A stretch of 64,000 bases of DNA, from contig JARLJI010000080.1 of NCBI GenBank assembly GCA_031291295.1, forward strand, positions 62,001 through 126,000. The letters are read 5' to 3'. Made by a program: the position numbers and the translations under genes. The notes below the pieces were generated by a model. That model saw only the letters and a program-made list of their open reading frames with translations, searched no databases and was not told where the DNA came from. Source of the stretch: Rhodoferax sp. GTDB lineage: Bacteria > Pseudomonadota > Gammaproteobacteria > Burkholderiales > Burkholderiaceae_C. Below, piece by piece: positions 1-64,000 of this stretch (position 1 is its first letter; every line of letters starts with the position of its first letter).

Positions 1-1
1 C

Positions 2-229
2 AACTCGCTGCAGTGGCTGCCTGCCCCAGTGGTCGCCGCCGTCACGGAGATTGACACCGCACTGCTGGCCATGGCCATGGCCGCTCTGGGACTATCCACG
101 CATATGGGAGCCATCCGCAAGGCTGGCATCAAGCCCCTGCTGCTGGCGGCCATCCTGTTCAGCTGGCTGGTGGCCGGCGGCGCAATGATCAACCACTGGG
201 TACCCGTGCTGTTCAACCTCGTTGGCTGA
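2..229 (+). CDS. YeiH/UPF0324 family membrane protein, C-terminal part (candidate sulfate exporter)
   Basis: Only the last 75 codons are present; the frame is open from the window edge and ends in TGA. The visible part reads LLAMAMAALGLSTHM, then an amphipathic link with GIKPLLLAAILF, and a last hydrophobic segment. This is the typical end of the PF03601 (YeiH, UPF0324) inner-membrane family. Members of this family are recurrent candidates for sulfate export in organosulfonate gene clusters. That role fits here, because the island releases sulfite that is oxidised to sulfate in the cytoplasm. The gene is convergent with iseR, 16 bases away. The family call is fairly safe; the transport role is inference from context. 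Confidence 0.7.
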   Translation, partial: NSLQWLPAPVVAAVTEIDTALLAMAMAALGLSTHMGAIRKAGIKPLLLAAILFSWLVAGGAMINHWVPVLFNLVG

Positions 230-245
230 AGATCGGCCCGCGAGC

Positions 246-1031
246 TTAAATGAGCGCACTCATGCGCGCGGCTGCAGCCTGAAGATGAGGCAGGTGAGAG
301 AGCGCGCTGTCCAGACTCATGCGCGCGGTGGGCGCATGCACCGCGATGGCGGCGCGCACGGCACCGCTGCGATCACACACCGGCACCGCGACCGCGATCA
401 ACCCGAGCATGAACTCTTCGCGGTCGCAGGAGTAACCCTGCCTGAGGATGCTGTCGCATTCGGCGCGCAGCGCCGGTGCGCTGGTCAGCGTGGTGGGCGT
501 CATCGGAGTTAGCGACAGCTGCCCGATGAGCGCGTCGCGCTCATCGGGTGGCAGCTGCGCCAGGAACAGCTTGCCGCTGGCGGTGCAGTGTAGCGGCACG
601 TGCGAGCCGATGTCGAGCGTCAGTCGCAGCGGCCACTTGGCCTCGACACGATCCAGGTAGAGCACCTGCGCGCCATCGAGTGTCGTGAAATTGCAGGTCT
701 CGCCGACCTGTTGCACCAGCTCGGCCAGTACGCCATGGCGCAGGCCGCGCACCGCGCCATGGTTCAGTGTGTCGAACGCCATCTGGCGCATGGCCGTCCC
801 GACAATGAACGAGCGCTCATCCACATCCCGGGCCAGGAAGCCAGTCGCAACCAGTTGGGTGCAGATGCGGTGCACGGTGCCTTTGGGCAACGCGAGCCGC
901 GCGGCCAGTTCGGCCAGCGACAGCGCACGCCCCTCGTGTGCCAGCAACGCCAGCAGGCGCAGGCTGCGCTCCGCGGACGACCCCGAACCGGGCTTCGATT
1001 CCGCTTGTGCGGCATGCGTCACCGCTTTCAT
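246..1031 (-). CDS. iseR: IclR-family regulator, probable IseR
   Basis: This is a 261-residue IclR-type regulator. The N-terminal winged helix-turn-helix (about residues 20-80) contains SLAELAARLALPKGTVHRI, and the C-terminal effector domain has the family pattern SHVPLHCTASGKLFLA. ATGs occur at 1046 and 1031. I chose 1031 because GGAGAG lies seven bases before it, whereas 1046 has no clear ribosome site. The gene is divergent from the GMC oxidoreductase and MFS genes, an arrangement like the isethionate genes iseR, iseJ and iseU that I recall from Cupriavidus necator. A palindrome GGAAC-N5-GTTCC in the shared intergenic region is its likely operator. The specific name rests on neighbourhood. 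Confidence 0.68.
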   Translation of the reverse strand: MKAVTHAAQAESKPGSGSSAERSLRLLALLAHEGRALSLAELAARLALPKGTVHRICTQLVATGFLARDVDERSFIVGTAMRQMAFDTLNHGAVRGLRHGVLAELVQQVGETCNFTTLDGAQVLYLDRVEAKWPLRLTLDIGSHVPLHCTASGKLFLAQLPPDERDALIGQLSLTPMTPTTLTSAPALRAECDSILRQGYSCDREEFMLGLIAVAVPVCDRSGAVRAAIAVHAPTARMSLDSALSHLPHLQAAAARMSALI

Positions 1032-1065
1032 TTTCAATCTCTCCATGCGGGTAAATACCTATTTT

Positions 1066-1080
1066 GGAACGTTGTGTTCC
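1066..1080. promoter_or_regulatory. IclR-type operator GGAAC-N5-GTTCC between iseR and iseJ
   Basis: A perfect inverted repeat, GGAAC, five bases, GTTCC, lies in the divergent intergenic region. It overlaps the proposed -35 element of iseJ. The same half sites and spacing recur in front of xsc at 34424-34438. A weaker copy, GGATC-N5-GTTCC, sits at 1112-1126. The 5-5-5 architecture is usual for IclR regulators; assignment to this IseR is inference. Confidence 0.7.
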
Positions 1081-1100
1081 GAAAAATTAAAACCTATGAT
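1072..1100 (+). promoter_or_regulatory. Probable sigma-70 promoter of iseJ-iseU
   Basis: TTGTGT at 1072-1077 and TATGAT at 1095-1100 are separated by 17 bases. The TATGAT box is a 5 of 6 match to consensus. The IclR operator overlaps the -35 box, so the regulator could directly block or recruit polymerase here. Confidence 0.5.
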
Positions 1101-1159
1101 TTGCCGACTTCGGATCGAATTGTTCCACTGTCCCGATTGCGCTACGAAAAGGAAACAGA

Positions 1160-2770
1160 ATGAGCGAAGAGTTCGACTACATTGTCGTCGGTGCCGGCTC
1201 CGCCGGCTGCGTGCTCGCAGGACGTTTGAGCGAAGACCCGGCGACCCGCGTTCTGCTGCTCGAAGCCGGTCCGCCCGATCGTTCGCTGTGGATCCACTTG
1301 CCCATCGGCTATGGCAAGACGATGTGGAGCGACACCTACAACTGGCGCTTCAACACCGATCCCGATCCGAACATGAACGGTCGACGCATCTACTGGCCGC
1401 GTGGCAAAACGCTGGGTGGCTCGAGCTCGATCAACGGCCTGATCTACATCCGCGGCCAGCGCGAGGACTACGACCACTGGGCCGCACTCGGAAACACGGG
1501 CTGGGGTTACGACGACGTGCTGCCGTACTTCATCAAGTCCGAGGGCAATCAGCGTGGTGCGATCCCGTTTCATGGCAGCGACGGGCCACTGAAGGTGTCC
1601 AACATCGGCGCCAGACATGAGCTGATCGAAGCCTTCATCGACGGCGCTCAGCAGATCGGCGTGCCGCGCACAGACGACTTTAACGGCGCACAACAGGAAG
1701 GCGCCGGCTACTACCAGCTCACCACCTCGAAGGGTTGGCGCTGCAGTACCGCCAAGGCCTATCTGGATCCGGCCCGCGGCCGCACCAATTTGCGCATCGA
1801 AACGGACGCGTTCGCCGCCGGATTGATCATGGACGGCACGCGCGCGGTCGGCGTGCGCTACCGCCAGGCGGGTCAGATGAAGGAAGCGCGCTGCAACGCC
1901 GAAGTCCTGCTCGCGGCCGGTTCGATCCAGTCGCCGCAACTGCTGCAGCTCTCGGGCATCGGGCCGCGCGCGTTGCTGGAAAAGCATGGCATCCCGGTGG
2001 TCCTCGATGCGCCCGGCGTTGGCGAGAACCTGCAGGACCACCTGCAGATCCGCCTGAGCTTCGAGTGCACCAAGCCGATCACGGTCAACGATCAGCTCAA
2101 CTCCATCGTCGGACAAATGAAGATCGGCCTGCAATGGCTGCTGTTCCGCTCCGGGCCGCTGGCAGTGGGCATCAACCAGGGTGGCTGCTTCATGCGTGCG
2201 TTGCCGTCGGAGGCGCAGACCCCCGACATTCAGTTCCACGTCGCCACGCTTTCGGCCGACATGGCGGGCGGCAAGGTGCACCCGTATTCCGGCTTCACGA
2301 TGTCGATTTGCCAGCTGCGGCCCGAGTCGCGCGGGCACATCCGCATTCGCGGGGCGGACCCGTTCGAGCCGCCCGAGATGCAGCCGAACTACTTGTCAAC
2401 CGATCTGGACCGGCGCACCGCCGTGGCCGGCGTGAAAGCCGCACGCGCGATCGCCGCGTCCGCCGCGATGCGACCCTATGTCAAGCGCGAGGTGAAGCCA
2501 GGCCCGCAGGACGAAACAGATGGCGCGCTGCTCGAGTTCTGCCGCAACAACGGCGCCACCATTTTTCATCCTACCGGCACCTGCCGCATGGGCATTGACC
2601 CGCTTGCGGTCGTTGATCCCCGCTTGCGCGTGAACGGTGTGACCGGCCTGCGGGTGGTCGACTGCTCGGTGATGCCCACACTGGTCTCCGGCAACACGAA
2701 CGCCCCCGCGGTAATGATGGCTGAGAAGGCCGTGGACATGATCCGCGCCGATGCGAGGAACAACCGATAA
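1160..2770 (+). CDS. iseJ: GMC-family flavoprotein, probable isethionate dehydrogenase
   Basis: The 536-residue protein belongs to the glucose-methanol-choline oxidoreductase family. The N-terminal Rossmann motif GAGSAG is at residues 11-16, the GMC signature around [19 protein letters not shown] follows near residue 90, and the C-terminal catalytic region holds HPTGTCRMG and [14 protein letters not shown]. Such proteins oxidise alcohols with FAD; choline dehydrogenase is the best-known relative. The divergent IclR gene, the downstream MFS transporter and the surrounding C2-sulfonate genes favour isethionate dehydrogenase, which makes sulfoacetaldehyde. The start has a good ribosome site (AAGGAAAC). 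I see no membrane anchor, although characterised IseJ activity is membrane-bound. A choline or other alcohol substrate remains possible. Confidence 0.7.
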
Positions 2771-2821
2771 GCGAGACGACAACCCATCGCCCGACTGGGC
2801 ATCAATAACTGGAGACAATCA

Positions 2822-4141
2822 ATGAGCACACAAAACGAAAAGGCGATCCGCCGGGTGGTGATCTCGGCGGTGGTGGGCGCAACCATCGAGTGGTACGACT
2901 TCTTTCTTTACGGCGTGGTCGCCGGCATCGTCTTTAACAAACTGTACTTCCCCTCTCACGACCTGGTTGTGTCCACATTGCTGGCCTATGCGACCTTCGC
3001 CGTCGGCTTCGTGACGCGACCCTTGGGTGGCGTGATTTTCGGTCACTTTGGCGACAAGATCGGCCGCAAGAGCATGCTGATCATGACGCTGATGATCATG
3101 GGGGTGGCCACGTTCCTGGTCGGCCTGGTGCCCACCTACGCACAGATCGGCGTCGGCGCGCCGCTGCTCCTGCTGCTGTTGCGCGTGCTGCAAGGCATTG
3201 GCTTGGGCGGTGAGTGGGGTGGTGCCGTGCTGATGGCCTATGAATACGCACCGAAGGACAAACGCGGTTTCTACGCCTCGCTGCCGCAGATTGGGCTGGC
3301 CATTGGCCTGTGCCTGGCGTCAGGCGTCGTTGCACTGCTGTCGTCGCTGTTGACCGATGCGCAATTCCTGGCCTGGGGCTGGCGCATCGCTTTCATGCTG
3401 TCGGGCGTGATGGTAATCGTGGGAATGTATATCCGCCTGACCGTGCAGGAGACACCTGAATTCGCGGCGGTGAAGGCGCGCAATGCCGAGCTGCGCATCC
3501 CGTTCCTGGACATGCTGCGGCGCTATCCCGGCAACATCTTGAAGGGCATGGGCGCACGCTACATCGACGGGGTGTTCTTCAATGTGTTTGCCGTATTTTC
3601 GATCAACTACCTGACCACGACGATCAAGATCGGCCGCACCGAGGCATTGCTCGGCGTGATGGCGGCGGCCGTAGTGATGATCTTCACGATTCCGTATTTC
3701 GGCCGAATGTCGGACCGCATCAGTCGGCCGAAGGTTTACATGTGGGGCTCGTTGATCACCGCAGTTTCGGCCTTCCCCGCGTTCTGGCTCATGTCGCACA
3801 GCGGCGGCAACGTGCTGTTGATCTGGCTCGCCATCATCGTGCCCTTTGGCATCCTTTACTCCTCGATCTATGGCCCGGAAGCGGCCCTGTTCTGCGACCT
3901 GTTCGATGCCAGGGTGCGTTACACGGGCATCTCGTTTGTGTACCAGTTCTCGGGCATCTTCGCGTCGGGCATCACGCCGATCATTGCCACCGCGCTGCTC
4001 AAATCCGGCGGCGGCGAGCCGTGGCAGCTCTGCATGTATGTGCTGTTCTCGGGCGTGGTCTCGGCGCTGTGCGCCTGGATGATCGGGCGCTCAAAACCGG
4101 CAGGTGATCTGTCGGGTTTTGTCAACCCTCAGGCCAGGTAA
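2822..4141 (+). CDS. iseU: MFS transporter of the metabolite:H+ symporter type, probable isethionate importer
   Basis: A 439-residue protein with about twelve hydrophobic segments. TIEWYDFFLYG near residue 21 and GHFGDKIGRKSMLI after the second segment are signatures of the MHS branch of the major facilitator superfamily (relatives of ProP, ShiA and KgtP), which takes up small organic acids or osmolytes with protons. It starts 51 bases after iseJ on the same strand, behind GGAGA, so the two are probably one transcript. By position it corresponds to the IseU transporter of isethionate users. The substrate is inferred from the neighbours only. Confidence 0.66.
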   Translation: MSTQNEKAIRRVVISAVVGATIEWYDFFLYGVVAGIVFNKLYFPSHDLVVSTLLAYATFAVGFVTRPLGGVIFGHFGDKIGRKSMLIMTLMIMGVATFLVGLVPTYAQIGVGAPLLLLLLRVLQGIGLGGEWGGAVLMAYEYAPKDKRGFYASLPQIGLAIGLCLASGVVALLSSLLTDAQFLAWGWRIAFMLSGVMVIVGMYIRLTVQETPEFAAVKARNAELRIPFLDMLRRYPGNILKGMGARYIDGVFFNVFAVFSINYLTTTIKIGRTEALLGVMAAAVVMIFTIPYFGRMSDRISRPKVYMWGSLITAVSAFPAFWLMSHSGGNVLLIWLAIIVPFGILYSSIYGPEAALFCDLFDARVRYTGISFVYQFSGIFASGITPIIATALLKSGGGEPWQLCMYVLFSGVVSALCAWMIGRSKPAGDLSGFVNPQAR

Positions 4142-4149
4142 CGGGAAAA

Positions 4150-4198
4150 AGAACCGCAGGCGCGCACCACCCGATGCGCGCCCAATGTGTCAGGTTCT
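4150..4198. terminator. Probable bidirectional terminator between iseU and tauC
   Basis: An eight-base GC stem (GGCGCGCA at 4159-4166, TGCGCGCC at 4175-4182) is enclosed by a second pairing AGAACC (4150-4155) with GGTTCT (4193-4198). On the minus strand the stem is followed by TTCTTTTTCCC. It lies between convergent genes and overlaps the tauC stop codon. Confidence 0.5.
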
Positions 4199-5099
4199 AG
4201 ACCCGTCCCTTCCATGGCAGCAACAGGCGCTCGACATAACGCATCAACAGATCGAAGCAAAAGGCGAACAGACCGATGACGATGATGCCCATGATGACCG
4301 TGTCGCTGGCCAGGAATTCCGCGGCATTGAGTACCATGAAACCCAAGCCGCGGGTGGCGGCCACCATTTCCGCGGCCACCAGCGTGGTCCAGCCCACGCC
4401 GATGCCGATGCGCATGCCGGTGAAGATCTCCGGCATTGCCGCCTTGAGGATCACATGCCAGACGATCTGCATCCGGGTCGCCCCCATTGCATAGGCGGCA
4501 TGGATCTGTTCGATCGACACCGAGCGCACCCCTGCGCGCGCAGAGATCGCCATGGGGGCGAAGATCGCCAGATAGATCAGCAGAATTTTGGAGGACTCGC
4601 CAATGCCGAACCAGATGATCACCAGCGGCAGGTAGGCCAGCGGCGGAAGCGGTCGATAGAACTCGATCGGCGGATCAAAGATGCCGCGTACCACCCGATT
4701 CGTCCCCATCAGGATACCAATCGGAATGGCGGTAATGCACGCCAGGAAAAACGCACCGAAGATGCGCGACAAGCTCGCCATCGTGTGCTGCGCCAGCGTC
4801 GAATTGGACACGCCCTCGGTCGCCGCGAGGATAAATTTCCCCCAGACTGCCTGCGGTGAGGGCAGAAACAGCGGCTTGACCCAGCCAATGTTGGTGATGA
4901 CGAACCAGCCCAGAACCAGCACAATCGCAGTGACTGTGCTGATCATGCCGCTGTCGCCGTGACCCGGCGCGCCGTAGACTTCCCCGGGCGCGGCCGCCTT
5001 GCGGGCAAACAAACGCATGAACAGGCCAGGAGGGGCGGCGGCGCCGCTTGAAAGGTTGACCGCGCCGGACTGTGTCGACGCCAATCGGGTTTTAGACAT
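4197..5099 (-). CDS. tauC: ABC transporter permease, taurine type
   Basis: A 300-residue permease of the BPD_transp_1 family with about six membrane segments, of the TauC/SsuC kind ([20 protein letters not shown] in the cytoplasmic coupling loop is typical). It would form the membrane channel of the importer together with TauB. The ATG at 5099 overlaps the stop codon of tauB by eight bases, which sets the start and indicates translational coupling. The N-terminal 60 residues before the first hydrophobic stretch are polar, as often seen in this group. The substrate is taken from the neighbouring tauR and tauXY genes; other sulfonates or nitrate-like anions cannot be excluded from the permease alone. 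Confidence 0.82.
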
Positions 5100-5916
5100 G
5101 GGATACCTCCTGTGCCGATTCAGCGGCCCGCTCATCGCCGTAGATGATGCCCAGTATCTTTTCACGCATCTGGATGAAATCGGGACTCGACTTCACCGCG
5201 CGGGCGTTGCGGCACTCCAGGAAACGGCGGTTGAAATCGAGTTCGTAGGAATTGGTGATGCGCCCGGGACGCGGCGACATGACGATCACGCGGCTCCCCA
5301 GGAACAGCGCCTCTTCAACACTGTGCGTGATAAAGAAAAACATCTTTCCGGTTTTCTGCCAGACATCGAGCAGCAACTCCTGGATGGTTTCGCGCGTCAG
5401 CGCGTCAAGCGCAGCCATCGGCTCGTCCATCAACAGCGTCGCAGGGTTGCAGGTCAGTGCGCGCGCAATGCCCACGCGTTGCTGCATGCCGCCCGAGAGC
5501 TGGTAGATCATGTGCTGGTGAAAATCCTGCAGGCCCACGAGCGCGAGATTGCGGGCGGCGATCTCGCGCCGCTCCTTCTTGCCCACACCCTGTAGCTTCA
5601 GGCCGAACTCGGTGTTGTCGATGACGCTGAGCCACGGCAGCAGTGCGTGCTTCTGGAATACCACGCCGCGGTCCGAACCGGGCCCGGTGATGGCCCGGCC
5701 AGCGAGCAGCAGCTCACCACTCGACGGAGAGAGAAACCCCGCCATCATGTTCAGCAACGTCGTCTTGCCACAGCCCGATGCCCCCAGCGCCACCACGAAA
5801 TCGCCCGGATTGATGGTCAGGTTAATGTTGTCCAGTGCCATGACTTTCTCTCCCGGGGTGCGCCCGGGAAAAATGACGCTGACGCCATTGACCTGCAAAT
5901 CTTTAGTGTGATCCAT
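5092..5916 (-). CDS. tauB: ABC transporter ATP-binding protein, taurine type
   Basis: A 274-residue ABC ATPase with all motifs: Walker [11 protein letters not shown], signature [15 protein letters not shown], Walker [15 protein letters not shown] and the switch histidine in [10 protein letters not shown]. It is of the TauB/SsuB/NrtD branch and powers import. I chose the ATG at 5916 because AAGGAGCAACCT precedes it directly; an upstream in-frame ATG at 5952 would overlap the end of tauA and lacks such a site. It lies between tauA and tauC in one minus-strand operon. Confidence 0.85.
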
Positions 5917-5951
5917 AGGTTGCTCCTTCTTGACGTTGCCTCCCGGAGCCA

Positions 5952-6998
5952 TTACTTGGCAGCTGCCTGAGCGTACTTGTCAGTGACGTACGGGCCATAG
6001 TCGGGAAGCGCTTTATCAATCTGGCGCTGGTTTTTCAGGAACTCGGCGCTGTTTGTGAGCGCACGCAGCGCGCCGCCACTCTTGCCACCGCCCAGCCATA
6101 CGGCGGAAGCCTGCTCCTGCGCGGTCGGGAAGACCAGCAATTTGACCGCGTCGACGGCGTCGGCGGCCGTGCCACCGGCCAGCTTGACCATGGCCTTGAT
6201 CTCGGGTGAGTCGGCATTCCATTTGGCGCCGTTGGCGCGGTAGTCGGCATAGGACTGGGCCAGCACTTTGGTAAATTTGCCCATGAAGTCGGCGTGCTTT
6301 GCCGACCAGGCGCGATTGGCGACCAGGCCATCGAAGGTTGGCACGCTCTTCTTGCCCACCTCCTCGGAAGTGATGATGGTCGTGCCGGTCTTCTCGATTT
6401 CGGAAAGCGCCGGCGGCCACACATAGGCGGCGTCGATGTCGCCGCGGGACCATGCCGCCACAATCTGCGGCGGCTTCATGTTCAGGATCTGCACGTCGCT
6501 CGGCTTGATGTGCCAGATCTGTTCCAGCGCAACCAGCAGATGGAAGTGCGACGTGGAGACGAATGGCACCGCCACCTTCTTGCCCTTGAGATCCTGCGGC
6601 CCCTTGATGCCCGAGCCGTTGCGTGCGACCAGCGCTTCCGAACGGCCGATGTCGTCCAGAATCCAGAACAGCTCCATGTCAACTCCGCGCGTGGTCGCCG
6701 CGGCAATCCCGGTCGATCCAAGCACTCCGATCGGCACGTCGCCCGAGGCAAACGCACTGGTGATGTCGCCAGCCGAAGAGAACTGCCGCCAGTCGATTTT
6801 GTAACCGGTCGCCTTCTCAAAGCTGCCGTTCGCGATGGCGGTGAGAAACGGCCCGTCAATCAGCTGATAGCCGATGGTGACGCTCATGTCCTGTGCCTGC
6901 GCGCTGGCGGCACCCAGCATGGATGCACCGACCACGGAGCCGGCCAGGAAGTTCGCCGCCGTCAGGTTGAAATTTCGACGAGAGAGATTGGATTTCAT
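5952..6998 (-). CDS. tauA: Taurine-type ABC transporter periplasmic binding protein
   Basis: A 348-residue binding protein. The N-terminus ([14 protein letters not shown] and a hydrophobic run ending in AQA) is an export signal with a twin-arginine-like start. The mature part begins [18 protein letters not shown] and contains [20 protein letters not shown], the layout of TauA proteins that bind taurine between two lobes. The order binding protein, ATPase, permease matches tauABC. It is the first gene of the operon; GAGGT precedes the ATG. About 180 bases separate it from the tauR stop codon upstream, so tauABC may have its own promoter or be read from tauR. Confidence 0.85.
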
Positions 6999-7135
6999 GT
7001 CAGACCTCAGGTTTAAAGGCTTCGGGTTGCGGGACCAATGGAAAGGCTGTGCGGCGAGTCAAGATTTGTAGCGCGCTACTGTGCACGTCACACCGCTCAG
7101 CCGAATTGAATGTACCTCTAACCCTGAGCGTGCGG

Positions 7136-7180
7136 AAGTACCAGCCTCGCGTACCGCATGGCGCCAGCGCCTTGGTACTT
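7136..7180. promoter_or_regulatory. Inverted repeat in the tauR-tauA gap
   Basis: AAGTACC at 7136-7142 and GGTACTT at 7174-7180 are perfect complements, with an inner GGCGC-CA-GCGCC hairpin between them. The right arm covers the last codons of tauR. It could end the tauR transcript or act as a control element for tauABC. The 180-base gap carries no gene, and I found no TauR-type CTGGAC repeat in it. Confidence 0.3.
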
Positions 7181-8690
7181 ACCCTGAGAGCCGCGCGCCG
7201 CGCCCTTGTACGAGCTCGTCAAAAGCCAGCGCCAGTGCGCGCACACCAGCCGGGATTTGCGCCGTCGCGATTGACGACAGCCGCAGCCGGAAGAACGGGC
7301 ATGGATACGGCGGCGTACCAAAGAACACGGCGCCCGCCTCGATCAACACACCATGACCACGCGCCGCCAGCGCCAGTTCATCCGCATCGACCCAAGACGG
7401 CGCCCGCACCCAGATCGAAGCGCCGCCCTGTGGCAGTGCAAACTCGAAGTCTGGCAAATGTTCACGCAGCGCCTGCGCCGCCGCCGCGAGGCGCTCCTGC
7501 ATCGCAGCGTTCACGCGCCGCGCATGGGACTCGTGGTGGCCGAGCGACAGGAACAACGCATAAGCATGCTGCAAAAACGCGCTTGGGTGCCGCACCATTG
7601 CATGCCGAATCACCCGCAGTTCCTTGATGAGCGCGCGCGGCGCGACGATGTAGCCCAGTCGCAGCACCGGCGACAGGCTCTTCGATACCGAGCCGATGTA
7701 GATCACGCGCCCACTGCGGTCCAGGCTTTTCAGTGCCGGCATCGGTTCGCCCGCGTACAGGTTTTCGGCCTCGTAATCGTCCTCGATAATCACGAAGTTC
7801 TGTGACTCAGCCTCGCGCAGCAGCACCCGGCGCCGGTCCATGCTAAGCGTCGCGGTGGTTGGACTCTGGTGCGATGGCGTAGTGAACAGGTAATCGAGCG
7901 CGGGCAGCCCATCAACAATCAGGCCATCTTCGTCCACCGCCAATTCGACCCACTTCGGCTTGCGCAGCGCAAAGCTGTTGCGCGCATGCGGGTGGCCGGG
8001 TTCCTCCAGGCCAACGCGAGTACGTTCGTCGAATAGTGCGTCGGCCAGCAGGTAGTACGCATGCTGCGCACCAATGGTAACAATGATCTCCTCTTTCAGC
8101 GCGAACACCCCGCGTTTGGGCAGCAGGCGGGTGCGAATTTGCTCGATCAGGTCAGGTACGTCGTCTGTTTCAAAATCGGGCGTCCAGTGCGCCAGCTGCG
8201 AGCGCGCCAAACTGCGTACACAGCATTCGCGGAAATCCTCGGTCGGAAACAGCTGTGGGTCGTAGGTGCCATAGACGAAAGGGTACGGGTACACGCGCCA
8301 CTGTTCGGGCTTGGACAGCGTCGGCAGATCCACCAGCGAACGCAGCACACGCGCCGACCAGTCCGGCGGCAGGCGGTTCGTGCCGGCCGCCGGCTCGGCC
8401 TGCATGGCGGACAGCGGGCGCGCATTTGGCGCCACAAATACGCCGCTGCGAGACCTCGCTTCGAGGAAACCCTCATCCATCAGTTGCAAATACGCCGAGG
8501 TCACGGTGTTGCGACTCAGGCTTAGCAACGCCGACAATTCGCGTGACGATGGCAACGCCGCCCCGGAACTCAGGCGTCCGTCGAGAATTGCCTGAACGAT
8601 GGCAAGCCGCAACCGCCCTTGCAGCGGCAGTGCAGGTTGCTCGGGCAGCATAAATAGCTGCGCCCACTGAATAGCTCGCGAGGTGGCCAT
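7179..8690 (-). CDS. tauR: MocR-type transcription activator, probable TauR
   Basis: The 503-residue protein fuses an N-terminal GntR winged helix (about residues 15-90, with LPSSRELSALLSLSRNTV) to a fold-type I aminotransferase-like domain. The PLP lysine is K337 in IGSVSKSLSP, preceded by IIEDDYEAE. This is the MocR/GabR/TauR design, in which taurine reacts with PLP to switch on transcription. It stands between tauABC and the divergent tauXY. The tandem repeat CTGGCTC / CTGGACCTAT in the tauX promoter resembles the CTGGAC-type direct repeats I recall for TauR of Rhodobacter. The gene starts at the ATG ending at 8690. It is a regulator rather than a transaminase, since the DNA-binding domain is intact. 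Confidence 0.84.
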   Translation of the reverse strand: MATSRAIQWAQLFMLPEQPALPLQGRLRLAIVQAILDGRLSSGAALPSSRELSALLSLSRNTVTSAYLQLMDEGFLEARSRSGVFVAPNARPLSAMQAEPAAGTNRLPPDWSARVLRSLVDLPTLSKPEQWRVYPYPFVYGTYDPQLFPTEDFRECCVRSLARSQLAHWTPDFETDDVPDLIEQIRTRLLPKRGVFALKEEIIVTIGAQHAYYLLADALFDERTRVGLEEPGHPHARNSFALRKPKWVELAVDEDGLIVDGLPALDYLFTTPSHQSPTTATLSMDRRRVLLREAESQNFVIIEDDYEAENLYAGEPMPALKSLDRSGRVIYIGSVSKSLSPVLRLGYIVAPRALIKELRVIRHAMVRHPSAFLQHAYALFLSLGHHESHARRVNAAMQERLAAAAQALREHLPDFEFALPQGGASIWVRAPSWVDADELALAARGHGVLIEAGAVFFGTPPYPCPFFRLRLSSIATAQIPAGVRALALAFDELVQGRGARLSG

Positions 8691-8720
8691 GATGCAGCGC
8701 GAGTTTACATCGGCGTCACT

Positions 8721-8753
8721 CTGGCTCGGCCGAATCCTGCCATCTGGACCTAT
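8721..8753. promoter_or_regulatory. Tandem TauR operator upstream of tauXY
   Basis: CTGGCTC at 8721-8727 and CTGGACCTAT at 8744-8753 form a direct repeat with a 23-base period. A possible -10 box TATGCT follows at 8774-8779, which would place the second repeat against the -35 region, as expected for an activator. The same two elements with the same period occur at 10737-10769 ahead of the next operon. Confidence 0.72.
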
Positions 8754-8808
8754 CGCCTGGCAGCAAAATTCCCTATGCTTATTGACATCAAACCTTCAGG
8801 AGCACCCA

Positions 8809-9210
8809 ATGAGCGAGAATTCCAAACCCTTCACCGCCGCCACGCTGGCCGCTTTCAGTGACGCCTGGAATCGCCACGACGTTGATGCACTGATGAGCTT
8901 CATGAGCGACGATTGCGTGTTCCAGTCCATCGCCGGTCCCGACGCCTGCGGCACTCGCTTCAGTGGCCCGGATGCCGTGCGCAAAGCCTTCGCCGCCGCC
9001 TGGCAAGCAGTGCCGGACGCGCAGTGGATTAACGGCCAGCACTTTGTGCAGGGCGACTTTGGCGTCTCCCAATGGACCTTCACTGGTACTGCCGCCGACG
9101 GCAGCCGCATTGAGGCCGACGGCGTCGATCTGTTTACCCTGAAAAACGGAAAGATCGCCGTGAAGAATGCATTTCGCAAAGTCCGGCCGAACCTGCCAGC
9201 GGCAAAGTAA
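8809..9210 (+). CDS. tauX: NTF2/SnoaL-like protein, probable taurine dehydrogenase small subunit
   Basis: A 133-residue protein with the cone-shaped NTF2/SnoaL fold pattern: FSDAWNRHDVDALMSFMSDDCVF near the start and a C-terminal sheet with DLFTLKNGKIAVKNAF. TauX, the small subunit of the cytochrome c-coupled taurine dehydrogenase, is of this kind as far as I recall. It sits 13 bases ahead of the flavoprotein gene and is divergent from tauR. The ATG at 8809 was chosen over upstream starts because AGGAG precedes it and the family homology begins there. Alone it would be only an NTF2-like protein; the name depends on the pair. Confidence 0.75.
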   Translation: MSENSKPFTAATLAAFSDAWNRHDVDALMSFMSDDCVFQSIAGPDACGTRFSGPDAVRKAFAAAWQAVPDAQWINGQHFVQGDFGVSQWTFTGTAADGSRIEADGVDLFTLKNGKIAVKNAFRKVRPNLPAAK

Positions 9211-9223
9211 TCCGGGAGCCAAC

Positions 9224-10663
9224 ATGGCCACGACTCAACCCCTGCATTTCACGGGCAGCGACCTGTCCGCCGACAAACGCTATGACCCACGGTACGACCC
9301 GCTCGTGGCGGCCGACCCCGGTACTGGCCGCGCCTACGCGCCGACCTACTGGGTCGCCAGCGCAGGTACTCCACCGGAAGATGATGGGCCGATCATGCAT
9401 GACACTGACGCCGATGTCGTGATCATTGGCTCCGGCTCGACCGGCATGTCGACAGCGCTCTACCTCGCGCAGGAGCATGGCATCCGTGCCATCGTGCTGG
9501 AGGCGAACCAGGAATCATGGGGCTGCTCGAGTCGCAGCGGCGGCCAGGGCCAAAACGCGAGCGGCCGGCTCAAGCGCTCGCAATGGATAGCCCGCTGGGG
9601 CCTGGACGTGGCAAAGAAACTCGACACCGAGATCCGCACCGGCTTCGAGAACTTCAAGTCGCTGACGAAGGAGATCGACTGCGACGCCTTCGACGGCGGC
9701 CACCTCTACCTGGCACACCGGCCCGAGAAGCTGGAATACCTGCGCAGCGAAACCAAGGTGATGCGCGAGACCTTCGGTTACGACACGCGCATGCTCAGCG
9801 CGGAAGAGGTGCGGCGCGACTACTGCGACGAGCGTGAAACCGCCGGCGCCATGTTCGAAGCCGAAGGTGTGGGCGTCCACCCGCTCAAGCTCACCTTCGG
9901 CCTGATCCGCAAAGCGCGCGCGCTCGGCGTCAAGATTCATACCGCCAGCCCGGTTCAGGGCTGGGAGACACGCAACGGCGTGCATCACCTGCGCACCCCC
10001 GGTGGTACCGTGCGTGCCAAGCGGGTTGCCGTGTGCACCGGCGGCTACACCGGCCAGGGCCTGAACCCGCTGCTGAAGAACAAGATCATGCCGATCCTGT
10101 CGAATTCGGTGGTCACGCGTGTGCTCACCGACGCAGAGATGAAGGCCTGCAACTTCCGTTCGCAGACCTTCATGACCGACACCCGAACGCTGCGCTTTTA
10201 CTACCGCCTGTTGAAAGGCAATCGCCTGCAGCTGGGTAGCCGCAGCTCGGTGACTGGCGCCGATGCCGAAGCCCCGGTGCATCTGAAACTGCTGACCGAT
10301 GGGATTGCACGCAAGTTCCCGCCGCTCGCCGGGATCCAGATCGGCTACTCCTGGTGGGGCTGGGTCGACGTGGCCCACGACATGATGCCGCGCATCACCC
10401 GTCCCGACCCCGCGCAAAGTGTCTGGTATGCCGTTGGCTACGGCGGCAACGGCGTGTCGTTCTCGACCTGGGCCGGCAAACGGCTGGCCGAACGCGTGGC
10501 TGGCCAGGATGCCGGCCGCGAAGTGTTCAAACTGCCCATCTATGACTCGCCGCTGGAGTATCCGAATGTGTTCGGCCTGGTCCGCTCGCAGGCCTTCGCC
10601 CCATTCCGCCGTTTCGGCCAGCGTTTTCTTTACAAGTGGTACTGGCTACAAGACGAGAAATAA
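9224..10663 (+). CDS. tauY: FAD-dependent amine oxidoreductase, probable taurine dehydrogenase large subunit
   Basis: A 479-residue DadA/glycine-oxidase-type flavoprotein. The FAD motif VVIIGSGSTGMSTALYLAQE lies at about residues 65-84, after an N-terminal extension, and the C-terminus has VGYGGNGVSFSTWAGKRLAE. TauXY oxidises taurine to sulfoacetaldehyde and ammonium and passes electrons to cytochrome c. This replaces the transaminase Tpa plus alanine dehydrogenase, neither of which is in the window. The ATG at 9224 follows GGGAGCC and begins the family-like sequence. The neighbours tauX, tauR and tauABC make another amine substrate less likely. Confidence 0.8.
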   Translation: MATTQPLHFTGSDLSADKRYDPRYDPLVAADPGTGRAYAPTYWVASAGTPPEDDGPIMHDTDADVVIIGSGSTGMSTALYLAQEHGIRAIVLEANQESWGCSSRSGGQGQNASGRLKRSQWIARWGLDVAKKLDTEIRTGFENFKSLTKEIDCDAFDGGHLYLAHRPEKLEYLRSETKVMRETFGYDTRMLSAEEVRRDYCDERETAGAMFEAEGVGVHPLKLTFGLIRKARALGVKIHTASPVQGWETRNGVHHLRTPGGTVRAKRVAVCTGGYTGQGLNPLLKNKIMPILSNSVVTRVLTDAEMKACNFRSQTFMTDTRTLRFYYRLLKGNRLQLGSRSSVTGADAEAPVHLKLLTDGIARKFPPLAGIQIGYSWWGWVDVAHDMMPRITRPDPAQSVWYAVGYGGNGVSFSTWAGKRLAERVAGQDAGREVFKLPIYDSPLEYPNVFGLVRSQAFAPFRRFGQRFLYKWYWLQDEK

Positions 10664-10694
10664 CTCCGAGCCGCTGAAGCAGCTCATCTCTACA

Positions 10695-10738
10695 AGAGTG
10701 CCGCAGGCGGTTCGTTCTCGCGCCGCCTGCGGCGCTCT
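10695..10738 (+). terminator. Long hairpin downstream of tauY
   Basis: A 16-base stem (10695-10710 pairing with 10723-10738, one T-G wobble, 12-base loop) stands 31 bases after the tauY stop. No T run follows, so it may stabilise the tauXY message rather than end it. Its right arm overlaps the first repeat of the downstream TauR-like operator. Confidence 0.5.
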
Positions 10739-10769
10739 GGCTCCATCGATACCCTCCATCTGGACCTAT
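10737..10769. promoter_or_regulatory. Second tandem TauR-like operator, upstream of the peptide-type ABC operon
   Basis: CTGGCTC at 10737-10743 and CTGGACCTAT at 10760-10769 repeat the elements of the tauX promoter, with the same 23-base period. The 16 bases between them differ apart from the CCAT before the second element, which argues for conserved protein contacts. A TTGACA follows at 10800-10805. The site lies 87 bases before the next start codon. Confidence 0.68.
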
Positions 10770-10855
10770 TTCTTGCGCTCCACGTGGGGGGTTTCCTCGT
10801 TGACAGGTGATATCGCTTCACCCACCATGCAGCATCGCCTTTTTGGAGCCTCTCG

Positions 10856-12448
10856 ATGCAAAATTCTCGCCTTACCCGCCGCGACACTTTCGCGCTCGCA
10901 CTGGGCGCTGCCGCCACGACCTGTTCGCTTCCAACTTTCGCGCAGGAACCCAAGCGCGGCGGCACCCTGGTCATCGGCAGCACACAAACGCCACGCCACC
11001 TGAACGGCGCGGTGCAGTCCGGTATCGCCACCGCAGAGCCATCGACCCAGATCTTCGCGAGCCCGCTGCGCTTCGACGACAAGTGGGCGCCGCAACCCTA
11101 CCTGGCCGAATCCTGGAAGCTTGCCGAGGATGGCAAGTCGCTCACCCTGAACCTGCGCAAGAACGCGGTGTTCCACGACGGCATGCCGGTCACATCAGCG
11201 GATGTGGCGTTCTCGATCATGGCGATCAAGGCCAACCATCCGTTCACGACGATGATGGCGCCGGTTGACAAGATCGACACACCCGACGCCTACACTGCGA
11301 TCATTCGCATGAGCACGCCGCATCCGGCAATACTGCTGGCAATGTCGCCGGCCTTGTGCCCTATCCTGCCCAAGCATATCTATGGTGATGGGCAAGACCT
11401 GAAGAGCCATCCGCGAAACTCCAAAGACGTGGTGGGCTCCGGGCCATTCAAGCTGGTCGAGTTCACACCCAATCAGCGTATCGTGATGGAGCGCTTCGAC
11501 AAATTCTTCCTGCCCGGCAAGCCGTATCTCGACAAGGTCATCATCACGATCTCGCCCGACCAGTCCAGCCTGATGCTGAACCTGGAGCGCGGCGACATCA
11601 ACATGATGCCCTTCGTCAGCGTGCCGACCGACCTGCGGCGCCTGGCCAACGACAAGCAGTTCTCGCTCACGCCCAAGGGCTACGAAGGCATTGGCGCGCT
11701 GAACTGGCTCGCGTTCAACACCGCGAAGAAGCCGCTCTCCGACGTGCGCGTACGCAAGGCGATCGCGACCTCGATCGACAAGAACTTCATCACCAAGGCC
11801 CTGATGGGCGGCTTCGCCCAGGTGTCCGATGGGCCGATCGTGCCGAGCAGCCCGTTTGCGGTGACCGACTTGGTGCGATATCCCTTCGACTTGAAGAAGG
11901 CCGCCGCCATGCTCGACGCCGCTGGCTACAAGGTGGATGCGAATGGCGAGCGCTTCAAATTGACGATCGACTACCTGCCGGGCGTCGACGATCAACAAAA
12001 GACCGTGGCCGAGTATGTGCGCGGCCAGCTCAAGAAAGTGGGCATTGCGGTCGAGGTGCGCACCTCGGCTGACTTTCCCGCCTGGGCCAAACGCATGGCG
12101 ACACACGACTTCGACATGTCGATGGACCTGGTGTACAACTGGGGCGATCCGGTCATTGGCGTGGCCCGCACCTACTTGTCAACCAACATCAAGCCGATCG
12201 TCTGGACCAACACCCAGTCATACAACAACCCCAAAGTCGATGAGCTGCTGAACACGGCCGGCCAGACCCTCGATCCGGTCAAACGCAAGGCCTACTACGC
12301 AACGTTTCAGAAGATCGTCACGGACGAGTTGCCTATCGAGTTCATCAACGTGCTGCCCTACCATACGGTGACGAACCGCAAGGTCGGCAACGTACCCATG
12401 ACGATCTGGGGCCCTCTGTCGCCCTATGACAATGTCTACATCAAGTAG
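10856..12448 (+). CDS. Peptide/opine-type ABC transporter binding protein
   Basis: A 530-residue extracytoplasmic binding protein of family 5 (DppA/OppA type). A twin-arginine-like signal (LTRRDTFALALGAAA, cut after TFAQ) precedes KRGGTLVIGSTQTPRHLN. The body has SWKLAEDGKSLTLNLRKNAV and VRKAIATSIDKNFITKALM, both typical of this family. It is the first gene of a six- to seven-gene operon with two permeases, two ATPases, an amidohydrolase and a COG0523 GTPase. The upstream TauR-like operator suggests the ligand is taurine-related, for example a taurine conjugate. That is inference; the protein family also binds peptides, nickel, opines and sugars. Confidence 0.88.
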   Translation: MQNSRLTRRDTFALALGAAATTCSLPTFAQEPKRGGTLVIGSTQTPRHLNGAVQSGIATAEPSTQIFASPLRFDDKWAPQPYLAESWKLAEDGKSLTLNLRKNAVFHDGMPVTSADVAFSIMAIKANHPFTTMMAPVDKIDTPDAYTAIIRMSTPHPAILLAMSPALCPILPKHIYGDGQDLKSHPRNSKDVVGSGPFKLVEFTPNQRIVMERFDKFFLPGKPYLDKVIITISPDQSSLMLNLERGDINMMPFVSVPTDLRRLANDKQFSLTPKGYEGIGALNWLAFNTAKKPLSDVRVRKAIATSIDKNFITKALMGGFAQVSDGPIVPSSPFAVTDLVRYPFDLKKAAAMLDAAGYKVDANGERFKLTIDYLPGVDDQQKTVAEYVRGQLKKVGIAVEVRTSADFPAWAKRMATHDFDMSMDLVYNWGDPVIGVARTYLSTNIKPIVWTNTQSYNNPKVDELLNTAGQTLDPVKRKAYYATFQKIVTDELPIEFINVLPYHTVTNRKVGNVPMTIWGPLSPYDNVYIK

Positions 12449-12475
12449 CGCTGCCTCATTCCCTGCCCATCGATC

Positions 12476-13450
12476 ATGAAGACCGCAAGCTACATTGCCG
12501 TACGCCTGCTCCAGGCACTGGCCCTGGTGCTGGCGGTCGTGGTGCTGAATTTCGTGCTGGTGCACGCCGCACCCGGCGATCCGGTGGAAACCATTGCCGG
12601 CGCCAGCGGCGGCATGTCGACCGAGCTGATGGCACAGCTGCGCACGCAGTACGGCCTGGACAAGTCGCTTCCGGTGCAGTTGGGCGTCTACCTTGGCAAG
12701 GTGATTCGCGGGGATCTCGGCTACTCGTACTTCTTCAACCTTCCGGTCTCGCAGATGATCCTCGAGAGAGTGCCGGCCACGCTGCTGCTGGTACTTGGTT
12801 CGGTAATTTGTGCATTCGTATTCGGCACGGCACTCGGGGTGTTGTCATCGCGCAAGCCGAACGGGGTTCTCTCGCAGTTCATCACGTTGCTGTCGATGGT
12901 CGGCTTCGCTGCACCGGTGTTCTGGACGGGGATCATGCTGGTGATCCTGTTCGCGTCGGTCTTCCCGATCCTGCCGGTCTCTGGCATGCGCTCAATCGAT
13001 TCGAGCGGCGGCGGTTTCCAGGACGTGCTGGACGTGCTTTACCACCTGGTTCTGCCCATGGCGACGCTCGCCTTGGTCTACCTGGCGCAATACAGCCGAC
13101 TAGCGCGCTCGTCGATGCTGGACGTTCTCGGCTCCGACTTCATCCGCACCGCCCGCGCCAAGGGCCTGGCCGAACGCGTCGTGCTGTACAAGCACGCACT
13201 GCGCAATGCGCTGATCCCGGTAGTTACGGTACTCGGGCTGCAGTTCGGCAACGTGCTTTCCGGCGCGATTCTGGTTGAGACCGTGTTCAACTGGCCTGGC
13301 TTGGGCCGGCTCGCCTTTGACTCGGTGCTTCGGCGCGACTACCCGACCATCCTCGGCTTGCTGCTGTTCTCGTCGATCGTCGTCGTCGTCATGAACCTTT
13401 TGACCGATCTGTGTTATCGGCTGATCGACCCGCGGATCAAGACATCATGA
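12476..13450 (+). CDS. Peptide-type ABC transporter permease, DppB-like
   Basis: A 324-residue permease with six predicted membrane segments. The N-terminal domain has VVLNFVLVHAAPGDPVE and the coupling loop ARSSMLDVLGSDFIRTARAKGLAE, both hallmarks of DppB/OppB. It pairs with the following permease, whose start codon overlaps its stop in an ATGA. The 27-base gap from the binding-protein gene and the shared strand place it in the same operon. Confidence 0.88.
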   Translation: MKTASYIAVRLLQALALVLAVVVLNFVLVHAAPGDPVETIAGASGGMSTELMAQLRTQYGLDKSLPVQLGVYLGKVIRGDLGYSYFFNLPVSQMILERVPATLLLVLGSVICAFVFGTALGVLSSRKPNGVLSQFITLLSMVGFAAPVFWTGIMLVILFASVFPILPVSGMRSIDSSGGGFQDVLDVLYHLVLPMATLALVYLAQYSRLARSSMLDVLGSDFIRTARAKGLAERVVLYKHALRNALIPVVTVLGLQFGNVLSGAILVETVFNWPGLGRLAFDSVLRRDYPTILGLLLFSSIVVVVMNLLTDLCYRLIDPRIKTS

Positions 13451-14349
13451 ACACACCTCCGTTGACGGCTTCGGCCGGCGCCGCGCCCGAGCGGACCATC
13501 CCCAAAGTCGAAAATCCTACCGTCGAGGCACTGCGCATGTTCGTGCGCAATCCGTCGGCGATCGTCGGTATCGTGCTGTTCCTCTTCGTGCTCGTTGTAT
13601 CGATCGCCGGGCCCTGGTTCTACCCTGCCGACCCGTTCGAAATCCGCGCGGCACCACTCACGCCACCCTTTACCGCTGATGCCTGGCTGGGAAGCGACTA
13701 CCTGGGCCGCGATGTGCTCACGACGCTAATCTACGGCGGCCGCGCGACCTTGCTGATCGGTGCGTTCGCGGCACTCCTCTCCGTCGTGATCGGTATCACG
13801 CTCGGCGCATTCTCGGGCTACTACGGCGGGAAAGTCGACGCCGTGCTGATGCGTATCACCGAGTTTTTCCAGGTACTGCCGGCGTTGTTGTTCGCGATGG
13901 TGGTGGTGACGCTGTTTTCTCCGACACTGGTGACAGTCACGATCGCCATCGGCATCGTCAGCTGGACCGGCACCGCGCGCCTGACCCGCGCCGAGTTCCT
14001 CAAGTACCGCGGCCTCGAGTTCGTACGTGCTGAACGCGCCATCGGCGCGCGCAACTCGCGCATCATCTGGAAAGTGATCCTGCCCAACGCGCTTCCACCG
14101 CTGATTGTCTCGGCCGCCCTGGCGATTGGTGCCGCAATCCTGTTTGCAGCGGGCCTGTCGTTTCTGGGCTTGGGCGATCCGAACGAGATGAGCTGGGGCC
14201 TGATGATCGGCTCGAGCCGCCAGTATGTGTTGTCGTGCTGGTGGGCCGTGACGTTTCCGGGTGCAGCGATTTTCGTCACCGTACTGGCCATCAGCCTGAT
14301 CGGTGATGGCCTGAACGACGCTCTCAATCCGAAACTGAGGGAACGCTAA
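13447..14349 (+). CDS. Peptide-type ABC transporter permease, DppC-like
   Basis: A 300-residue DppC/OppC-type permease. After a polar N-terminus comes the first membrane segment, then GSDYLGRDVLTTLIYGGR, the family signature, and the coupling loop KYRGLEFVRAERAIGARNSR. The start at 13447 is fixed by the ATGA overlap with the previous gene; its own TAA overlaps the next ATG (TAATG). Such tight packing indicates translational coupling of the transporter genes. Confidence 0.88.
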   Translation: MNTPPLTASAGAAPERTIPKVENPTVEALRMFVRNPSAIVGIVLFLFVLVVSIAGPWFYPADPFEIRAAPLTPPFTADAWLGSDYLGRDVLTTLIYGGRATLLIGAFAALLSVVIGITLGAFSGYYGGKVDAVLMRITEFFQVLPALLFAMVVVTLFSPTLVTVTIAIGIVSWTGTARLTRAEFLKYRGLEFVRAERAIGARNSRIIWKVILPNALPPLIVSAALAIGAAILFAAGLSFLGLGDPNEMSWGLMIGSSRQYVLSCWWAVTFPGAAIFVTVLAISLIGDGLNDALNPKLRER

Positions 14350-15383
14350 TGAGCAGCACTGCACCACTGCTTCAGGTCGAAGACCTGCGCGTGGAATTCA
14401 AGACGCGTCGGGGCAAGGCCCTCGTGCTTAACGGCGTCGACTTTCAGATCCGCGGCGGCGAAACATTGTGCGTTGTCGGCGAATCGGGCTGCGGCAAAAG
14501 CATGACAGCGCTCGCCTTGCTTCGCCTGATCCCGTCACCCCCGGGGCGAATCAGCGGCGGCCGCGTGCTGTTTCAGGGCGAGGATCTGGTGCAAGCGGAC
14601 GAAGCTCGCATGCATAAAGTTCGCGGCAATCGGATTTCGATGATTTTCCAGGAACCCATGACGTCGCTGAACCCGGTGTTCAAAGTCGGCGATCAGATTG
14701 GGGAGTCCTTGCGACTGCACGCCGGGCTCGACGCCGCCGCGGCGCGCGCGCGCACGATCGAGATGCTGCAACAGGTCGGCATCCCTGCCCCCGAGCGGCG
14801 TGTCGATGAATATCCGCACCAGCTGTCGGGTGGCATGCGCCAGCGTGTGATGATCGCGATGGCATTGGCCTGCCGCCCCGATATCCTGATCGCCGACGAG
14901 CCGACCACGGCGCTGGACGTCACGGTGCAGGCCCAGATCTTCGACCTGCTACGCGACCTGCAGCGCGAAAAAGGCACGGCTATTCTTCTGATTACGCACG
15001 ACATGGGCGCCGTTGCCGAAATGGCCGATCGGGTGATGGTGATGTACGCGGGCCGTGTGATCGAGCAGGGGACCACCGAACAGGTGCTGTCGCACCCGGG
15101 CCATCCCTATACCCAGGGCCTGATCGATTGCCTGCCCGAGCTCGGCAGCAGCCTCCAGCACGAGCGTGCCGAACTCGCCGAAATTAGGGGCGTCGTGCCC
15201 TCCATCTGGGAGCTGGGCAGTGGCTGCGCGTTTCGCGAGCGCTGCCCCCACGCCATGGCGCGCTGTGCAGAACAGGTGCCCCCGATGTTTGTGACCGGGG
15301 CGCACGGCGCGCTCGCAACGGGCGATGGCACACACGGTGCGGCCTGCTGGCTGCATGCGGAAGACCAGATGGTGGCCGCATGA
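14349..15383 (+). CDS. Peptide-type ABC transporter ATPase, DppD-like
   Basis: A 344-residue ATPase with Walker [17 protein letters not shown], signature [15 protein letters not shown], Walker [17 protein letters not shown] and a C-terminal oligopeptide-family extension with clustered cysteines ([16 protein letters not shown]). In DppD/OppD proteins that region can bind an iron-sulfur cluster. It forms a heterodimer with the next ATPase. It overlaps the following gene by ATGA. Confidence 0.88.
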
Positions 15384-16450
15384 GGACGATGGCAAGCCCT
15401 ATGGCACAAGTAGCGCCCACTGCTTTGGCCTCGTCGAATACGCTCCTGTCGGTGCGCGACCTGCACGTGCACTTTCCACGCGCCAAATCGGGATGGTTTC
15501 AGCCGCCCGAGGTGGTCAAGGCCGTCGATGGCGTCTCCTTCGATGTCACGCGCGGCACGACGCTGGCGATCGTCGGCGAATCAGGCTCCGGCAAGACCAC
15601 CACAGCGCTCGCGGTGATGCGCCTGTCACCGGTCACGTCCGGCCACATCCAGCTCGGCGACACCGATCTCGGCGCGCTTGAAGGCGAAGCGCTGCGCCAG
15701 GCGCGCACGCGGCTGCAGATCATCTTCCAGGACCCGTTCTCGTCGCTGAACCCGCGCGAGCGCGCCGGCGCCGCAGTACGCGCCCCGCTCGACCTGATGC
15801 AAGTAGGCACACCGGCACAGCGCACCGAGCGCGTCGCCGAACTTTTCAAAGCGGTTGGTCTGCGTCCCGAGCAGCAGCACCTGTTTCCACACCAGTTTTC
15901 GGGCGGACAGCGCCAGCGCATCAACATCGCACGGGCGTTGGCCACCAATCCCGAACTGGTCGTCTGCGATGAGCCCGTGTCGGCGCTGGATATCGCAATC
16001 CGCGCCCAAATCCTGAACTTGCTTGCAAGGTTGCAGCGCGAGCTCGGTTTGACGTACCTTTTCATCTCTCATGACATGGCGGTGGTCGAGCACATCTGCG
16101 ACGACATCGCCGTCATGTACCTGGGCCAGATCGTCGAGCGCGGGCCGCGCAAGGCCTTCTTCGCGAACCCGTTGCACCCGTACAGTGTGGCGCTGATGTC
16201 CGCGGTGCCGACGGTCCACGGCGGACGCAAGCACGCCGCCCAGAGAATCAAGCTCAGCGGCGACCCGCCAAGCCCGATCAACCCGCCAGCTGGCTGCCGC
16301 TTCGCCGGCCGTTGCCCGATGGCCGAGCTGGCGTGCGTGGCCGAACTGCCGCCGCTGCGTGAAGTGGTACCGGGCCACTGGGTGCGCTGTCGGCGTGTCG
16401 ACGTCGTCGACGGGCTGCCGCGAGCGCCACTTCAAATGCCAACGGCCTGA
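15380..16450 (+). CDS. Peptide-type ABC transporter ATPase, DppF-like
   Basis: A 356-residue partner ATPase with Walker A GESGSGKTTTALAVMR, signature FSGGQRQRINIARAL, Walker B LVVCDEPVSALDIAIR and the C-terminal cysteine-containing oligopeptide extension (CRFAGRCPMAELAC). The ATGA overlap with the previous gene supports the start at 15380. It completes a five-component importer. The amidohydrolase gene begins 24 bases after its stop, so imported substrate is probably hydrolysed by that enzyme. Confidence 0.88.
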   Translation: MRTMASPMAQVAPTALASSNTLLSVRDLHVHFPRAKSGWFQPPEVVKAVDGVSFDVTRGTTLAIVGESGSGKTTTALAVMRLSPVTSGHIQLGDTDLGALEGEALRQARTRLQIIFQDPFSSLNPRERAGAAVRAPLDLMQVGTPAQRTERVAELFKAVGLRPEQQHLFPHQFSGGQRQRINIARALATNPELVVCDEPVSALDIAIRAQILNLLARLQRELGLTYLFISHDMAVVEHICDDIAVMYLGQIVERGPRKAFFANPLHPYSVALMSAVPTVHGGRKHAAQRIKLSGDPPSPINPPAGCRFAGRCPMAELACVAELPPLREVVPGHWVRCRRVDVVDGLPRAPLQMPTA

Positions 16451-16474
16451 TTACCAGTTTTTCCCGACACCATC

Positions 16475-18145
16475 ATGACCCACACGACTGTCTACCCCGC
16501 CCGCAAGATCATCACGATGAACCCGATGCAGCCCGAGGCCACGCACGTCGCCGTACGTGACGGGCGTATCCTCTCGGTCGGCGACCTGGCGCGCATGCAG
16601 GCCTGGGGCGCGTACACGCTCGACGAACGCTTCGCGGGCAAGGTGCTGATGCCCGGCCTGGTCGAAGGCCACTGCCACCTCAAGGAAGGCAGCATGTGGG
16701 ACATGCACTACCTCGGCTGGTTCGACCGGCGCGATCCGCAAGGCAAGGTCTGGAGCGGCCTGCGCTCGATGGACGCGGTGGTGGCGCGCCTGGCCGAGAT
16801 CGACACGCAAATGCGCTCCGCCGGCAAGGGGGATACGGAGCCGCTGATCGCCTGGGGGTTCGATCCGATCTACTTCGGCGGCGAACGCATGACGGTCGAG
16901 CACCTCGATCGCGCGAGCGCCACGCGGCCCATCGTCATCGCGCACGCCAACGGCCATCTGATGAACGTGAACTCGGCGATGCTGCGGCTGGCCGACGTCA
17001 CGCATGACAACGAGGTCGAAGGCGTGGTCAAGTTCCAGGGCGGTGCCAACGCCGGCGAGCCCACCGGCGAGCTGCAGGAGCCGGCCGCGATGTTCCTGGT
17101 GGTGCGCAAGATCGGCGACGCCGGCCTGCTCGCGCCGATGACCGAAGCGGGCGTGCGCTCGTTTGCCGCACTCGCCTGCATGCAGGGTGTGACGACCGCG
17201 ACCGACCTCGTGAACAAGCTCACCGACGCGGATTGCAAGGTGCTCGAGTCGGCGCTGGCCGATGACGCTTGCAGCATTCGCATCCTGCCCGCGTTCCAGG
17301 CCTTTCACGGCACGCACGGTGCGGCCCTCGGCGCCGAGCACGTCAAAAGCCTGCTGCCCCGCAACACCGACCGGCTGCGCTACGGCCTGGTCAAGATGAT
17401 GCTCGATGGCTCGATCCAGGGCTTCTCGGCGCGGCTGCGCTGGCCCGGGCACTTCAACGGTGCGCCGAACGGCATCTGGGTCACTGCGCCGGCGCAGTAC
17501 GAGGCCGACTTCGAGACCTACCACCGCGCGGGCCTGTTGATCCACACCCACACCAACGGCGACGAGGCCAGCGAGGTCGCGATCGACGCGATCGAGCGGG
17601 TGCTGACGCGCGCGCCGCGGCCCGATCACCGCCACACCTTGCAGCACGGCCAGATGATCGATGCACCGCTGTTTCGCCGCATGGCCGCGCTCGGCCTGTG
17701 TGCCAACCTGTTCACCAACCACCTCTGGTACTGGGGCGACCAGCACTACGAGATGACCATGGGCCCGGATCGCGCCAACCGGCTCGATGCCTGCGCCAGC
17801 GCGCTGGCGGCCGGCGTGCCGCTGGCGATCCACTCCGATGCGCCGGTCACGCCGCTGGGCCCCTTGTTCACGGCGTGGTGCGCGGTGAACCGCGTCACCC
17901 CTTCGGGGCGCGTGCTCGGCGAGGCCGAGCGTATCAGCGTACCGCAGGCGTTGCATGCCATCACGTTGGGCCCGGCCTGGACGCTCAAGCTCGACCACGA
18001 GATCGGCAGCATCGAATGCGGCAAGCGGGCCGACTTCTGTGTGCTCGAGGACGATCCGCTCGCGGTGGAGCCGATGGCACTCAAAGACGTGCGCGTGTGG
18101 GGCACCGTGCTGTCCGGACGTGTGTTCGAGGCGCGCAAGAGTTGA
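16475..18145 (+). CDS. YtcJ-like metal-dependent amidohydrolase
   Basis: A 556-residue enzyme of the amidohydrolase superfamily, Amidohydro_3/YtcJ branch. The metal-binding HxH is in MPGLVEGHCHLKEG, later ligands in LLIHTHTNGDEASEV and RHTLQHGQMID, and the last conserved Asp in IHSDAPVTPLGP. There is no signal peptide, so it acts in the cytoplasm on what the preceding importer brings in. The family cleaves amides, N-acyl or N-formyl groups and ring amides. Given the TauR-like operator of the operon, hydrolysis of an N-acyl taurine or similar conjugate is a reasonable but unproven guess. Confidence 0.82.
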   Translation: MTHTTVYPARKIITMNPMQPEATHVAVRDGRILSVGDLARMQAWGAYTLDERFAGKVLMPGLVEGHCHLKEGSMWDMHYLGWFDRRDPQGKVWSGLRSMDAVVARLAEIDTQMRSAGKGDTEPLIAWGFDPIYFGGERMTVEHLDRASATRPIVIAHANGHLMNVNSAMLRLADVTHDNEVEGVVKFQGGANAGEPTGELQEPAAMFLVVRKIGDAGLLAPMTEAGVRSFAALACMQGVTTATDLVNKLTDADCKVLESALADDACSIRILPAFQAFHGTHGAALGAEHVKSLLPRNTDRLRYGLVKMMLDGSIQGFSARLRWPGHFNGAPNGIWVTAPAQYEADFETYHRAGLLIHTHTNGDEASEVAIDAIERVLTRAPRPDHRHTLQHGQMIDAPLFRRMAALGLCANLFTNHLWYWGDQHYEMTMGPDRANRLDACASALAAGVPLAIHSDAPVTPLGPLFTAWCAVNRVTPSGRVLGEAERISVPQALHAITLGPAWTLKLDHEIGSIECGKRADFCVLEDDPLAVEPMALKDVRVWGTVLSGRVFEARKS

Positions 18146-18152
18146 GGCTCGA

Positions 18153-19136
18153 ATGACGAAGAAGCGCCTGCCGCTGACGGTCATCGGCGGCTTTCTGGGC
18201 GCCGGCAAGACGACCTTGCTGAACCACTGGCTGCACAACGCCAGGGGAGTGCGCATGGCGGTGCTGGTGAACGACTTCGGCGCCATCAACATCGATGCGG
18301 GGTTGATCGAAGCGACGTCGGGGGACACGGTGGCACTGACCAACGGCTGCGTCTGCTGCCAGATCGGAGACGACCTGACGAGCGCATTGATCCGCGTGCT
18401 CGACGCGACACCGCCATTCGACGCGGTCGTGGTCGAAGCCAGTGGCGTCTCCGATCCGTGGCGCATCGCGCAGATGGGCCGCGCCGACCCCGGGCTGAGC
18501 CTGGACGGCGTGATCGTGCTGGTGGATGCAAGTGCCGCGCTGGCGCAGTCGCGCGACCCCTTGCTGGCCGACACTCTGGAGCGCCAGCTGAAGGCGGCCG
18601 ACCTGATTGTCGTCAATCAATGCGACCGCGTGACAGACGACGAGCGCGCCCGCGTGCGCGACTGGATCGCCTCGATCGCCGGAGCCACGCCGCAGTTTGA
18701 AACCACCCAGGCGCGCGTGCCGCTGCCGATGCTCAGCGGCCTGGCACTGCCCGACATGCCGCTGGCGCCGGCGTCTGCGCCGGCGCACTGTGATTCGCAC
18801 AAGCACGCCGATGGTGCGCACGAACACGAACACGGCGACCCGGCCCATGGCGCGTTGTTCGACACGTGGTCGTGCCGCCCGGCGCGGGTGTTCTCGAGCA
18901 CGGCGCTGCGCGCCTGGCTGACCGAGCCGCCGACCGGCCTCCTGCGACTGAAAGGCGTGCTGCGCACCGGGGCACAAGACAGCGACAGCACATGGTCGGA
19001 ACTGCAATTCGCCGGCCGCCATGGCACGCTGCGCACGGTCCCGGCTCCCGTAGCAGGCCCGGCGCTGGTGGCGATTGGCTTGCGCGGCCGGCTGCCCGTG
19101 GCGGCGCTGTCGGCACTGTTCGATGCACCCGGCTGA
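18153..19136 (+). CDS. COG0523/CobW-family GTPase with His-rich segment
   Basis: A 327-residue G3E-type GTPase. Walker A GGFLGAGKTTLL is at residues 12-23, the metal motif CVCC at 66-69 and the guanine motif VVNQCDRV in the middle. A histidine-rich linker (HCDSHKHADGAHEHEHGD) precedes the C-terminal CobW domain. Proteins of this group deliver zinc, cobalt or other metals to client enzymes. It starts seven bases after the amidohydrolase stop, and that enzyme needs metal, so it is the likely client. There is no cobalamin gene nearby. The start was placed at the ATG before MTKKRLPLTVIGG; longer frames upstream overlap the amidohydrolase. Confidence 0.84.
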   Translation: MTKKRLPLTVIGGFLGAGKTTLLNHWLHNARGVRMAVLVNDFGAINIDAGLIEATSGDTVALTNGCVCCQIGDDLTSALIRVLDATPPFDAVVVEASGVSDPWRIAQMGRADPGLSLDGVIVLVDASAALAQSRDPLLADTLERQLKAADLIVVNQCDRVTDDERARVRDWIASIAGATPQFETTQARVPLPMLSGLALPDMPLAPASAPAHCDSHKHADGAHEHEHGDPAHGALFDTWSCRPARVFSSTALRAWLTEPPTGLLRLKGVLRTGAQDSDSTWSELQFAGRHGTLRTVPAPVAGPALVAIGLRGRLPVAALSALFDAPG

Positions 19137-19169
19137 AGCCCGGCGCCGCCCGGCGGCCATTCCAGCGGG

Positions 19170-19937
19170 TCACTTCATGACCAGTCCACCATCGACAAAT
19201 AGGGTTTGTCCGGTCATGAATCGGCTCCAATCCGATGCCAGAAACAAGACAGGACCAGCCACATCCTCGGGCGTGGCAATCCGGCGCAAAGGCGTCTGGG
19301 CCGTGATCATGTCTTTGACCTCCTCCTTGGTCTGACGGCTCGCTGCCGTGGGATAGACCAGTCCGGGTGCCACACTGTTGACGCGAATTCCCAAGGGGCC
19401 AAGCTCGGCCGCCAGGTTGCGGCCGAAGCCGATCAGTGCTGATTTGGCGGTCGTGTAGTCGTGATAGGGGACGGTGGGGCGTTCGACCAGGTCGCTCACC
19501 ATGTTGACGATGCTTCCCTGTCCGCGTTTCCTGAAATGGGGAAGGACGGCTTGGCAGACGTTGTAGGTCGAGCGCAGCGCGCCATCCAGCTGGCGCTGAT
19601 AGTCGGCCCACGCCAGTTCCCAAAACATGGTCCGCTGATCCGGATCAAAGCTGTAGGCCGCGAAAGCATTGTTGACCAGCACATCTATTTTCCCCATCTC
19701 GAGGAGCACCTGCTCCACCATGCTGCGCACCGCAGGCTCGGACGTGACGTCGGCCTGAATGGCCCAGGCGTCGCCGCCCATCTGCTTGCAAGCATCGACC
19801 ACGGTCGTGGCCGCGGCCGCATCTTGCAGATAATTGACAACAACCGTGGCGCCCTCCTGGGCAAAAGCCCGCGCAATCGCAGCGCCGATGCCCCGACTGG
19901 CACCCGTCACGAGAACGACTTTGCCCTTGAATTTCAT
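19170..19937 (-). CDS. Short-chain dehydrogenase/reductase in the TPP-riboswitch operon
   Basis: A 255-residue classical SDR. The NAD(P) motif TGASRGIGAAIA is near residues 11-22, VNNAF replaces the usual NNAG, and the catalytic YxxxK is in YHDYTTAKSALIGFG. The end FVDGGLVMK is FabG-like. It is the last gene of the operon that begins with a TPP riboswitch, 14 bases after the binding-protein gene. If the LuxE-LuxC pair yields an aldehyde, this enzyme could reduce it to an alcohol. The opposite direction, or a fatty-acid role, is possible. The family is certain; the substrate is not known. Confidence 0.8.
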   Translation of the reverse strand: MKFKGKVVLVTGASRGIGAAIARAFAQEGATVVVNYLQDAAAATTVVDACKQMGGDAWAIQADVTSEPAVRSMVEQVLLEMGKIDVLVNNAFAAYSFDPDQRTMFWELAWADYQRQLDGALRSTYNVCQAVLPHFRKRGQGSIVNMVSDLVERPTVPYHDYTTAKSALIGFGRNLAAELGPLGIRVNSVAPGLVYPTAASRQTKEEVKDMITAQTPLRRIATPEDVAGPVLFLASDWSRFMTGQTLFVDGGLVMK

Positions 19938-19951
19938 GGCATCAATCGTCC

Positions 19952-20950
19952 CTATTTCTGCGGCAGCAGGTCTTGCCGAACGACGTCGGACACCTTGATG
20001 TCGCGTTGAATCAAACCCAGCTTCTCATAAGTGTCGGCAGCTTTCTGCAAAACTGCCATGTCAAAAGAACCCAGGCCATGGAGATTTGTCGCGGCCGACA
20101 CACTCGACAGGTTGCGCAACTGGATCACTTCGCGGTTGATTGCCTGGTTCTTGCCATCGATCGCGCGTTTGACGGCCAGCGCTGCTGCCTCGTCGGGGTT
20201 CTTGATCATCCAGGCCGCACTGTCGCGGTACGCTGCAAGAAAACGTTTTAAGAGATCTTTCTTGTTTTGGTACGTGTCTTCGGTGACCACAAAGATGTCG
20301 CTGGGAATGTTCAGATAGTTCCGGACTTCGATGACATTGACGTCACCCAACCCCTTTTGTTTGCCTACGAGCAAACCGGTATCCGTTGCAGCAGTCGCAT
20401 CCACTTGACCTTGAATCAGGGGGGCAAAATTCAACAAACCCGTGACCACGATCGTGACATCTGCTTCGGTCAAACCAGCCTGATGCAGTAGCACCAGCAG
20501 GTTTTGGCGAGTTCCGCTTGACAGACTGTAGACACCAATTTTCTTGCCCTTCAGGTCTGCGGGTTTAGTGATGTTGCTGCCCTTGAGCGAGACCACATTG
20601 AAGACGTTTTGCGGATAGATGTCGTAAATCGCACGCAATTTTTCACCCTTGTCCAGGGCGGCAAAAAATGAACCCGGATCGGTAAAGGCCACCGTTGCCT
20701 GCCCCGTCAACATGTTTCGAATGGCGTCCCCTCCCCCCGCGCCCGGTACATAGGTCAGATCCAGCCCCCTGGCTTTGAAGAACCCCTTGTCTTGCTCAAC
20801 CAGCAGATTGGTGATTTCTGTAATGGGTTGACTCCAGCCTGCGACAGTGATCATGTCCACTTCGCCGGCTTGACTGACGCTGGTCGCGCCCAGAGAGACC
20901 AGCGCCGTAACAACAAAAGCAAGCATGAATTGTGTGACGGACCGTTTCAT
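19952..20950 (-). CDS. NMT1/THI5-type ABC transporter binding protein (thiamine-precursor-like)
   Basis: A 332-residue periplasmic binding protein with a signal peptide ending near SVSQAG. The mature part has the NMT1/THI5 fold pattern: WSQPITEITNLLVEQDKGFF, GGGDAIRNMLTGQATVAF and LKGKKIGVYSLSSGTR. ThiY proteins of this family bind pyrimidine precursors of thiamine; SsuA and TauA are cousins. The TPP riboswitch ahead of the operon favours a thiamine-related ligand. The start at 20950 follows AAAGGAATAAAG. It overlaps neither neighbour but is only four bases from the permease stop. Confidence 0.8.
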   Translation of the reverse strand: MKRSVTQFMLAFVVTALVSLGATSVSQAGEVDMITVAGWSQPITEITNLLVEQDKGFFKARGLDLTYVPGAGGGDAIRNMLTGQATVAFTDPGSFFAALDKGEKLRAIYDIYPQNVFNVVSLKGSNITKPADLKGKKIGVYSLSSGTRQNLLVLLHQAGLTEADVTIVVTGLLNFAPLIQGQVDATAATDTGLLVGKQKGLGDVNVIEVRNYLNIPSDIFVVTEDTYQNKKDLLKRFLAAYRDSAAWMIKNPDEAAALAVKRAIDGKNQAINREVIQLRNLSSVSAATNLHGLGSFDMAVLQKAADTYEKLGLIQRDIKVSDVVRQDLLPQK

Positions 20951-20954
20951 TTCT

Positions 20955-21734
20955 TTATTCCTTTTCTCTATTTTTAAGATGAGGCAACAGCAATAGCCGC
21001 TCAATCGCAATCGCCATCTGATAAACCATTAACCCCAACACAGTAATGATCAAGAGCACGGCGAACATGAGGGGGGTATCCATCATGCCCTGAGAAGCGA
21101 TGATCAACGCCCCCAAACCTTTGCTGCCACCAATGAACTCCCCGACGACCGCGCCCACGAGGGCCAGCACGACGGCCACCCGGAATCCCGCCATGATGCC
21201 CGGCAATCCCGAGGGGATCTTCAAACGCAGCAGGGTCTGCAGGCGTGTCGCTCCCAACATCCGGAATAGCTCGTGTTTTTGGGGGTCGACCTGTTGCAAA
21301 CTGGTTAGCGTGTTTTCCATCAACGGGAAAAAGCAGATCAGCGCCGTGATGACCACGGTCGATTTCATGCCGAATCCAAACCAGACGATAAAGAGTGGCG
21401 CCAATGCCAATTTGGGGACCACCTGGCTGACGACCACATAGGGAAATAGAAGAGACCGCAAAAATTCGGACTCCCCCATCACAACCCCACACAGGAACCC
21501 GACCACACAACCAATCGTCAGGCCCAGAACCAGTTCGGTGCCCGTCTGCACAAGATGCGGCCAGTAATAGCCCGTCTTGACGCCGCTCCAAAGCGCATGC
21601 AGCACCGCAGACGGGGCCGGCAGCACCAGCGCCGACATGTTCGACACGCGAGAAAACAACTCCCATCCCACTATCAGGCTGATGAAAAGCGCCCAGGCAC
21701 AAATACGGCTCGTGTTGGCGCGGCTCATCTTCAT
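20955..21734 (-). CDS. ABC transporter permease of the TPP-riboswitch operon
   Basis: A 259-residue BPD_transp_1 permease with about six membrane segments (VVSQVVPKLALAPLFIVWFG in the coupling loop region). It resembles ThiX/SsuC permeases. The start at 21734 forms an ATGA overlap with the ATPase gene; a second ATG lies six bases further. It pairs with the ATPase upstream and the NMT1-type binding protein downstream, so the set is a complete importer. Confidence 0.82.
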   Translation of the reverse strand: MKMSRANTSRICAWALFISLIVGWELFSRVSNMSALVLPAPSAVLHALWSGVKTGYYWPHLVQTGTELVLGLTIGCVVGFLCGVVMGESEFLRSLLFPYVVVSQVVPKLALAPLFIVWFGFGMKSTVVITALICFFPLMENTLTSLQQVDPQKHELFRMLGATRLQTLLRLKIPSGLPGIMAGFRVAVVLALVGAVVGEFIGGSKGLGALIIASQGMMDTPLMFAVLLIITVLGLMVYQMAIAIERLLLLPHLKNREKE

Positions 21735-22477
21735 GCAGTGACGTCGTCCATGGCCTGGCGGACCTGAGAACACAGGGCGTTGAACTGGGCGCCATAACGC
21801 ACATCTCGTCTGCGAGGCCGGGGCAAATCGACTGGCAGGTCTTCACTGATCTGCCCTTGCGCCATCACGGCAACCCGATCCGCCAGATACACGGCTTCGC
21901 CGATGTCGTGCGTCACAAAGAACACAGTCGTTTGACCCAGGCGGCAGATTTTCAGGAAGTCATCCTGCAGCTCCTCCCGGGTGATCGCATCAAGGGCAGC
22001 AAAGGGTTCATCCAGCAACAAGAGCGCCGGCTCCAGGATAAGGGCTCGTGCTATCGCGACCCTGCTCTGCTGCCCTCCGGATAATTCGGTTGGGTAGCGT
22101 GCGCAGCAGTCGGACAGGCCCATGAGCTCAAGCAACTTTTCGGCTCTCGCCCGGTCCTGGGTTAAGGGTTTGCGCTGAAGTGAAATCGGTAAAAGAACGT
22201 TGTCAATCACTTTGTGCCATTCGAGCAAGGTGGGTGACTGGAAAACAAAACCCAACTGGCTGCCTGGCTTCAAAAGGCTTTTCCCATCCAGCGTGATCGA
22301 CCCAAAATCCGGCAACAAGAGACCAGCAGCCAGCTTTAGCAGCGTGGTTTTGCCACAGCCACTGCGACCCACCAGACAATGGAACTCTCCTCGCTCGATG
22401 TTCCAGTCAACCTGATGGACAACTTTCATCTGTCCCCGGTAGGTATAGCTCACATGGTGCATGTCCAGGAAGCTCAT
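21731..22477 (-). CDS. ABC transporter ATPase of the TPP-riboswitch operon
   Basis: A 248-residue ATPase with Walker [13 protein letters not shown], signature LSGGQQSRVAIARAL, Walker B LLLLDEPFAALDAITR and the switch histidine in FFVTHDIGEA. It is of the ThiZ/SsuB/TauB branch. Its ATG lies nine bases after the stop of the LuxC-like gene, so the transporter and the reductase genes are read together. Codon use is less GC-rich than in tauB. Confidence 0.84.
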   Translation of the reverse strand: MSFLDMHHVSYTYRGQMKVVHQVDWNIERGEFHCLVGRSGCGKTTLLKLAAGLLLPDFGSITLDGKSLLKPGSQLGFVFQSPTLLEWHKVIDNVLLPISLQRKPLTQDRARAEKLLELMGLSDCCARYPTELSGGQQSRVAIARALILEPALLLLDEPFAALDAITREELQDDFLKICRLGQTTVFFVTHDIGEAVYLADRVAVMAQGQISEDLPVDLPRPRRRDVRYGAQFNALCSQVRQAMDDVTA

Positions 22478-22486
22478 ACCGGATTC

Positions 22487-23941
22487 CTAGTCAACATACG
22501 GCGCGAAGGTTTCCGAAGCAGCCTCGGCCGATGCCTCGACGTCGACTGTGTAGGTGAGGTCCAGCAAACCAGGGCGTCCATCGTGGTGCCAGCCAGCCTC
22601 TGGGGCCGTCATTTGCCCAACCGCGCTGATGCGCGTGACACCGGCTCGTCCCAATAATTCTGCCAGCTCAAAAAGTTCACGTGGCGCAGCCGCCAAACCG
22701 ACCGTTTGCAAAAACGATCTATGCCGTGCGATCAGGGGGATGACCTGCCCCAGTTGGTCGACGGCCGCCACCCTGACCGTCCGGTTCAACCCGCTCGGCG
22801 TCAGTTCCTGCACGGCGTCGTTGTAAACAACTGTCCAGGGGCCGTCACCCACCACATCCGACCCCGGTTGTGAAACACTTTTGAGTTCTTCACGTTGACG
22901 CCAGTCGGCAACGCTTGCGGACTCCTCCAGACTCAGGGTGCGCCGCGGAAACTTTCGCTCAAAACACGAGAGTTCATTGGCGAGATAGCGCGAAAACGCC
23001 TCAGGGGTTATTTTTCCTCCCCGCTCCACATAGAACACGTGGGGCGAGTAACAGCCCTGCTGGTCGTATCGCATCACATCGTAAGCAGCCTGCTGTGCGG
23101 TCTTCGAGGCCTTGCTGGCATCCAGCGCTTTCTTTGAAATCATGCCCAGACTGAGTTTGTGGCCATAGGGCAAAAACCGCGTGGTGATGGGTACCTGACG
23201 GCGGACCTGTTCCAGCGAGGCGCTTCCGCCGTAAGCGAGCACCAGGTCGGCTTGCTGGAAGAAATGCTTTTCACGCGCCTCGTCACCCCCCTTCCACCAC
23301 ACCACCGCAAAGCAATTGGCCAGCAGGGGGTCCAATTCAACCAGCAGTTGTGCAAACCAGCCAGCAAAAAGAGGCTCCGTACTCGCGACCTTGCCAATCG
23401 TGCCCGACTTCACCAGCAATCCGGAAATCAGGCTCCACAATGATAGGCCGGGCACATTGCCCGCCCAGACGTGGACCGCCAGATCGACACCAAAGGCCTT
23501 GGAAAATCCGCCTTTCGGGCGCGGCTGAAACTCATCGAGCAATTGCGGATTGCCGAAATCCTCGACTACAAAGCGCTGCAACTGCGGTCGGCGGAATGTT
23601 TTCAAATAACTGGTCAAGCCAAGGCGAACCATTTCAGGGTCGTACCCCGTCACAAGAGGCAACAACGCATCTGCCTTTTGACGATAGGGGTCCTTTGGAT
23701 CCAGCAGCCGCGCTATCGCCTGGTCCACAATCGATACGATCTGGGCCACCGTCAGCGACTTCAGGTACGAACGGCTCGCTTGTTTGACCCTTGCTATCAA
23801 CGCGATGGCTTGGTCATCGCCTAGAACAGGCACGGCGACTTCAAGGGGCTGGTCCTTGCTGCCGAAGGTGAGCGTCTGCCATTGCACCTCCTCTGCCTTG
23901 AGACCCGGAAGGTAGCCGGCCATCTCGCGAATCGGCATCAT
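22487..23941 (-). CDS. LuxC-family acyl reductase in the TPP-riboswitch operon
   Basis: A 484-residue protein of the LuxC acyl-CoA reductase family (PF05893). The catalytic cysteine is C297 in MRYDQQGCYSPHVFYVE, the region matching the LuxC active site. FGVDLAVHVWAGNVPGLSLW is the conserved central block, and GRAGVTRISAVGQM near the end is also typical. LuxC takes an acyl group from LuxE onto cysteine and reduces it with NADPH to an aldehyde. Here there are no luciferase genes (luxA, luxB), so light production is not the role. The start ATG at 23941 overlaps the luxE-like stop (ATGA). The combination with a TPP riboswitch suggests reduction of a thiamine-related acid. Confidence 0.82.
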   Translation of the reverse strand: MMPIREMAGYLPGLKAEEVQWQTLTFGSKDQPLEVAVPVLGDDQAIALIARVKQASRSYLKSLTVAQIVSIVDQAIARLLDPKDPYRQKADALLPLVTGYDPEMVRLGLTSYLKTFRRPQLQRFVVEDFGNPQLLDEFQPRPKGGFSKAFGVDLAVHVWAGNVPGLSLWSLISGLLVKSGTIGKVASTEPLFAGWFAQLLVELDPLLANCFAVVWWKGGDEAREKHFFQQADLVLAYGGSASLEQVRRQVPITTRFLPYGHKLSLGMISKKALDASKASKTAQQAAYDVMRYDQQGCYSPHVFYVERGGKITPEAFSRYLANELSCFERKFPRRTLSLEESASVADWRQREELKSVSQPGSDVVGDGPWTVVYNDAVQELTPSGLNRTVRVAAVDQLGQVIPLIARHRSFLQTVGLAAAPRELFELAELLGRAGVTRISAVGQMTAPEAGWHHDGRPGLLDLTYTVDVEASAEAASETFAPYVD

Positions 23942-25017
23942 CCTAAAGCCGCTCGCAGAAATTCTTCTACGGCAAGTGAGCATCCTTTGGCCGCGCTGCC
24001 TTGCGCGCGCCCCAGCAAGAGGAAGCCCGAGTTCACTGCGACACCCACGTCCTCGGTCAGAATGGTGGTGACCGAATTGAAGTTGGCCAGATCGCAATGG
24101 ACCAGAATCCCGCGCTCACCACGCGGCACCTCTTTTCCATTCAAGGGATCCACCACTCGGGATCTGATCCAGTGAGGGCCGGTCTTGACAGCTGGAAGAA
24201 CTGCATTGCCCGAGTCGTAAAACTGCGTGCTAAGTTCGGTCATGCCATACATATTGATGCATTGACTTCTTTCGATGGCCAGCACAGAGGAAAGCTGCGC
24301 ATAGAAATCCTCCATGGAAAGTTCACGCGACAGTCCCTTGAATCCACCCGTATCCAACACCCTGCTGCCCTGCGGCAAAACAAAGGATTTTCCCAATTTG
24401 TGCAGTTCATCCAAAAGGTGCACGAAGCTATAACTCGCCCCCAACAGGGCATAGGGCTCCGCGACACGCTCAGCTCGCTCCAGTTCGGCGATGAGGCGCA
24501 CGATGTCCAGCCCCTCTCGCGCCAAAAGATAGTGACTCTCCTGCGCGCCGAACTCCTTGACCGCGAGCGCCAGATAGTGCGCCAGAGACGAATTCGGCAT
24601 CAGCGTTTCCGTTGGGAAGAGAACACCCATGCGGATCTTCTCGCGGCCTTGCATGAACCTCTGCCTGAAATTTTTCGTCATCGAGTAATCGTAGACCGAC
24701 AGGGTGGGATGGTGATGCTTTCCCTTGACGTCGCCTTGCGTCGTGCCGCTGGTCATGAAGATGCGCTCTGCGTCATTCGCAGGAACACAACTCAAGGTCA
24801 ACTCCTTGAACCCATCGATGGGAACCGCTGGAATATCCCGCCAGTTTTTCACGGCGCGTACGGTCTTGCCTCGCTGCTGGCAGAAACGCTGAAAAGGCGG
24901 GTTATGTTGATATTGATACGCAAACAACTTCAACGCTTGCTGATCAAACTCGTCCTCTGACGAATGATCTGCGGCCATATAAGCCAGCAGACCGTCGATC
25001 ACGGCAGCTTGGGTCAT
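23938..25017 (-). CDS. LuxE-family acyl-protein synthetase in the TPP-riboswitch operon
   Basis: A 359-residue adenylate-forming enzyme of the LuxE family. The ATP motif TSGTTQG is at residues 89-95, MYGMTE at 256-261, and the acyl-accepting cysteine C346 sits in AAKGCSLAVEEF near the C-terminus, as in LuxE. It would activate a free carboxylic acid with ATP, hold it as thioester and pass it to the LuxC-like partner. It is the first gene after the TPP riboswitch, with 119 bases of leader between aptamer and ATG. The ATG at 25017 was preferred over a TTG at 25089, which falls inside the proposed expression-platform hairpin. The acid it uses cannot be told from sequence. Confidence 0.82.
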   Translation of the reverse strand: MTQAAVIDGLLAYMAADHSSEDEFDQQALKLFAYQYQHNPPFQRFCQQRGKTVRAVKNWRDIPAVPIDGFKELTLSCVPANDAERIFMTSGTTQGDVKGKHHHPTLSVYDYSMTKNFRQRFMQGREKIRMGVLFPTETLMPNSSLAHYLALAVKEFGAQESHYLLAREGLDIVRLIAELERAERVAEPYALLGASYSFVHLLDELHKLGKSFVLPQGSRVLDTGGFKGLSRELSMEDFYAQLSSVLAIERSQCINMYGMTELSTQFYDSGNAVLPAVKTGPHWIRSRVVDPLNGKEVPRGERGILVHCDLANFNSVTTILTEDVGVAVNSGFLLLGRAQGSAAKGCSLAVEEFLRAALG

Positions 25018-25068
25018 TTTGAGCCTGCCTGCAGCAAAAAGTTGTCGAACGCATTCACTGTCATCACT

Positions 25069-25103
25069 CTTTCGGTTGCCTGATTGCAAATTTGCTCCGA
25101 AAG
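25069..25103 (-). promoter_or_regulatory. Hairpin in the riboswitch leader (candidate expression platform)
   Basis: CTTTCGG at 25069-25075 pairs with CCGAAAG at 25097-25103, and the loop contains a second palindrome GCAAATTTGC (25086-25095). The structure lies between the TPP aptamer and the luxE-like start, with a T5 run (minus strand) about 30 bases further on. It may be the switching hairpin; whether it controls termination or translation is unclear. Confidence 0.45.
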
Positions 25104-25136
25104 ATGCGGCGGGCGCTTATGGCATGTCCCAAGGCA

Positions 25137-25234
25137 GCTCTTCTTACGTCGGCATGATCCGATTCAAGTTCGCGGGTTTGGTTCTGACCATCTCAGCCAC
25201 CCTTGTCGTCACCGACAAGACTGCACCCCGGAGC
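25137..25234 (-). ncRNA. Thiamine pyrophosphate (THI-box) riboswitch
   Basis: Read on the minus strand the segment has, in order, every conserved block of the TPP aptamer. P1 is GCTC (25231-25234) with GAGC (25137-25140). Then come CGGGGTGC, a perfect P3 hairpin CTTGTCG-GTGA-CGACAAG (25202-25219), GGCTGAGA (CTGAGA at 25191-25196), ACCCGCGAAC, and the P5 hairpin TCGGATCATGCCGA followed by CGTAAG. This matches the E. coli thiM element block for block; the main departures are TTGAATCGG for CTGATCTGG and GTAAGAAG for GTAGGGAAG. It leads the operon of luxE, luxC, ABC transporter and SDR genes, so that operon should be turned off by TPP. Confidence 0.93.
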
Positions 25235-25286
25235 ACTAGGAATTCTAGCGGAATCGTGAATCAACACTGCCGATCCCAATCACACC

Positions 25287-26210
25287 TCAGGACACAACCT
25301 GGTAGTACAGGTTCTGCGGGTGCTTTGCTTGCGCGAAGAAGAACCAGCGCTCAGCCAGCAGTCCAGGCGCCTGCACCAGAACCGCCAGCACCCAGGCCAG
25401 CGCGCCACCACCGGCCAGGCCCCACAGCGCCAACGCAGCCGGCAGCATGAAGCCCAGCATGATGAAGGCCAGCTTCACGTGTTTCAGCGCCGAGAGCGTA
25501 CGGCCATGAAAAAACTCTCGCGTGTTGAATGAACCGGCGGACATACCCATCGATTTCTGCACGATGGTCGTGGACTTGATGCCGGTGGCAGACTGCAAGG
25601 TCGACTTGTGCTTTAACGCGGCGTTGCGGCGCAGGGCCAGCATACGCGTGGCCCAAGCCACCAGTGTCACGACCAGCGCACACGGACCGGCCAATTGCAC
25701 GAGGCGTATCTCGCCAGCGAGCGAGCCCAACGCGCACGTCAGCACCAGGCCCGACGACAAGCCGATCAGCACAAAATTCACCAGCGTCAGTGGTTGCGCC
25801 CATTCCTCGATGAAGCGCAGGCAGGCGTAAATCATTGCGGTGCAGTACCACAGCAGCGCGGCGAGAACAATCGCAACCAGGGGCAGCAACGGCGTGTCGA
25901 TCCCGCTGCGCAGCGCCAGCCACCACAACACATTGATGCCGATAAAGGTCGGCAGCACAATCACCTCACGCGACAACCAGGAGGTGCGCCACATCATCGC
26001 CGCGCGCCATGCGCGCTCGGGACGGCCGAGGTGCCCGAAGGAGGCGCCCAAGCCGATCAGCAGCATGACCACGGCAGTGATGATCGCGAGACTCATGAAA
26101 CCACCAGTCAGCGGCAGGCCTGCAAGCAGTGCGAGCGCAAGCGTCACGATCAGTCCCTGCGCGGCGCCGGCAATTGTTGTGAAAACCACAACCGAGAATG
26201 CTGGCTTCAT
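25287..26210 (-). CDS. soeC: Membrane anchor of sulfite dehydrogenase, DmsC-like
   Basis: A 307-residue protein with eight or so hydrophobic segments, of the DmsC/NrfD-type anchor family. It holds the catalytic subunits on the cytoplasmic face and passes electrons to quinone. The start at 26210 is set by the ATGA overlap with soeB. It is the last gene of the minus-strand soeABC set. In a cluster with xsc and pta, a three-subunit molybdoenzyme of this build is best read as SoeABC, which oxidises the sulfite released by Xsc. On its own it could belong to DMSO, tetrathionate or polysulfide reductases. Confidence 0.8.
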   Translation of the reverse strand: MKPAFSVVVFTTIAGAAQGLIVTLALALLAGLPLTGGFMSLAIITAVVMLLIGLGASFGHLGRPERAWRAAMMWRTSWLSREVIVLPTFIGINVLWWLALRSGIDTPLLPLVAIVLAALLWYCTAMIYACLRFIEEWAQPLTLVNFVLIGLSSGLVLTCALGSLAGEIRLVQLAGPCALVVTLVAWATRMLALRRNAALKHKSTLQSATGIKSTTIVQKSMGMSAGSFNTREFFHGRTLSALKHVKLAFIMLGFMLPAALALWGLAGGGALAWVLAVLVQAPGLLAERWFFFAQAKHPQNLYYQVVS

Positions 26211-26980
26211 GGCTCGCCCTTCGCGTGGGTGTCGCCCGCCGCCCCGGTAATGCGCCGCGGCAGATATTGATTGGCCGGCTGCGTCTCCCACTCCGGCATC
26301 AACGAATAGCCACCGCGCTCGCGGATAGCGATCGACACTTCGGAGTTGGGGTCCTTCACGTCACCGAACAAGCGCGCTCCCGTTGGACAGGCCTTCACGC
26401 ATGCGGGTTTGCGGTCTTCCTTGGGCAAATTCTCGTCGTAGATGCGATCAACGCACAAAGTGCACTTGGTCATTACCTGGCGCTCTTCATCGATCTCGCG
26501 CGCACCGTAAGGACAAGCCCATGCGCAGTACTTGCAGCCAATGCACTTGTCGTAGTCGACCAGCACAATGCCGTCCTCCTTGCGTTTGTAGCTCGCGCCG
26601 GTCGGGCACACCGGCACGCATGGTGGATCTTCGCAATGCAGGCAGCTTTTCGGAAAGTGGATCGTCTCGGTGCCGGGAAAACTGCCGGCCTCGTAGGTTT
26701 GCACGCGATTAAAAAAGGTGCCGGTCGGGTCAGCGCCGTAGGCGTGCTCATCGACCAACGGGCCGGCCGACCCCGAGGTGTTCCATTGCTTGCATGAGGT
26801 TACGCAGGCGTGGCAGCCAACGCAGACGTTCAGGTCGATCACCAGCGCAAGTTGCTTGGCCAGCGTCTCGCCTGGCTCGGCGCGCACTCTGGTTGCAGTC
26901 TTGGGCGGTGCCGTAACGGCGCGGGCCGGGGCTTCGGTGACGGCATTGCGCTTGATCAGCTCTTGGAGCCAGTGGATCAT
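26207..26980 (-). CDS. soeB: Iron-sulfur subunit of sulfite dehydrogenase
   Basis: A 257-residue ferredoxin-like subunit with four cysteine groups for four [4Fe-4S] clusters: CVGCHACVTSC, CLHCEDPPCVPVC, CIGCKYCAWAC and CTLC followed by CVKAC. It links the molybdenum subunit SoeA with the membrane anchor SoeC. There is no signal peptide, so it is cytoplasmic. It overlaps both neighbours by ATGA, showing strict co-translation. Confidence 0.85.
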   Translation of the reverse strand: MIHWLQELIKRNAVTEAPARAVTAPPKTATRVRAEPGETLAKQLALVIDLNVCVGCHACVTSCKQWNTSGSAGPLVDEHAYGADPTGTFFNRVQTYEAGSFPGTETIHFPKSCLHCEDPPCVPVCPTGASYKRKEDGIVLVDYDKCIGCKYCAWACPYGAREIDEERQVMTKCTLCVDRIYDENLPKEDRKPACVKACPTGARLFGDVKDPNSEVSIAIRERGGYSLMPEWETQPANQYLPRRITGAAGDTHAKGEP

Positions 26981-29931
26981 GATTTTTTCGCCCCCCTCAG
27001 CCGAGCCTTGAATTCGCCCTGCCCGGCAAAATATGCCTGGAACACGCGCTTCACAGTGTTAGTCGCGCCGGGTAACACAGGCATCGCATCGAACTGCGGC
27101 AACGTAGTGCGGGCATCCGCCTCGGCGGGATAGACCCGCACCCGCACGTCGTACCACGCCGCCTGCCCGGTGATGGGATCGGAATTCGACACCCGCCCAT
27201 GCGCGGCCGGTAACTCGTCGGAGATCAGGTGGTTCAGCAGGAAGCCCCGCTGCGATTCGTTCGCGTCAGGGCCCAGGTTCCACGCGCCGGCGGCCTTGCC
27301 AATCGCGTTCCAGGTCCACACAGTGCCGGGCTCGACCGCTTCGCTGTAGCGGGCCATGCACCGAACCTTGCCCCACTGCGACTCGACGTAGATCCAGCCA
27401 CCGTCTTCGATACCCGCGGCAGCGGCCATACCCGGATTCACGAACAGGTAGTTCTCGGCGTGGATCTGGCGCAACCAGGCGTTTTGCGAATCCCAAGAGT
27501 GGTACATCGCCATCGGCCGCTGGGTGATCGCCGCCAGCGGATACTTCGCCATCTCGATAACGTCGTGCTCAAGCGGCTCGTACCAGAATGGCAGCGGGTC
27601 GAAATGGCGCACGATCCGTTCGCGCAGATGGTCGGGCGGCTGGCGTCCACGCGTCTTGCCCTGTGCGGCGAGACGAAATTTCTGCATGACGTCCGAATAC
27701 AGCTGGATGACGATCGGCTCCTTGAACTTGCGCATCCCATTGTCCTGCGCCCATTGCAAGTAAGGGCCATTGCAGTTGCGCATGTACTGCAGCGATTCGT
27801 CCATCGTGTGATGAAACACGCAGTTGTTCTTCGCGTACTGTTCCCACTGATTCGGGTTCGGCTCGCCGACAAGCGCCTTGTCTCCGTTCTTGCCGCGCCA
27901 GCCGATCAGAAAGCCCGTACCGGAATCCGGGGCGGTCTGAAAGTTGACGATGAAATCGGGATAGTCCTTGAACTTGCGTGTGCCGTCGACGGCGGTAAAA
28001 GCCGGGAATTTCAGGCGACCCGCCAGTTCGATCAACACCTCCTGGAACGGCTTGCATTCGCCGGCGCGCGGCACAACCGGCACGCGCACCGAATCGACGG
28101 GGCCATCGAATTCGGAAATCGGCCGGTCGAGCATGGACATCGCGTCGTGCCGTTCGAGATAGGTCGTGTCGGGCAGGATCAGATCCGCGAATGCGGTCAT
28201 TTCCGACTGGAACGCGTCGCACACGACGATGAACGGGATTTTGTATTCCCCCTTACCAGGGCCGTCGTCGTGCTTGTCGTTCAGCATCTGGCGGACTTCC
28301 ACGGTGTTCATCGACGAGTTCCACGCCATGTTCGCCATGAAGATCATCAACGTGTCGATCGGGTAAGGGTCGCCGCGCCATGCATTGGTGATGACGTTAT
28401 GCATCAGCCCGTGCACGGCGAGTGGGTATTCCCATGAAAACGCCTTGTCGATACGCATTGGGCCGCCATCGGCGTCAATGAACAAGTCTTCCGGCGCCGC
28501 CGGCCAGCCCAGCGGCCCCACCGGCAGCGGAGTGTTCGGTTGAACCTGGTCCGGACTGTTCGGTGGTTTGGCCGAGGGCGGCACCGCACGCGGGTAAGGC
28601 GCCTTATGGCGAAAGCCGCCGGGCCGGTCGATCGTGCCGAGCAGCGACATCAGTACCGCCAGTGCGCGAATCGTCTGGAAACCATTCGAATGCGCCGCGA
28701 GGCCGCGCATCGCGTGAAACGCCACCGGGTTGCCGGTAACGGTGTCATGGGTCTCGCCCCACGCGTCGGTCCAGCGTATGGGTAATTCGATCTTGTGGTC
28801 GCGTGCGGCAACGCCCATTTCGAGCGCAAGGCGCCGAATGGTGGCAGCCGGAATGCCGGTAATGCCTTCCGCCCATTCCGGCGTGCAGCTTTGGACCTGT
28901 TCCTGCAGCAACTGGAATGCGGGCTTGACAGGCGTGCCACCGGGCAGCGTGAATTCGCCCGTCAGGCATGGGTCGGCGCCGGGTGTATGGGTCTTGACCG
29001 GGCGCCCGGTATGGCGATCCCACCACATCTTGTTTTGCGGGTAGAGCGCATTGCCCACGGGACTCGCATCGTCCTGCACGAACAGGCCGAAGACGTCGCT
29101 GGCCGAATCCGCGTTGACCAGTTCCCCCGCGTTTGAATAGCGTGCGATGAACGGCTGGTCGTAGAGACCTTTGGCGATCAGTTCGTGGATCAGCGCCATA
29201 AAGAGGGCGCCATCGGTGCCTGGACGAATCGGCACCCACTCGTCGGCAATCGCCGAGTAGCCGGTGCGTACCGGGTTGATCGATACAAACCGGCCGCCCG
29301 CGCGCTTGAACTTCGACAGGGCGATCTTGAGTGGGTTCGAATGGTGATCTTCGGCGGTGCCGATCATGACGAAGAGTCGGGCGCTGTCGAGATCGGGGCC
29401 GCCAAATTCCCAGAACGACCCGCCAATCGTATAGATCATGCCGGCCGCCATGTTGGACGAACAAAAGCCGCCGTGCGCCGCATAGTTGGGCGTGCCGAAC
29501 TGCTTGGCGAAGAGGCCTGTCAGCGCCTGCATCTGATCGCGTCCGGTGAAGAGCGCGAAGCGCTTGGGGTCGGTGGCCCGAATGTGCGCGAGACGTTTTT
29601 CCAGGATGTCAAATGCCTCATCCCATGAGATGGGCTCGAACGCCGCCGCCCCCCGCTCGGCATCCGCTTTGCGCCGTAGTGGCTGGGTGAGCCGCGCGGG
29701 CGAGTATTGCTTCATGATGCCCGACGACCCTTTCGCGCAGATCACGCCCTGATTCAACGGGTGGTTCGGGTTGCCGTCGATATAGCGCACCTCGCCATCG
29801 CGCAAGTGCACGCGGATGCCGCAGCGGCAGGCGCACATGTAGCAGGTGGTGGTCTTGACCTCGGTGTTTGCCGTCGGCGTCGGCGATGCGAGCGGGTTGT
29901 GCAGCGGTTCGCTAGAGAGAAACTTGAACAC
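26977..29931 (-). CDS. soeA: Molybdopterin subunit of cytoplasmic sulfite dehydrogenase
   Basis: A 984-residue molybdopterin oxidoreductase of the DMSO reductase superfamily. An N-terminal [4Fe-4S] motif uses C30, C33, C37 and C65 (CYMCACRC, then GVICAKG); the molybdopterin guanine dinucleotide domains and the C-terminal binding domain follow. No twin-arginine signal precedes the cysteines, so the enzyme faces the cytoplasm, as SoeA does, unlike periplasmic SorAB or DMSO reductase. I chose a GTG at 29931, preceded by GGAG and lying two bases beyond the pta stop; longer frames overlap pta. Reaction: sulfite plus quinone to sulfate. It removes the toxic product of Xsc. Confidence 0.83.
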   Translation of the reverse strand: MFKFLSSEPLHNPLASPTPTANTEVKTTTCYMCACRCGIRVHLRDGEVRYIDGNPNHPLNQGVICAKGSSGIMKQYSPARLTQPLRRKADAERGAAAFEPISWDEAFDILEKRLAHIRATDPKRFALFTGRDQMQALTGLFAKQFGTPNYAAHGGFCSSNMAAGMIYTIGGSFWEFGGPDLDSARLFVMIGTAEDHHSNPLKIALSKFKRAGGRFVSINPVRTGYSAIADEWVPIRPGTDGALFMALIHELIAKGLYDQPFIARYSNAGELVNADSASDVFGLFVQDDASPVGNALYPQNKMWWDRHTGRPVKTHTPGADPCLTGEFTLPGGTPVKPAFQLLQEQVQSCTPEWAEGITGIPAATIRRLALEMGVAARDHKIELPIRWTDAWGETHDTVTGNPVAFHAMRGLAAHSNGFQTIRALAVLMSLLGTIDRPGGFRHKAPYPRAVPPSAKPPNSPDQVQPNTPLPVGPLGWPAAPEDLFIDADGGPMRIDKAFSWEYPLAVHGLMHNVITNAWRGDPYPIDTLMIFMANMAWNSSMNTVEVRQMLNDKHDDGPGKGEYKIPFIVVCDAFQSEMTAFADLILPDTTYLERHDAMSMLDRPISEFDGPVDSVRVPVVPRAGECKPFQEVLIELAGRLKFPAFTAVDGTRKFKDYPDFIVNFQTAPDSGTGFLIGWRGKNGDKALVGEPNPNQWEQYAKNNCVFHHTMDESLQYMRNCNGPYLQWAQDNGMRKFKEPIVIQLYSDVMQKFRLAAQGKTRGRQPPDHLRERIVRHFDPLPFWYEPLEHDVIEMAKYPLAAITQRPMAMYHSWDSQNAWLRQIHAENYLFVNPGMAAAAGIEDGGWIYVESQWGKVRCMARYSEAVEPGTVWTWNAIGKAAGAWNLGPDANESQRGFLLNHLISDELPAAHGRVSNSDPITGQAAWYDVRVRVYPAEADARTTLPQFDAMPVLPGATNTVKRVFQAYFAGQGEFKARLRGAKKS

Positions 29932-29932
29932 A

Positions 29933-30919
29933 TCAGCTCCTTGGCGGCTCGAGAGGGGTATCCAACGGGATTGACGCGAGCACCGCCAACGCCACCGATG
30001 CAATCCGCGAGTGCAGCGAGTCGGCACGCGACGTCAACACTATCGGCACTTTGGCCCCGAGCACCAAGCCTGCGCAGTCACCACCGCCGATGTAATTGAA
30101 GCTTTTGTACAGCATATTGCCGGCATTGAGATCCGGCATCAGCAACAGGTCTGCATCGCCACTGACCTGAGAGTCGATCTTCTTGATGCGCGCCGCCTCG
30201 GCAGAGATAGCATTGTCAAAACCGAACGGGCCTTCCACGATAGCGCCTGGCCACGCGCCCTGCCGCGCCATCTCGACCAGTGCCTGGGCGTCCATGGTGG
30301 CCGGAATCGCCGGGTTCACGGTTTCGACCGCCGCGACGATGGCGACTTTGGGATGCGCGACGCCGAGTCGTTGCAACAGCGCGATTGCGTTGCCGATGAT
30401 GTCGCGCTTGGTGGGCAGGTTGGGGGCGATGTTGACAACGCAGTCGGCGAGCGCGAGCAGCTTCGGATAGCGTGGCAAGTCAAACACGAACGCATGGCTG
30501 ATGCGCGTATTGCCGCGCAGTCCGGAATGCTTGTTCACGACCGCCGACATCAACTCGTCGGTATGCAACGAGCCCTTCATCAGTGCGCCAATCACACCCT
30601 CACGCGCCAGCATGGTCGCGCGCGACGCCGCTTCGGGACCTGCGTCAGCCGTATCAATGAGTTCGAATTGCGCCACGTCCACGCCAGCGGCGCTGGCCGC
30701 GCGGGCGATTGGCCCGGCGGGGCCGATCAGCACGGGCCGGGCAATGCCGACTGCAGCAATCTGCGCGGCCGCACCCAGCGCAAGTGCGTCGCACGGGCAT
30801 ACCAAACCCACAGCCGGCGCCTGAGTGCCAGCCCGCTGCCGTGCGCGCTCAACCAACTCGTGCAATCGGGGGTGCGTAGCGGCAGCGCTGCGCAGATCAG
30901 GAGATGCATGTTCATTCAT
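29933..30919 (-). CDS. pta: Phosphate acetyltransferase (single-domain)
   Basis: A 328-residue protein of the PTA_PTB family (PF01515), without the N-terminal domains of the long E. coli enzyme. KGSLHTDELMSAVVNK, AVETVNPAIPATMDAQAL and PDLNAGNMLYKSFNYIGG are typical blocks. It converts the acetyl phosphate made by Xsc to acetyl-CoA, and short Pta proteins regularly accompany xsc in sulfonate degraders. The stop codon lies two bases from the soeA start. A phosphate butyryltransferase is the alternative from sequence alone; the context decides for Pta. Confidence 0.85.
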   Translation of the reverse strand: MNEHASPDLRSAAATHPRLHELVERARQRAGTQAPAVGLVCPCDALALGAAAQIAAVGIARPVLIGPAGPIARAASAAGVDVAQFELIDTADAGPEAASRATMLAREGVIGALMKGSLHTDELMSAVVNKHSGLRGNTRISHAFVFDLPRYPKLLALADCVVNIAPNLPTKRDIIGNAIALLQRLGVAHPKVAIVAAVETVNPAIPATMDAQALVEMARQGAWPGAIVEGPFGFDNAISAEAARIKKIDSQVSGDADLLLMPDLNAGNMLYKSFNYIGGGDCAGLVLGAKVPIVLTSRADSLHSRIASVALAVLASIPLDTPLEPPRS

Positions 30920-30941
30920 GACAGGGTTTACCGTGACGAGC

Positions 30942-32369
30942 CTAGAGTTCCTGGTAGCCGTGAGGCTCTTGCGCGATAGTGGCTATCTGAGGACTCTTGC
31001 CGCAAACCATTCGCGCCCCGTACGCTAGCACGAGAATACCCAGACTGATCACCCCCAGCAGCAATGGCGTTCGCTGATCGGGAATGAACCACATCGCCAC
31101 GACAATCGCCATCATTGCGAAGATCGCCACGTATGTCAGATACGGATAGCACCACATGCGCACCCGCAGCCGTGCGGGATCCTCGCGCTCGAGCCGCGAG
31201 CGCAGGCGCAGTTGCGAGACTGCAATCAGGATATAGACAAAGATCGCAACCGTGCCGTAGGAGTTGACCAGAAACGCAAACACCTTGTCGGGCGAGACGT
31301 ACGACATGATCACAGCCACGTAGCCGAACAGTGTGCCGATCAGGATCGCGCGGACAGGTACCCCGTTACGGCTCAGCTTGGCCAGGCCGCGCGGCGCGTC
31401 GCCGCGTCTGGTCAGCGCGAACAACATCCTTGAAGAGGCATACAGCCCCGAGTTCAGCGCCGACAGCACGGCGGTCAGGATGACGGCGTTCATGATTTCC
31501 GCCGCCGCCTTGACACCTATGACATTGAGCGCACTGACATACGGGGTCTTCATGCCGATCGAGTTCCAGGGCACCAGGCACACGACAAGGAATATCGAGC
31601 CAACGTAGAACACCAGCACACGAGTGATCACGGAATTGGTGGCCTGCGCAACTGCCTTTTCCGGCTCCGCCGTCTCGGCCGCCGCGATCGTCACAATCTC
31701 CGCACCAAAATAAAACCCGGTGGCCGCGACCGCGCCAGTCAGCACCGGCACGATGCCGTGTGGTGCGAAGCCGCCGTTCGCAGTGAGGTTGGCCACGCTG
31801 GCCGAGACGCCTGGCCACAGGCCGAGTACGTATAACCCCCCCAGAAACAGGAACACAACGATCGCCGCGACCTTGATCGACGCGAACCAGAATTCGAACT
31901 CGCCGAAGGACTTCACGGAAATCAGATTCGTCAGGGTCAGCAAAACCAGCAGCGTCAGGCTGATGACCCAACCCGGCACATCGGGGAGCCAAAACTGCAC
32001 GATAGTGGCGCCCGCGACCGCCTCGAGTGCGACGACAATGACCCAAAAGTACCAGTACATCCAGCCGGTCAGGAAACCAGCCAGTTCGCCCACGGCCTGC
32101 CGGTCGCTCCAGGCAAGCCGGGCGTACTCATAAAAGGATCCAACGGTCGGCAGCGCCACGGCCATTTCGCCAAGCATGCGCATCACCAGCACCACCAGCA
32201 CGCCGGTAATCAGAAACGAGATGACGGCAGCAGGGCCAGCCTGCTGGACCACCACACCGCTACCCACAAACAGACCGGCACCGATCACGCCACCCAGAGC
32301 GATCATGGTCATGTGCCGCTGCTTCAGACTATGCTGGAGACCGCTTGAACCGCGGGATTCGCTTGTCAT
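30942..32369 (-). CDS. Amino acid permease, APC family
   Basis: A 475-residue APC-superfamily transporter with twelve membrane segments. The first segments read MIALGGVIGAGLFVGSG, followed by LGEMAVALPTVGSFYEYARL, the signature of the GabP/AnsP/proline-specific permease group. It sits between xsc and pta on the same strand, 22 bases ahead of pta. The start at 32369 was taken at MTSESRGSSG; a longer frame from 32411 is possible. Position suggests import of taurine, beta-alanine, alanine or a related compound, in addition to TauABC. I cannot name the substrate. Confidence 0.75.
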   Translation of the reverse strand: MTSESRGSSGLQHSLKQRHMTMIALGGVIGAGLFVGSGVVVQQAGPAAVISFLITGVLVVLVMRMLGEMAVALPTVGSFYEYARLAWSDRQAVGELAGFLTGWMYWYFWVIVVALEAVAGATIVQFWLPDVPGWVISLTLLVLLTLTNLISVKSFGEFEFWFASIKVAAIVVFLFLGGLYVLGLWPGVSASVANLTANGGFAPHGIVPVLTGAVAATGFYFGAEIVTIAAAETAEPEKAVAQATNSVITRVLVFYVGSIFLVVCLVPWNSIGMKTPYVSALNVIGVKAAAEIMNAVILTAVLSALNSGLYASSRMLFALTRRGDAPRGLAKLSRNGVPVRAILIGTLFGYVAVIMSYVSPDKVFAFLVNSYGTVAIFVYILIAVSQLRLRSRLEREDPARLRVRMWCYPYLTYVAIFAMMAIVVAMWFIPDQRTPLLLGVISLGILVLAYGARMVCGKSPQIATIAQEPHGYQEL

Positions 32370-32553
32370 TTTATTGCTCTCGCTGAACGTAATAAGTGCT
32401 CGAACGCCCATGCCTTATAGGGGCCGTCACTCCGTGCAGGAGGCGTACACGCCCGCTCGCACAGCACCTATCCAGGAGCGGGTGCTCGCGCGCGAATGCA
32501 CCAGCGCCCCAAGATAAGACTAAACCCATTGCAGGGCCTTCCCGTTCGGGTTG

Positions 32554-34380
32554 TCAGACGTAGTCCTTGTACTTCTCAAGCAGACGCACCGGCTTGGCCA
32601 GCGCGTCGCGGCGGAACGGGTCACCCAGTTCGCGTGTGCACATGATCTCGATCACGCAGGTCTTGCCTTCGTTCATCTGCATGTCGATAGCCTTCTTGAG
32701 CGCCGGGCCGACGTCTTCGAGCCTGTCCACGATGATGGCTTCTGCGCCCATGGCCTTGGCCATGCCGGACCAGCTTTCGTTCTCCAGCTCGGCCGCCACG
32801 AAACGGCGGTTGTAGAAGTCAACCTGGTTCTTCTTCTCGGCGCCCCACTGGCGGTTGTGAAAGACCACGGCGGTGACCGGGATGTCGTGGCGCACGGCGG
32901 TCAGGATTTCGACCATGCTCATGGCCCAGGCGCCGTCGCCAGCGTAGGCAATGGCGGGGCGGTCCATCGCGGCCAGCTTGGCGCCGATGATGGTGGGCAG
33001 CGCGTAGCCGCAGTTGCCGAAGCTCATCGGGGCAAAGAAGCTGCGCGGCTCTTCAAAACGCAGGTAGCTGTTGGCCACCGAGTTGATGTTGCCGATGTCG
33101 GTGGACACCATGGCGCGCGGCGGCATCGCCTTTTCGAGTTCACGCAGAACCTGGCGGGGATGCAGGTAATCGCCACCGTTGAAGGTCTTTTCCTTGGCGT
33201 TCTCTTCGATCATGTCGAGGCTGAACGCGTCTTTTTCGTGCGTCCACTCGTTCAGTTCCTTTTCCCAGGCGTCTTTTTCGGCCTTGACGGTCTTGGCGCG
33301 GGCTTCCTTGGTGGCATCGCAGGCCAGGGTCTTGCCGGCCAGACGGCGCGTCAGTTCAGCGGCGGTAGCCTTGGCGTCGCCGCAGATGCCGACCGTGATC
33401 TTCTTGACCAGGCCCAGGTTGGTGTGATCGGCCTCGACCTGGATGATCTTGGCGTTCTTTGGCCAGTAGTCCATGCCGTGCTGTGGCAGCGTGCCGAAGG
33501 GGCCCATGCGCGAACCCAGCGCCACCACCACGTCAGCCTGGGCGATCAGCTTCATTGCAGCCTTGGAGCCCTGGTAGCCCAGCGGGCCGGCCCACAGCGG
33601 GTGGCTGGCGGGGAAAGCATCATTGCGCAGGTAGCCGGTGACCACGGGCGCGCCCAGGCGCTCGGCCAGGGCCTTGCATTCCTCGACCGCGTTGCCCATC
33701 ACCACGCCGCCACCGGCCAGAATGACCGGGAACTTGGCCGTGGCCAGCAGTTCAGCCGCGGCGGACAGCGTTTCTTCGCCGCCAGCGCCACGGTCAAGGC
33801 GCATTGGCTTGGGAATCTCGCACTCGATCTCGCCGTAGAAGTAGTCGCGCGGAATGTTCAGCTGGGTCGGGCCGTTGTCGGACATGGCGCGGTCAAAGCA
33901 GCGTGCCGTGTATTCAGCCATGCGCTTGGGATGCGTCACATGGCCCTGGTACCTGGTGAACTCCTCGAACATGGGCAGCTGGTTGGCTTCCTGGAAGCCG
34001 CCCAGGCCGATGCCGGTGGTGCCGGTCTCGGGGGTGATGATGACGACCGGGCTGTGTGCCCAGTAAGCGGCGGCAATGGCGGTCACGCAGTTGCTGATGC
34101 CTGGGCCATTTTGGCCGATGGTCACGCCGTGGCGGCCCGACACGCGGGCGTAGCCGTCAGCCATGTGGGCAGCACCTTGTTCGTGCACGACCGGGATCAG
34201 ACGGATACCGGCGGGCGCGAAGATATCCATCGCATCCATGAAGGCCGAACCCATGATGCCAAACATGTCGGTCACGCCATTGGCGACCATGGTCTCGACA
34301 AAGGCCTCGGAAGGGGTCATCTTTTGCACACCGCTAACGACAGTTCGAGCGGTTGCGGAAGCGGCTGGTTTTTGACTCAT
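32554..34380 (-). CDS. xsc: Sulfoacetaldehyde acetyltransferase
   Basis: A 608-residue thiamine pyrophosphate enzyme. E67 in VVHEQGAAHMADGYARV is the cofactor-activating glutamate, and the TPP motif runs from GDG at 481 to N509 (GDGAWAMSMVEIL ending VVFHN). GTTGIGLGGFQEANQLPMF is a characteristic stretch of Xsc that separates it from acetolactate synthase. It cleaves sulfoacetaldehyde with phosphate to acetyl phosphate and sulfite, the step where the taurine, isethionate and sulfoacetate routes meet. AAGGAG lies 12 bases ahead of the ATG. The promoter and IclR-type operator are visible upstream. The 184 bases to the permease hold no clear gene or terminator. Confidence 0.95.
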   Translation of the reverse strand: MSQKPAASATARTVVSGVQKMTPSEAFVETMVANGVTDMFGIMGSAFMDAMDIFAPAGIRLIPVVHEQGAAHMADGYARVSGRHGVTIGQNGPGISNCVTAIAAAYWAHSPVVIITPETGTTGIGLGGFQEANQLPMFEEFTRYQGHVTHPKRMAEYTARCFDRAMSDNGPTQLNIPRDYFYGEIECEIPKPMRLDRGAGGEETLSAAAELLATAKFPVILAGGGVVMGNAVEECKALAERLGAPVVTGYLRNDAFPASHPLWAGPLGYQGSKAAMKLIAQADVVVALGSRMGPFGTLPQHGMDYWPKNAKIIQVEADHTNLGLVKKITVGICGDAKATAAELTRRLAGKTLACDATKEARAKTVKAEKDAWEKELNEWTHEKDAFSLDMIEENAKEKTFNGGDYLHPRQVLRELEKAMPPRAMVSTDIGNINSVANSYLRFEEPRSFFAPMSFGNCGYALPTIIGAKLAAMDRPAIAYAGDGAWAMSMVEILTAVRHDIPVTAVVFHNRQWGAEKKNQVDFYNRRFVAAELENESWSGMAKAMGAEAIIVDRLEDVGPALKKAIDMQMNEGKTCVIEIMCTRELGDPFRRDALAKPVRLLEKYKDYV

Positions 34381-34422
34381 GATGCAATGTCTCCTTGCGA
34401 ATGCTGGTAAAAAAATAAATTC

Positions 34423-34439
34423 CGGAACATCAAGTTCCG
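34423..34439. promoter_or_regulatory. IclR-type operator CGGAAC-N5-GTTCCG upstream of xsc
   Basis: A perfect six-base inverted repeat with a five-base spacer. It lies just downstream of the expected xsc transcription start, a position suited to repression. The core GGAAC-N5-GTTCC equals the iseR-iseJ operator at 1066-1080. The divergent IclR gene is the likely ligand protein. Confidence 0.7.
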
Positions 34440-34455
34440 TTTTTCGTACAATCGG

Positions 34456-34484
34456 ACTATAAATCCGAGCCGTCATTTGGTCAA
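34456..34484 (-). promoter_or_regulatory. Sigma-70 promoter of xsc
   Basis: On the minus strand TTGACC (34479-34484) and TATAGT (34456-34461) are separated by exactly 17 bases. Both hexamers are 5 of 6 matches. It points towards xsc, with the start of transcription near 34449. Confidence 0.72.
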
Positions 34485-34509
34485 CAATAATTTACAAATC
34501 GATACGCCA

Positions 34510-34538
34510 TGTACTAATTTCCGGAATTTAACTATATT
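34510..34538 (+). promoter_or_regulatory. Probable promoter and autoregulatory site of the IclR gene next to xsc
   Basis: TATATT at 34533-34538 is a good -10 box; the -35 region (TGTACT) is weak. Between them lies the palindrome TTCCGGAA (34519-34526), which also occurs at 34420-34427 overlapping the xsc operator. A regulator bound there would block its own transcription. Confidence 0.45.
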
Positions 34539-34547
34539 AGTACCCTC

Positions 34548-35342
34548 ATGAAAATTGTCCAGAGTGCCATACCCGATGCAGCAGAAGTGAACGGCGACAC
34601 GCCAACGATGCGGCTGTTCGCGCTGCTCGAAGTGATCGCCGCCAGAGATCAGCATCACTCGCTGCAGAGCCTTGTCGAAGAAACCGGCCTGCCCAAGGCC
34701 ACGCTGCATCGGATGTTGCAGCAACTCGAATCTGCAGAGCTATTGCAGCGCGAGAGCGATAACCGTCACTATGGCATCGGTACGCGGTTGCGGCGTTTGG
34801 CGGAGAACCTGTTGTTGAACGACAGCCACCGCGGCGCACGCCACTCGGTACTCAAAAAACTGGTCGAAGAGGTTGGTGAAAGCTGCAACATCACGTCGCT
34901 ATCGGGCGACGAAGTGATCTACCTCGATCGGGTCGAAACTGCGGCGCCGTTGCGCTTTTTCCTGCGCGCGGGTTCGCGCGTGCCGGTTCACTGCTCGGCC
35001 AGTGGGAAAATCTTGCTGACGCAGATGAGCGCGGCCCAACGCCGGCGTCTGCTGGCGCACGCGCCGCTCGAAAAGTACACCGCCGGGACCAACACCGACC
35101 TGGACCGTCTCGAACGCGACATCCTGCGTGCACGCAAAGACGGCTATGCGCTCGACGAGGAAGAGTTTCTTCCCGGCCTGATGTGCATCGCCGTTCTCGT
35201 GCCGCGCGACAGCGGACCGTCGAATCTGTGCGTCGCAATCCAGGCGCCGACCGTTCGGGCAAGCGTCGAAAAGGCCAAGCAATGGTTGCCGGCGCTCAAG
35301 GGCGCTGCATTGGCGCTGAGCCGCATCGATGCGGGCACATAA
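34548..35342 (+). CDS. IclR-family regulator divergent from xsc
   Basis: A 264-residue IclR-type protein. The winged helix-turn-helix holds SLQSLVEETGLPKATLHRML (about residues 40-60), and the effector domain has SRVPVHCSASGKILL and LPGLMCIAVLVPRD. It is divergent from xsc with 167 bases between the start codons. Two palindromes containing TTCCGGAA or GGAAC-N5-GTTCC lie in that region, so it probably controls xsc and itself. The effector domain resembles the IseR protein at the left end of the window, in line with the shared operator. The name of the gene is not known to me. Confidence 0.82.
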   Translation: MKIVQSAIPDAAEVNGDTPTMRLFALLEVIAARDQHHSLQSLVEETGLPKATLHRMLQQLESAELLQRESDNRHYGIGTRLRRLAENLLLNDSHRGARHSVLKKLVEEVGESCNITSLSGDEVIYLDRVETAAPLRFFLRAGSRVPVHCSASGKILLTQMSAAQRRRLLAHAPLEKYTAGTNTDLDRLERDILRARKDGYALDEEEFLPGLMCIAVLVPRDSGPSNLCVAIQAPTVRASVEKAKQWLPALKGAALALSRIDAGT

Positions 35343-35355
35343 ACCGAAAGCTTCC

Positions 35356-36336
35356 ATGACTGATACTGCTGCTCTCCAGCCCGACCTTCTGCTCTCCGTA
35401 CGGGAGGTTTTCGGCATCGACTCCGACCTGACGGTGCCCGCATTCAGCGAGCGCGACGATCACGTGCCTGACATCGACATGGTCTATCGCTTCAACCCAG
35501 CCGTGACCCTCGCAATCCTCGCCGGCTTTACGCGCGACCGGCGCGTCATGGTGCAAGGTCTGCATGGCACTGGAAAGTCCACGCACATTGAGCAAGTGGC
35601 CGCACGGCTGAACTGGCCCTGTGTTCGCGTGAACCTTGACGGCCACATCAGTCGGCTCGACCTGGTCGGCAAGGATGCGGTCGTGCTGCGCGACGGCCAG
35701 CAGATCACCGAATTCCAGGAAGGCATCGTGCCTTGGGCCCTGCAACGCCCGGTTGCGCTGATCTTCGACGAGTACGACGCCGGCCGGCCGGACGTGATGT
35801 TCGTGATCCAGCGCATCCTCGAACGCGACGGCAAGTTCACGCTGATGGACCAGAATAAAGTGATCCGGCCGCACCCGCACTTTCGCCTGTTCGCAACCGC
35901 CAACACGGTGGGACTCGGCAATCTGAACGGTCTGTACCATGGTGCGCAACGCCTCAACCATGCGCAGATTGACCGCTGGAACATTGTCGCGTCTCTCAAC
36001 TACCTGCCGCGTGACGAGGAAGTGGCGATCGTGCAGGCGCGCGTGCCATCGCTCGTGAGCGCGGCGGGCACTTCGCTCGTGCAGGCGATGGTCGCCGTTG
36101 CCGACCTGACCCGCAAGGGTTTCGCGGCCGGCGACCTGTCGACCCTGATGTCACCACGCACCGTGATCACCTGGGCCGAGAATATCGAGATATTCCACGA
36201 TCCGGCCGTGGCATTCCGCCTCTCGTTCGTCAACAAATGTGACGAGGCCGAACGGCCGGTGGTCGCCGAGTACTTCCAGCGCTGCTTCGATCGCGAACTC
36301 GACGAGTCCTACCAGATCACCCACAAGGACTCTTGA
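35356..36336 (+). CDS. MoxR/CobS-like AAA ATPase
   Basis: A 326-residue AAA+ ATPase with Walker A GLHGTGKS at residues 68-75, Walker B LIFDEY at 135-140 and a sensor region FRLFATANTVG. An N-terminal segment of about 50 residues with VPDIDMVYRFNPAV matches the CobS subunit of aerobic cobaltochelatase. No cobN or other cobalamin gene is present. It is followed after four bases by a VWA-domain protein, the usual partner in MoxR-VWA chaperone pairs that load or activate metalloenzymes. It starts 13 bases after the IclR gene and may be cotranscribed with it. The client is unknown; Xsc or SoeABC are nearest. Confidence 0.78.
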   Translation: MTDTAALQPDLLLSVREVFGIDSDLTVPAFSERDDHVPDIDMVYRFNPAVTLAILAGFTRDRRVMVQGLHGTGKSTHIEQVAARLNWPCVRVNLDGHISRLDLVGKDAVVLRDGQQITEFQEGIVPWALQRPVALIFDEYDAGRPDVMFVIQRILERDGKFTLMDQNKVIRPHPHFRLFATANTVGLGNLNGLYHGAQRLNHAQIDRWNIVASLNYLPRDEEVAIVQARVPSLVSAAGTSLVQAMVAVADLTRKGFAAGDLSTLMSPRTVITWAENIEIFHDPAVAFRLSFVNKCDEAERPVVAEYFQRCFDRELDESYQITHKDS

Positions 36337-36340
36337 GGCG

Positions 36341-38062
36341 ATGAGCGAAACCCAGGCCAGGGTACGCCACCAGCAGCGCGTGGAAGAGCTCTGCGCCGCC
36401 GCAATCCGTGCGTTGAGCGGCGAGGCTGACTTACACTTTCGCGCACGCCGCCTGCACCGTGGGCGACGACCACTGCCCCTGTTTGCGCCGCATCTGCATC
36501 CTTCGCTGGACACCGATGATTTCAGTTCGTTCCGTGGTGCTGCGGACGGCCTGGCGCTGCGCCTTTCGAAAAGCGACGCCGCGCTGCATCGAAGCCTGTG
36601 CCCGTCCGATCCGGTCGAGCGGCTGGTGTTCGATCTGCTTGAACAGATTCGCGTCGAGGCGCTCGCGCCAGCCGACATGCCTGGCGTTGCACACAACCTG
36701 CGGCACCGCTTCGAGGCCTGGTCGCTCGCGTTTCACCATTCCGGCCTGACCGACAGCGCGCGCGGCATTTTGCTTTACACGCTGGCGCAGATTTGCCGTT
36801 CGCGCGTCACCGGTGAGCGGGTGCTTGAAGCGACCGAAGACCTGATGGAGGCGACGCGTGGCGCACTCGGCCCGCTGCTCGGACACGACCTTGCCGGCCT
36901 GCGCCGCACGCGCACAACGCAGGCCGCCTATGCGGTGCACGCGCTGGGCATTGCCCGCGCCGTCGGCGAGATGCTCCGTTCAGCGAGTGACGAGAGTGCC
37001 GCGCCACTCGCTGACGACGACGATGAGAACGTGCGCACCGCGTTCAGCCTTGTCATGGACACCGACAGCGAACTGTCCGAACGCGTTGAAACTGCGGTCT
37101 CCGGTCGCAGCCGCGTGCTTGAAGCGGCTGACGACGGCTACCGCGTCTTTACCACCGCCTATGACCGCGAATGCCTTGCCGCCACGCTGGTGCGCGCGGA
37201 GTTGCTGAAAGACTTTCGCACCCGGCTTGACGCCCGCATTGCTGGCCAGGGAGTCAACATTGCACGCCTGGCGCGCGAGCTGCGCGCGCTGCTCGCCGTG
37301 CCGGCCCGCGACGGGTGGGACGGCGACCAGGACGAAGGCTACATTGACGGCCGGCGTCTGGCCCTGCTTGTCGCCTCGCCTACTGAGCGGCGGCTGTTTC
37401 GCACTGAGCACATCGAGCCGACCGCGAACTGTGTGCTGAGTTTCCTGATCGATTGCTCGGGTTCAATGAGAACTCATATTGAATCGGTGGCAATGTTTGT
37501 CGACGTATTTGTGCGCGCGCTCGAACAGGCCGGCGTGGCCACCGAGGTGCTCGGCTTCACGACCGGCGCCTGGAACGGTGGTCTGGCACAGCGCGACTGG
37601 GTTCGCGCCAGCCGCCCCCAGCACCCTGGCCGACTCAACGAGGTTTGCCACATGGTGTTCAAGGATGCGGAAACACGCTGGCAGCGCGCCCGGCCCGATA
37701 TCGCAACCCTGCTCAAGGGCGACCTGTTCCGGGAAGGCATCGACGGCGAGGCCGTAGCTTGGGCTTGCCGACGGCTGGCGGGGCGTGGGGAAGACCGCAA
37801 GCTGCTGCTGGTGATTTCCGACGGCTCGCCGATGGACAGCGCAACCAACCTGGCGAATGACGCGCACTACCTGGATCACCATTTGCGCGACGTGGTGCAG
37901 AGCGTCGAATCCACCCGCCAGATTGAGATCCTCGGTGTGGGGGTCGGCCTCGACCTGAGCCCCTACTACAGTCGCAGCCATGTGCTTGACCTGGCCGGAT
38001 CGACGGGCAACCAGGTGTTTCGCGAGCTGATCGATTTGATCGCGGGGCACGGAAGGCGCTGA
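36341..38062 (+). CDS. CobT-like protein with C-terminal VWA domain
   Basis: A 573-residue protein. The C-terminal von Willebrand A domain begins near residue 365 with the metal-site motif D371-C-S-G-S (LIDCSGSM), and LLVISDGSPMDSATN supplies further ligands. The middle part has an acidic stretch (ADDDDENVRT) as in CobT. It forms a pair with the preceding AAA ATPase. CobT of cobaltochelatase has the same order, but no CobN is present, so a general metal-insertion or remodelling role is more likely than cobalamin synthesis. The ATG at 36341 follows TTGAGGCG; frames starting upstream overlap the ATPase gene. Confidence 0.78.
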   Translation: MSETQARVRHQQRVEELCAAAIRALSGEADLHFRARRLHRGRRPLPLFAPHLHPSLDTDDFSSFRGAADGLALRLSKSDAALHRSLCPSDPVERLVFDLLEQIRVEALAPADMPGVAHNLRHRFEAWSLAFHHSGLTDSARGILLYTLAQICRSRVTGERVLEATEDLMEATRGALGPLLGHDLAGLRRTRTTQAAYAVHALGIARAVGEMLRSASDESAAPLADDDDENVRTAFSLVMDTDSELSERVETAVSGRSRVLEAADDGYRVFTTAYDRECLAATLVRAELLKDFRTRLDARIAGQGVNIARLARELRALLAVPARDGWDGDQDEGYIDGRRLALLVASPTERRLFRTEHIEPTANCVLSFLIDCSGSMRTHIESVAMFVDVFVRALEQAGVATEVLGFTTGAWNGGLAQRDWVRASRPQHPGRLNEVCHMVFKDAETRWQRARPDIATLLKGDLFREGIDGEAVAWACRRLAGRGEDRKLLLVISDGSPMDSATNLANDAHYLDHHLRDVVQSVESTRQIEILGVGVGLDLSPYYSRSHVLDLAGSTGNQVFRELIDLIAGHGRR

Positions 38063-38065
38063 GCC

Positions 38066-38090
38066 GCCGCGCCGGTCAAGCCGGCGCGGC
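38066..38090 (+). terminator. Hairpin after the CobT-like gene
   Basis: GCCGCGCCGG (38066-38075) and CCGGCGCGGC (38081-38090) are perfect complements around a five-base loop, four bases after the stop codon. No T run follows, so it is a terminator-like structure of uncertain strength. Confidence 0.5.
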
Positions 38091-38111
38091 CACCGCTTGA
38101 CAAGATGCGTC

Positions 38112-38132
38112 GGGACACCCAAAGTGTGTCCC
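38112..38132. promoter_or_regulatory. Candidate SauR operator in front of sauR
   Basis: GGGACAC (38112-38118) and GTGTCCC (38126-38132) form a perfect inverted repeat with a seven-base spacer. TTGACA lies upstream at 38097-38102 and TATACT immediately downstream at 38134-38139. The arrangement would let the IclR protein control its own gene. Confidence 0.5.
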
Positions 38133-38189
38133 ATATACTAAAACGCTGATCCAATTTCTGAAACAATTCAGCAACGCTCGCGAAACCTC

Positions 38190-39002
38190 ATGGACTCCAC
38201 TCTCGCTAAAGGCTTGGCCGTGATCGAATGGCTGGCGCGGCAACAGCGTGACTGCCGCGTGACCGATGTTGCGCAGGCCTTCGGTTTGGCGCGCAGCAAC
38301 GCGCACCGCACCTTGCAAACGCTGGTTGAGTGCGGCTGGGCTGTGCAGGATGGTACTACCAGCGCCTACCGGGCCAGCCTGCGGCTATTCGAGCTCGGTA
38401 CGCTGATCAGCGACGCCGCCGACATCAAGACCCTGGTGCGACCGCATCTTGCGGCGCTCGCGCGTGCGACCGGCGAAACCATTCATCTCGCGACGCTGGA
38501 AGGCGCTGAAATTGTCTATCTCGACAAGTTCGACAGTCCGTTGCCGGTTGCGGCTTACTCACGCATCGGTGGGAGGGCGCCAGCGTATTGCGCGGCCTCG
38601 GGCAAGGCCTTGCTTGCCGCGGCGCAGCTCGACGTGCCCGCGCTGCGACAGCTGCTCGGCGCCCTGGTAGCGCACACGCCGAACAGCCTCACCGATATCG
38701 ACGCGCTGCACGCTGATCTGCAGCGCACGCGCACGCGCGGCTACGCCGTGAACCGCGAAGAATGGCGCCGTGGCGTGTGCGGCCTGGGCGTGCCGATATT
38801 CGACGCACGCGACGAAGCCGTCGCCGCTGTCGGCATGAGCGTTCCCTCGATTCGCTTTGCACACCCCCAGACTCGCGCTTTTGCCGAGCAACTCATGGCC
38901 TGTGCCCGCGATGCCAGCACCACGCTGGGTTACCGAAACAAGCACGGCGCTCGGGTCCGCTTGCCGGCTTCGGCCAGCCAGACACACGACGAAGTGGCTT
39001 GA
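38190..39002 (+). CDS. sauR: IclR-family regulator of the sulfoacetate genes
   Basis: A 270-residue IclR-type regulator with the winged helix-turn-helix near the N-terminus (CRVTDVAQAFGLARSNAHRT) and the effector domain (GGRAPAYCAASGKALLA). It precedes sauU, sauS and sauT on the same strand. In Cupriavidus necator the sulfoacetate genes are sauRSTU with an IclR regulator, so identity follows from the set. It differs from the other two IclR proteins in the recognition helix, in agreement with a different operator. Confidence 0.8.
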   Translation: MDSTLAKGLAVIEWLARQQRDCRVTDVAQAFGLARSNAHRTLQTLVECGWAVQDGTTSAYRASLRLFELGTLISDAADIKTLVRPHLAALARATGETIHLATLEGAEIVYLDKFDSPLPVAAYSRIGGRAPAYCAASGKALLAAAQLDVPALRQLLGALVAHTPNSLTDIDALHADLQRTRTRGYAVNREEWRRGVCGLGVPIFDARDEAVAAVGMSVPSIRFAHPQTRAFAEQLMACARDASTTLGYRNKHGARVRLPASASQTHDEVA

Positions 39003-39329
39003 GGCGATAGGCGTCCCTTGGCGCGCTAGGCCCCAGCCTGATTGCGGCAGCCAATACAGCGGCCTATCGCGCTAACCTGCGTTGGCGACAGCCGTCCTGG
39101 AACAGCAGGCGGGCGAGAGCACACCCGCTCCTCGTGCCCGGGCCGCCATCGGAGCCCCGCAGCCACAGCCCCCGCTTTTTACATCTCTTAACGAGAGCTA
39201 CGGGTAACTCCCATTGATTCGCGGTAAAGCAGGTTTTAATCTTTGTTCCATATATACATACGTCGTTCTATTAATTAGAATAACAATGATAATGCCAAGT
39301 CAGGCGCCCCACCACCACAAGGAGACTGC
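39003..39329. other. 327-base intergenic region between sauR and sauU
   Basis: No credible gene is present. The left part has GCGATAGG (39004-39011) and CCTATCGC (39063-39070), a wide inverted repeat. The right 100 bases are AT-rich and hold the sauU promoter elements. TGTTCCATATA at 39244-39254 resembles TGTCCCATATA at 38127-38137 ahead of sauR. Confidence 0.6.
39253..39281 (+). promoter_or_regulatory. Probable sauU promoter with overlapping inverted repeat
   Basis: TATACA (39253-39258) and TAGAAT (39276-39281) are 17 bases apart. The inverted repeat TTCTA-N5-TAGAA (39266-39280) covers the -10 box and is a candidate regulator site. The sauU start codon follows 49 bases later behind AAGGAG. 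Confidence 0.45.
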
Positions 39330-40619
39330 ATGAAGCGAATGTTCAAGGTCCGGCATTTAATTCTGGCGATCATGTGCCTGCTGTATTTCATCGCCTACAT
39401 CGATCGCGTCAACATTTCGGTGGCCGCGCCCTTCATCCGCAAGGAGTTCAGCCTGACGCCAACCGAACTCGGTGTCGTCTTCTCCGCGTTCGCATTCCCC
39501 TATGCCGCGCTGCAAATCGTTGGCGGCTGGTGCGCCGACAAATTCGGCCCACGTCTCGTGCTGGCCGTACTCAGCATCATCTGGGCGATAGCGACTTTCC
39601 TTTGCGGCTTCGCATGGAGCTTGACCTCTCTCTTGCTCTTTCGCTTCGTACTCGGCATAGGCGAAGGCGGCGCATTCCCGACCGCCACGCGCGCATTCAC
39701 GTTCTGGCTGCCGGCCACCGAGCGCGGATTCGCGCAGGGCATCACGCACAGTTTCGCGCGTCTGGGCGGCGCGGCAGCGCCGCCGATCGTGATCGGCATC
39801 GTCGCGCTGTATGGCTGGCGTGAATCGTTCATCGCGCTTGGCGCACTCAGTCTGCTCTGGACTGCGCTTTATGTCTGGTTCTTTCGCAACACGCCGACCG
39901 AGCACAAATGGGTTACCCAGGCCGAGTTGAAGGAAATCGGCGTTGACACTGCACGGATGAAGTCCACATCCAAAGGCAAGACGCCCTGGGCTGAAATGAT
40001 TCGCAAGATGTGGCTGGTGACCTTCGTCGACTTCTGCTATGGCTGGTCGCTGTGGGTATTCCTGACCTGGCTCCCTTCCTATCTGAAGGACGCACGAGGC
40101 TTCGACCTTAAGCACCTTGCGATCTTCGCCTCGCTGCCGCTGCTTGCAGGTGTGGTCGGCGACACGCTGGGTGGGGTCGTCTCCGACGCAATCTACAAGC
40201 GCACCGGTAACCTGAAGATCGCCCGCCGCGCGATGCTGGTGCTCGGCCTCGGCGGTTCGCTGGTTTTCATTCTGCCGGTGGTCGGAACGCAAGACCCAAT
40301 GATGGCGGTTGCCCTGCTCTCGGCATCATTTTTCTTCCTGGAATTGACTAACGCAGTGTTGTGGAGCTTGCCGATGGACATTGCCGGCGCCTACGCCGGC
40401 ACGGCTGGCGGCATGATGAACACCGGTTTCGGCGTGGCAGGCATGATTTCGCCGATCGTCTTCGGCTTCCTGATCCAGACCACCGGCAGCTACCAGGTTC
40501 CATTCGCAGTCTCCGCGATCCTGCTCGTCATCGGCATCATCGGCTCGTTGTTCATAGACCCAACGCGCAAGGTGGGCGACCCTCCCGCGGTGCCAAAAAT
40601 CGCAGCCCCAGTCCGGTGA
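39330..40619 (+). CDS. sauU: MFS transporter of the anion:cation symporter type, sulfoacetate importer
   Basis: A 429-residue transporter with twelve membrane segments. IAYIDRVNISVAAPFIRKEF in the first segment and FPTATRAFTFWLPATERGFA are typical of the ACS family, which imports organic anions such as hexuronates and phthalate. It stands directly ahead of sauS and sauT. SauU of C. necator is a major facilitator protein for sulfoacetate. The ATG has a strong AAGGAG eight bases upstream. Confidence 0.82.
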   Translation: MKRMFKVRHLILAIMCLLYFIAYIDRVNISVAAPFIRKEFSLTPTELGVVFSAFAFPYAALQIVGGWCADKFGPRLVLAVLSIIWAIATFLCGFAWSLTSLLLFRFVLGIGEGGAFPTATRAFTFWLPATERGFAQGITHSFARLGGAAAPPIVIGIVALYGWRESFIALGALSLLWTALYVWFFRNTPTEHKWVTQAELKEIGVDTARMKSTSKGKTPWAEMIRKMWLVTFVDFCYGWSLWVFLTWLPSYLKDARGFDLKHLAIFASLPLLAGVVGDTLGGVVSDAIYKRTGNLKIARRAMLVLGLGGSLVFILPVVGTQDPMMAVALLSASFFFLELTNAVLWSLPMDIAGAYAGTAGGMMNTGFGVAGMISPIVFGFLIQTTGSYQVPFAVSAILLVIGIIGSLFIDPTRKVGDPPAVPKIAAPVR

Positions 40620-40701
40620 GCGTCATGACGCCCGTAGCAACTCGCCTCGGCGACCACCGAATCGATAGACCACACACAACCGCATCATGAGGTAACTGAA
40701 A

Positions 40702-42162
40702 ATGGAACAACACCACGAGGACCGGAGCGGTTCATCCGCCGCACCGACACCGATCGCGGCGCTGGTCGCACGCGCCCGCACGGCGCAGCGCATCTATGAG
40801 ACCTGGTCGCAAGCGCAGGTCGACCTGGCGGTCGTCGCCGCGGGCTGGGCGATTATCGAACCGGCACGCAACCGCGAGCTCGCCGAGATGGCAGTTGCCG
40901 ATACCGGCGTAGGCAACGTCGAGGACAAGGTGCGCAAGAACCACCGCAAGACCTTCGGGCTGCTGCGCGACCTGCGCGGCGCGCGCTCGGTCGGCGTAAT
41001 CGCCGAAGATCCGGCGCGCGGTCTGGTCGAGATCGCGCGGCCGGTGGGCGTGGTGTGCGCCATCACGCCCTCGACCAACCCGGGCGCAACGCCAGCCAAC
41101 AAGATCATCAACGCGCTCAAAGGCCGCAACGCAGTGATCGTCGCACCCTCGCCCAAGGGCTGGTCCACGGCCGCGCGGCTGATCGAATTCATCCATGCGC
41201 AGCTCGACCGCATCGGCGCACCGCGCGACCTGGTGCAGCTGCTGCCCGCGCCGGTCAACAAGCAGGCGACGGCCGAACTGATGCAGCTGTGCGATTTGGT
41301 GGTGGCCACCGGCTCGCAGGCCAATGTGCGCGCAGCCTATGCGAGCGGCACACCCGCCTTTGGCGTGGGTGCCGGCAACGTGGCCGGCATCGTTGACGAA
41401 ACCGCCGACGTGACGCTGGCCGCCGAGCGCATCGTCCGCTCCAAGACCTTCGACAACGCCACCAGTTGCTCGTCCGAGAACAGTCTGGTGGTCGTCGATG
41501 CGGTGCGCGCTTCGCTGCTCGACGCGCTCGAGGCGCGCGGCGCAGTGCTGCTTGACGCAGCGCAGAAGGCGACACTGCAGGCGCTGATGTGGCCCGAAGG
41601 CAAGCTGTCGGCCGCGGTGATCGGCAAATCGGCGCGGGTGATCGCGGAGCGCGCTGCCGCACTCGATGCGACTGGGCGCGACGCCTGGCTTGCGATCGCG
41701 CAGCGCAACCCGCGCATCCTCATGGTGGCCGAAGACGGTGTGGGCCACGAGCATCCGTTTTCCGGCGAGAAGCTGAGCCCGGTGCTGGCGATCTACGCCG
41801 CGCGCGACTTCGATGAAGCGGCGCTCATCGTCAACCGCATCTATGCCTACGAAGGCGCGGGCCACTCGGTCGGGCTGCACAGCGCCCGGCCCGAGCGCGC
41901 ACTGCAGCTGGGGCTCACGCTGCCGGTCTCACGCGTGATCGTCGACCAGGCGCATTGCATCGCGACCGGTGGCAGCTTCGACAATGGTCTGCCCTTCTCG
42001 CTCTCGATGGGTTGCGGCACCTGGGGCAAGAACAATTTCTCCGATAACATGAACTATCGCCACTACCTGAACATCACGCGGGTCTCTCGCCCGATCCCTG
42101 AACGCGTGCCGAGCGAGCATGAGATCTTTGGCGAATTCTTCGACCAGTTTGGTGCGCCATGA
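40702..42162 (+). CDS. sauS: Acylating sulfoacetaldehyde dehydrogenase
   Basis: A 486-residue CoA-acylating aldehyde dehydrogenase. The catalytic cysteine is C256 in FDNATSCSSENS, and ITPSTNPGATPANKI around residue 125 is the cofactor region of this branch (relatives: EutE, PduP, AdhE N-domain). In the sulfoacetate pathway it reduces sulfoacetyl-CoA with NADPH to sulfoacetaldehyde, the substrate of Xsc. It overlaps the CoA ligase gene by ATGA, so the two steps are translationally coupled. From sequence alone other short aldehydes are possible; the ligase and transporter decide. Confidence 0.85.
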   Translation: MEQHHEDRSGSSAAPTPIAALVARARTAQRIYETWSQAQVDLAVVAAGWAIIEPARNRELAEMAVADTGVGNVEDKVRKNHRKTFGLLRDLRGARSVGVIAEDPARGLVEIARPVGVVCAITPSTNPGATPANKIINALKGRNAVIVAPSPKGWSTAARLIEFIHAQLDRIGAPRDLVQLLPAPVNKQATAELMQLCDLVVATGSQANVRAAYASGTPAFGVGAGNVAGIVDETADVTLAAERIVRSKTFDNATSCSSENSLVVVDAVRASLLDALEARGAVLLDAAQKATLQALMWPEGKLSAAVIGKSARVIAERAAALDATGRDAWLAIAQRNPRILMVAEDGVGHEHPFSGEKLSPVLAIYAARDFDEAALIVNRIYAYEGAGHSVGLHSARPERALQLGLTLPVSRVIVDQAHCIATGGSFDNGLPFSLSMGCGTWGKNNFSDNMNYRHYLNITRVSRPIPERVPSEHEIFGEFFDQFGAP

Positions 42163-43676
42163 GCGCCCCGGCACTGACCACTGTTCGGGACCTTATCGAA
42201 TACCAGGCGCGCACGCGCCCGCACGCCGTGTTCGCGCTGGCCACCGAGACCGGGCAAACCCTCAACTTCGGTGAACTTGCGCACTCCTGCCGCCACGTCA
42301 CCGCGCTGCTGAAAGCCCACAGCGCGCAGTTGGGCGATACGGTGTCGCTGGTCATGCCCAATGGCTTGCAGACCATCCGGCTACTGCTCGGCGCGATGCA
42401 CGGCGGCTTTACCGTCAACCCGGTGAACCTGCTGTCCCAGCCCGAGCAGATGCGCTATGTGTTGACGCATTCGGACTGTAGCGTGGTGTGCGTCGCACCT
42501 GAGTGGGAGCAGCGGGTGCGCCATCTGCTCACCACCGTCGAGCGCCCGGTAACAGTGATGGTTTGCGACCCGAACACCAGCACACTGCCTGACATTGCAG
42601 AACTCGACGCTGGGGGCGTCCCGCCCGCACCCGACGCTGTGGCGTTGCTGATGTACACGTCGGGTACAACCGGCGTGCCCAAGGGGGTGATGTTGACGCA
42701 GGCCAACCTGGCCGCGAACGCGCAGGCCATCGGCACCGAGCATGCGCTCAGCCACGACGATCGCGTGCTCGCGGTGCTGCCGCTGTACCACATCAACGCG
42801 TTCGCGGTGACGATGCTGGCGCCTCTCGCCACGGGTGGCAGCCTCGCGGTGCCGCCGAAGTTCTCGGCCGCGCGCTTCTGGAATCAAGCGTCGGCGACGC
42901 AATGCACCTGGATCAACGTCGTGCCGACGATGATCTCGTACCTGCTCGAAGGCGACACACCAGCGCACGCCCAGACCGAACGCATCCGCTTTTGCCGCTC
43001 GGCATCGGCCGCGCTGCCGCCCGAACACCACCGCGCGTTCGAGGACAAGTTCGGCATCGGGATCATCGAAACGATGGGTTTGACCGAAACCGCCGCACCG
43101 TCATTTTCGAATCCATTGGACAGCTCGCGACGCAAGCTCGGCTCGGTCGGCCGGGCCTCCGGTTGCGAAGCAGGGGTCGTCGACGCAAGCCTCACGCCGG
43201 TGCCCATCGGTACTACCGGCGAACTCGTCATCCGAGGCCCGAACGTGATGCTGGGCTATTACAAAAATATCGAGGCCACGCGCGCAAGCTTCACCCCTGA
43301 CGGGTGGCTTCGCACCGGCGACCTCGGACATGTTGATGCCGACGGCTTTTTCTTCGTCACCGGCCGCATCAAAGAGTTGATCATCAAGGGCGGCGAGAAC
43401 ATCGCGCCGCGCGAGATTGATGAGGCGCTGCTGGCCCACCCTGCCGTGCTCGAGGCCGCGGCTGTCGGCATTCCCGACAAGCACTATGGCCAGGAGATTA
43501 TGGTGTGCGTGGTGCTCCGTGAGGGCGCGGTGTGCAACGAAGACCAGTTGCGCGACTTCTGCGCCCTGCACCTCGGGCATTTCAAGACGCCAAAGGTGCT
43601 GCGCTTCGTCGGCGAACTGCCACGCGGCCCGTCGGGCAAAGTGCAGCGCTTGAAGCTGCTGGAGTTACCTGGCTGA
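42159..43676 (+). CDS. sauT: Sulfoacetate-CoA ligase (AMP-forming)
   Basis: A 505-residue acyl-CoA synthetase with TSGTTG at residues 167-172, ETMGLTETAAP as the adenylate motif, GWLRTGDLGHVDADGF and the catalytic lysine K494 in PRGPSGKVQRLKLLE. It activates sulfoacetate with ATP and CoA; SauS then reduces the product. The order sauU, sauS, sauT with an ATGA overlap is a compact operon. The family also contains malonate, crotonobetaine and oxalate ligases, so the name depends on the neighbours. Confidence 0.84.
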   Translation: MSAPALTTVRDLIEYQARTRPHAVFALATETGQTLNFGELAHSCRHVTALLKAHSAQLGDTVSLVMPNGLQTIRLLLGAMHGGFTVNPVNLLSQPEQMRYVLTHSDCSVVCVAPEWEQRVRHLLTTVERPVTVMVCDPNTSTLPDIAELDAGGVPPAPDAVALLMYTSGTTGVPKGVMLTQANLAANAQAIGTEHALSHDDRVLAVLPLYHINAFAVTMLAPLATGGSLAVPPKFSAARFWNQASATQCTWINVVPTMISYLLEGDTPAHAQTERIRFCRSASAALPPEHHRAFEDKFGIGIIETMGLTETAAPSFSNPLDSSRRKLGSVGRASGCEAGVVDASLTPVPIGTTGELVIRGPNVMLGYYKNIEATRASFTPDGWLRTGDLGHVDADGFFFVTGRIKELIIKGGENIAPREIDEALLAHPAVLEAAAVGIPDKHYGQEIMVCVVLREGAVCNEDQLRDFCALHLGHFKTPKVLRFVGELPRGPSGKVQRLKLLELPG

Positions 43677-43707
43677 TGCAATCGAGAAAGACGACGGCCA
43701 GCAGGAG

Positions 43708-44928
43708 CTAGCCGTTGTAGCGCTGGAAGATCAAGGTGGCGTTGGTCCCGCCAAAGCCGAAGCTGTTCGACATGATCGTGTTCAGCGTGACGTTGTCCCG
43801 GCGTTCGCGCACGATGGGAATGTCTTCGGCGCCCGGATCGAGTTGGGTGATGTTGGCCGACGCACTGATGAAGTTTTCCTGCATCATCAACAGCGAATAA
43901 ATGGCCTCATGCACGCCGGCCGCACCCAGCGCGTGGCCCGTCAGTGATTTCGTGGAGGTAACCGCAGGCACCTCGTCCTTGCCGAACACGATGCGCAGGG
44001 CTTCGAGCTCCTTGGTATCGCCGACCGGGGTGCTGGTGCCATGGGCATTGATGTAGTCGATCTTGCCCGTGACGGTGGCCATGGCCTGCTGCATGCAACG
44101 CACGGCGCCCTCACCCGAAGGCTGCACCATGTCGTAGCCATCGGAGGTGGCGCCATAACCGGTCAGCTCCGCATAGATTTTGGCGCCGCGAGCCCTGGCA
44201 TGCTCCAGTTCTTCAATCACCAGCACACCGCCGCCGCCGGAGATGACGAACCCGTCCCGCGTTTCATCGTAGGGTCGCGACGCCGTGGCGGGCGAGTCGT
44301 TGTACTTGGACGACAGCGCGCCCATGGCGTCGAACAGCAGCGACATGGTCCAGTGCACCTCCTCGCCGCCCCCCGCAAACACCACATCCTGTTTGCCCAT
44401 CTGAATCAACTCCATCGCATGGCCGATGCAGTGCGCGCTGGTGGCGCAGGCGGAACTGATGGAGTAGTTCACACCCTTGATTTTGTACGGCGTAGCCAGG
44501 CAGGCGGTAGTGGTGCTGGACATGGTCCTGGGTACCATGTAAGGACCCACTTTGCGGATGCCCTTGGCGCGCAGGATGTCGGCCGCCTCGACCAGGTTGG
44601 AGGTCGAGGGGCCGCCCGAGCCCATCACCAGCCCGGTGCGGAAATTCGACACCTCTGATTCACCCAGACCCGAATCATCGATGGCCTGCTGCATGGCGAT
44701 ATAGTTGAATGCCGCGCCATCACCCATGAAGCGCTTTATTTTTCGGTCGATGAATTGATCAAGGTCTATATTGATCGGGCCATGAACATGGCTGCGAAAA
44801 CCCATATCGCGGTACACCTCGGAAAACACAATGCCCGAGCGCCCCTGTTTCAGGGAATCGACAACGTCCTGTCGGTTGTTCCCGATGCTGGAAACAATGC
44901 CCATTCCGGTTACGACAACTCGTTTCAT
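43708..44928 (-). CDS. fabB: Beta-ketoacyl-ACP synthase I
   Basis: A 406-residue condensing enzyme. The active cysteine is C161 in [14 protein letters not shown], with the two histidines in [11 protein letters not shown] and [13 protein letters not shown]. Length and sequence are those of FabB, which elongates unsaturated chains after FabA. The ATG at 44928 starts [10 protein letters not shown]; a frame five codons longer lacks support. It follows fabA by 11 bases. Its stop is 31 bases from that of sauT, convergent, which marks the right border of the sulfonate island. Confidence 0.93.
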
Positions 44929-44939
44929 GGAGGGTGTCC

Positions 44940-45455
44940 TCAAAAGCTTTCCGTAGAAGTGAACAGGCCGACGCGCAAATCCGTGGCCTCGTAAATGACC
45001 TTGCCGTCCACCTCCATGGTGGCATCGGCGATGCCCAGCACCAGCTTGCGCATGACTACTCTTTTGATGTTAATCCGGTAGATGACTTTTTTGGCGGTCG
45101 GCAGAACTTGCCCGGTAAATTTGACTTCCCCGACGCCCAGTGCGCGGCCTTTACCCGGGCCGCCCATCCAGCACAAATAAAACCCCAGCAATTGCCACAT
45201 GGCATCCAGACCCAGGCAGCCAGGCATGACGGGGTCTCCCTGGAAATGGCAGGCAAAAAACCACAGATCGGGATGGATATCGAGTTCGGCGACGATTTCG
45301 CCTTTCCCGTAAGCACCGCCCTGATCCGTAATCAGGGTGATGCGATCCATCATCAACATGTTGGGCAGCGGCAATTGCGCATTCTTCGGGCCGTACAACT
45401 CGCCCCGGCCGGACTTCAACAATTCTTCGCGCGTAAAACTGTGCTGCTTTTCCAT
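44940..45455 (-). CDS. fabA: 3-hydroxydecanoyl-ACP dehydratase/isomerase
   Basis: A 171-residue FabA. The catalytic H70 is in [16 protein letters not shown] and D84 in LGLDAMWQ, at exactly the E. coli positions when the ATG at 45455 ([12 protein letters not shown]) is used. A start seven codons upstream is therefore less likely. It introduces the double bond for unsaturated fatty acids and works with FabB in one operon. Confidence 0.95.
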
Positions 45456-45638
45456 ATTGCCTGTCGCCTTGATCATTTAAAGTTTGCCGCTTCGCAAAAT
45501 ACCCGGGAAAGCACGCCCGCCTTTGTGAAGGAGCAGGGCCGGCACTCTCCAGCGGACCGCGCCCGCGTGGCCTGCAACAGGCTACCGGCGATTATCCCTT
45601 ATTGATCGGGTCGATTCGACCCCGGCGCTGCACCGTGC

Positions 45639-46277
45639 TCAACGCGCCGCTGGCGGGCGCGGCTGCAGGCCCAGGCCCGCCAGATAGGCGTCGAGCGCGT
45701 GGCGACCCGCTTTGGGCAGATCGAAAGCAGCCGGCTCGAGCAGCCAGTTGCCGATCAGTCCGTCGATCATGGCGTGCAGACCGCGCGCCGCCGCAACTGC
45801 GGGCACGGGCAGGCGCTGGCCGCACATTTTGGCCGCCTGACGCAGCCCCAGCCCGAGTTGAGTCACGCACTCATCACGCACCGCGAGATGCCGTAGCCGC
45901 ACCGCGCGCATCTCTTCCACGTACTCGACCTTGTGCGTGGCCACCTCGAACACCCGGCGCGTGCGCGCGTCAGCGGCCACGCGGCGCAACGCGTCGAGCA
46001 TGGCGCCGCGAATATCCTGCAGCGGGTCCAGTCCCTTGCCCTGCCCCATGCGCTGGAACGATTCTTCCAGCGGCAGCGTGACGCGCTCGATCATGGCGTT
46101 GAACAGGTCCGCCTTGTCCTTGAAATGCCAGTAAATGGCGCCGCGCGTGGCGCCCGCCTGCAGCGCGATGTCGTTCAGCGAGGTGCGCGACACCCCCTGG
46201 GCCTGAAACAGCAACTCCGCGGCGTCCAGCAGCCGGTGGCGGGTGGCAAGCGCTTCTTCTTTGGTGTGGCGCGCCAA
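45639..46277 (-). CDS. acrR: TetR-family repressor of the RND efflux operon
   Basis: A 212-residue TetR regulator of the AcrR/TtgR type. The DNA-binding domain reads ARHTKEEALATRHRLLDAAE, then GATRGAIYWHFKDKADLF. Family members start M-ARRTKEEA, which here corresponds to a TTG at 46277 preceded by AAGGA; an ATG 13 codons upstream is the alternative. It is divergent from the pump genes, and an AcrR-type palindrome lies between. A small palindrome GGGTCGATTCGACCC just beyond the stop (45608-45622) may help end the transcript. Confidence 0.85.
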   Translation of the reverse strand: MARHTKEEALATRHRLLDAAELLFQAQGVSRTSLNDIALQAGATRGAIYWHFKDKADLFNAMIERVTLPLEESFQRMGQGKGLDPLQDIRGAMLDALRRVAADARTRRVFEVATHKVEYVEEMRAVRLRHLAVRDECVTQLGLGLRQAAKMCGQRLPVPAVAAARGLHAMIDGLIGNWLLEPAAFDLPKAGRHALDAYLAGLGLQPRPPAAR

Positions 46278-46312
46278 GATGAACTTCCTTCGGTTAGACT
46301 CACGACCCTCGA

Positions 46313-46334
46313 ACATACATTCATGGATGTATGT
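46313..46334. promoter_or_regulatory. AcrR-type operator
   Basis: ACATACAT (46313-46320) and ATGTATGT (46327-46334) are perfect complements around six bases. The half sites equal those of the E. coli acrAB operator bound by AcrR. It lies between the divergent repressor and pump genes. Confidence 0.82.
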
Positions 46335-46449
46335 AACCTTGAATTGTATCGGTATTGCCGCACGGCCTTGTCTGCTTTTTACCTGTGCTGCCGTCAAAAT
46401 AATCCGGCTCCGGCCCCCGATTGGACCCCTCCCACACCAAAGGAATCGC

Positions 46450-47676
46450 ATGCCTGCCCTGCGCCTCGCCAAGCATGATTTGTTGCCCACTCCCACGCGT
46501 CGTCTATTGCTGTCGGGCAGCTTGCTGCTGGCCCTGCTGTTGACCGGTTGCGGCAAGAGCAGTACGCCGGCCAATGCGGCCGTCGCACCGCCGCCGACCG
46601 AAGTGGGCGTGGTCACGGTCACCCCGGGCAATGTGGGGCTGATCACCGAACTGCCGGGCCGGCTCGAAGCCTCGCGCGTCGCGCAGGTCCGGGCCCGGGC
46701 CGCGGGCATCCTGCAAAAGCGCGTGTTTGTCGAGGGCAGCGACGTGAAGGCGGGCCAGCTGTTGTTCCGCATCGATGCCGCGCCCTACGCCGCGGCCTAC
46801 CAGAGCGCGCAGGCATCACTGGGCAAGGCCCAGGCCAATCTGGCGCAAGCCGCGGCGCTGGCCGAGCGCTACAAACCGCTGGTGGAAGCCAATGCGGTCA
46901 GCAAACAGGATTACGCCAACGCCGTGGCAGGGCAAAAGCAGGCCGAGGCCGACGTCGCCGCCGGCAAGGCAGCCGTGCAGACCGCCAAAATCAACCTCGA
47001 CTACGCCAGCGTGACCGCGCCCATCTCCGGGCGCATTGGCCGCGCACTGGTCACGGAGGGCGCGCTGGTCGGACAGGGCGAGGCCACACAACTAGCCGTG
47101 ATCCAGCAAATCGACCCGGTGTACGTGAACTTCACCCAGTCCGCCAGCGAGGTCATGAAGTTGCGCAAGGCACTGGACGATGGACGGCTCAAGCGCGCCA
47201 GCGGCAATGCGGCGGCCAGTGTGCGCGTGGTGCTGGAAGACGGCACCGAATACGCCCAGCCTGGCCGGCTGCTGTTCTCGGACCTGACGGTCGACGGCAC
47301 GACCGGCCAGATCATGCTGCGCGCCGAAGTGCCCAATCCGGGCGCCGTGCTGCTGCCCGGGCTCTATGTGCGGGTACGACTGGAACAGGCCCAGGCTGGC
47401 GACGCGGTGCTGCTGCCGCAACAGGCCGTGACGCGCTCGAACCAGGGCGACAGCGTGATGGTGGTCTCCAGCGACGGCAAGGTCAGTCCGCGCCCGGTCA
47501 AGATTGGCAATGCGCAGGGCGCGCAATGGGTGGTGCTAAGCGGACTCAAGGCTGGCGAGCAGGTCATGGTGGACGGTTTCCAGAAGCTGCGCCCCAATGC
47601 AACGGTCAAGGCCGTTCCGTGGCAGGCCGCGGCCAAACCCGCCAGCGCACCGACTTCCGCCGCGTCCGCCAAATAA
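46450..47676 (+). CDS. acrA: RND efflux pump periplasmic adaptor lipoprotein
   Basis: A 408-residue membrane fusion protein. A lipoprotein signal with lipobox LLTGCGKS precedes the lipoyl-like half motif (RVAQVRARAAGILQKRVFVEGSDVKAGQLLF), a coiled-coil hairpin (about residues 110-170) and the beta-barrel region (VTAPISGRIGRALVTEGALV). It joins the inner-membrane pump to the outer-membrane channel. AGGA precedes the ATG. The C-terminus ends in an Ala/Pro-rich tail. Confidence 0.9.
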   Translation: MPALRLAKHDLLPTPTRRLLLSGSLLLALLLTGCGKSSTPANAAVAPPPTEVGVVTVTPGNVGLITELPGRLEASRVAQVRARAAGILQKRVFVEGSDVKAGQLLFRIDAAPYAAAYQSAQASLGKAQANLAQAAALAERYKPLVEANAVSKQDYANAVAGQKQAEADVAAGKAAVQTAKINLDYASVTAPISGRIGRALVTEGALVGQGEATQLAVIQQIDPVYVNFTQSASEVMKLRKALDDGRLKRASGNAAASVRVVLEDGTEYAQPGRLLFSDLTVDGTTGQIMLRAEVPNPGAVLLPGLYVRVRLEQAQAGDAVLLPQQAVTRSNQGDSVMVVSSDGKVSPRPVKIGNAQGAQWVVLSGLKAGEQVMVDGFQKLRPNATVKAVPWQAAAKPASAPTSAASAK

Positions 47677-47688
47677 GGGACGCCACCC

Positions 47689-50600
47689 ATGCCCCAGTTT
47701 TTTATTGACCGGCCCATCTTTGCGTGGGTCATCGCGCTGTTCATCCTGGTGATCGGCGGTGTCGCGATCACGCAGCTGCCGATCGCACAGTACCCACCGG
47801 TCGCGCCGCCGACCATTGTGATCAGCACGGCCTACCCAGGCGCCTCGGCGCAGACACTGGAAGACGCGGTGATCAGCGTGATCGAGCGCGAGATGAACGG
47901 CTCGCCCGGCCTGATCTACATGGAATCGGTCAGCCAGGCCGACGGCACCGGCTCCATCACGCTGAGCTTCGACGCCGGCACCAACCCCGACCTGGCGCAG
48001 GTGGACGTGCAAAACCGCCTGAGCCGCGCCACGCCGCGCCTGCCGCTGGCGGTCACGCAGCAGGGCGTGCGGGTCGACAAGTCACGCTCGAACTTCCTGC
48101 TGTTCACGATCCTTTCGAGCGACGACCCGGCCCTGGACCCGATCGCACTCGGCGACTACGCTTCGCGCAACGTGCTGCCCGAAATCCAGCGCGTGCCCGG
48201 CGTTGGCCAGGCGCAGCTGTTCGGCACCGAGCGCGCCATGCGCATCTGGATCGACCCGGCCAAGCTGGTCGGCTTCAATCTCTCCACGGCCAACGTGGCG
48301 CAGGCCATCCAGACGCAGAACGCGCAGGTATCGTCGGGCACGATCGGCGACCTGCCGAATGTGCCGGGCCAGTCGATCTTTGCCACCGTGGTCGTCAAGG
48401 GCCAGCTTGAATCGGCCGCGCAGTTCGGCAACATCGTGCTGCGCGCCAACGCCGACGGGTCGGCGGTGCGCCTGAAGGACGTGGCGCGCGTCGAACTCGG
48501 CGGTCAAAGCTATTCGACCTCGGCGCGCCTGAACGGCAAGCCCTCCACCGGCATCGGCGTGCAGCTCTCGCCGACCGGCAACGCGCTGGCCACGGCCAAG
48601 GCCGTGCGCACGCGCATGGAAGAGTTGTCGCGTTACTTTCCGCCGGGCGTGAAGTACTCGATCCCCTACGACAGCTCGCGCTTCGTGAAGATCTCGATTA
48701 CTCAAGTGGCCACGACGCTGCTGGAGGCGGTGGTGCTGGTGTTCCTGGTGCTGTTCCTGTTCCTGCAAAACATCCGCTACACCATCATTCCGACCATCGT
48801 CGTGCCGGTGGCGCTGCTCGGCACCTTCGGCGCGCTGCTGGCCATGGGTTTCTCCATCAACGTGCTGACGATGTTCGGCATGGTGCTGGTGATCGGCATC
48901 GTGGTCGACGATGCGATCGTCGTGGTCGAGAACGTCGAGCGCATCATGAGCGAGGAAGGCCTGCCGCCGCGCGAGGCGACCAAAAAGGCGATGGGCCAGA
49001 TCTACGGCGCCATCATCGGCATCACCGTCGTGCTGATCTCGGTGTTCGTGCCGCTCGCCTTCTTCAGCGGCGCGGTGGGCAATATCTACCGGCAGTTCTC
49101 GGCCGTGATGGTGTCAGCGATCGCGCTATCGGCCTTCATGGCACTGTCGCTGACGCCGGCACTGTGCGCCACCTTGCTCAAGCCGGTCGAGGCCGGACAT
49201 CACCTGGAAAAGGGCGGCTTTTTCGGCTGGTTCAACCGGGGTTTCAAGTCCACCGCCAAGGGTTACGAGGGGTGGGTCACGCGCATCCTGCGCCGTGCCG
49301 GCCGCTTCATGCTGGTGTACGTAGCGATCACTGCAGTGGTAGGCCTGTTGTTTGTGCGCCTGCCAACCTCCTTTTTGCCGAACGAAGACCAAGGCTACAT
49401 CATCGCCAACGTGCAGCTGCCGCCGGGCGCGACCCAGGGGCGCACGCTGGAGGCCATGAAGCAGGCGGAAGACTTCTTCCTGCACCAGCCCGAAGTCCAG
49501 AGCATGGTCAGCGTACTCGGCTTCAGCTTCTCGGGCACCGGCCAGAACGCCGGCCTGGCCTTCGTGCCCTTGAAGGACTGGGACGAACGCGATGGGCCGC
49601 AGCATTCTGCGCAGTCCCTTGCGGGGCGGGCCATGGGCGCACTCATGGGCGTGCGCGATGCCTTCATCTTCGCGCTCAGCCCGCCGCCGATTCCGGAACT
49701 CGGCAACGCCACCGGCTTCACCTTCCGCCTGCAGGACCGCGCTGGCAACGGCCACGCGGCGCTGGTCGCCGCACGCAACCAGTTGCTCGGCATGGCGGCG
49801 CAGAGCAAGATCCTCGCAGGGGTACGGCCCGACGGCCTGGAGGACGCGCCGCAGCTGCAACTGGACGTGGACCGCGACAAGGCGAGTGCGCTCGGCGTGG
49901 GTTTCGATGCCGTGAATGCGGCGCTCTCGACCGCGCTCGGCTCGGCCTATGTCAACGACTTCCCGAATGCCGGGCGGCTGCAGCGCGTGGTGGTGCAGGC
50001 CGATGCGCCACAGCGCATGCAACCTGATGATCTGCTGCGCATCAACGCACTGAACAGCCAGGGCCAGGCGGTGCCGCTATCGGCCTTCGCCACGACGCAC
50101 TGGATCACCGGCCCGATGCAGACCATCCGCTACAACGGCTACCCGACGATGCGCATTGCGGGCGATGCTGCGCCCGGACACAGCACCGGCGAGGCAATGA
50201 ACGAGATGGAGCAACTGGCCACGAAACTGCCGGCCGGCTTTGCGTTCGAGTGGACCGGCCAGTCGCGCGAGGAGCGTCTCGCGGGCTCGCAGGCCTATCT
50301 GCTGTACGGCTTCGCCATCCTCTCGGTGTTCCTGTGCCTGGCCGCCCTGTACGAGAGCTGGTCGATTCCGCTGTCGGTCGTCCTGGTGGTGCCGCTGGGC
50401 GTGCTCGGGGTCGTGCTCGGCACCCTGCTGCGCGGCTATTCGAACGACGTGTACTTCCAGGTCGGCCTGATCACGATCATCGGGCTGTCGGCGAAGAATG
50501 CGATCCTGATCATCGAGTTCGCCAAGGACGCGCAGGCGCGCGGCAAGAGCGCGATCGAGGCTGCGATTGAAGCGGCGCATCTGCGCTTTCGCCCCATCAT

Positions 50601-50874
50601 CATGACTTCGTTCGCGTTTATCCTCGGCGTGCTGCCGCTGGCGCTGGCCAGCGGGGCCGGTTCAGCCAGCCAGCGTGCGATCGGCACCGCGGTGATCGGC
50701 GGGATGATCACCGCGGTGGTGCTCGCCGTGCTGTTCGTGCCGGTGTTCTTCGTCATGGTCCGCAAGATGTTCAAGGGCAGCGAGCGCCAACGCAAGATGT
50801 ACGCCCACGAGCAGCTCGGCGACGGCAGACGCGGCACACCCGCCGCACCTGTGCAGGAAGGCGCGCAGCCATGA
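47689..50874 (+). CDS. acrB: RND efflux pump inner-membrane transporter (HAE1 family)
   Basis: A 1061-residue proton-driven multidrug transporter. It begins MPQFFIDRPIFAWVIALFI, the standard HAE1 start. Segment four contains GIVVDDAIVVVENVERIM with the two aspartates of the proton relay; segment ten holds GLSAKNAILIIEFAKD with the lysine. Length fits AcrB (1049 in E. coli). It starts 12 bases after the adaptor and overlaps the channel gene by ATGA. Confidence 0.93.
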   Translation: MPQFFIDRPIFAWVIALFILVIGGVAITQLPIAQYPPVAPPTIVISTAYPGASAQTLEDAVISVIEREMNGSPGLIYMESVSQADGTGSITLSFDAGTNPDLAQVDVQNRLSRATPRLPLAVTQQGVRVDKSRSNFLLFTILSSDDPALDPIALGDYASRNVLPEIQRVPGVGQAQLFGTERAMRIWIDPAKLVGFNLSTANVAQAIQTQNAQVSSGTIGDLPNVPGQSIFATVVVKGQLESAAQFGNIVLRANADGSAVRLKDVARVELGGQSYSTSARLNGKPSTGIGVQLSPTGNALATAKAVRTRMEELSRYFPPGVKYSIPYDSSRFVKISITQVATTLLEAVVLVFLVLFLFLQNIRYTIIPTIVVPVALLGTFGALLAMGFSINVLTMFGMVLVIGIVVDDAIVVVENVERIMSEEGLPPREATKKAMGQIYGAIIGITVVLISVFVPLAFFSGAVGNIYRQFSAVMVSAIALSAFMALSLTPALCATLLKPVEAGHHLEKGGFFGWFNRGFKSTAKGYEGWVTRILRRAGRFMLVYVAITAVVGLLFVRLPTSFLPNEDQGYIIANVQLPPGATQGRTLEAMKQAEDFFLHQPEVQSMVSVLGFSFSGTGQNAGLAFVPLKDWDERDGPQHSAQSLAGRAMGALMGVRDAFIFALSPPPIPELGNATGFTFRLQDRAGNGHAALVAARNQLLGMAAQSKILAGVRPDGLEDAPQLQLDVDRDKASALGVGFDAVNAALSTALGSAYVNDFPNAGRLQRVVVQADAPQRMQPDDLLRINALNSQGQAVPLSAFATTHWITGPMQTIRYNGYPTMRIAGDAAPGHSTGEAMNEMEQLATKLPAGFAFEWTGQSREERLAGSQAYLLYGFAILSVFLCLAALYESWSIPLSVVLVVPLGVLGVVLGTLLRGYSNDVYFQVGLITIIGLSAKNAILIIEFAKDAQARGKSAIEAAIEAAHLRFRPIIMTSFAFILGVLPLALASGAGSASQRAIGTAVIGGMITAVVLAVLFVPVFFVMVRKMFKGSERQRKMYAHEQLGDGRRGTPAAPVQEGAQP

Positions 50875-52307
50875 AACACCCGATCCTGGCCCCTCTGGCC
50901 CTGACATTGGCGGCCACGCTACTCGGCGGCTGCTCCATGATCCCGGTCTACCATCGGCCCGCCGCCCCGGTCGCGGCCACCTGGCCGGCCGAGCCCGGCG
51001 AGCGCGCCGCAGCCGAGGGCACAACGGCCGCGGCCGACGTGCCCTGGCAGACGTTTTTCGCCGACCCCAAGCTGCGCCAGCTGATCGGGCTGGCCCTGGC
51101 CAACAACCGCGATCTGCGCGTCGCGGTGCTGAACATCGAACAGGCCCGCGCGCAGTTCCAGGTCAAGCGTGCGGACCAATTCCCGACCGTCGGCGCCGCC
51201 GCGGCGCGCACCCCCACGGCCACCGGGGACGGCACCATCAACGTCTACAGCGCCGGCTTGGGGGTCTCGAACTGGGAGCTCGATTTCTTCGGCCGGCTTG
51301 GCAGCCTGAAGGAGGCGGCCCGCTCGCAGTACCTGGCGACCGAGGAAGGCCGCAAAGCCGCCCAGATCAGCTTGATTGCCTCGGTGGCCAACGGCTACCT
51401 GAACCTGCTGGCCGATGAAGAGCTGCTTGAGCTGACGCGCCAGACCCTGGCCACGCGCGAGGAGTCGCTGAAACTGACCCGGCTGCGCTTCGCGCATGGC
51501 GCCGCATCCAAGATTGATTCGCGCGAGGCGGAGTCGCTGTTCGCGGGCGCACAGGTCGCGCTGGCGCAGCAACAGAGGCAGCGCGCGCAGGACGAAAACG
51601 CCCTGGTGCTGTTGCTGGGCCAGCCGCTGCCCGGAGGCTTCTTCAACGCCTCGGCGCCGCCGCAGTTGGCCGACGCGGCCCAGTTGACGGATCTGCCGGC
51701 GGGCCTGCCCTCGAGCGTGCTCATCAACCGCCCCGATGTGCGCCAGGCCGAGCAGCAGCTGATTGCCGCGAATGCCAATATCGGCGCGGCGCGGGCGGCC
51801 TTCTTCCCGCAGATCACGCTGACCGCACAGGCCGGCCTGGCCAGCACCCAGCTGTCGGAGCTGTTCCGATCAGGCACCTACGGCTGGACCCTGGCGTCGC
51901 AGCTGCTGCTGCCGATTTTCGACGCCGGACGTAGGCACGCCGGACTCGATTCAGCCAACGCAGGCCGCGCAATTGCCGTCGCGCAGTACGAAAAGGCCAT
52001 CCAGAGCGCCTTCCGCGAGGTCGCCGATGCACTGGCGGGCCGTGCCACGTTCGGTGAGCAATTGCGCGCGCAGCAGGCGCAGGCGCAGGCCGAATCGGCG
52101 CGCTACCAGCTGTCCGACCTGCGCTACCGCAACGGGGTGGCCAGCTACCTGGACAACCTGGACGCCCAGCGTTCGCTGTTTGCGGCCCAGCAGGCCGTGG
52201 TGCAAACACGCCTGCTGCAGTTGCAAAACCAGGTCACGCTGTACAAGGTACTGGGCGGCGGCTGGACCGAGGTAGCGGGCGCCGACACGCGCACAGCCAG
52301 CCAATGA
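50871..52307 (+). CDS. Outer-membrane efflux lipoprotein, NodT/OprM family
   Basis: A 478-residue channel protein. The signal ends at a lipobox LLGGCSMIPVYHRP, typical of the NodT group, and two repeats of the TolC-like domain follow (GVSNWELDFFGRLGSLKEAA, GWTLASQLLLPIFDAGRR). It completes the three-part pump. The ATGA overlap with the pump gene shows coupling. Confidence 0.92.
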   Translation: MKHPILAPLALTLAATLLGGCSMIPVYHRPAAPVAATWPAEPGERAAAEGTTAAADVPWQTFFADPKLRQLIGLALANNRDLRVAVLNIEQARAQFQVKRADQFPTVGAAAARTPTATGDGTINVYSAGLGVSNWELDFFGRLGSLKEAARSQYLATEEGRKAAQISLIASVANGYLNLLADEELLELTRQTLATREESLKLTRLRFAHGAASKIDSREAESLFAGAQVALAQQQRQRAQDENALVLLLGQPLPGGFFNASAPPQLADAAQLTDLPAGLPSSVLINRPDVRQAEQQLIAANANIGAARAAFFPQITLTAQAGLASTQLSELFRSGTYGWTLASQLLLPIFDAGRRHAGLDSANAGRAIAVAQYEKAIQSAFREVADALAGRATFGEQLRAQQAQAQAESARYQLSDLRYRNGVASYLDNLDAQRSLFAAQQAVVQTRLLQLQNQVTLYKVLGGGWTEVAGADTRTASQ

Positions 52308-52378
52308 CGCGGTTGTGCCCAAGGGTGGCCCGTATAATTCAAAATGGATTTCACAGCCCCGATTTTTTTGAGGACGCC

Positions 52379-53230
52379 ATGAGCGACAACAGTCACGCCG
52401 ACGACACGGACCACAGCGGCCCGATCAAGAACCCCAAGCAGCTCCTGATCACGGTGCTTTTTGCGTTCCTGGTTCCGATCTTTGCCATCATCGGCCTGGT
52501 TTACTACGTGACGTCGGCCAACATGCTGGCCGCCGGCACCGTGAACGCCGAGAAATCGGCGGACGAGCGCATTCAGAAGGTCGGCACGGTCGAGATCCGC
52601 GACGCCAACCGCGTGCTCAAGACCGGCGAGGAAGTGTTCAAGGCCCAGTGCACCACCTGCCACACGGCCGGCGTGGCCGGTGCGCCCAAGTTTGGCGACG
52701 CCGCCGCGTGGGCACCGCGCATTGCCAAGGGCTACGACGCACTGCTGAACTCGGCGCTGCATGGCAAGGGCGCCATGAGCCCGCAAGGCGGCGGTGACTT
52801 CGAGGACCTGGAAATCGGCCGCGCCGTGGTGTATATGACCAGCGCCGCCGGCGGCAAATTCCCCGAACCCCAGGCCGCCCCGGCAGCAACCGCCCAGGCC
52901 GCGCCGGCCGCTGCGGCACCAGCCACGGCTGCAGCACCATCCGCCACTCCGGTGGCGGTCGCCGCTGCTGCGGCAGCACCAGCACCAGCCGCGAATGTCG
53001 GCGAAACGCGCTACAAGGAAACCTGCTTCGCCTGCCACGCGACAGGTGTAGCAGGTGCCCCCAAGTTCGGCGACAAGGCCGCCTGGGCGCCGCGCATTGC
53101 CACCGGCATGGACACGCTGGTGGCCACGGCCATTGCGGGCAAGGGGGCGATGCCTCCCAAGGGTGGCTCCAACGCAAGCGACGCGGAAATCAAGGCCACC
53201 GTGGCCTATATGGTCAACGCCGCCAAATAA
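52379..53230 (+). CDS. Membrane-anchored diheme cytochrome c
   Basis: A 283-residue protein with one N-terminal membrane segment (about residues 21-43) and two similar cytochrome c5-like domains. The heme sites are CTTCH at 91-95 and CFACH at 216-220; each is followed by TGVAGAPKFGD or AGVAGAPKFGD and AAWAPRIA, showing an internal duplication. The domains are joined by a long alanine/proline linker. It is exported and faces the periplasm, carrying electrons to a terminal oxidase. The ATG follows GAGGA. A strong terminator stands after the gene, so it is probably a single transcript. Confidence 0.88.
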   Translation: MSDNSHADDTDHSGPIKNPKQLLITVLFAFLVPIFAIIGLVYYVTSANMLAAGTVNAEKSADERIQKVGTVEIRDANRVLKTGEEVFKAQCTTCHTAGVAGAPKFGDAAAWAPRIAKGYDALLNSALHGKGAMSPQGGGDFEDLEIGRAVVYMTSAAGGKFPEPQAAPAATAQAAPAAAAPATAAAPSATPVAVAAAAAAPAPAANVGETRYKETCFACHATGVAGAPKFGDKAAWAPRIATGMDTLVATAIAGKGAMPPKGGSNASDAEIKATVAYMVNAAK

Positions 53231-53248
53231 GCCGCGCGTTCTACCCTC

Positions 53249-53278
53249 AAAAAAGCCGGTCGCTGACCGGCTTTTTTT
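53249..53278 (+). terminator. Rho-independent terminator after the cytochrome c gene
   Basis: GCCGGTC (53255-53261) pairs with GACCGGC (53265-53271) around GCT and is followed by seven T and preceded by six A, so the stem can act in both directions. Confidence 0.9.
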
Positions 53279-53324
53279 ATGGAAAACAGGCATGCAGCCC
53301 TTACCAGTCAATCAAAGGCAGCTA

Positions 53325-53879
53325 TCAACTTTGTAGTATTTTGGAGGATTGCTGCGCCGCGGGGCTGAGCACATAGCCAAAACGCGCCGGCAGCTCGTGC
53401 GCCGCCATCTCCTGCGGCACCCACAGGCCCTGCTCCACCGCATCGGCCGCCAGCCCCATGTCGAGCGTGTGCACCAGGCCAAAGCCGAGGTCGGCTTCGA
53501 GGTAGAGGTGCCCCTGCTCGTCGAGCACGCAGCGCTGCATGCGGGCCACGCGACCGGTGTGCGCCGCGATGGAGAAATCCGCATTCACGCGCCAGATCAG
53601 CGGCGTCGTCTCCAACTCCACGTACACGCGTTGCGGGCCATTCTGGAAAAACCACTGGCCGCCGGCATCGGCCTCGTAATTGCGGTGGATGAAGTCGAGC
53701 AGTTTTTCGTGCCGGAGCACGGAGCCTTTGGACTGCGGTGTGCCGCCCGCAAACGGCCCGGCCGCCTGGATGCGGTCGTCGCGCATGTACCACTGGCCGC
53801 GCGCGTCGAGCCCGAGCCAGCCATAGCAGTGGGGCACGTTCGGCCATTTGGCCAGCGCCTGTTTAACGATGTCATCCAT
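53325..53879 (-). CDS. Conserved protein of unknown function (DUF2946-like naming uncertain)
   Basis: A 184-residue soluble protein beginning MDDIVKQALAKWPNVPHCYGWLG. It contains FIHRNYEADAGGQWFFQNG and VYVELETTPLIWRV, blocks I recognise as conserved in Burkholderiales without a described role. There are no membrane segments, signal or known motif. It lies 12 bases before the hydrolase gene in reading direction and is probably cotranscribed with it. I cannot assign a function, and the DUF number is not certain. Confidence 0.7.
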   Translation of the reverse strand: MDDIVKQALAKWPNVPHCYGWLGLDARGQWYMRDDRIQAAGPFAGGTPQSKGSVLRHEKLLDFIHRNYEADAGGQWFFQNGPQRVYVELETTPLIWRVNADFSIAAHTGRVARMQRCVLDEQGHLYLEADLGFGLVHTLDMGLAADAVEQGLWVPQEMAAHELPARFGYVLSPAAQQSSKILQS

Positions 53880-53891
53880 GGGCTGAACATA

Positions 53892-54881
53892 TCACTGCCC
53901 GAGCCGTGACGCCAACCAGCCTCCCACGACCTGCGGGATGGTGAGCACATGGCCCGGCGGCAGGCGCCCCGCGGCAAAGCCCACATGGCCGCCGTGTGCA
54001 GGCTGCCACAGGATGACGGGTTTGGCGACCTCATGCTCCCGAGGCAGCGAGGCGCAGGGCACGAACGGATCATTGCAGGCATTGACAAGCAGCGCCGGAA
54101 TGCGGATCTTGCGCAAATGCGGCTTGGCCGAAGCGCGGGCCCAGTAGTCGTCGGTGTTGCGATAGCCGTGCAGCGGCGCCGTGAAAACATTGTCGAAGTC
54201 ATACAGGTCGCGCGCGGCCAGCAGGCGCTCGCGGTTGAACAGGCCCGGGTGCTGCGCCAGCTTCGTCAAAGCCTTCGGCACCATGGTGCGTAAAAACATG
54301 CGCGTGTAGACCTGCCGGTTGAAGCCACGCCCGATGGCGCGGCCACTCGCCGCGAGATCCAGCGGCGCGCTGACCGCGGCCACCGCGGCCACTACGCCGC
54401 CCGCCCGCGTGCCCATTTCTTCGGCCCAGCGCAGCAGCACATTGCCGCCCAGCGAGACCCCCACCGCCATGATGGCGCCGCCGCCCTCAGCCTGCTGGCG
54501 TGCGTGCAGGCGCTGCAGGATCCAGCCCACCTCCTCGAAGTCGCCCGAGTGGTAGGCCCGTGGCGCCACATTGATCTCGCCGCTGCAGCCGCGAAAATGA
54601 GGCGCCGCAAAAGCAAACCCGCGCGTGCGCGCGAAATCGGCAAACGCCTCGGCATAGTGGCTGCGCGAGGAACCCTCCAGGCCATGGAACAGCACCAGCA
54701 GGGGCCGGGCGGCGGGACTGGACCACGCGCCAAAATCGATATCGATGAAGTCGCCGTCAGGCGCTGGCCAGCGCTCACGCCGGTAGAGCACCCGCTCGCC
54801 CAACACCCGGCGCGCATACAGGGCCGGCCAGATGGTTTGCAGGTTGCCGCCGGGCAGCCACAGGGGAGCTACATAATTCAT
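53892..54881 (-). CDS. YheT-like alpha/beta hydrolase
   Basis: A 329-residue alpha/beta hydrolase. The start MNYVAPLWLPGGNLQTIWPAL and LLVLFHGLEGSSRSHYAEAF are signatures of the YheT/embryogenesis-associated group. The nucleophile serine is in AVGVSLGGNVLLRWAEE, and the histidine in WQPAHGGHVGFA. It may cleave esters; the natural substrate of this group is not settled. It precedes the unknown 184-residue protein on the same strand. Confidence 0.85.
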   Translation of the reverse strand: MNYVAPLWLPGGNLQTIWPALYARRVLGERVLYRRERWPAPDGDFIDIDFGAWSSPAARPLLVLFHGLEGSSRSHYAEAFADFARTRGFAFAAPHFRGCSGEINVAPRAYHSGDFEEVGWILQRLHARQQAEGGGAIMAVGVSLGGNVLLRWAEEMGTRAGGVVAAVAAVSAPLDLAASGRAIGRGFNRQVYTRMFLRTMVPKALTKLAQHPGLFNRERLLAARDLYDFDNVFTAPLHGYRNTDDYWARASAKPHLRKIRIPALLVNACNDPFVPCASLPREHEVAKPVILWQPAHGGHVGFAAGRLPPGHVLTIPQVVGGWLASRLGQ

Positions 54882-54946
54882 AGCTAGAAATGCTTATTCG
54901 ACAAGGGCCAAGAGCATTATTTTCGATGAAGACGAGCGCAAAACGT

Positions 54947-55396
54947 TCAATGCAGGACCTGCGGCGTCGGGCTTTCTTCGAGCATCTCGTGCGGCGTGCC
55001 GGGGCTCGCATGGTGCGCCACCAGGCGCCATCCCTGGGCGAAGCGCTGGTACACGTTGGTGGCGATGACGTGCGCCTCGCCCGGGCCTTCGGGCGTCATC
55101 ACCTCGATGCGCTCGACCAGGCTGTGCACGGCGCTGGCGAGCGACTCGATGCTGCGCAGCCGCTCAGGCCGGGCGCGAATGCTGCCGTTGGCGAAGATGG
55201 CGTCGAAACTGGCGCGGATCGCGGCGCTGCCGATCAGGCGCGGGCCGCCGGGATGGATGCAGACAATGTCATCCTCGTCAGCCCAGCAAGCCATGAGTTT
55301 GTCGATGTCCGCGGTTTGCAGTGCCTCGTAGAACGCGGCCTCGATGTCGTCGGCCGAGCCGGCGACGCTGGCGGCCTGAAGTCTGGCTTTGGGCAT
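54947..55396 (-). CDS. NTF2/SnoaL-like protein (DUF4440 type)
   Basis: A 149-residue protein with the NTF2-like pattern: IEAAFYEALQTADIDKLMAC, then DIVCIHPGGPRLIGSAAIR and the end HHASPGTP. Such YybH-like proteins form small cone-shaped dimers, some with ketosteroid-isomerase-type activity. It is divergent from lemA with 116 bases between. No function can be given. It is not closely like TauX. Confidence 0.75.
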   Translation of the reverse strand: MPKARLQAASVAGSADDIEAAFYEALQTADIDKLMACWADEDDIVCIHPGGPRLIGSAAIRASFDAIFANGSIRARPERLRSIESLASAVHSLVERIEVMTPEGPGEAHVIATNVYQRFAQGWRLVAHHASPGTPHEMLEESPTPQVLH

Positions 55397-55512
55397 GGTG
55401 GGTTACCTGGTCATGGGGCGGCGCCGGATTTGCCGTTGAATACGGTAGGGGGCAACCCATCTATGCTAACGTCTTGCGCTTGACACCACCGCAACGACCA
55501 AAAAGGGAATGT

Positions 55513-56109
55513 ATGAAACGCTGGCTTCTCATCCTCATGACCGTTCTCGCCGTCAGCGGCCTCACCGGCTGCGGCTACAACGATTTTCAACGGCTCGACG
55601 AGCAGTCCAAATCCGCCTGGAGCGAGGTGCTGAACCAGTACCAGCGGCGCGCCGACCTGGTGCCCAACATCGTGGCCACGGTCAAGGGCGAGACCCAGTT
55701 CGAGCAGGATACGCTGACCAAGGTGGTCGAGGCGCGCGCCAAGGCGACCTCGATCCAGGTCACGCCTGAGACCTTGAACGACCCGGCCGCTTTCGCCAAG
55801 TTCCAGGCCGCGCAGGGCGAACTGGGCAGCGCGCTGAGCCGACTCATGGTGACGGTAGAGAAATACCCCGACCTGAAGGCCAACAAGGGTTTCTCGGACC
55901 TGCGCGTGCAGTTGGAGGGCACCGAGAACCGCATCACCGTGGCGCGTAACCGCTACATCCAGAGCGTGCAGGAGTACAACGTGCTGGTGCGCAGCTTTCC
56001 CACCAACCTGACGGCAATGGCCTTCCATTACCAGCCCAAACCCAACTTCACGGTGCAGAACGAAGCGCAGATCTCGACGCCGCCGGTCGTGGATTTTGAC
56101 AAGAAATAA
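55513..56109 (+). CDS. lemA: LemA family protein
   Basis: A 198-residue protein with a lipoprotein-like signal (VLAVSGLTGCGYNDF). The LemA domain follows: YNDFQRLDEQSKSAWSEVLN, QYQRRADLVPNIVATVKG and ARNRYIQSVQEYNVLVRSFP. The family is a coiled-coil membrane-associated protein of unclear role. It is followed by two TPM-domain genes on the same strand, a common trio. The ATG has AAAAGGGA ahead of it. Confidence 0.88.
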   Translation: MKRWLLILMTVLAVSGLTGCGYNDFQRLDEQSKSAWSEVLNQYQRRADLVPNIVATVKGETQFEQDTLTKVVEARAKATSIQVTPETLNDPAAFAKFQAAQGELGSALSRLMVTVEKYPDLKANKGFSDLRVQLEGTENRITVARNRYIQSVQEYNVLVRSFPTNLTAMAFHYQPKPNFTVQNEAQISTPPVVDFDKK

Positions 56110-56118
56110 GAGTCAAAA

Positions 56119-57012
56119 GTGACTCTATCCCGCGTCTGGTATTCACTCATAGCGCTACTTTTTGTAGCGCTCGGGGTGTCGAGTGCGCCGCTGCATGCGC
56201 AGTCGCTGCAGGCCGTGCCGGCGCTCACGGCGCATGTGATCGACAGCACCGGCACGCTTGACGCGGGGCAGAAGCAGGCCCTGGAGGCCAAGCTCGCCGC
56301 GCTCGAGCAGGCCAAGGGCTCGCAGGTCGTGGTGTTGATGGTGGGCACGACCCAGCCCGAAGACATCGCCAGCTACGCGAATCGCGTCGGCAACACCTGG
56401 AAGATCGGCCGCAAGGGCGTCGGCGACGGCCTGCTGCTGATTGTCGCCAAGGACGACCGGCGGGTGCGCATCGAAGTGGCCAAGACGCTGGAGGGCGCGA
56501 TTCCCGACCTGGCCGCAAGCCAGATCATCGAGCAGGCCATCACCCCCGCGTTCCGGCAGGGTGACTACGCCGGCGGACTGAATGCGGGCACCGACCAGAT
56601 CATCGCGCTCATCAACGGCGAGCCGCTGCCGGCGCCCGCGCCGCGCCGCGCGGCGGGCGCCGGTGCGGGCGGGTTCCAGTGGACAGACCTGGCCATCTTC
56701 CTGTTTTTTGCGGTGCCGATCGCCGGCTCGGTGGCGCGCAGCGTGTTCGGCCGCAAGCTCGGCGCGCTGCTCACCGGTGCCGGCGTGGGCGTGCTGGCGC
56801 TGCTCGCCACGTCCAGCCTGCTCATCGCGGGCATCGCCGCCTTCGTGGCGCTGCTGTTTGTGTTGGTGGCGGGCTTGGCGCCCGGCCTGACGGGTGGACG
56901 GGGCGGCTTCGGGGGCTTTGGTGGCAGTGGATTCGGCGGCGGGGGCGGGGGCGGCTTTGGCTCGGGCGGCGGGGGCGACTTCGGCGGCGGCGGCGCCAGC
57001 GGCAGGTGGTAA
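56119..57012 (+). CDS. TPM-domain membrane protein, YgcG-like
   Basis: A 297-residue protein. A signal peptide ends near LHAQS. The TPM (DUF477) domain contains VIDSTGTLDAGQKQALEAKL and GLLLIVAKDDRRVRIEVAKT. Two hydrophobic segments follow and the tail is very rich in glycine with Phe and Ser (GGGGGGFGSGGGG). It lies nine bases after lemA. TPM proteins have been linked to photosystem repair in plants; the bacterial role is unknown. Confidence 0.85.
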   Translation: MTLSRVWYSLIALLFVALGVSSAPLHAQSLQAVPALTAHVIDSTGTLDAGQKQALEAKLAALEQAKGSQVVVLMVGTTQPEDIASYANRVGNTWKIGRKGVGDGLLLIVAKDDRRVRIEVAKTLEGAIPDLAASQIIEQAITPAFRQGDYAGGLNAGTDQIIALINGEPLPAPAPRRAAGAGAGGFQWTDLAIFLFFAVPIAGSVARSVFGRKLGALLTGAGVGVLALLATSSLLIAGIAAFVALLFVLVAGLAPGLTGGRGGFGGFGGSGFGGGGGGGFGSGGGGDFGGGGASGRW

Positions 57013-57038
57013 CCACAGGAAAGCACAGGAAAAACGCG

Positions 57039-57560
57039 ATGCCAGGCAGGTTCCAAAGAATCCTCAAACACCTGTGGTTCGACGAGTCGGACGCGCGCCG
57101 CGCGATCCCGCCCGCCATGGCGCAGCGCTTGAGACAACACGTGGCCGCCAGCGAGCAGCATCACAGTGGCCAGATCCGCATCTGCGTGGAGGCTAGCCTG
57201 CCGCTGCACACGCTGTGGCGCAACGCGTCCATGTCCCATCTCACGCACGCACGCGCCATCGCACTGTTTGGCGAGCTGCGGGTGTGGGATACCGAGGCCA
57301 ACAACGGCGTGCTGATCTACCTGCTGCTGGCCGAGCACGCGATTGAACTGGTAGCGGACCGCGGCCTGAACCGGCACGTGTCGGCCCATGAATGGCAAGC
57401 CTTGACCCAGCGCATGGGAGATGCCCTTCGCGAAGGCCGTTTTGAGGATGGCCTGACGCAGGCGCTGGATGAAGTGTCGGCGTTGCTGGTGCAGTATTTT
57501 CCGCTGGCGCCGGGGCAGGCTCGCCACAACGAGTTGCCGGACGCGCCCGTCGTGCGCTAG
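57039..57560 (+). CDS. TPM-domain protein without signal peptide
   Basis: A 173-residue second TPM-domain protein with ARAIALFGELRVWDTEANNG, VLIYLLLAEHAIELVADRG and MGDALREGRFEDGLTQALDE. It lacks signal and membrane segments and is likely cytoplasmic. It is the third gene of the lemA-TPM-TPM set, 26 bases after the second. Its ATG at 57039 is the first that fits the domain. Confidence 0.8.
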   Translation: MPGRFQRILKHLWFDESDARRAIPPAMAQRLRQHVAASEQHHSGQIRICVEASLPLHTLWRNASMSHLTHARAIALFGELRVWDTEANNGVLIYLLLAEHAIELVADRGLNRHVSAHEWQALTQRMGDALREGRFEDGLTQALDEVSALLVQYFPLAPGQARHNELPDAPVVR

Positions 57561-57586
57561 CGCCGAGGGTACGGCGAGGCACCGCC

Positions 57587-58174
57587 TCAGGCCTTGGGCG
57601 CCTCGCCTTCGAGCAGCCGCAGATTCACCGAATGGGTCGCGTCCAGTTCCTGCTGCAGCGCGCGGCTGAGCTGGGCAAAGGTCCGCAGCTTGCGATTGGC
57701 CTCGCGCAGCCGGTCCGACAGACGCCTGGAGATGGTCAGCAGCAGGCGCGCCGCCACATCGGGACACTCTTCGATCAATTGCAGCAAGGCGTCGCGCGTG
57801 AGCACCGCCACCGCCAGGTCCGTCGCGGCCGTGCAGGTGGCCGAACGCGGCGAGCCGTCGAGCAGCCCCATTTCACCAATCAGGCCGCCGGGCCCCATGA
57901 TGGACACCACCATGGTCTCGCTTGGGGAAGACACCTCGTACTCGACCGTGACCTCCCCCTCGAGGATCAGCATCATGTCGTCGACATGGATCGCTTCGCC
58001 TTCCTGAATGAAGACCGTGCCCGCCTTGACGCGTTTCGGGTGCATGAAGCCGACCACTTCGCGCGCGTCGGCCAGACTCAACTCCACCAGGCCAGTCGGT
58101 GTCACCAGCAGCCGGGCGGCATTCTCCCGTGCGTCTTCGCCCGCCGTAGATTTGTCAAACACCATGCGGGGCAT
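57587..58174 (-). CDS. Cyclic-nucleotide-binding domain protein
   Basis: A 195-residue protein with one cNMP-binding domain: GTVFIQEGEAIHVDDMMLI, then GPGGLIGEMGLLDGSPRSATC with the phosphate-binding cassette, and a helical C-terminus (LSDRLREANRKLRTFAQLSR) that may form a coiled coil. It has no DNA-binding domain, so it is not a normal Crp-type regulator. ATGs at 58174 and 58165 are both possible starts. It is convergent with the second TPM gene. Confidence 0.82.
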   Translation of the reverse strand: MPRMVFDKSTAGEDARENAARLLVTPTGLVELSLADAREVVGFMHPKRVKAGTVFIQEGEAIHVDDMMLILEGEVTVEYEVSSPSETMVVSIMGPGGLIGEMGLLDGSPRSATCTAATDLAVAVLTRDALLQLIEECPDVAARLLLTISRRLSDRLREANRKLRTFAQLSRALQQELDATHSVNLRLLEGEAPKA

Positions 58175-58232
58175 TGTAGTGGGGGCAGATGCAAGCCGGG
58201 CCCTGCGCGAGCTTGCCGGCACCCGAATGACA

Positions 58233-58263
58233 AAGGCCCCGGTCGATTGCCGACCGGGGCCTT
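58233..58263 (-). terminator. Terminator of the atp operon
   Basis: A perfect 13-base stem (58233-58245 with 58251-58263, five-base loop) stands 42 bases beyond the atpC stop. In the atp direction it is followed by TTGTCATT, a short T-rich stretch. Confidence 0.8.
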
Positions 58264-58304
58264 GTTTCAAACGTGCGAGGACGGCGGATGCCGCGCCGGT
58301 GCGC

Positions 58305-58721
58305 TTATTTTTTCTGCCGGTATTTGCGAAGTGCCGCGATCTCGGCCGCGATGATGTACAGCTCGGACTGGGCCTTGGCAATATCGATGTCGTTCTTGGC
58401 ATTTTTCAGGGCTTCCTCGGCCGCCGCCTTGGCGGCATTGGCCTTCTGGTCGTCCAGATCCTTGCCCCGGATTGCGGTATCGGACAGCACCGTCACGCAA
58501 TTCGGCTGCACCTCCAGAATGCCGCCGGCGACGAAGACAAACTCTTCGCTGCCATCGGCCTTCTCGATCCGCACCGAACCGGGCTTGATGCGGGTGATCA
58601 GCGGCGTGTGGCGCGGATAGATGCCGAGCTCGCCCGCCTCGCCGGGCAGCGCCACGAACCGGGCCTCGCCCGAGAAGATGGACTCTTCGGCGCTGACAAC
58701 GTCAACGTGGATGGTGCTCAT
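58305..58721 (-). CDS. atpC: ATP synthase epsilon subunit
   Basis: A 138-residue epsilon subunit: [20 protein letters not shown], then [13 protein letters not shown] and a C-terminal two-helix part. The ATG at 58721 with AGGGGTGA fits the E. coli length of 139; a GTG at 58730 adds three residues. It is the last gene of the F1Fo operon. Confidence 0.95.
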
Positions 58722-58733
58722 GTGGCTCACCCC

Positions 58734-61057
<2,324 letters not shown>

Positions 61058-61121
61058 ATGTGCCCCTTTTGCCTATAACTCTTGATAACTCTGACGTGAC
61101 GTTGTGGTCGGTAGAGTGGTT

Positions 61122-62675
61122 TTAAGCAAACGACTTCTTGAACGCAGCCGTGGCCTCGGTCAATTCAGCTTCAGCATCCTTGTCCATCGCCTTGGCGGCT
61201 TCGAGTTTGGCCAGCAGCGCGGCGTGCTTGTCCTTGAGGTGGGCATGCAAGCCCGACTCAAAGGCCAGCACCTTGTTCACGGCGATGTCGTCCATGAAGC
61301 CCTTGTTCACGGCGAACAGCGAGCTGCCCATCAGGCTGATCGGCAACGGGCTGTACTGGGACTGCTTGAGCAACTCCGTCACGCGCGCGCCCCGGTCGAG
61401 CTGCTTGCGGGTCGCCTCGTCGAGGTCCGAGGCGAACTGCGCAAACGCGGCCAGTTCACGGTACTGCGCCAGGTCGGTACGGATACCGCCCGACAGGTTC
61501 TTGATCAGCTTGGTTTGCGCGGCGCCACCAACGCGCGACACCGAAATACCGGCGTTGATGGCGGGACGGATGCCGGCGTTGAACAAATTGGTTTCCAGGA
61601 AGATCTGGCCGTCGGTGATCGAGATCACGTTGGTCGGCACAAACGCGGACACGTCGCCGGCCTGCGTTTCGATGATGGGCAGCGCCGTCAGCGAGCCGGT
61701 CTTGCCTTTGACCGCACCCTTGGTGAAGTCTTCGACATATTTTTCGTTGACGCGCGCGGCGCGCTCGAGCAGGCGGCTGTGCAGATAGAACACGTCGCCG
61801 GGGTAGGCTTCGCGGCCTGGCGGGCGGCGCAGCAGCAGCGAGACCTGGCGGTAGGCCACGGCCTGCTTGGACAGGTCGTCATACACGATCAGCGCGTCCT
61901 GGCCGCGATCGCGGAAGTACTCGCCCATGGTGCAGCCCGAGTAGGCGCTGACGTATTGCATCGCCGCCGACTCGGAGGCGGTGGCGGCCACCACGATGGT
62001 GTAGTCCATCGCTCCGGCCTGCTCCAGCGAGCGCACCACGTTCTTGACCGACGACGCCTTCTGACCGATGGCGACGTAGATACAAGTCATGTTCTGACCC
62101 TTCTGGTTGATGATGGCGTCGATCGCCACCGCGGTCTTGCCGGTCTGGCGGTCGCCGATGATCAGTTCGCGCTGGCCACGGCCGATCGGCACCATCGAGT
62201 CGATCGACTTGAGACCGGTCTGCATCGGCTGGTCCACCGATTTACGCGCAATCACGCCGGGCGCGACCTTTTCGATCACGTCGGTCATTTTGGCGTTGAT
62301 CGGGCCCTTGCCGTCGATCGGCTGGCCCAGCGCGTTGACCACGCGACCCAGCAGTTCGGGGCCGACCGGCACTTCCAGAATGCGGCCCGTGCACTTGACG
62401 GTGTCGCCTTCGGAGATGTGCTCGTATTCGCCCAGAATCACGGAGCCGACCGAGTCGCGCTCGAGGTTCAGGGCCAGGCCGTAGGTGGGCAAGCCGTCGC
62501 TGCCGGCCGGGAATTCGAGCATTTCGCCCTGCATCACATCGGACAGGCCGTGAATGCGGCAAATACCGTCCGACACGGACACCACCGTACCCTGATTGCG
62601 GATGTCGGCACTGGCGGACAGACCTTCAATACGGCTCTTGATCAGTTCAGAAATTTCTGCGGGATTGAGTTGCAT
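61122..62675 (-). CDS. atpA: ATP synthase alpha subunit
   Basis: A 517-residue alpha subunit: [19 protein letters not shown] at the start, Walker [16 protein letters not shown], and [19 protein letters not shown] with the arginine that completes the catalytic site. It forms the F1 hexamer with beta. The 85 bases to atpH hold a small GCCTG/CAGGC hairpin only. Confidence 0.97.
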
Positions 62676-62760
62676 GACTCTTTCCTTCTTTCGTTAATTA
62701 GCCAAACGCCTGGGCACAATGCTCAGGCGGAAAACTGGGGACCGTAACCTGCGCGAGTCA

Positions 62761-63303
62761 TCACGCGGTCAGGGCCACTTTCATCTGCTCCAGACGGGCC
62801 TTGACAGAAGTGTCCAGCACCTCGTCGCCCACCACCACACGAATCCCGCCGATCAGCGCCGGCTCAAGTTCGACCTTGACATTGAGTTTGCGGCCAAAGC
62901 GCTTTTCGAGCGTCGCCGCCACATCGGCCAAGGCGGCAGTGTCCATCGGAAACGGGCTGTACACGATGGCATCCGAGGAGCCGCTCTGCGCATTCTTCAA
63001 GGCGCGGAACTGGTCTGCGATTTCAGGCAGGACCGCCAGCCGGCCGTTTTCAATCACGGCGCGCAGGAAGTTTTTGGCGGCATCCGGCAGCGCCGACCTG
63101 GCAACGCCAGAGATCACATCGAACACCTGGTTCGGCGTGACCGCGGGGCTGTCGGCAAACTGCTGCAGCTGCGGGTTGGCGGCGATGGCCGCGAACTCAT
63201 CCAGCCAAGCGGCCGTGCCGCCCAGATCAGGTGCAGCCCCCTGTGTCGTCGCCTTGAACAGCGCTTCGGCGTAAGGGCGGGCAATGGTTGCGATTTCAGC
63301 CAT
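62761..63303 (-). CDS. atpH: ATP synthase delta subunit
   Basis: A 180-residue delta subunit: [19 protein letters not shown] at the start and [20 protein letters not shown] at the end, both conserved. It links the peripheral stalk to F1. It lies nine bases after atpF. Confidence 0.95.
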
Positions 63304-63312
63304 GGTGCGCTC

Positions 63313-63783
63313 TTACAGCTCGGTCTTGAGACGGTTCAGCAAGTCGGCATGGACCCCGGCATTGACTTCCTTGCGGAGAATCTGCTCGGCGCCCTTGACG
63401 GCCAGCGCGGCGACCTGCTCGCGCAGGGCCTCGCGGGCTTTCACGGTCTGCTGGTCGGCCTCAACCTTGGCAGCGGCAACAATCTTGTTGCCCTCTTCCG
63501 TGGCTTTTCCCTTGGCCTCTTCAACGATGGCCTGGGCCCGGCGCTCGGCGTCGGCCAGGCGGGCAGCGGTCTCGTTACGCGACTTCGTCAGCTCTTCTTC
63601 GACCCGCTTGTTGGCGGAGGACAGCTCGGACTTGGCCTTGTCGGCGGCGGCCAGGCCGTCGGCGATTTTCTTGGCACGTTCGTCCAGCGCAGCTGCGATG
63701 GGCGGCCACACGAATTTCATCGTGAACCACACCAGAATCGCAAAAACGATTGCCTGGACGAAAAGAGTTGCATTGATACTCAC
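63313..63783 (-). CDS. atpF: ATP synthase b subunit
   Basis: A 156-residue b subunit, the same length as in E. coli, with one N-terminal membrane segment ([20 protein letters not shown]) and a long charged helix. It starts with GTG at 63783, behind AAAGGGTG. Two copies form the peripheral stalk. Confidence 0.94.
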
Positions 63784-63820
63784 AGCAACACCCTTTCAGT
63801 CGGTTGGTGGTTACTGGCGA

Positions 63821-64000
<180 letters not shown>

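What the first reader, a model, noticed from the sequence alone, without database searches (positions are those of the whole stretch)
19170..25234. TPP-riboswitch operon joining LuxE-LuxC acid reduction, an NMT1/THI5-type importer and an SDR: a possible new thiamine-related salvage system
Seen: a TPP aptamer is followed on the same strand by tightly packed genes luxE-like, luxC-like, ABC ATPase, permease, binding protein and SDR. Both Lux proteins keep their acyl-carrying cysteines (C346 and C297), and no luciferase genes are present. Known: LuxE activates a free carboxylic acid and LuxC reduces it to an aldehyde; NMT1/THI5-type binding proteins take up thiamine pyrimidines; TPP riboswitches repress thiamine synthesis or uptake. 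Inference: the operon imports an oxidised thiamine fragment, such as the pyrimidine 5-carboxylate or thiazole acetate, and reduces it through the aldehyde to the alcohol (HMP or hydroxyethylthiazole) that ThiD or ThiM can use. I know of no described LuxE-LuxC system with this role.
Basis: partly seen in the sequence, partly recalled or inferred. Interest (0 to 1): 0.95.

Follow-up and report, generated by a model that had tools for sequence, protein, structure and literature searches.

The report
Vitamin B1 pyrimidine-acid salvage operon
A six-gene set behind a vitamin B1 sensor sequence, with relatives in two bacterial phyla, is predicted to take up an oxidised fragment of vitamin B1 and to reduce it, with relatives of the enzymes that fuel bacterial light, into the pyrimidine half of the vitamin; in some genomes that carry it, the usual gene for making that half was not found.

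Summary
Observation confirmed. A TPP aptamer (RF00059, 54.6 bits, cut-off 54.3) precedes luxE-luxC-ATPase-permease-ThiY-like binding protein-SDR. It is a conserved unit: LuxE has 359 relatives in a genome collection; of the best 80 loci, 80 have luxC next and 78 a TPP aptamer upstream. In a sample of 299 family genomes, 29 carry it, each with the aptamer. Transporters vary (ABC, nucleobase-type SLC23, or none); luxE-luxC-SDR stays. Evidence favours the pyrimidine: in that sample the operon occurs in 7 of 11 thiC-/thiG+ genomes, 22 of 204 with both genes, 0 of 80 with neither, 0 of 4 thiC+/thiG-. The binding protein's nearest solved structure is pyrimidine-binding ThiY; thiD can open the operon; in one thiC-less genome it runs into thiO-thiG-thiE. 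Best model: uptake of 4-amino-2-methylpyrimidine-5-carboxylate, activation by LuxE, reduction by LuxC to the aldehyde and by the SDR to HMP. The tie to thiamin pyrimidine supply is well supported; the exact acid and every enzyme activity are untested. Ten searches of an open-licence library gave no paper describing it.

The parts
25124..25240 (-). TPP riboswitch aptamer
   Evidence: RF00059 54.6 bits; R1 98 bits
23938..25017 (-). luxE-like acid-activating enzyme, 359 aa, C346
   Evidence: PF04443 87.8 bits; start as in orthologues
22487..23941 (-). luxC-like reductase, C296/C297
   Evidence: PF05893 306.1 bits; start ATGATG at 23941
21731..22477 (-). ABC transporter ATPase
   Evidence: PF00005
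20955..21734 (-). ABC transporter permease (start taken at the first ATG)
   Evidence: PF00528; frame
19952..20950 (-). NMT1/ThiY-like binding protein; N-terminus reads as a signal peptide (by eye)
   Evidence: PF09084; model nearest 3ix1
19170..19937 (-). short-chain dehydrogenase/reductase, Y161-K165
   Evidence: PF13561; Y161 and K165 invariant in 23 rows

Best explanation
This is a six-gene operon behind a TPP aptamer that likely imports an oxidised thiamin pyrimidine, most probably 4-amino-2-methylpyrimidine-5-carboxylate, and would reduce it to HMP, the alcohol from which the pyrimidine half of vitamin B1 is built. Steps: (1) when TPP is scarce the aptamer is free and the operon is expressed (inferred from the riboswitch class); (2) the ThiY-like binding protein, permease and ATPase take up the acid (inferred); (3) LuxE adenylates the acid and carries it as a thioester on C346 (inferred from LuxE chemistry); (4) the acyl group passes to LuxC C296, which reduces it with NADPH to the aldehyde (inferred); (5) the SDR reduces the aldehyde to HMP (inferred); (6) ThiD and ThiE finish as usual. 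Shown: the aptamer, the gene order and its conservation over two phyla, the cysteines, the ThiY-like predicted fold, and the link to genomes without thiC but with thiG. There the operon would stand in for ThiC; in genomes with thiC, as here, it would be a second source.
Against: No enzyme, uptake or riboswitch assay exists. The window's aptamer is barely over the cut-off, no expression platform or promoter was found. The host and 49 others of the 72 genomes have thiC matches, so the operon is often redundant. thiC loss alone is not more common in carriers (7 of 29 against 84 of 270). Four thiC-/thiG+ genomes lack the operon. In the order of G038, 6 of 14 carriers lack thiG as well. thiW/thiM stand next to the operon in six bacilli, and G020 is thiC+/thiG-. 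Several operons have no transporter gene. Many genomes are incomplete bins, and the Fisher test ignores kinship.
Confidence: 0.68

Rival explanations
1. Same operon logic, but the acid is an oxidised thiazole (4-methylthiazole-5-acetate), reduced to hydroxyethylthiazole for ThiM.
For: thiW and thiM lie next to the operon in six bacilli and thiM-thiD-thiE follow it in L069; G020 has thiC but no real thiG.
Against: 29 of 29 carriers in the family sample have thiG; 0 of 4 thiC+/thiG- genomes carry it. ThiY-like binding protein, nucleobase-type permease, thiD in front.
Confidence: 0.1
2. It serves the thiamin pyrimidine, but another way: the transporter brings HMP or an aminomethyl or formyl form, and LuxE-LuxC-SDR act on a different acid or only on an intermediate such as the aldehyde.
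For: ThiY of known structure binds a formylaminomethylpyrimidine, not an acid (title of 3ix1); the acid is inferred from LuxE chemistry only.
Against: luxE and luxC are the constant core even where the transporter changes or is absent, and both cysteines are kept, which fits acid reduction.
Confidence: 0.15
3. LuxE and LuxC reduce fatty acids, and the TPP control is incidental.
For: Databases name these proteins long-chain fatty acid-CoA ligase, acyl-CoA reductase and 3-oxoacyl-ACP reductase; known LuxE/LuxC reduce fatty acids.
Against: Far below the fatty-acid equivalogs: LuxE 69.7 of 550 bits, LuxC 105.1 of 750. Aptamer in 78 of 80 loci, thi genes in the operon, genotype link.
Confidence: 0.04

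Closest known systems
ThiXYZ/ThiY uptake with YlmB and TenA (FAMP salvage; YlmB step seen in passages of PMC10470507, the rest recalled)
   Same: TPP-controlled import of a thiamin pyrimidine by a related binding protein, then conversion to HMP
   Different: There hydrolysis of amide and amine; here, as predicted, reduction of a carboxylate by LuxE, LuxC and an SDR
luxCDABE fatty acid reductase (LuxC-LuxE, 7xc6)
   Same: LuxE and LuxC families with both acyl cysteines aligned
   Different: No luxA/B/D in the operon; far below the long-chain equivalog cut-offs; different control and partners
CytX/PLUTO-type HMP transport (PMC5874261, abstract and passages)
   Same: Nucleobase-type carrier clustered with thi genes in organisms without ThiC
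   Different: CytX/PLUTO is NCS1; the permease in L088-L090 is PF00860 (NCS2/SLC23) and comes with LuxE-LuxC-SDR
Non-luminous lux-like loci: flagellar glycosylation islands (PMC7874193, PMC4875605) and mel2 of Mycobacterium marinum (PMC1793995), seen as search listing with abstract starts
   Same: LuxE and/or LuxC relatives outside light production
   Different: No thiamin link in what I saw

Membership tests
TPP riboswitch RF00059 | Score over Rfam's gathering cut-off | tested here: met
   54.6 against 54.3 bits
TPP riboswitch RF00059 | Binds TPP and lowers expression | not testable with these tools
   no binding or expression data; leader fold no better than shuffles
LuxE family PF04443 | Profile match over cut-off and acyl cysteine | tested here: met
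   87.8 against 24.9 bits; C346 aligned with a LuxE cysteine
Long-chain fatty acid ligase LuxE (NF052244) | Equivalog cut-off 550 bits | tested here: not met
   69.7 bits
LuxC family PF05893 | Profile match over cut-off and acyl cysteine | tested here: met
   306.1 against 21 bits; C296 aligned with a LuxC cysteine
Long-chain acyl-CoA reductase LuxC (NF052251) | Equivalog cut-off 750 bits | tested here: not met
   105.1 bits
ThiY-type pyrimidine-binding protein | Fold of ThiY | tested here: met
ThiY-type pyrimidine-binding protein | Pyrimidine-binding residues | not tested
   pocket residues were not compared
THI5 HMP-phosphate synthase | Cysteine-rich active-site motif (recalled) | tested here: not met
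   the 332-aa binding protein has no cysteine; the three in the longer frame lie before its start
Thiamin pyrimidine salvage operon | Carried by genomes that lack thiC but keep the rest | tested here: met
   7 of 11 thiC-/thiG+ against 22 of 204 with both; the window's own genome has thiC
Thiamin pyrimidine salvage operon | Converts an external pyrimidine to HMP | not testable with these tools
   needs growth or enzyme assay

The most novel reading that the evidence does not exclude
LuxE-LuxC-SDR is a ThiC-independent source of the thiamin pyrimidine, spread over at least two phyla and on plasmids: bacteria live on a shared pyrimidine-carboxylate vitamer that vitamin B1 budgets do not count, use the acid-reduction chemistry known from bioluminescence, and can drop thiC while keeping the rest of B1 synthesis.
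Probability: 0.55. Interest if true: 0.92.

Novelty: new variant of a known kind. Interest (0 to 1): 0.88.

Why it matters
Presence of thiC is commonly used to decide whether an organism can supply its own thiamin pyrimidine. If this model holds, many thiC-less genomes use a further vitamer, an acid whose report as a thiamin metabolite in rat urine is cited in PMC7780320 (reference title), and many proteins now named as fatty-acid or bioluminescence enzymes belong to vitamin metabolism. It would give LuxE-LuxC a clear role outside light production. One growth assay and one enzyme assay can decide it.

Tried and rejected
Fatty-acid role: disfavoured on equivalog scores and thiamin context. Thiazole role: kept as a rival, disfavoured. 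THI5 enzyme role of the binding protein: rejected, no cysteine. The simple test 'carriers lose thiC more often' is not supported (7 of 29 against 84 of 270); only the combination thiC-/thiG+ is linked. Expression platform: leader fold no better than shuffles (z 0.94); no terminator-like site between aptamer and luxE and no promoter-like site in 18900-25600. Phages: no LuxE relative in 50,697 records.

Limits of the counts. The LuxC column is wrong (frame error of mine) and was redone. Model R1 has 8 base pairs only and acts mostly as a sequence profile; 9 of its 10 training aptamers come from the 80 loci, so 69 of the 78 hits are independent of training. Rfam itself was run on 9 of the 80 loci and on 71 of the genomes (70 with a TPP hit somewhere), whose places I matched to luxE by coordinates for a few only. 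The 80 loci are the best of 359, so the rest were not looked at. Rows for one search were dropped if they covered under 85% of the query or under 38% identity. Of 40 plasmid records listed (45 found), 27 have 41% identity or more; I opened seven of these, all with an aptamer-like hit upstream (two of the seven match part of the model only).

Literature: ten searches gave no listed paper that joins LuxE/LuxC with thiamin synthesis or a TPP riboswitch; this is an open-licence library only. Seen: passages of PMC3766115 and PMC10470507; abstract and passages of PMC5874261; a term search without hits in PMC5635689; one reference entry of PMC7780320; the rest as listings.

Full report
The observation. 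On the minus strand the window holds a TPP aptamer at 25240-25124, then luxE (25017-23938), luxC (from 23941 to 22487), an ABC ATPase (22477-21731), a permease (to 20955), an NMT1-type binding protein (20950-19952) and an SDR (19937-19170). The genes overlap or lie at most 14 bases apart; the aptamer ends 107 bases before luxE. The aptamer scores 54.6 bits against a cut-off of 54.3. The genome (265 contigs, 98.15% complete, 5.55% contamination) has two more TPP aptamers, one of them just before an open frame that I read as thiO, and its own thiC and thiG: the host should be able to make both halves of thiamin.

A conserved unit. A scan of genome contigs (84,980 species) gave 359 LuxE relatives; the best 80 were kept (61-80% identity). 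luxC follows luxE in 80 of 80; ATPase, permease, binding protein and SDR are found in 72, 70, 69 and 71. Thirteen loci miss something: nine run out of contig, and four alphaproteobacterial bins (L024, L040, L048, L068) have luxE-luxC-SDR without the ABC genes. A TPP aptamer lies upstream in 78 of 80; L083 has 76 bases of upstream sequence, and L058 shows 8.9 bits only. As these 80 were picked by similarity, I also took an evenly drawn sample of 299 family genomes, at least 90% complete: 29 carry LuxE at E 1e-80 or better, and Rfam's own model places a TPP aptamer upstream on the same strand in all 28 besides the window (matched by me by coordinates; 14 of the 28 are under the cut-off, at 47.9-54.2 bits; in two the aptamer lies 905 and 1000 bases upstream). 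A LuxE tree of 87 rows puts the 26 Bacillota rows in one supported group. Plasmid copies occur in Pantoea, Azospirillum, Priestia, Niallia and lactobacilli, among others.

Telling variation. In Niallia taxi and two lactobacilli an SLC23/NCS2 permease (PF00860; over the cut-off of NCBIfam's purine/pyrimidine permease NF037981, under those of the xanthine and uracil models) takes the place of the ABC genes, with the aptamer kept and LuxE at 49% and 41% identity. Pantoea dispersa and four alphaproteobacterial loci have no transporter gene next to luxE-luxC-SDR. The constant core is aptamer, luxE, luxC, SDR: acid to aldehyde to alcohol. thi genes join in: thiD between aptamer and luxE in 7 of 80 loci; thiM-thiD-thiE and thiW before luxE in 6; thiM-thiD-thiE right after the SDR in L069. 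L060 reads TPP-thiD-luxE-luxC-ABC-SDR-thiO-thiG-thiE-like. Thirteen-gene neighbourhoods aside, the clearest case is G267, 100% complete in 3 contigs and without a thiC match: TPP-luxE-luxC-ABC-SDR-thiO-thiG-thiE, all one way. In G381, TPP-thiC is followed directly by TPP-luxE.

Which half of thiamin? In 72 genomes (the window's and 71 operon genomes) no thiC match was found in 22 and no real thiG (my cut: over 250 bits, as PF05690 also picks up other barrels) in 4: thiC-/thiG+ 19, thiC-/thiG- 3, thiC+/thiG- 1, both 49. Some of the 50 thiC matches are in pieces (G021, G022, G048). The 19 include isolates (G039, G042, G055, and G064 with its luxE on a 4.46 Mb contig) and the chromosome-level bin G038. 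The control is the family sample: operon in 7 of 11 thiC-/thiG+, 22 of 204 thiC+/thiG+, 0 of 4 thiC+/thiG-, 0 of 80 with neither. Within thiG+ genomes Fisher p = 9e-5, not corrected for kinship; the seven lie in six genera. thiC loss by itself is not more common in carriers (7 of 29 against 84 of 270): most thiC-less genomes of the family lack thiG as well. In the order of G038, 14 of 20 genomes carry LuxE and 1 of 20 has thiC; of nine thiC-/thiG+ seven carry it, of ten with neither six do, so there it goes with missing thiC and not with thiG. A pyrimidine source explains these numbers; a thiazole source does not.

The enzymes. LuxE C346 and LuxC C296 are kept in at least 98% of 87 and 85 rows and align with cysteines of the solved complex. 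Both proteins fall far below the long-chain fatty-acid equivalogs. The SDR keeps Y161 and K165 in all 23 aligned rows. LuxE/LuxC and SDR chemistry is established knowledge, not tested here.

Mechanism and confidence. Uptake of 4-amino-2-methylpyrimidine-5-carboxylate, activation by LuxE, and reduction by LuxC to the aldehyde and by the SDR to HMP is the shortest path from an acid that such enzymes would take to the compound that ThiD needs. The acid was reported as a metabolite of thiamin in rat urine (Neal and Pearson 1964, title only, in the references of PMC7780320). I put the link to thiamin pyrimidine supply near 0.9 and the full mechanism with this acid at 0.68.

Novelty. A survey of TPP regulons (PMC3766115, passages) has no word beginning with 'lux' in its main text and says that thiamin and precursor transporters were not found in TPP regulons of Burkholderia and Ralstonia. 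The CytX/PLUTO paper (PMC5874261, abstract and passages) used the same reasoning, presence without ThiC, for HMP transport. Ten literature searches (listed under Tried and rejected) found no LuxE-LuxC system tied to thiamin. The regulatory logic is of a known kind; the enzyme set is new to it as far as I could see.

Noticed in passing
window 25287-30027 (-): A molybdopterin oxidoreductase-like gene set (catalytic subunit 26977-30027, iron-sulfur subunit 26207-26980, a third gene 25287-26291 without an NCBIfam match) ends 46 bases before the aptamer on the same strand, so read-through into the operon is possible.
   Followed up: partly
window 16475-19136 (+): An amidohydrolase-like gene (weak NCBIfam matches) and a CobW-type GTPase (below cut-off) run towards the operon from the other side.
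   Followed up: partly
L088 5697-5993; G272 contig 121, 13648-13876: Two aptamers in tandem: 85.0 and 72.9 bits before thiW in Niallia taxi; 61.1 and 31.1 bits before luxE in G272.
   Followed up: no
G048 contig 9 (genome of L058): thiC matches come in pieces in different frames behind a TPP aptamer: a decayed gene or assembly errors in an operon-bearing genome.
   Followed up: no
L040, L048, L065, after the SDR gene: A similar small protein with a signal-like start and several cysteines is encoded right after the SDR in three alphaproteobacterial loci (seen by eye).
   Followed up: no
G072, G098, G198, G321: Four family genomes lack a thiC match, keep thiG and do not carry this operon; their source of the pyrimidine was not examined.
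   Followed up: no
L095 (G381 contig 222): TPP-thiC and TPP-luxE stand one after the other on the same strand.
   Followed up: partly
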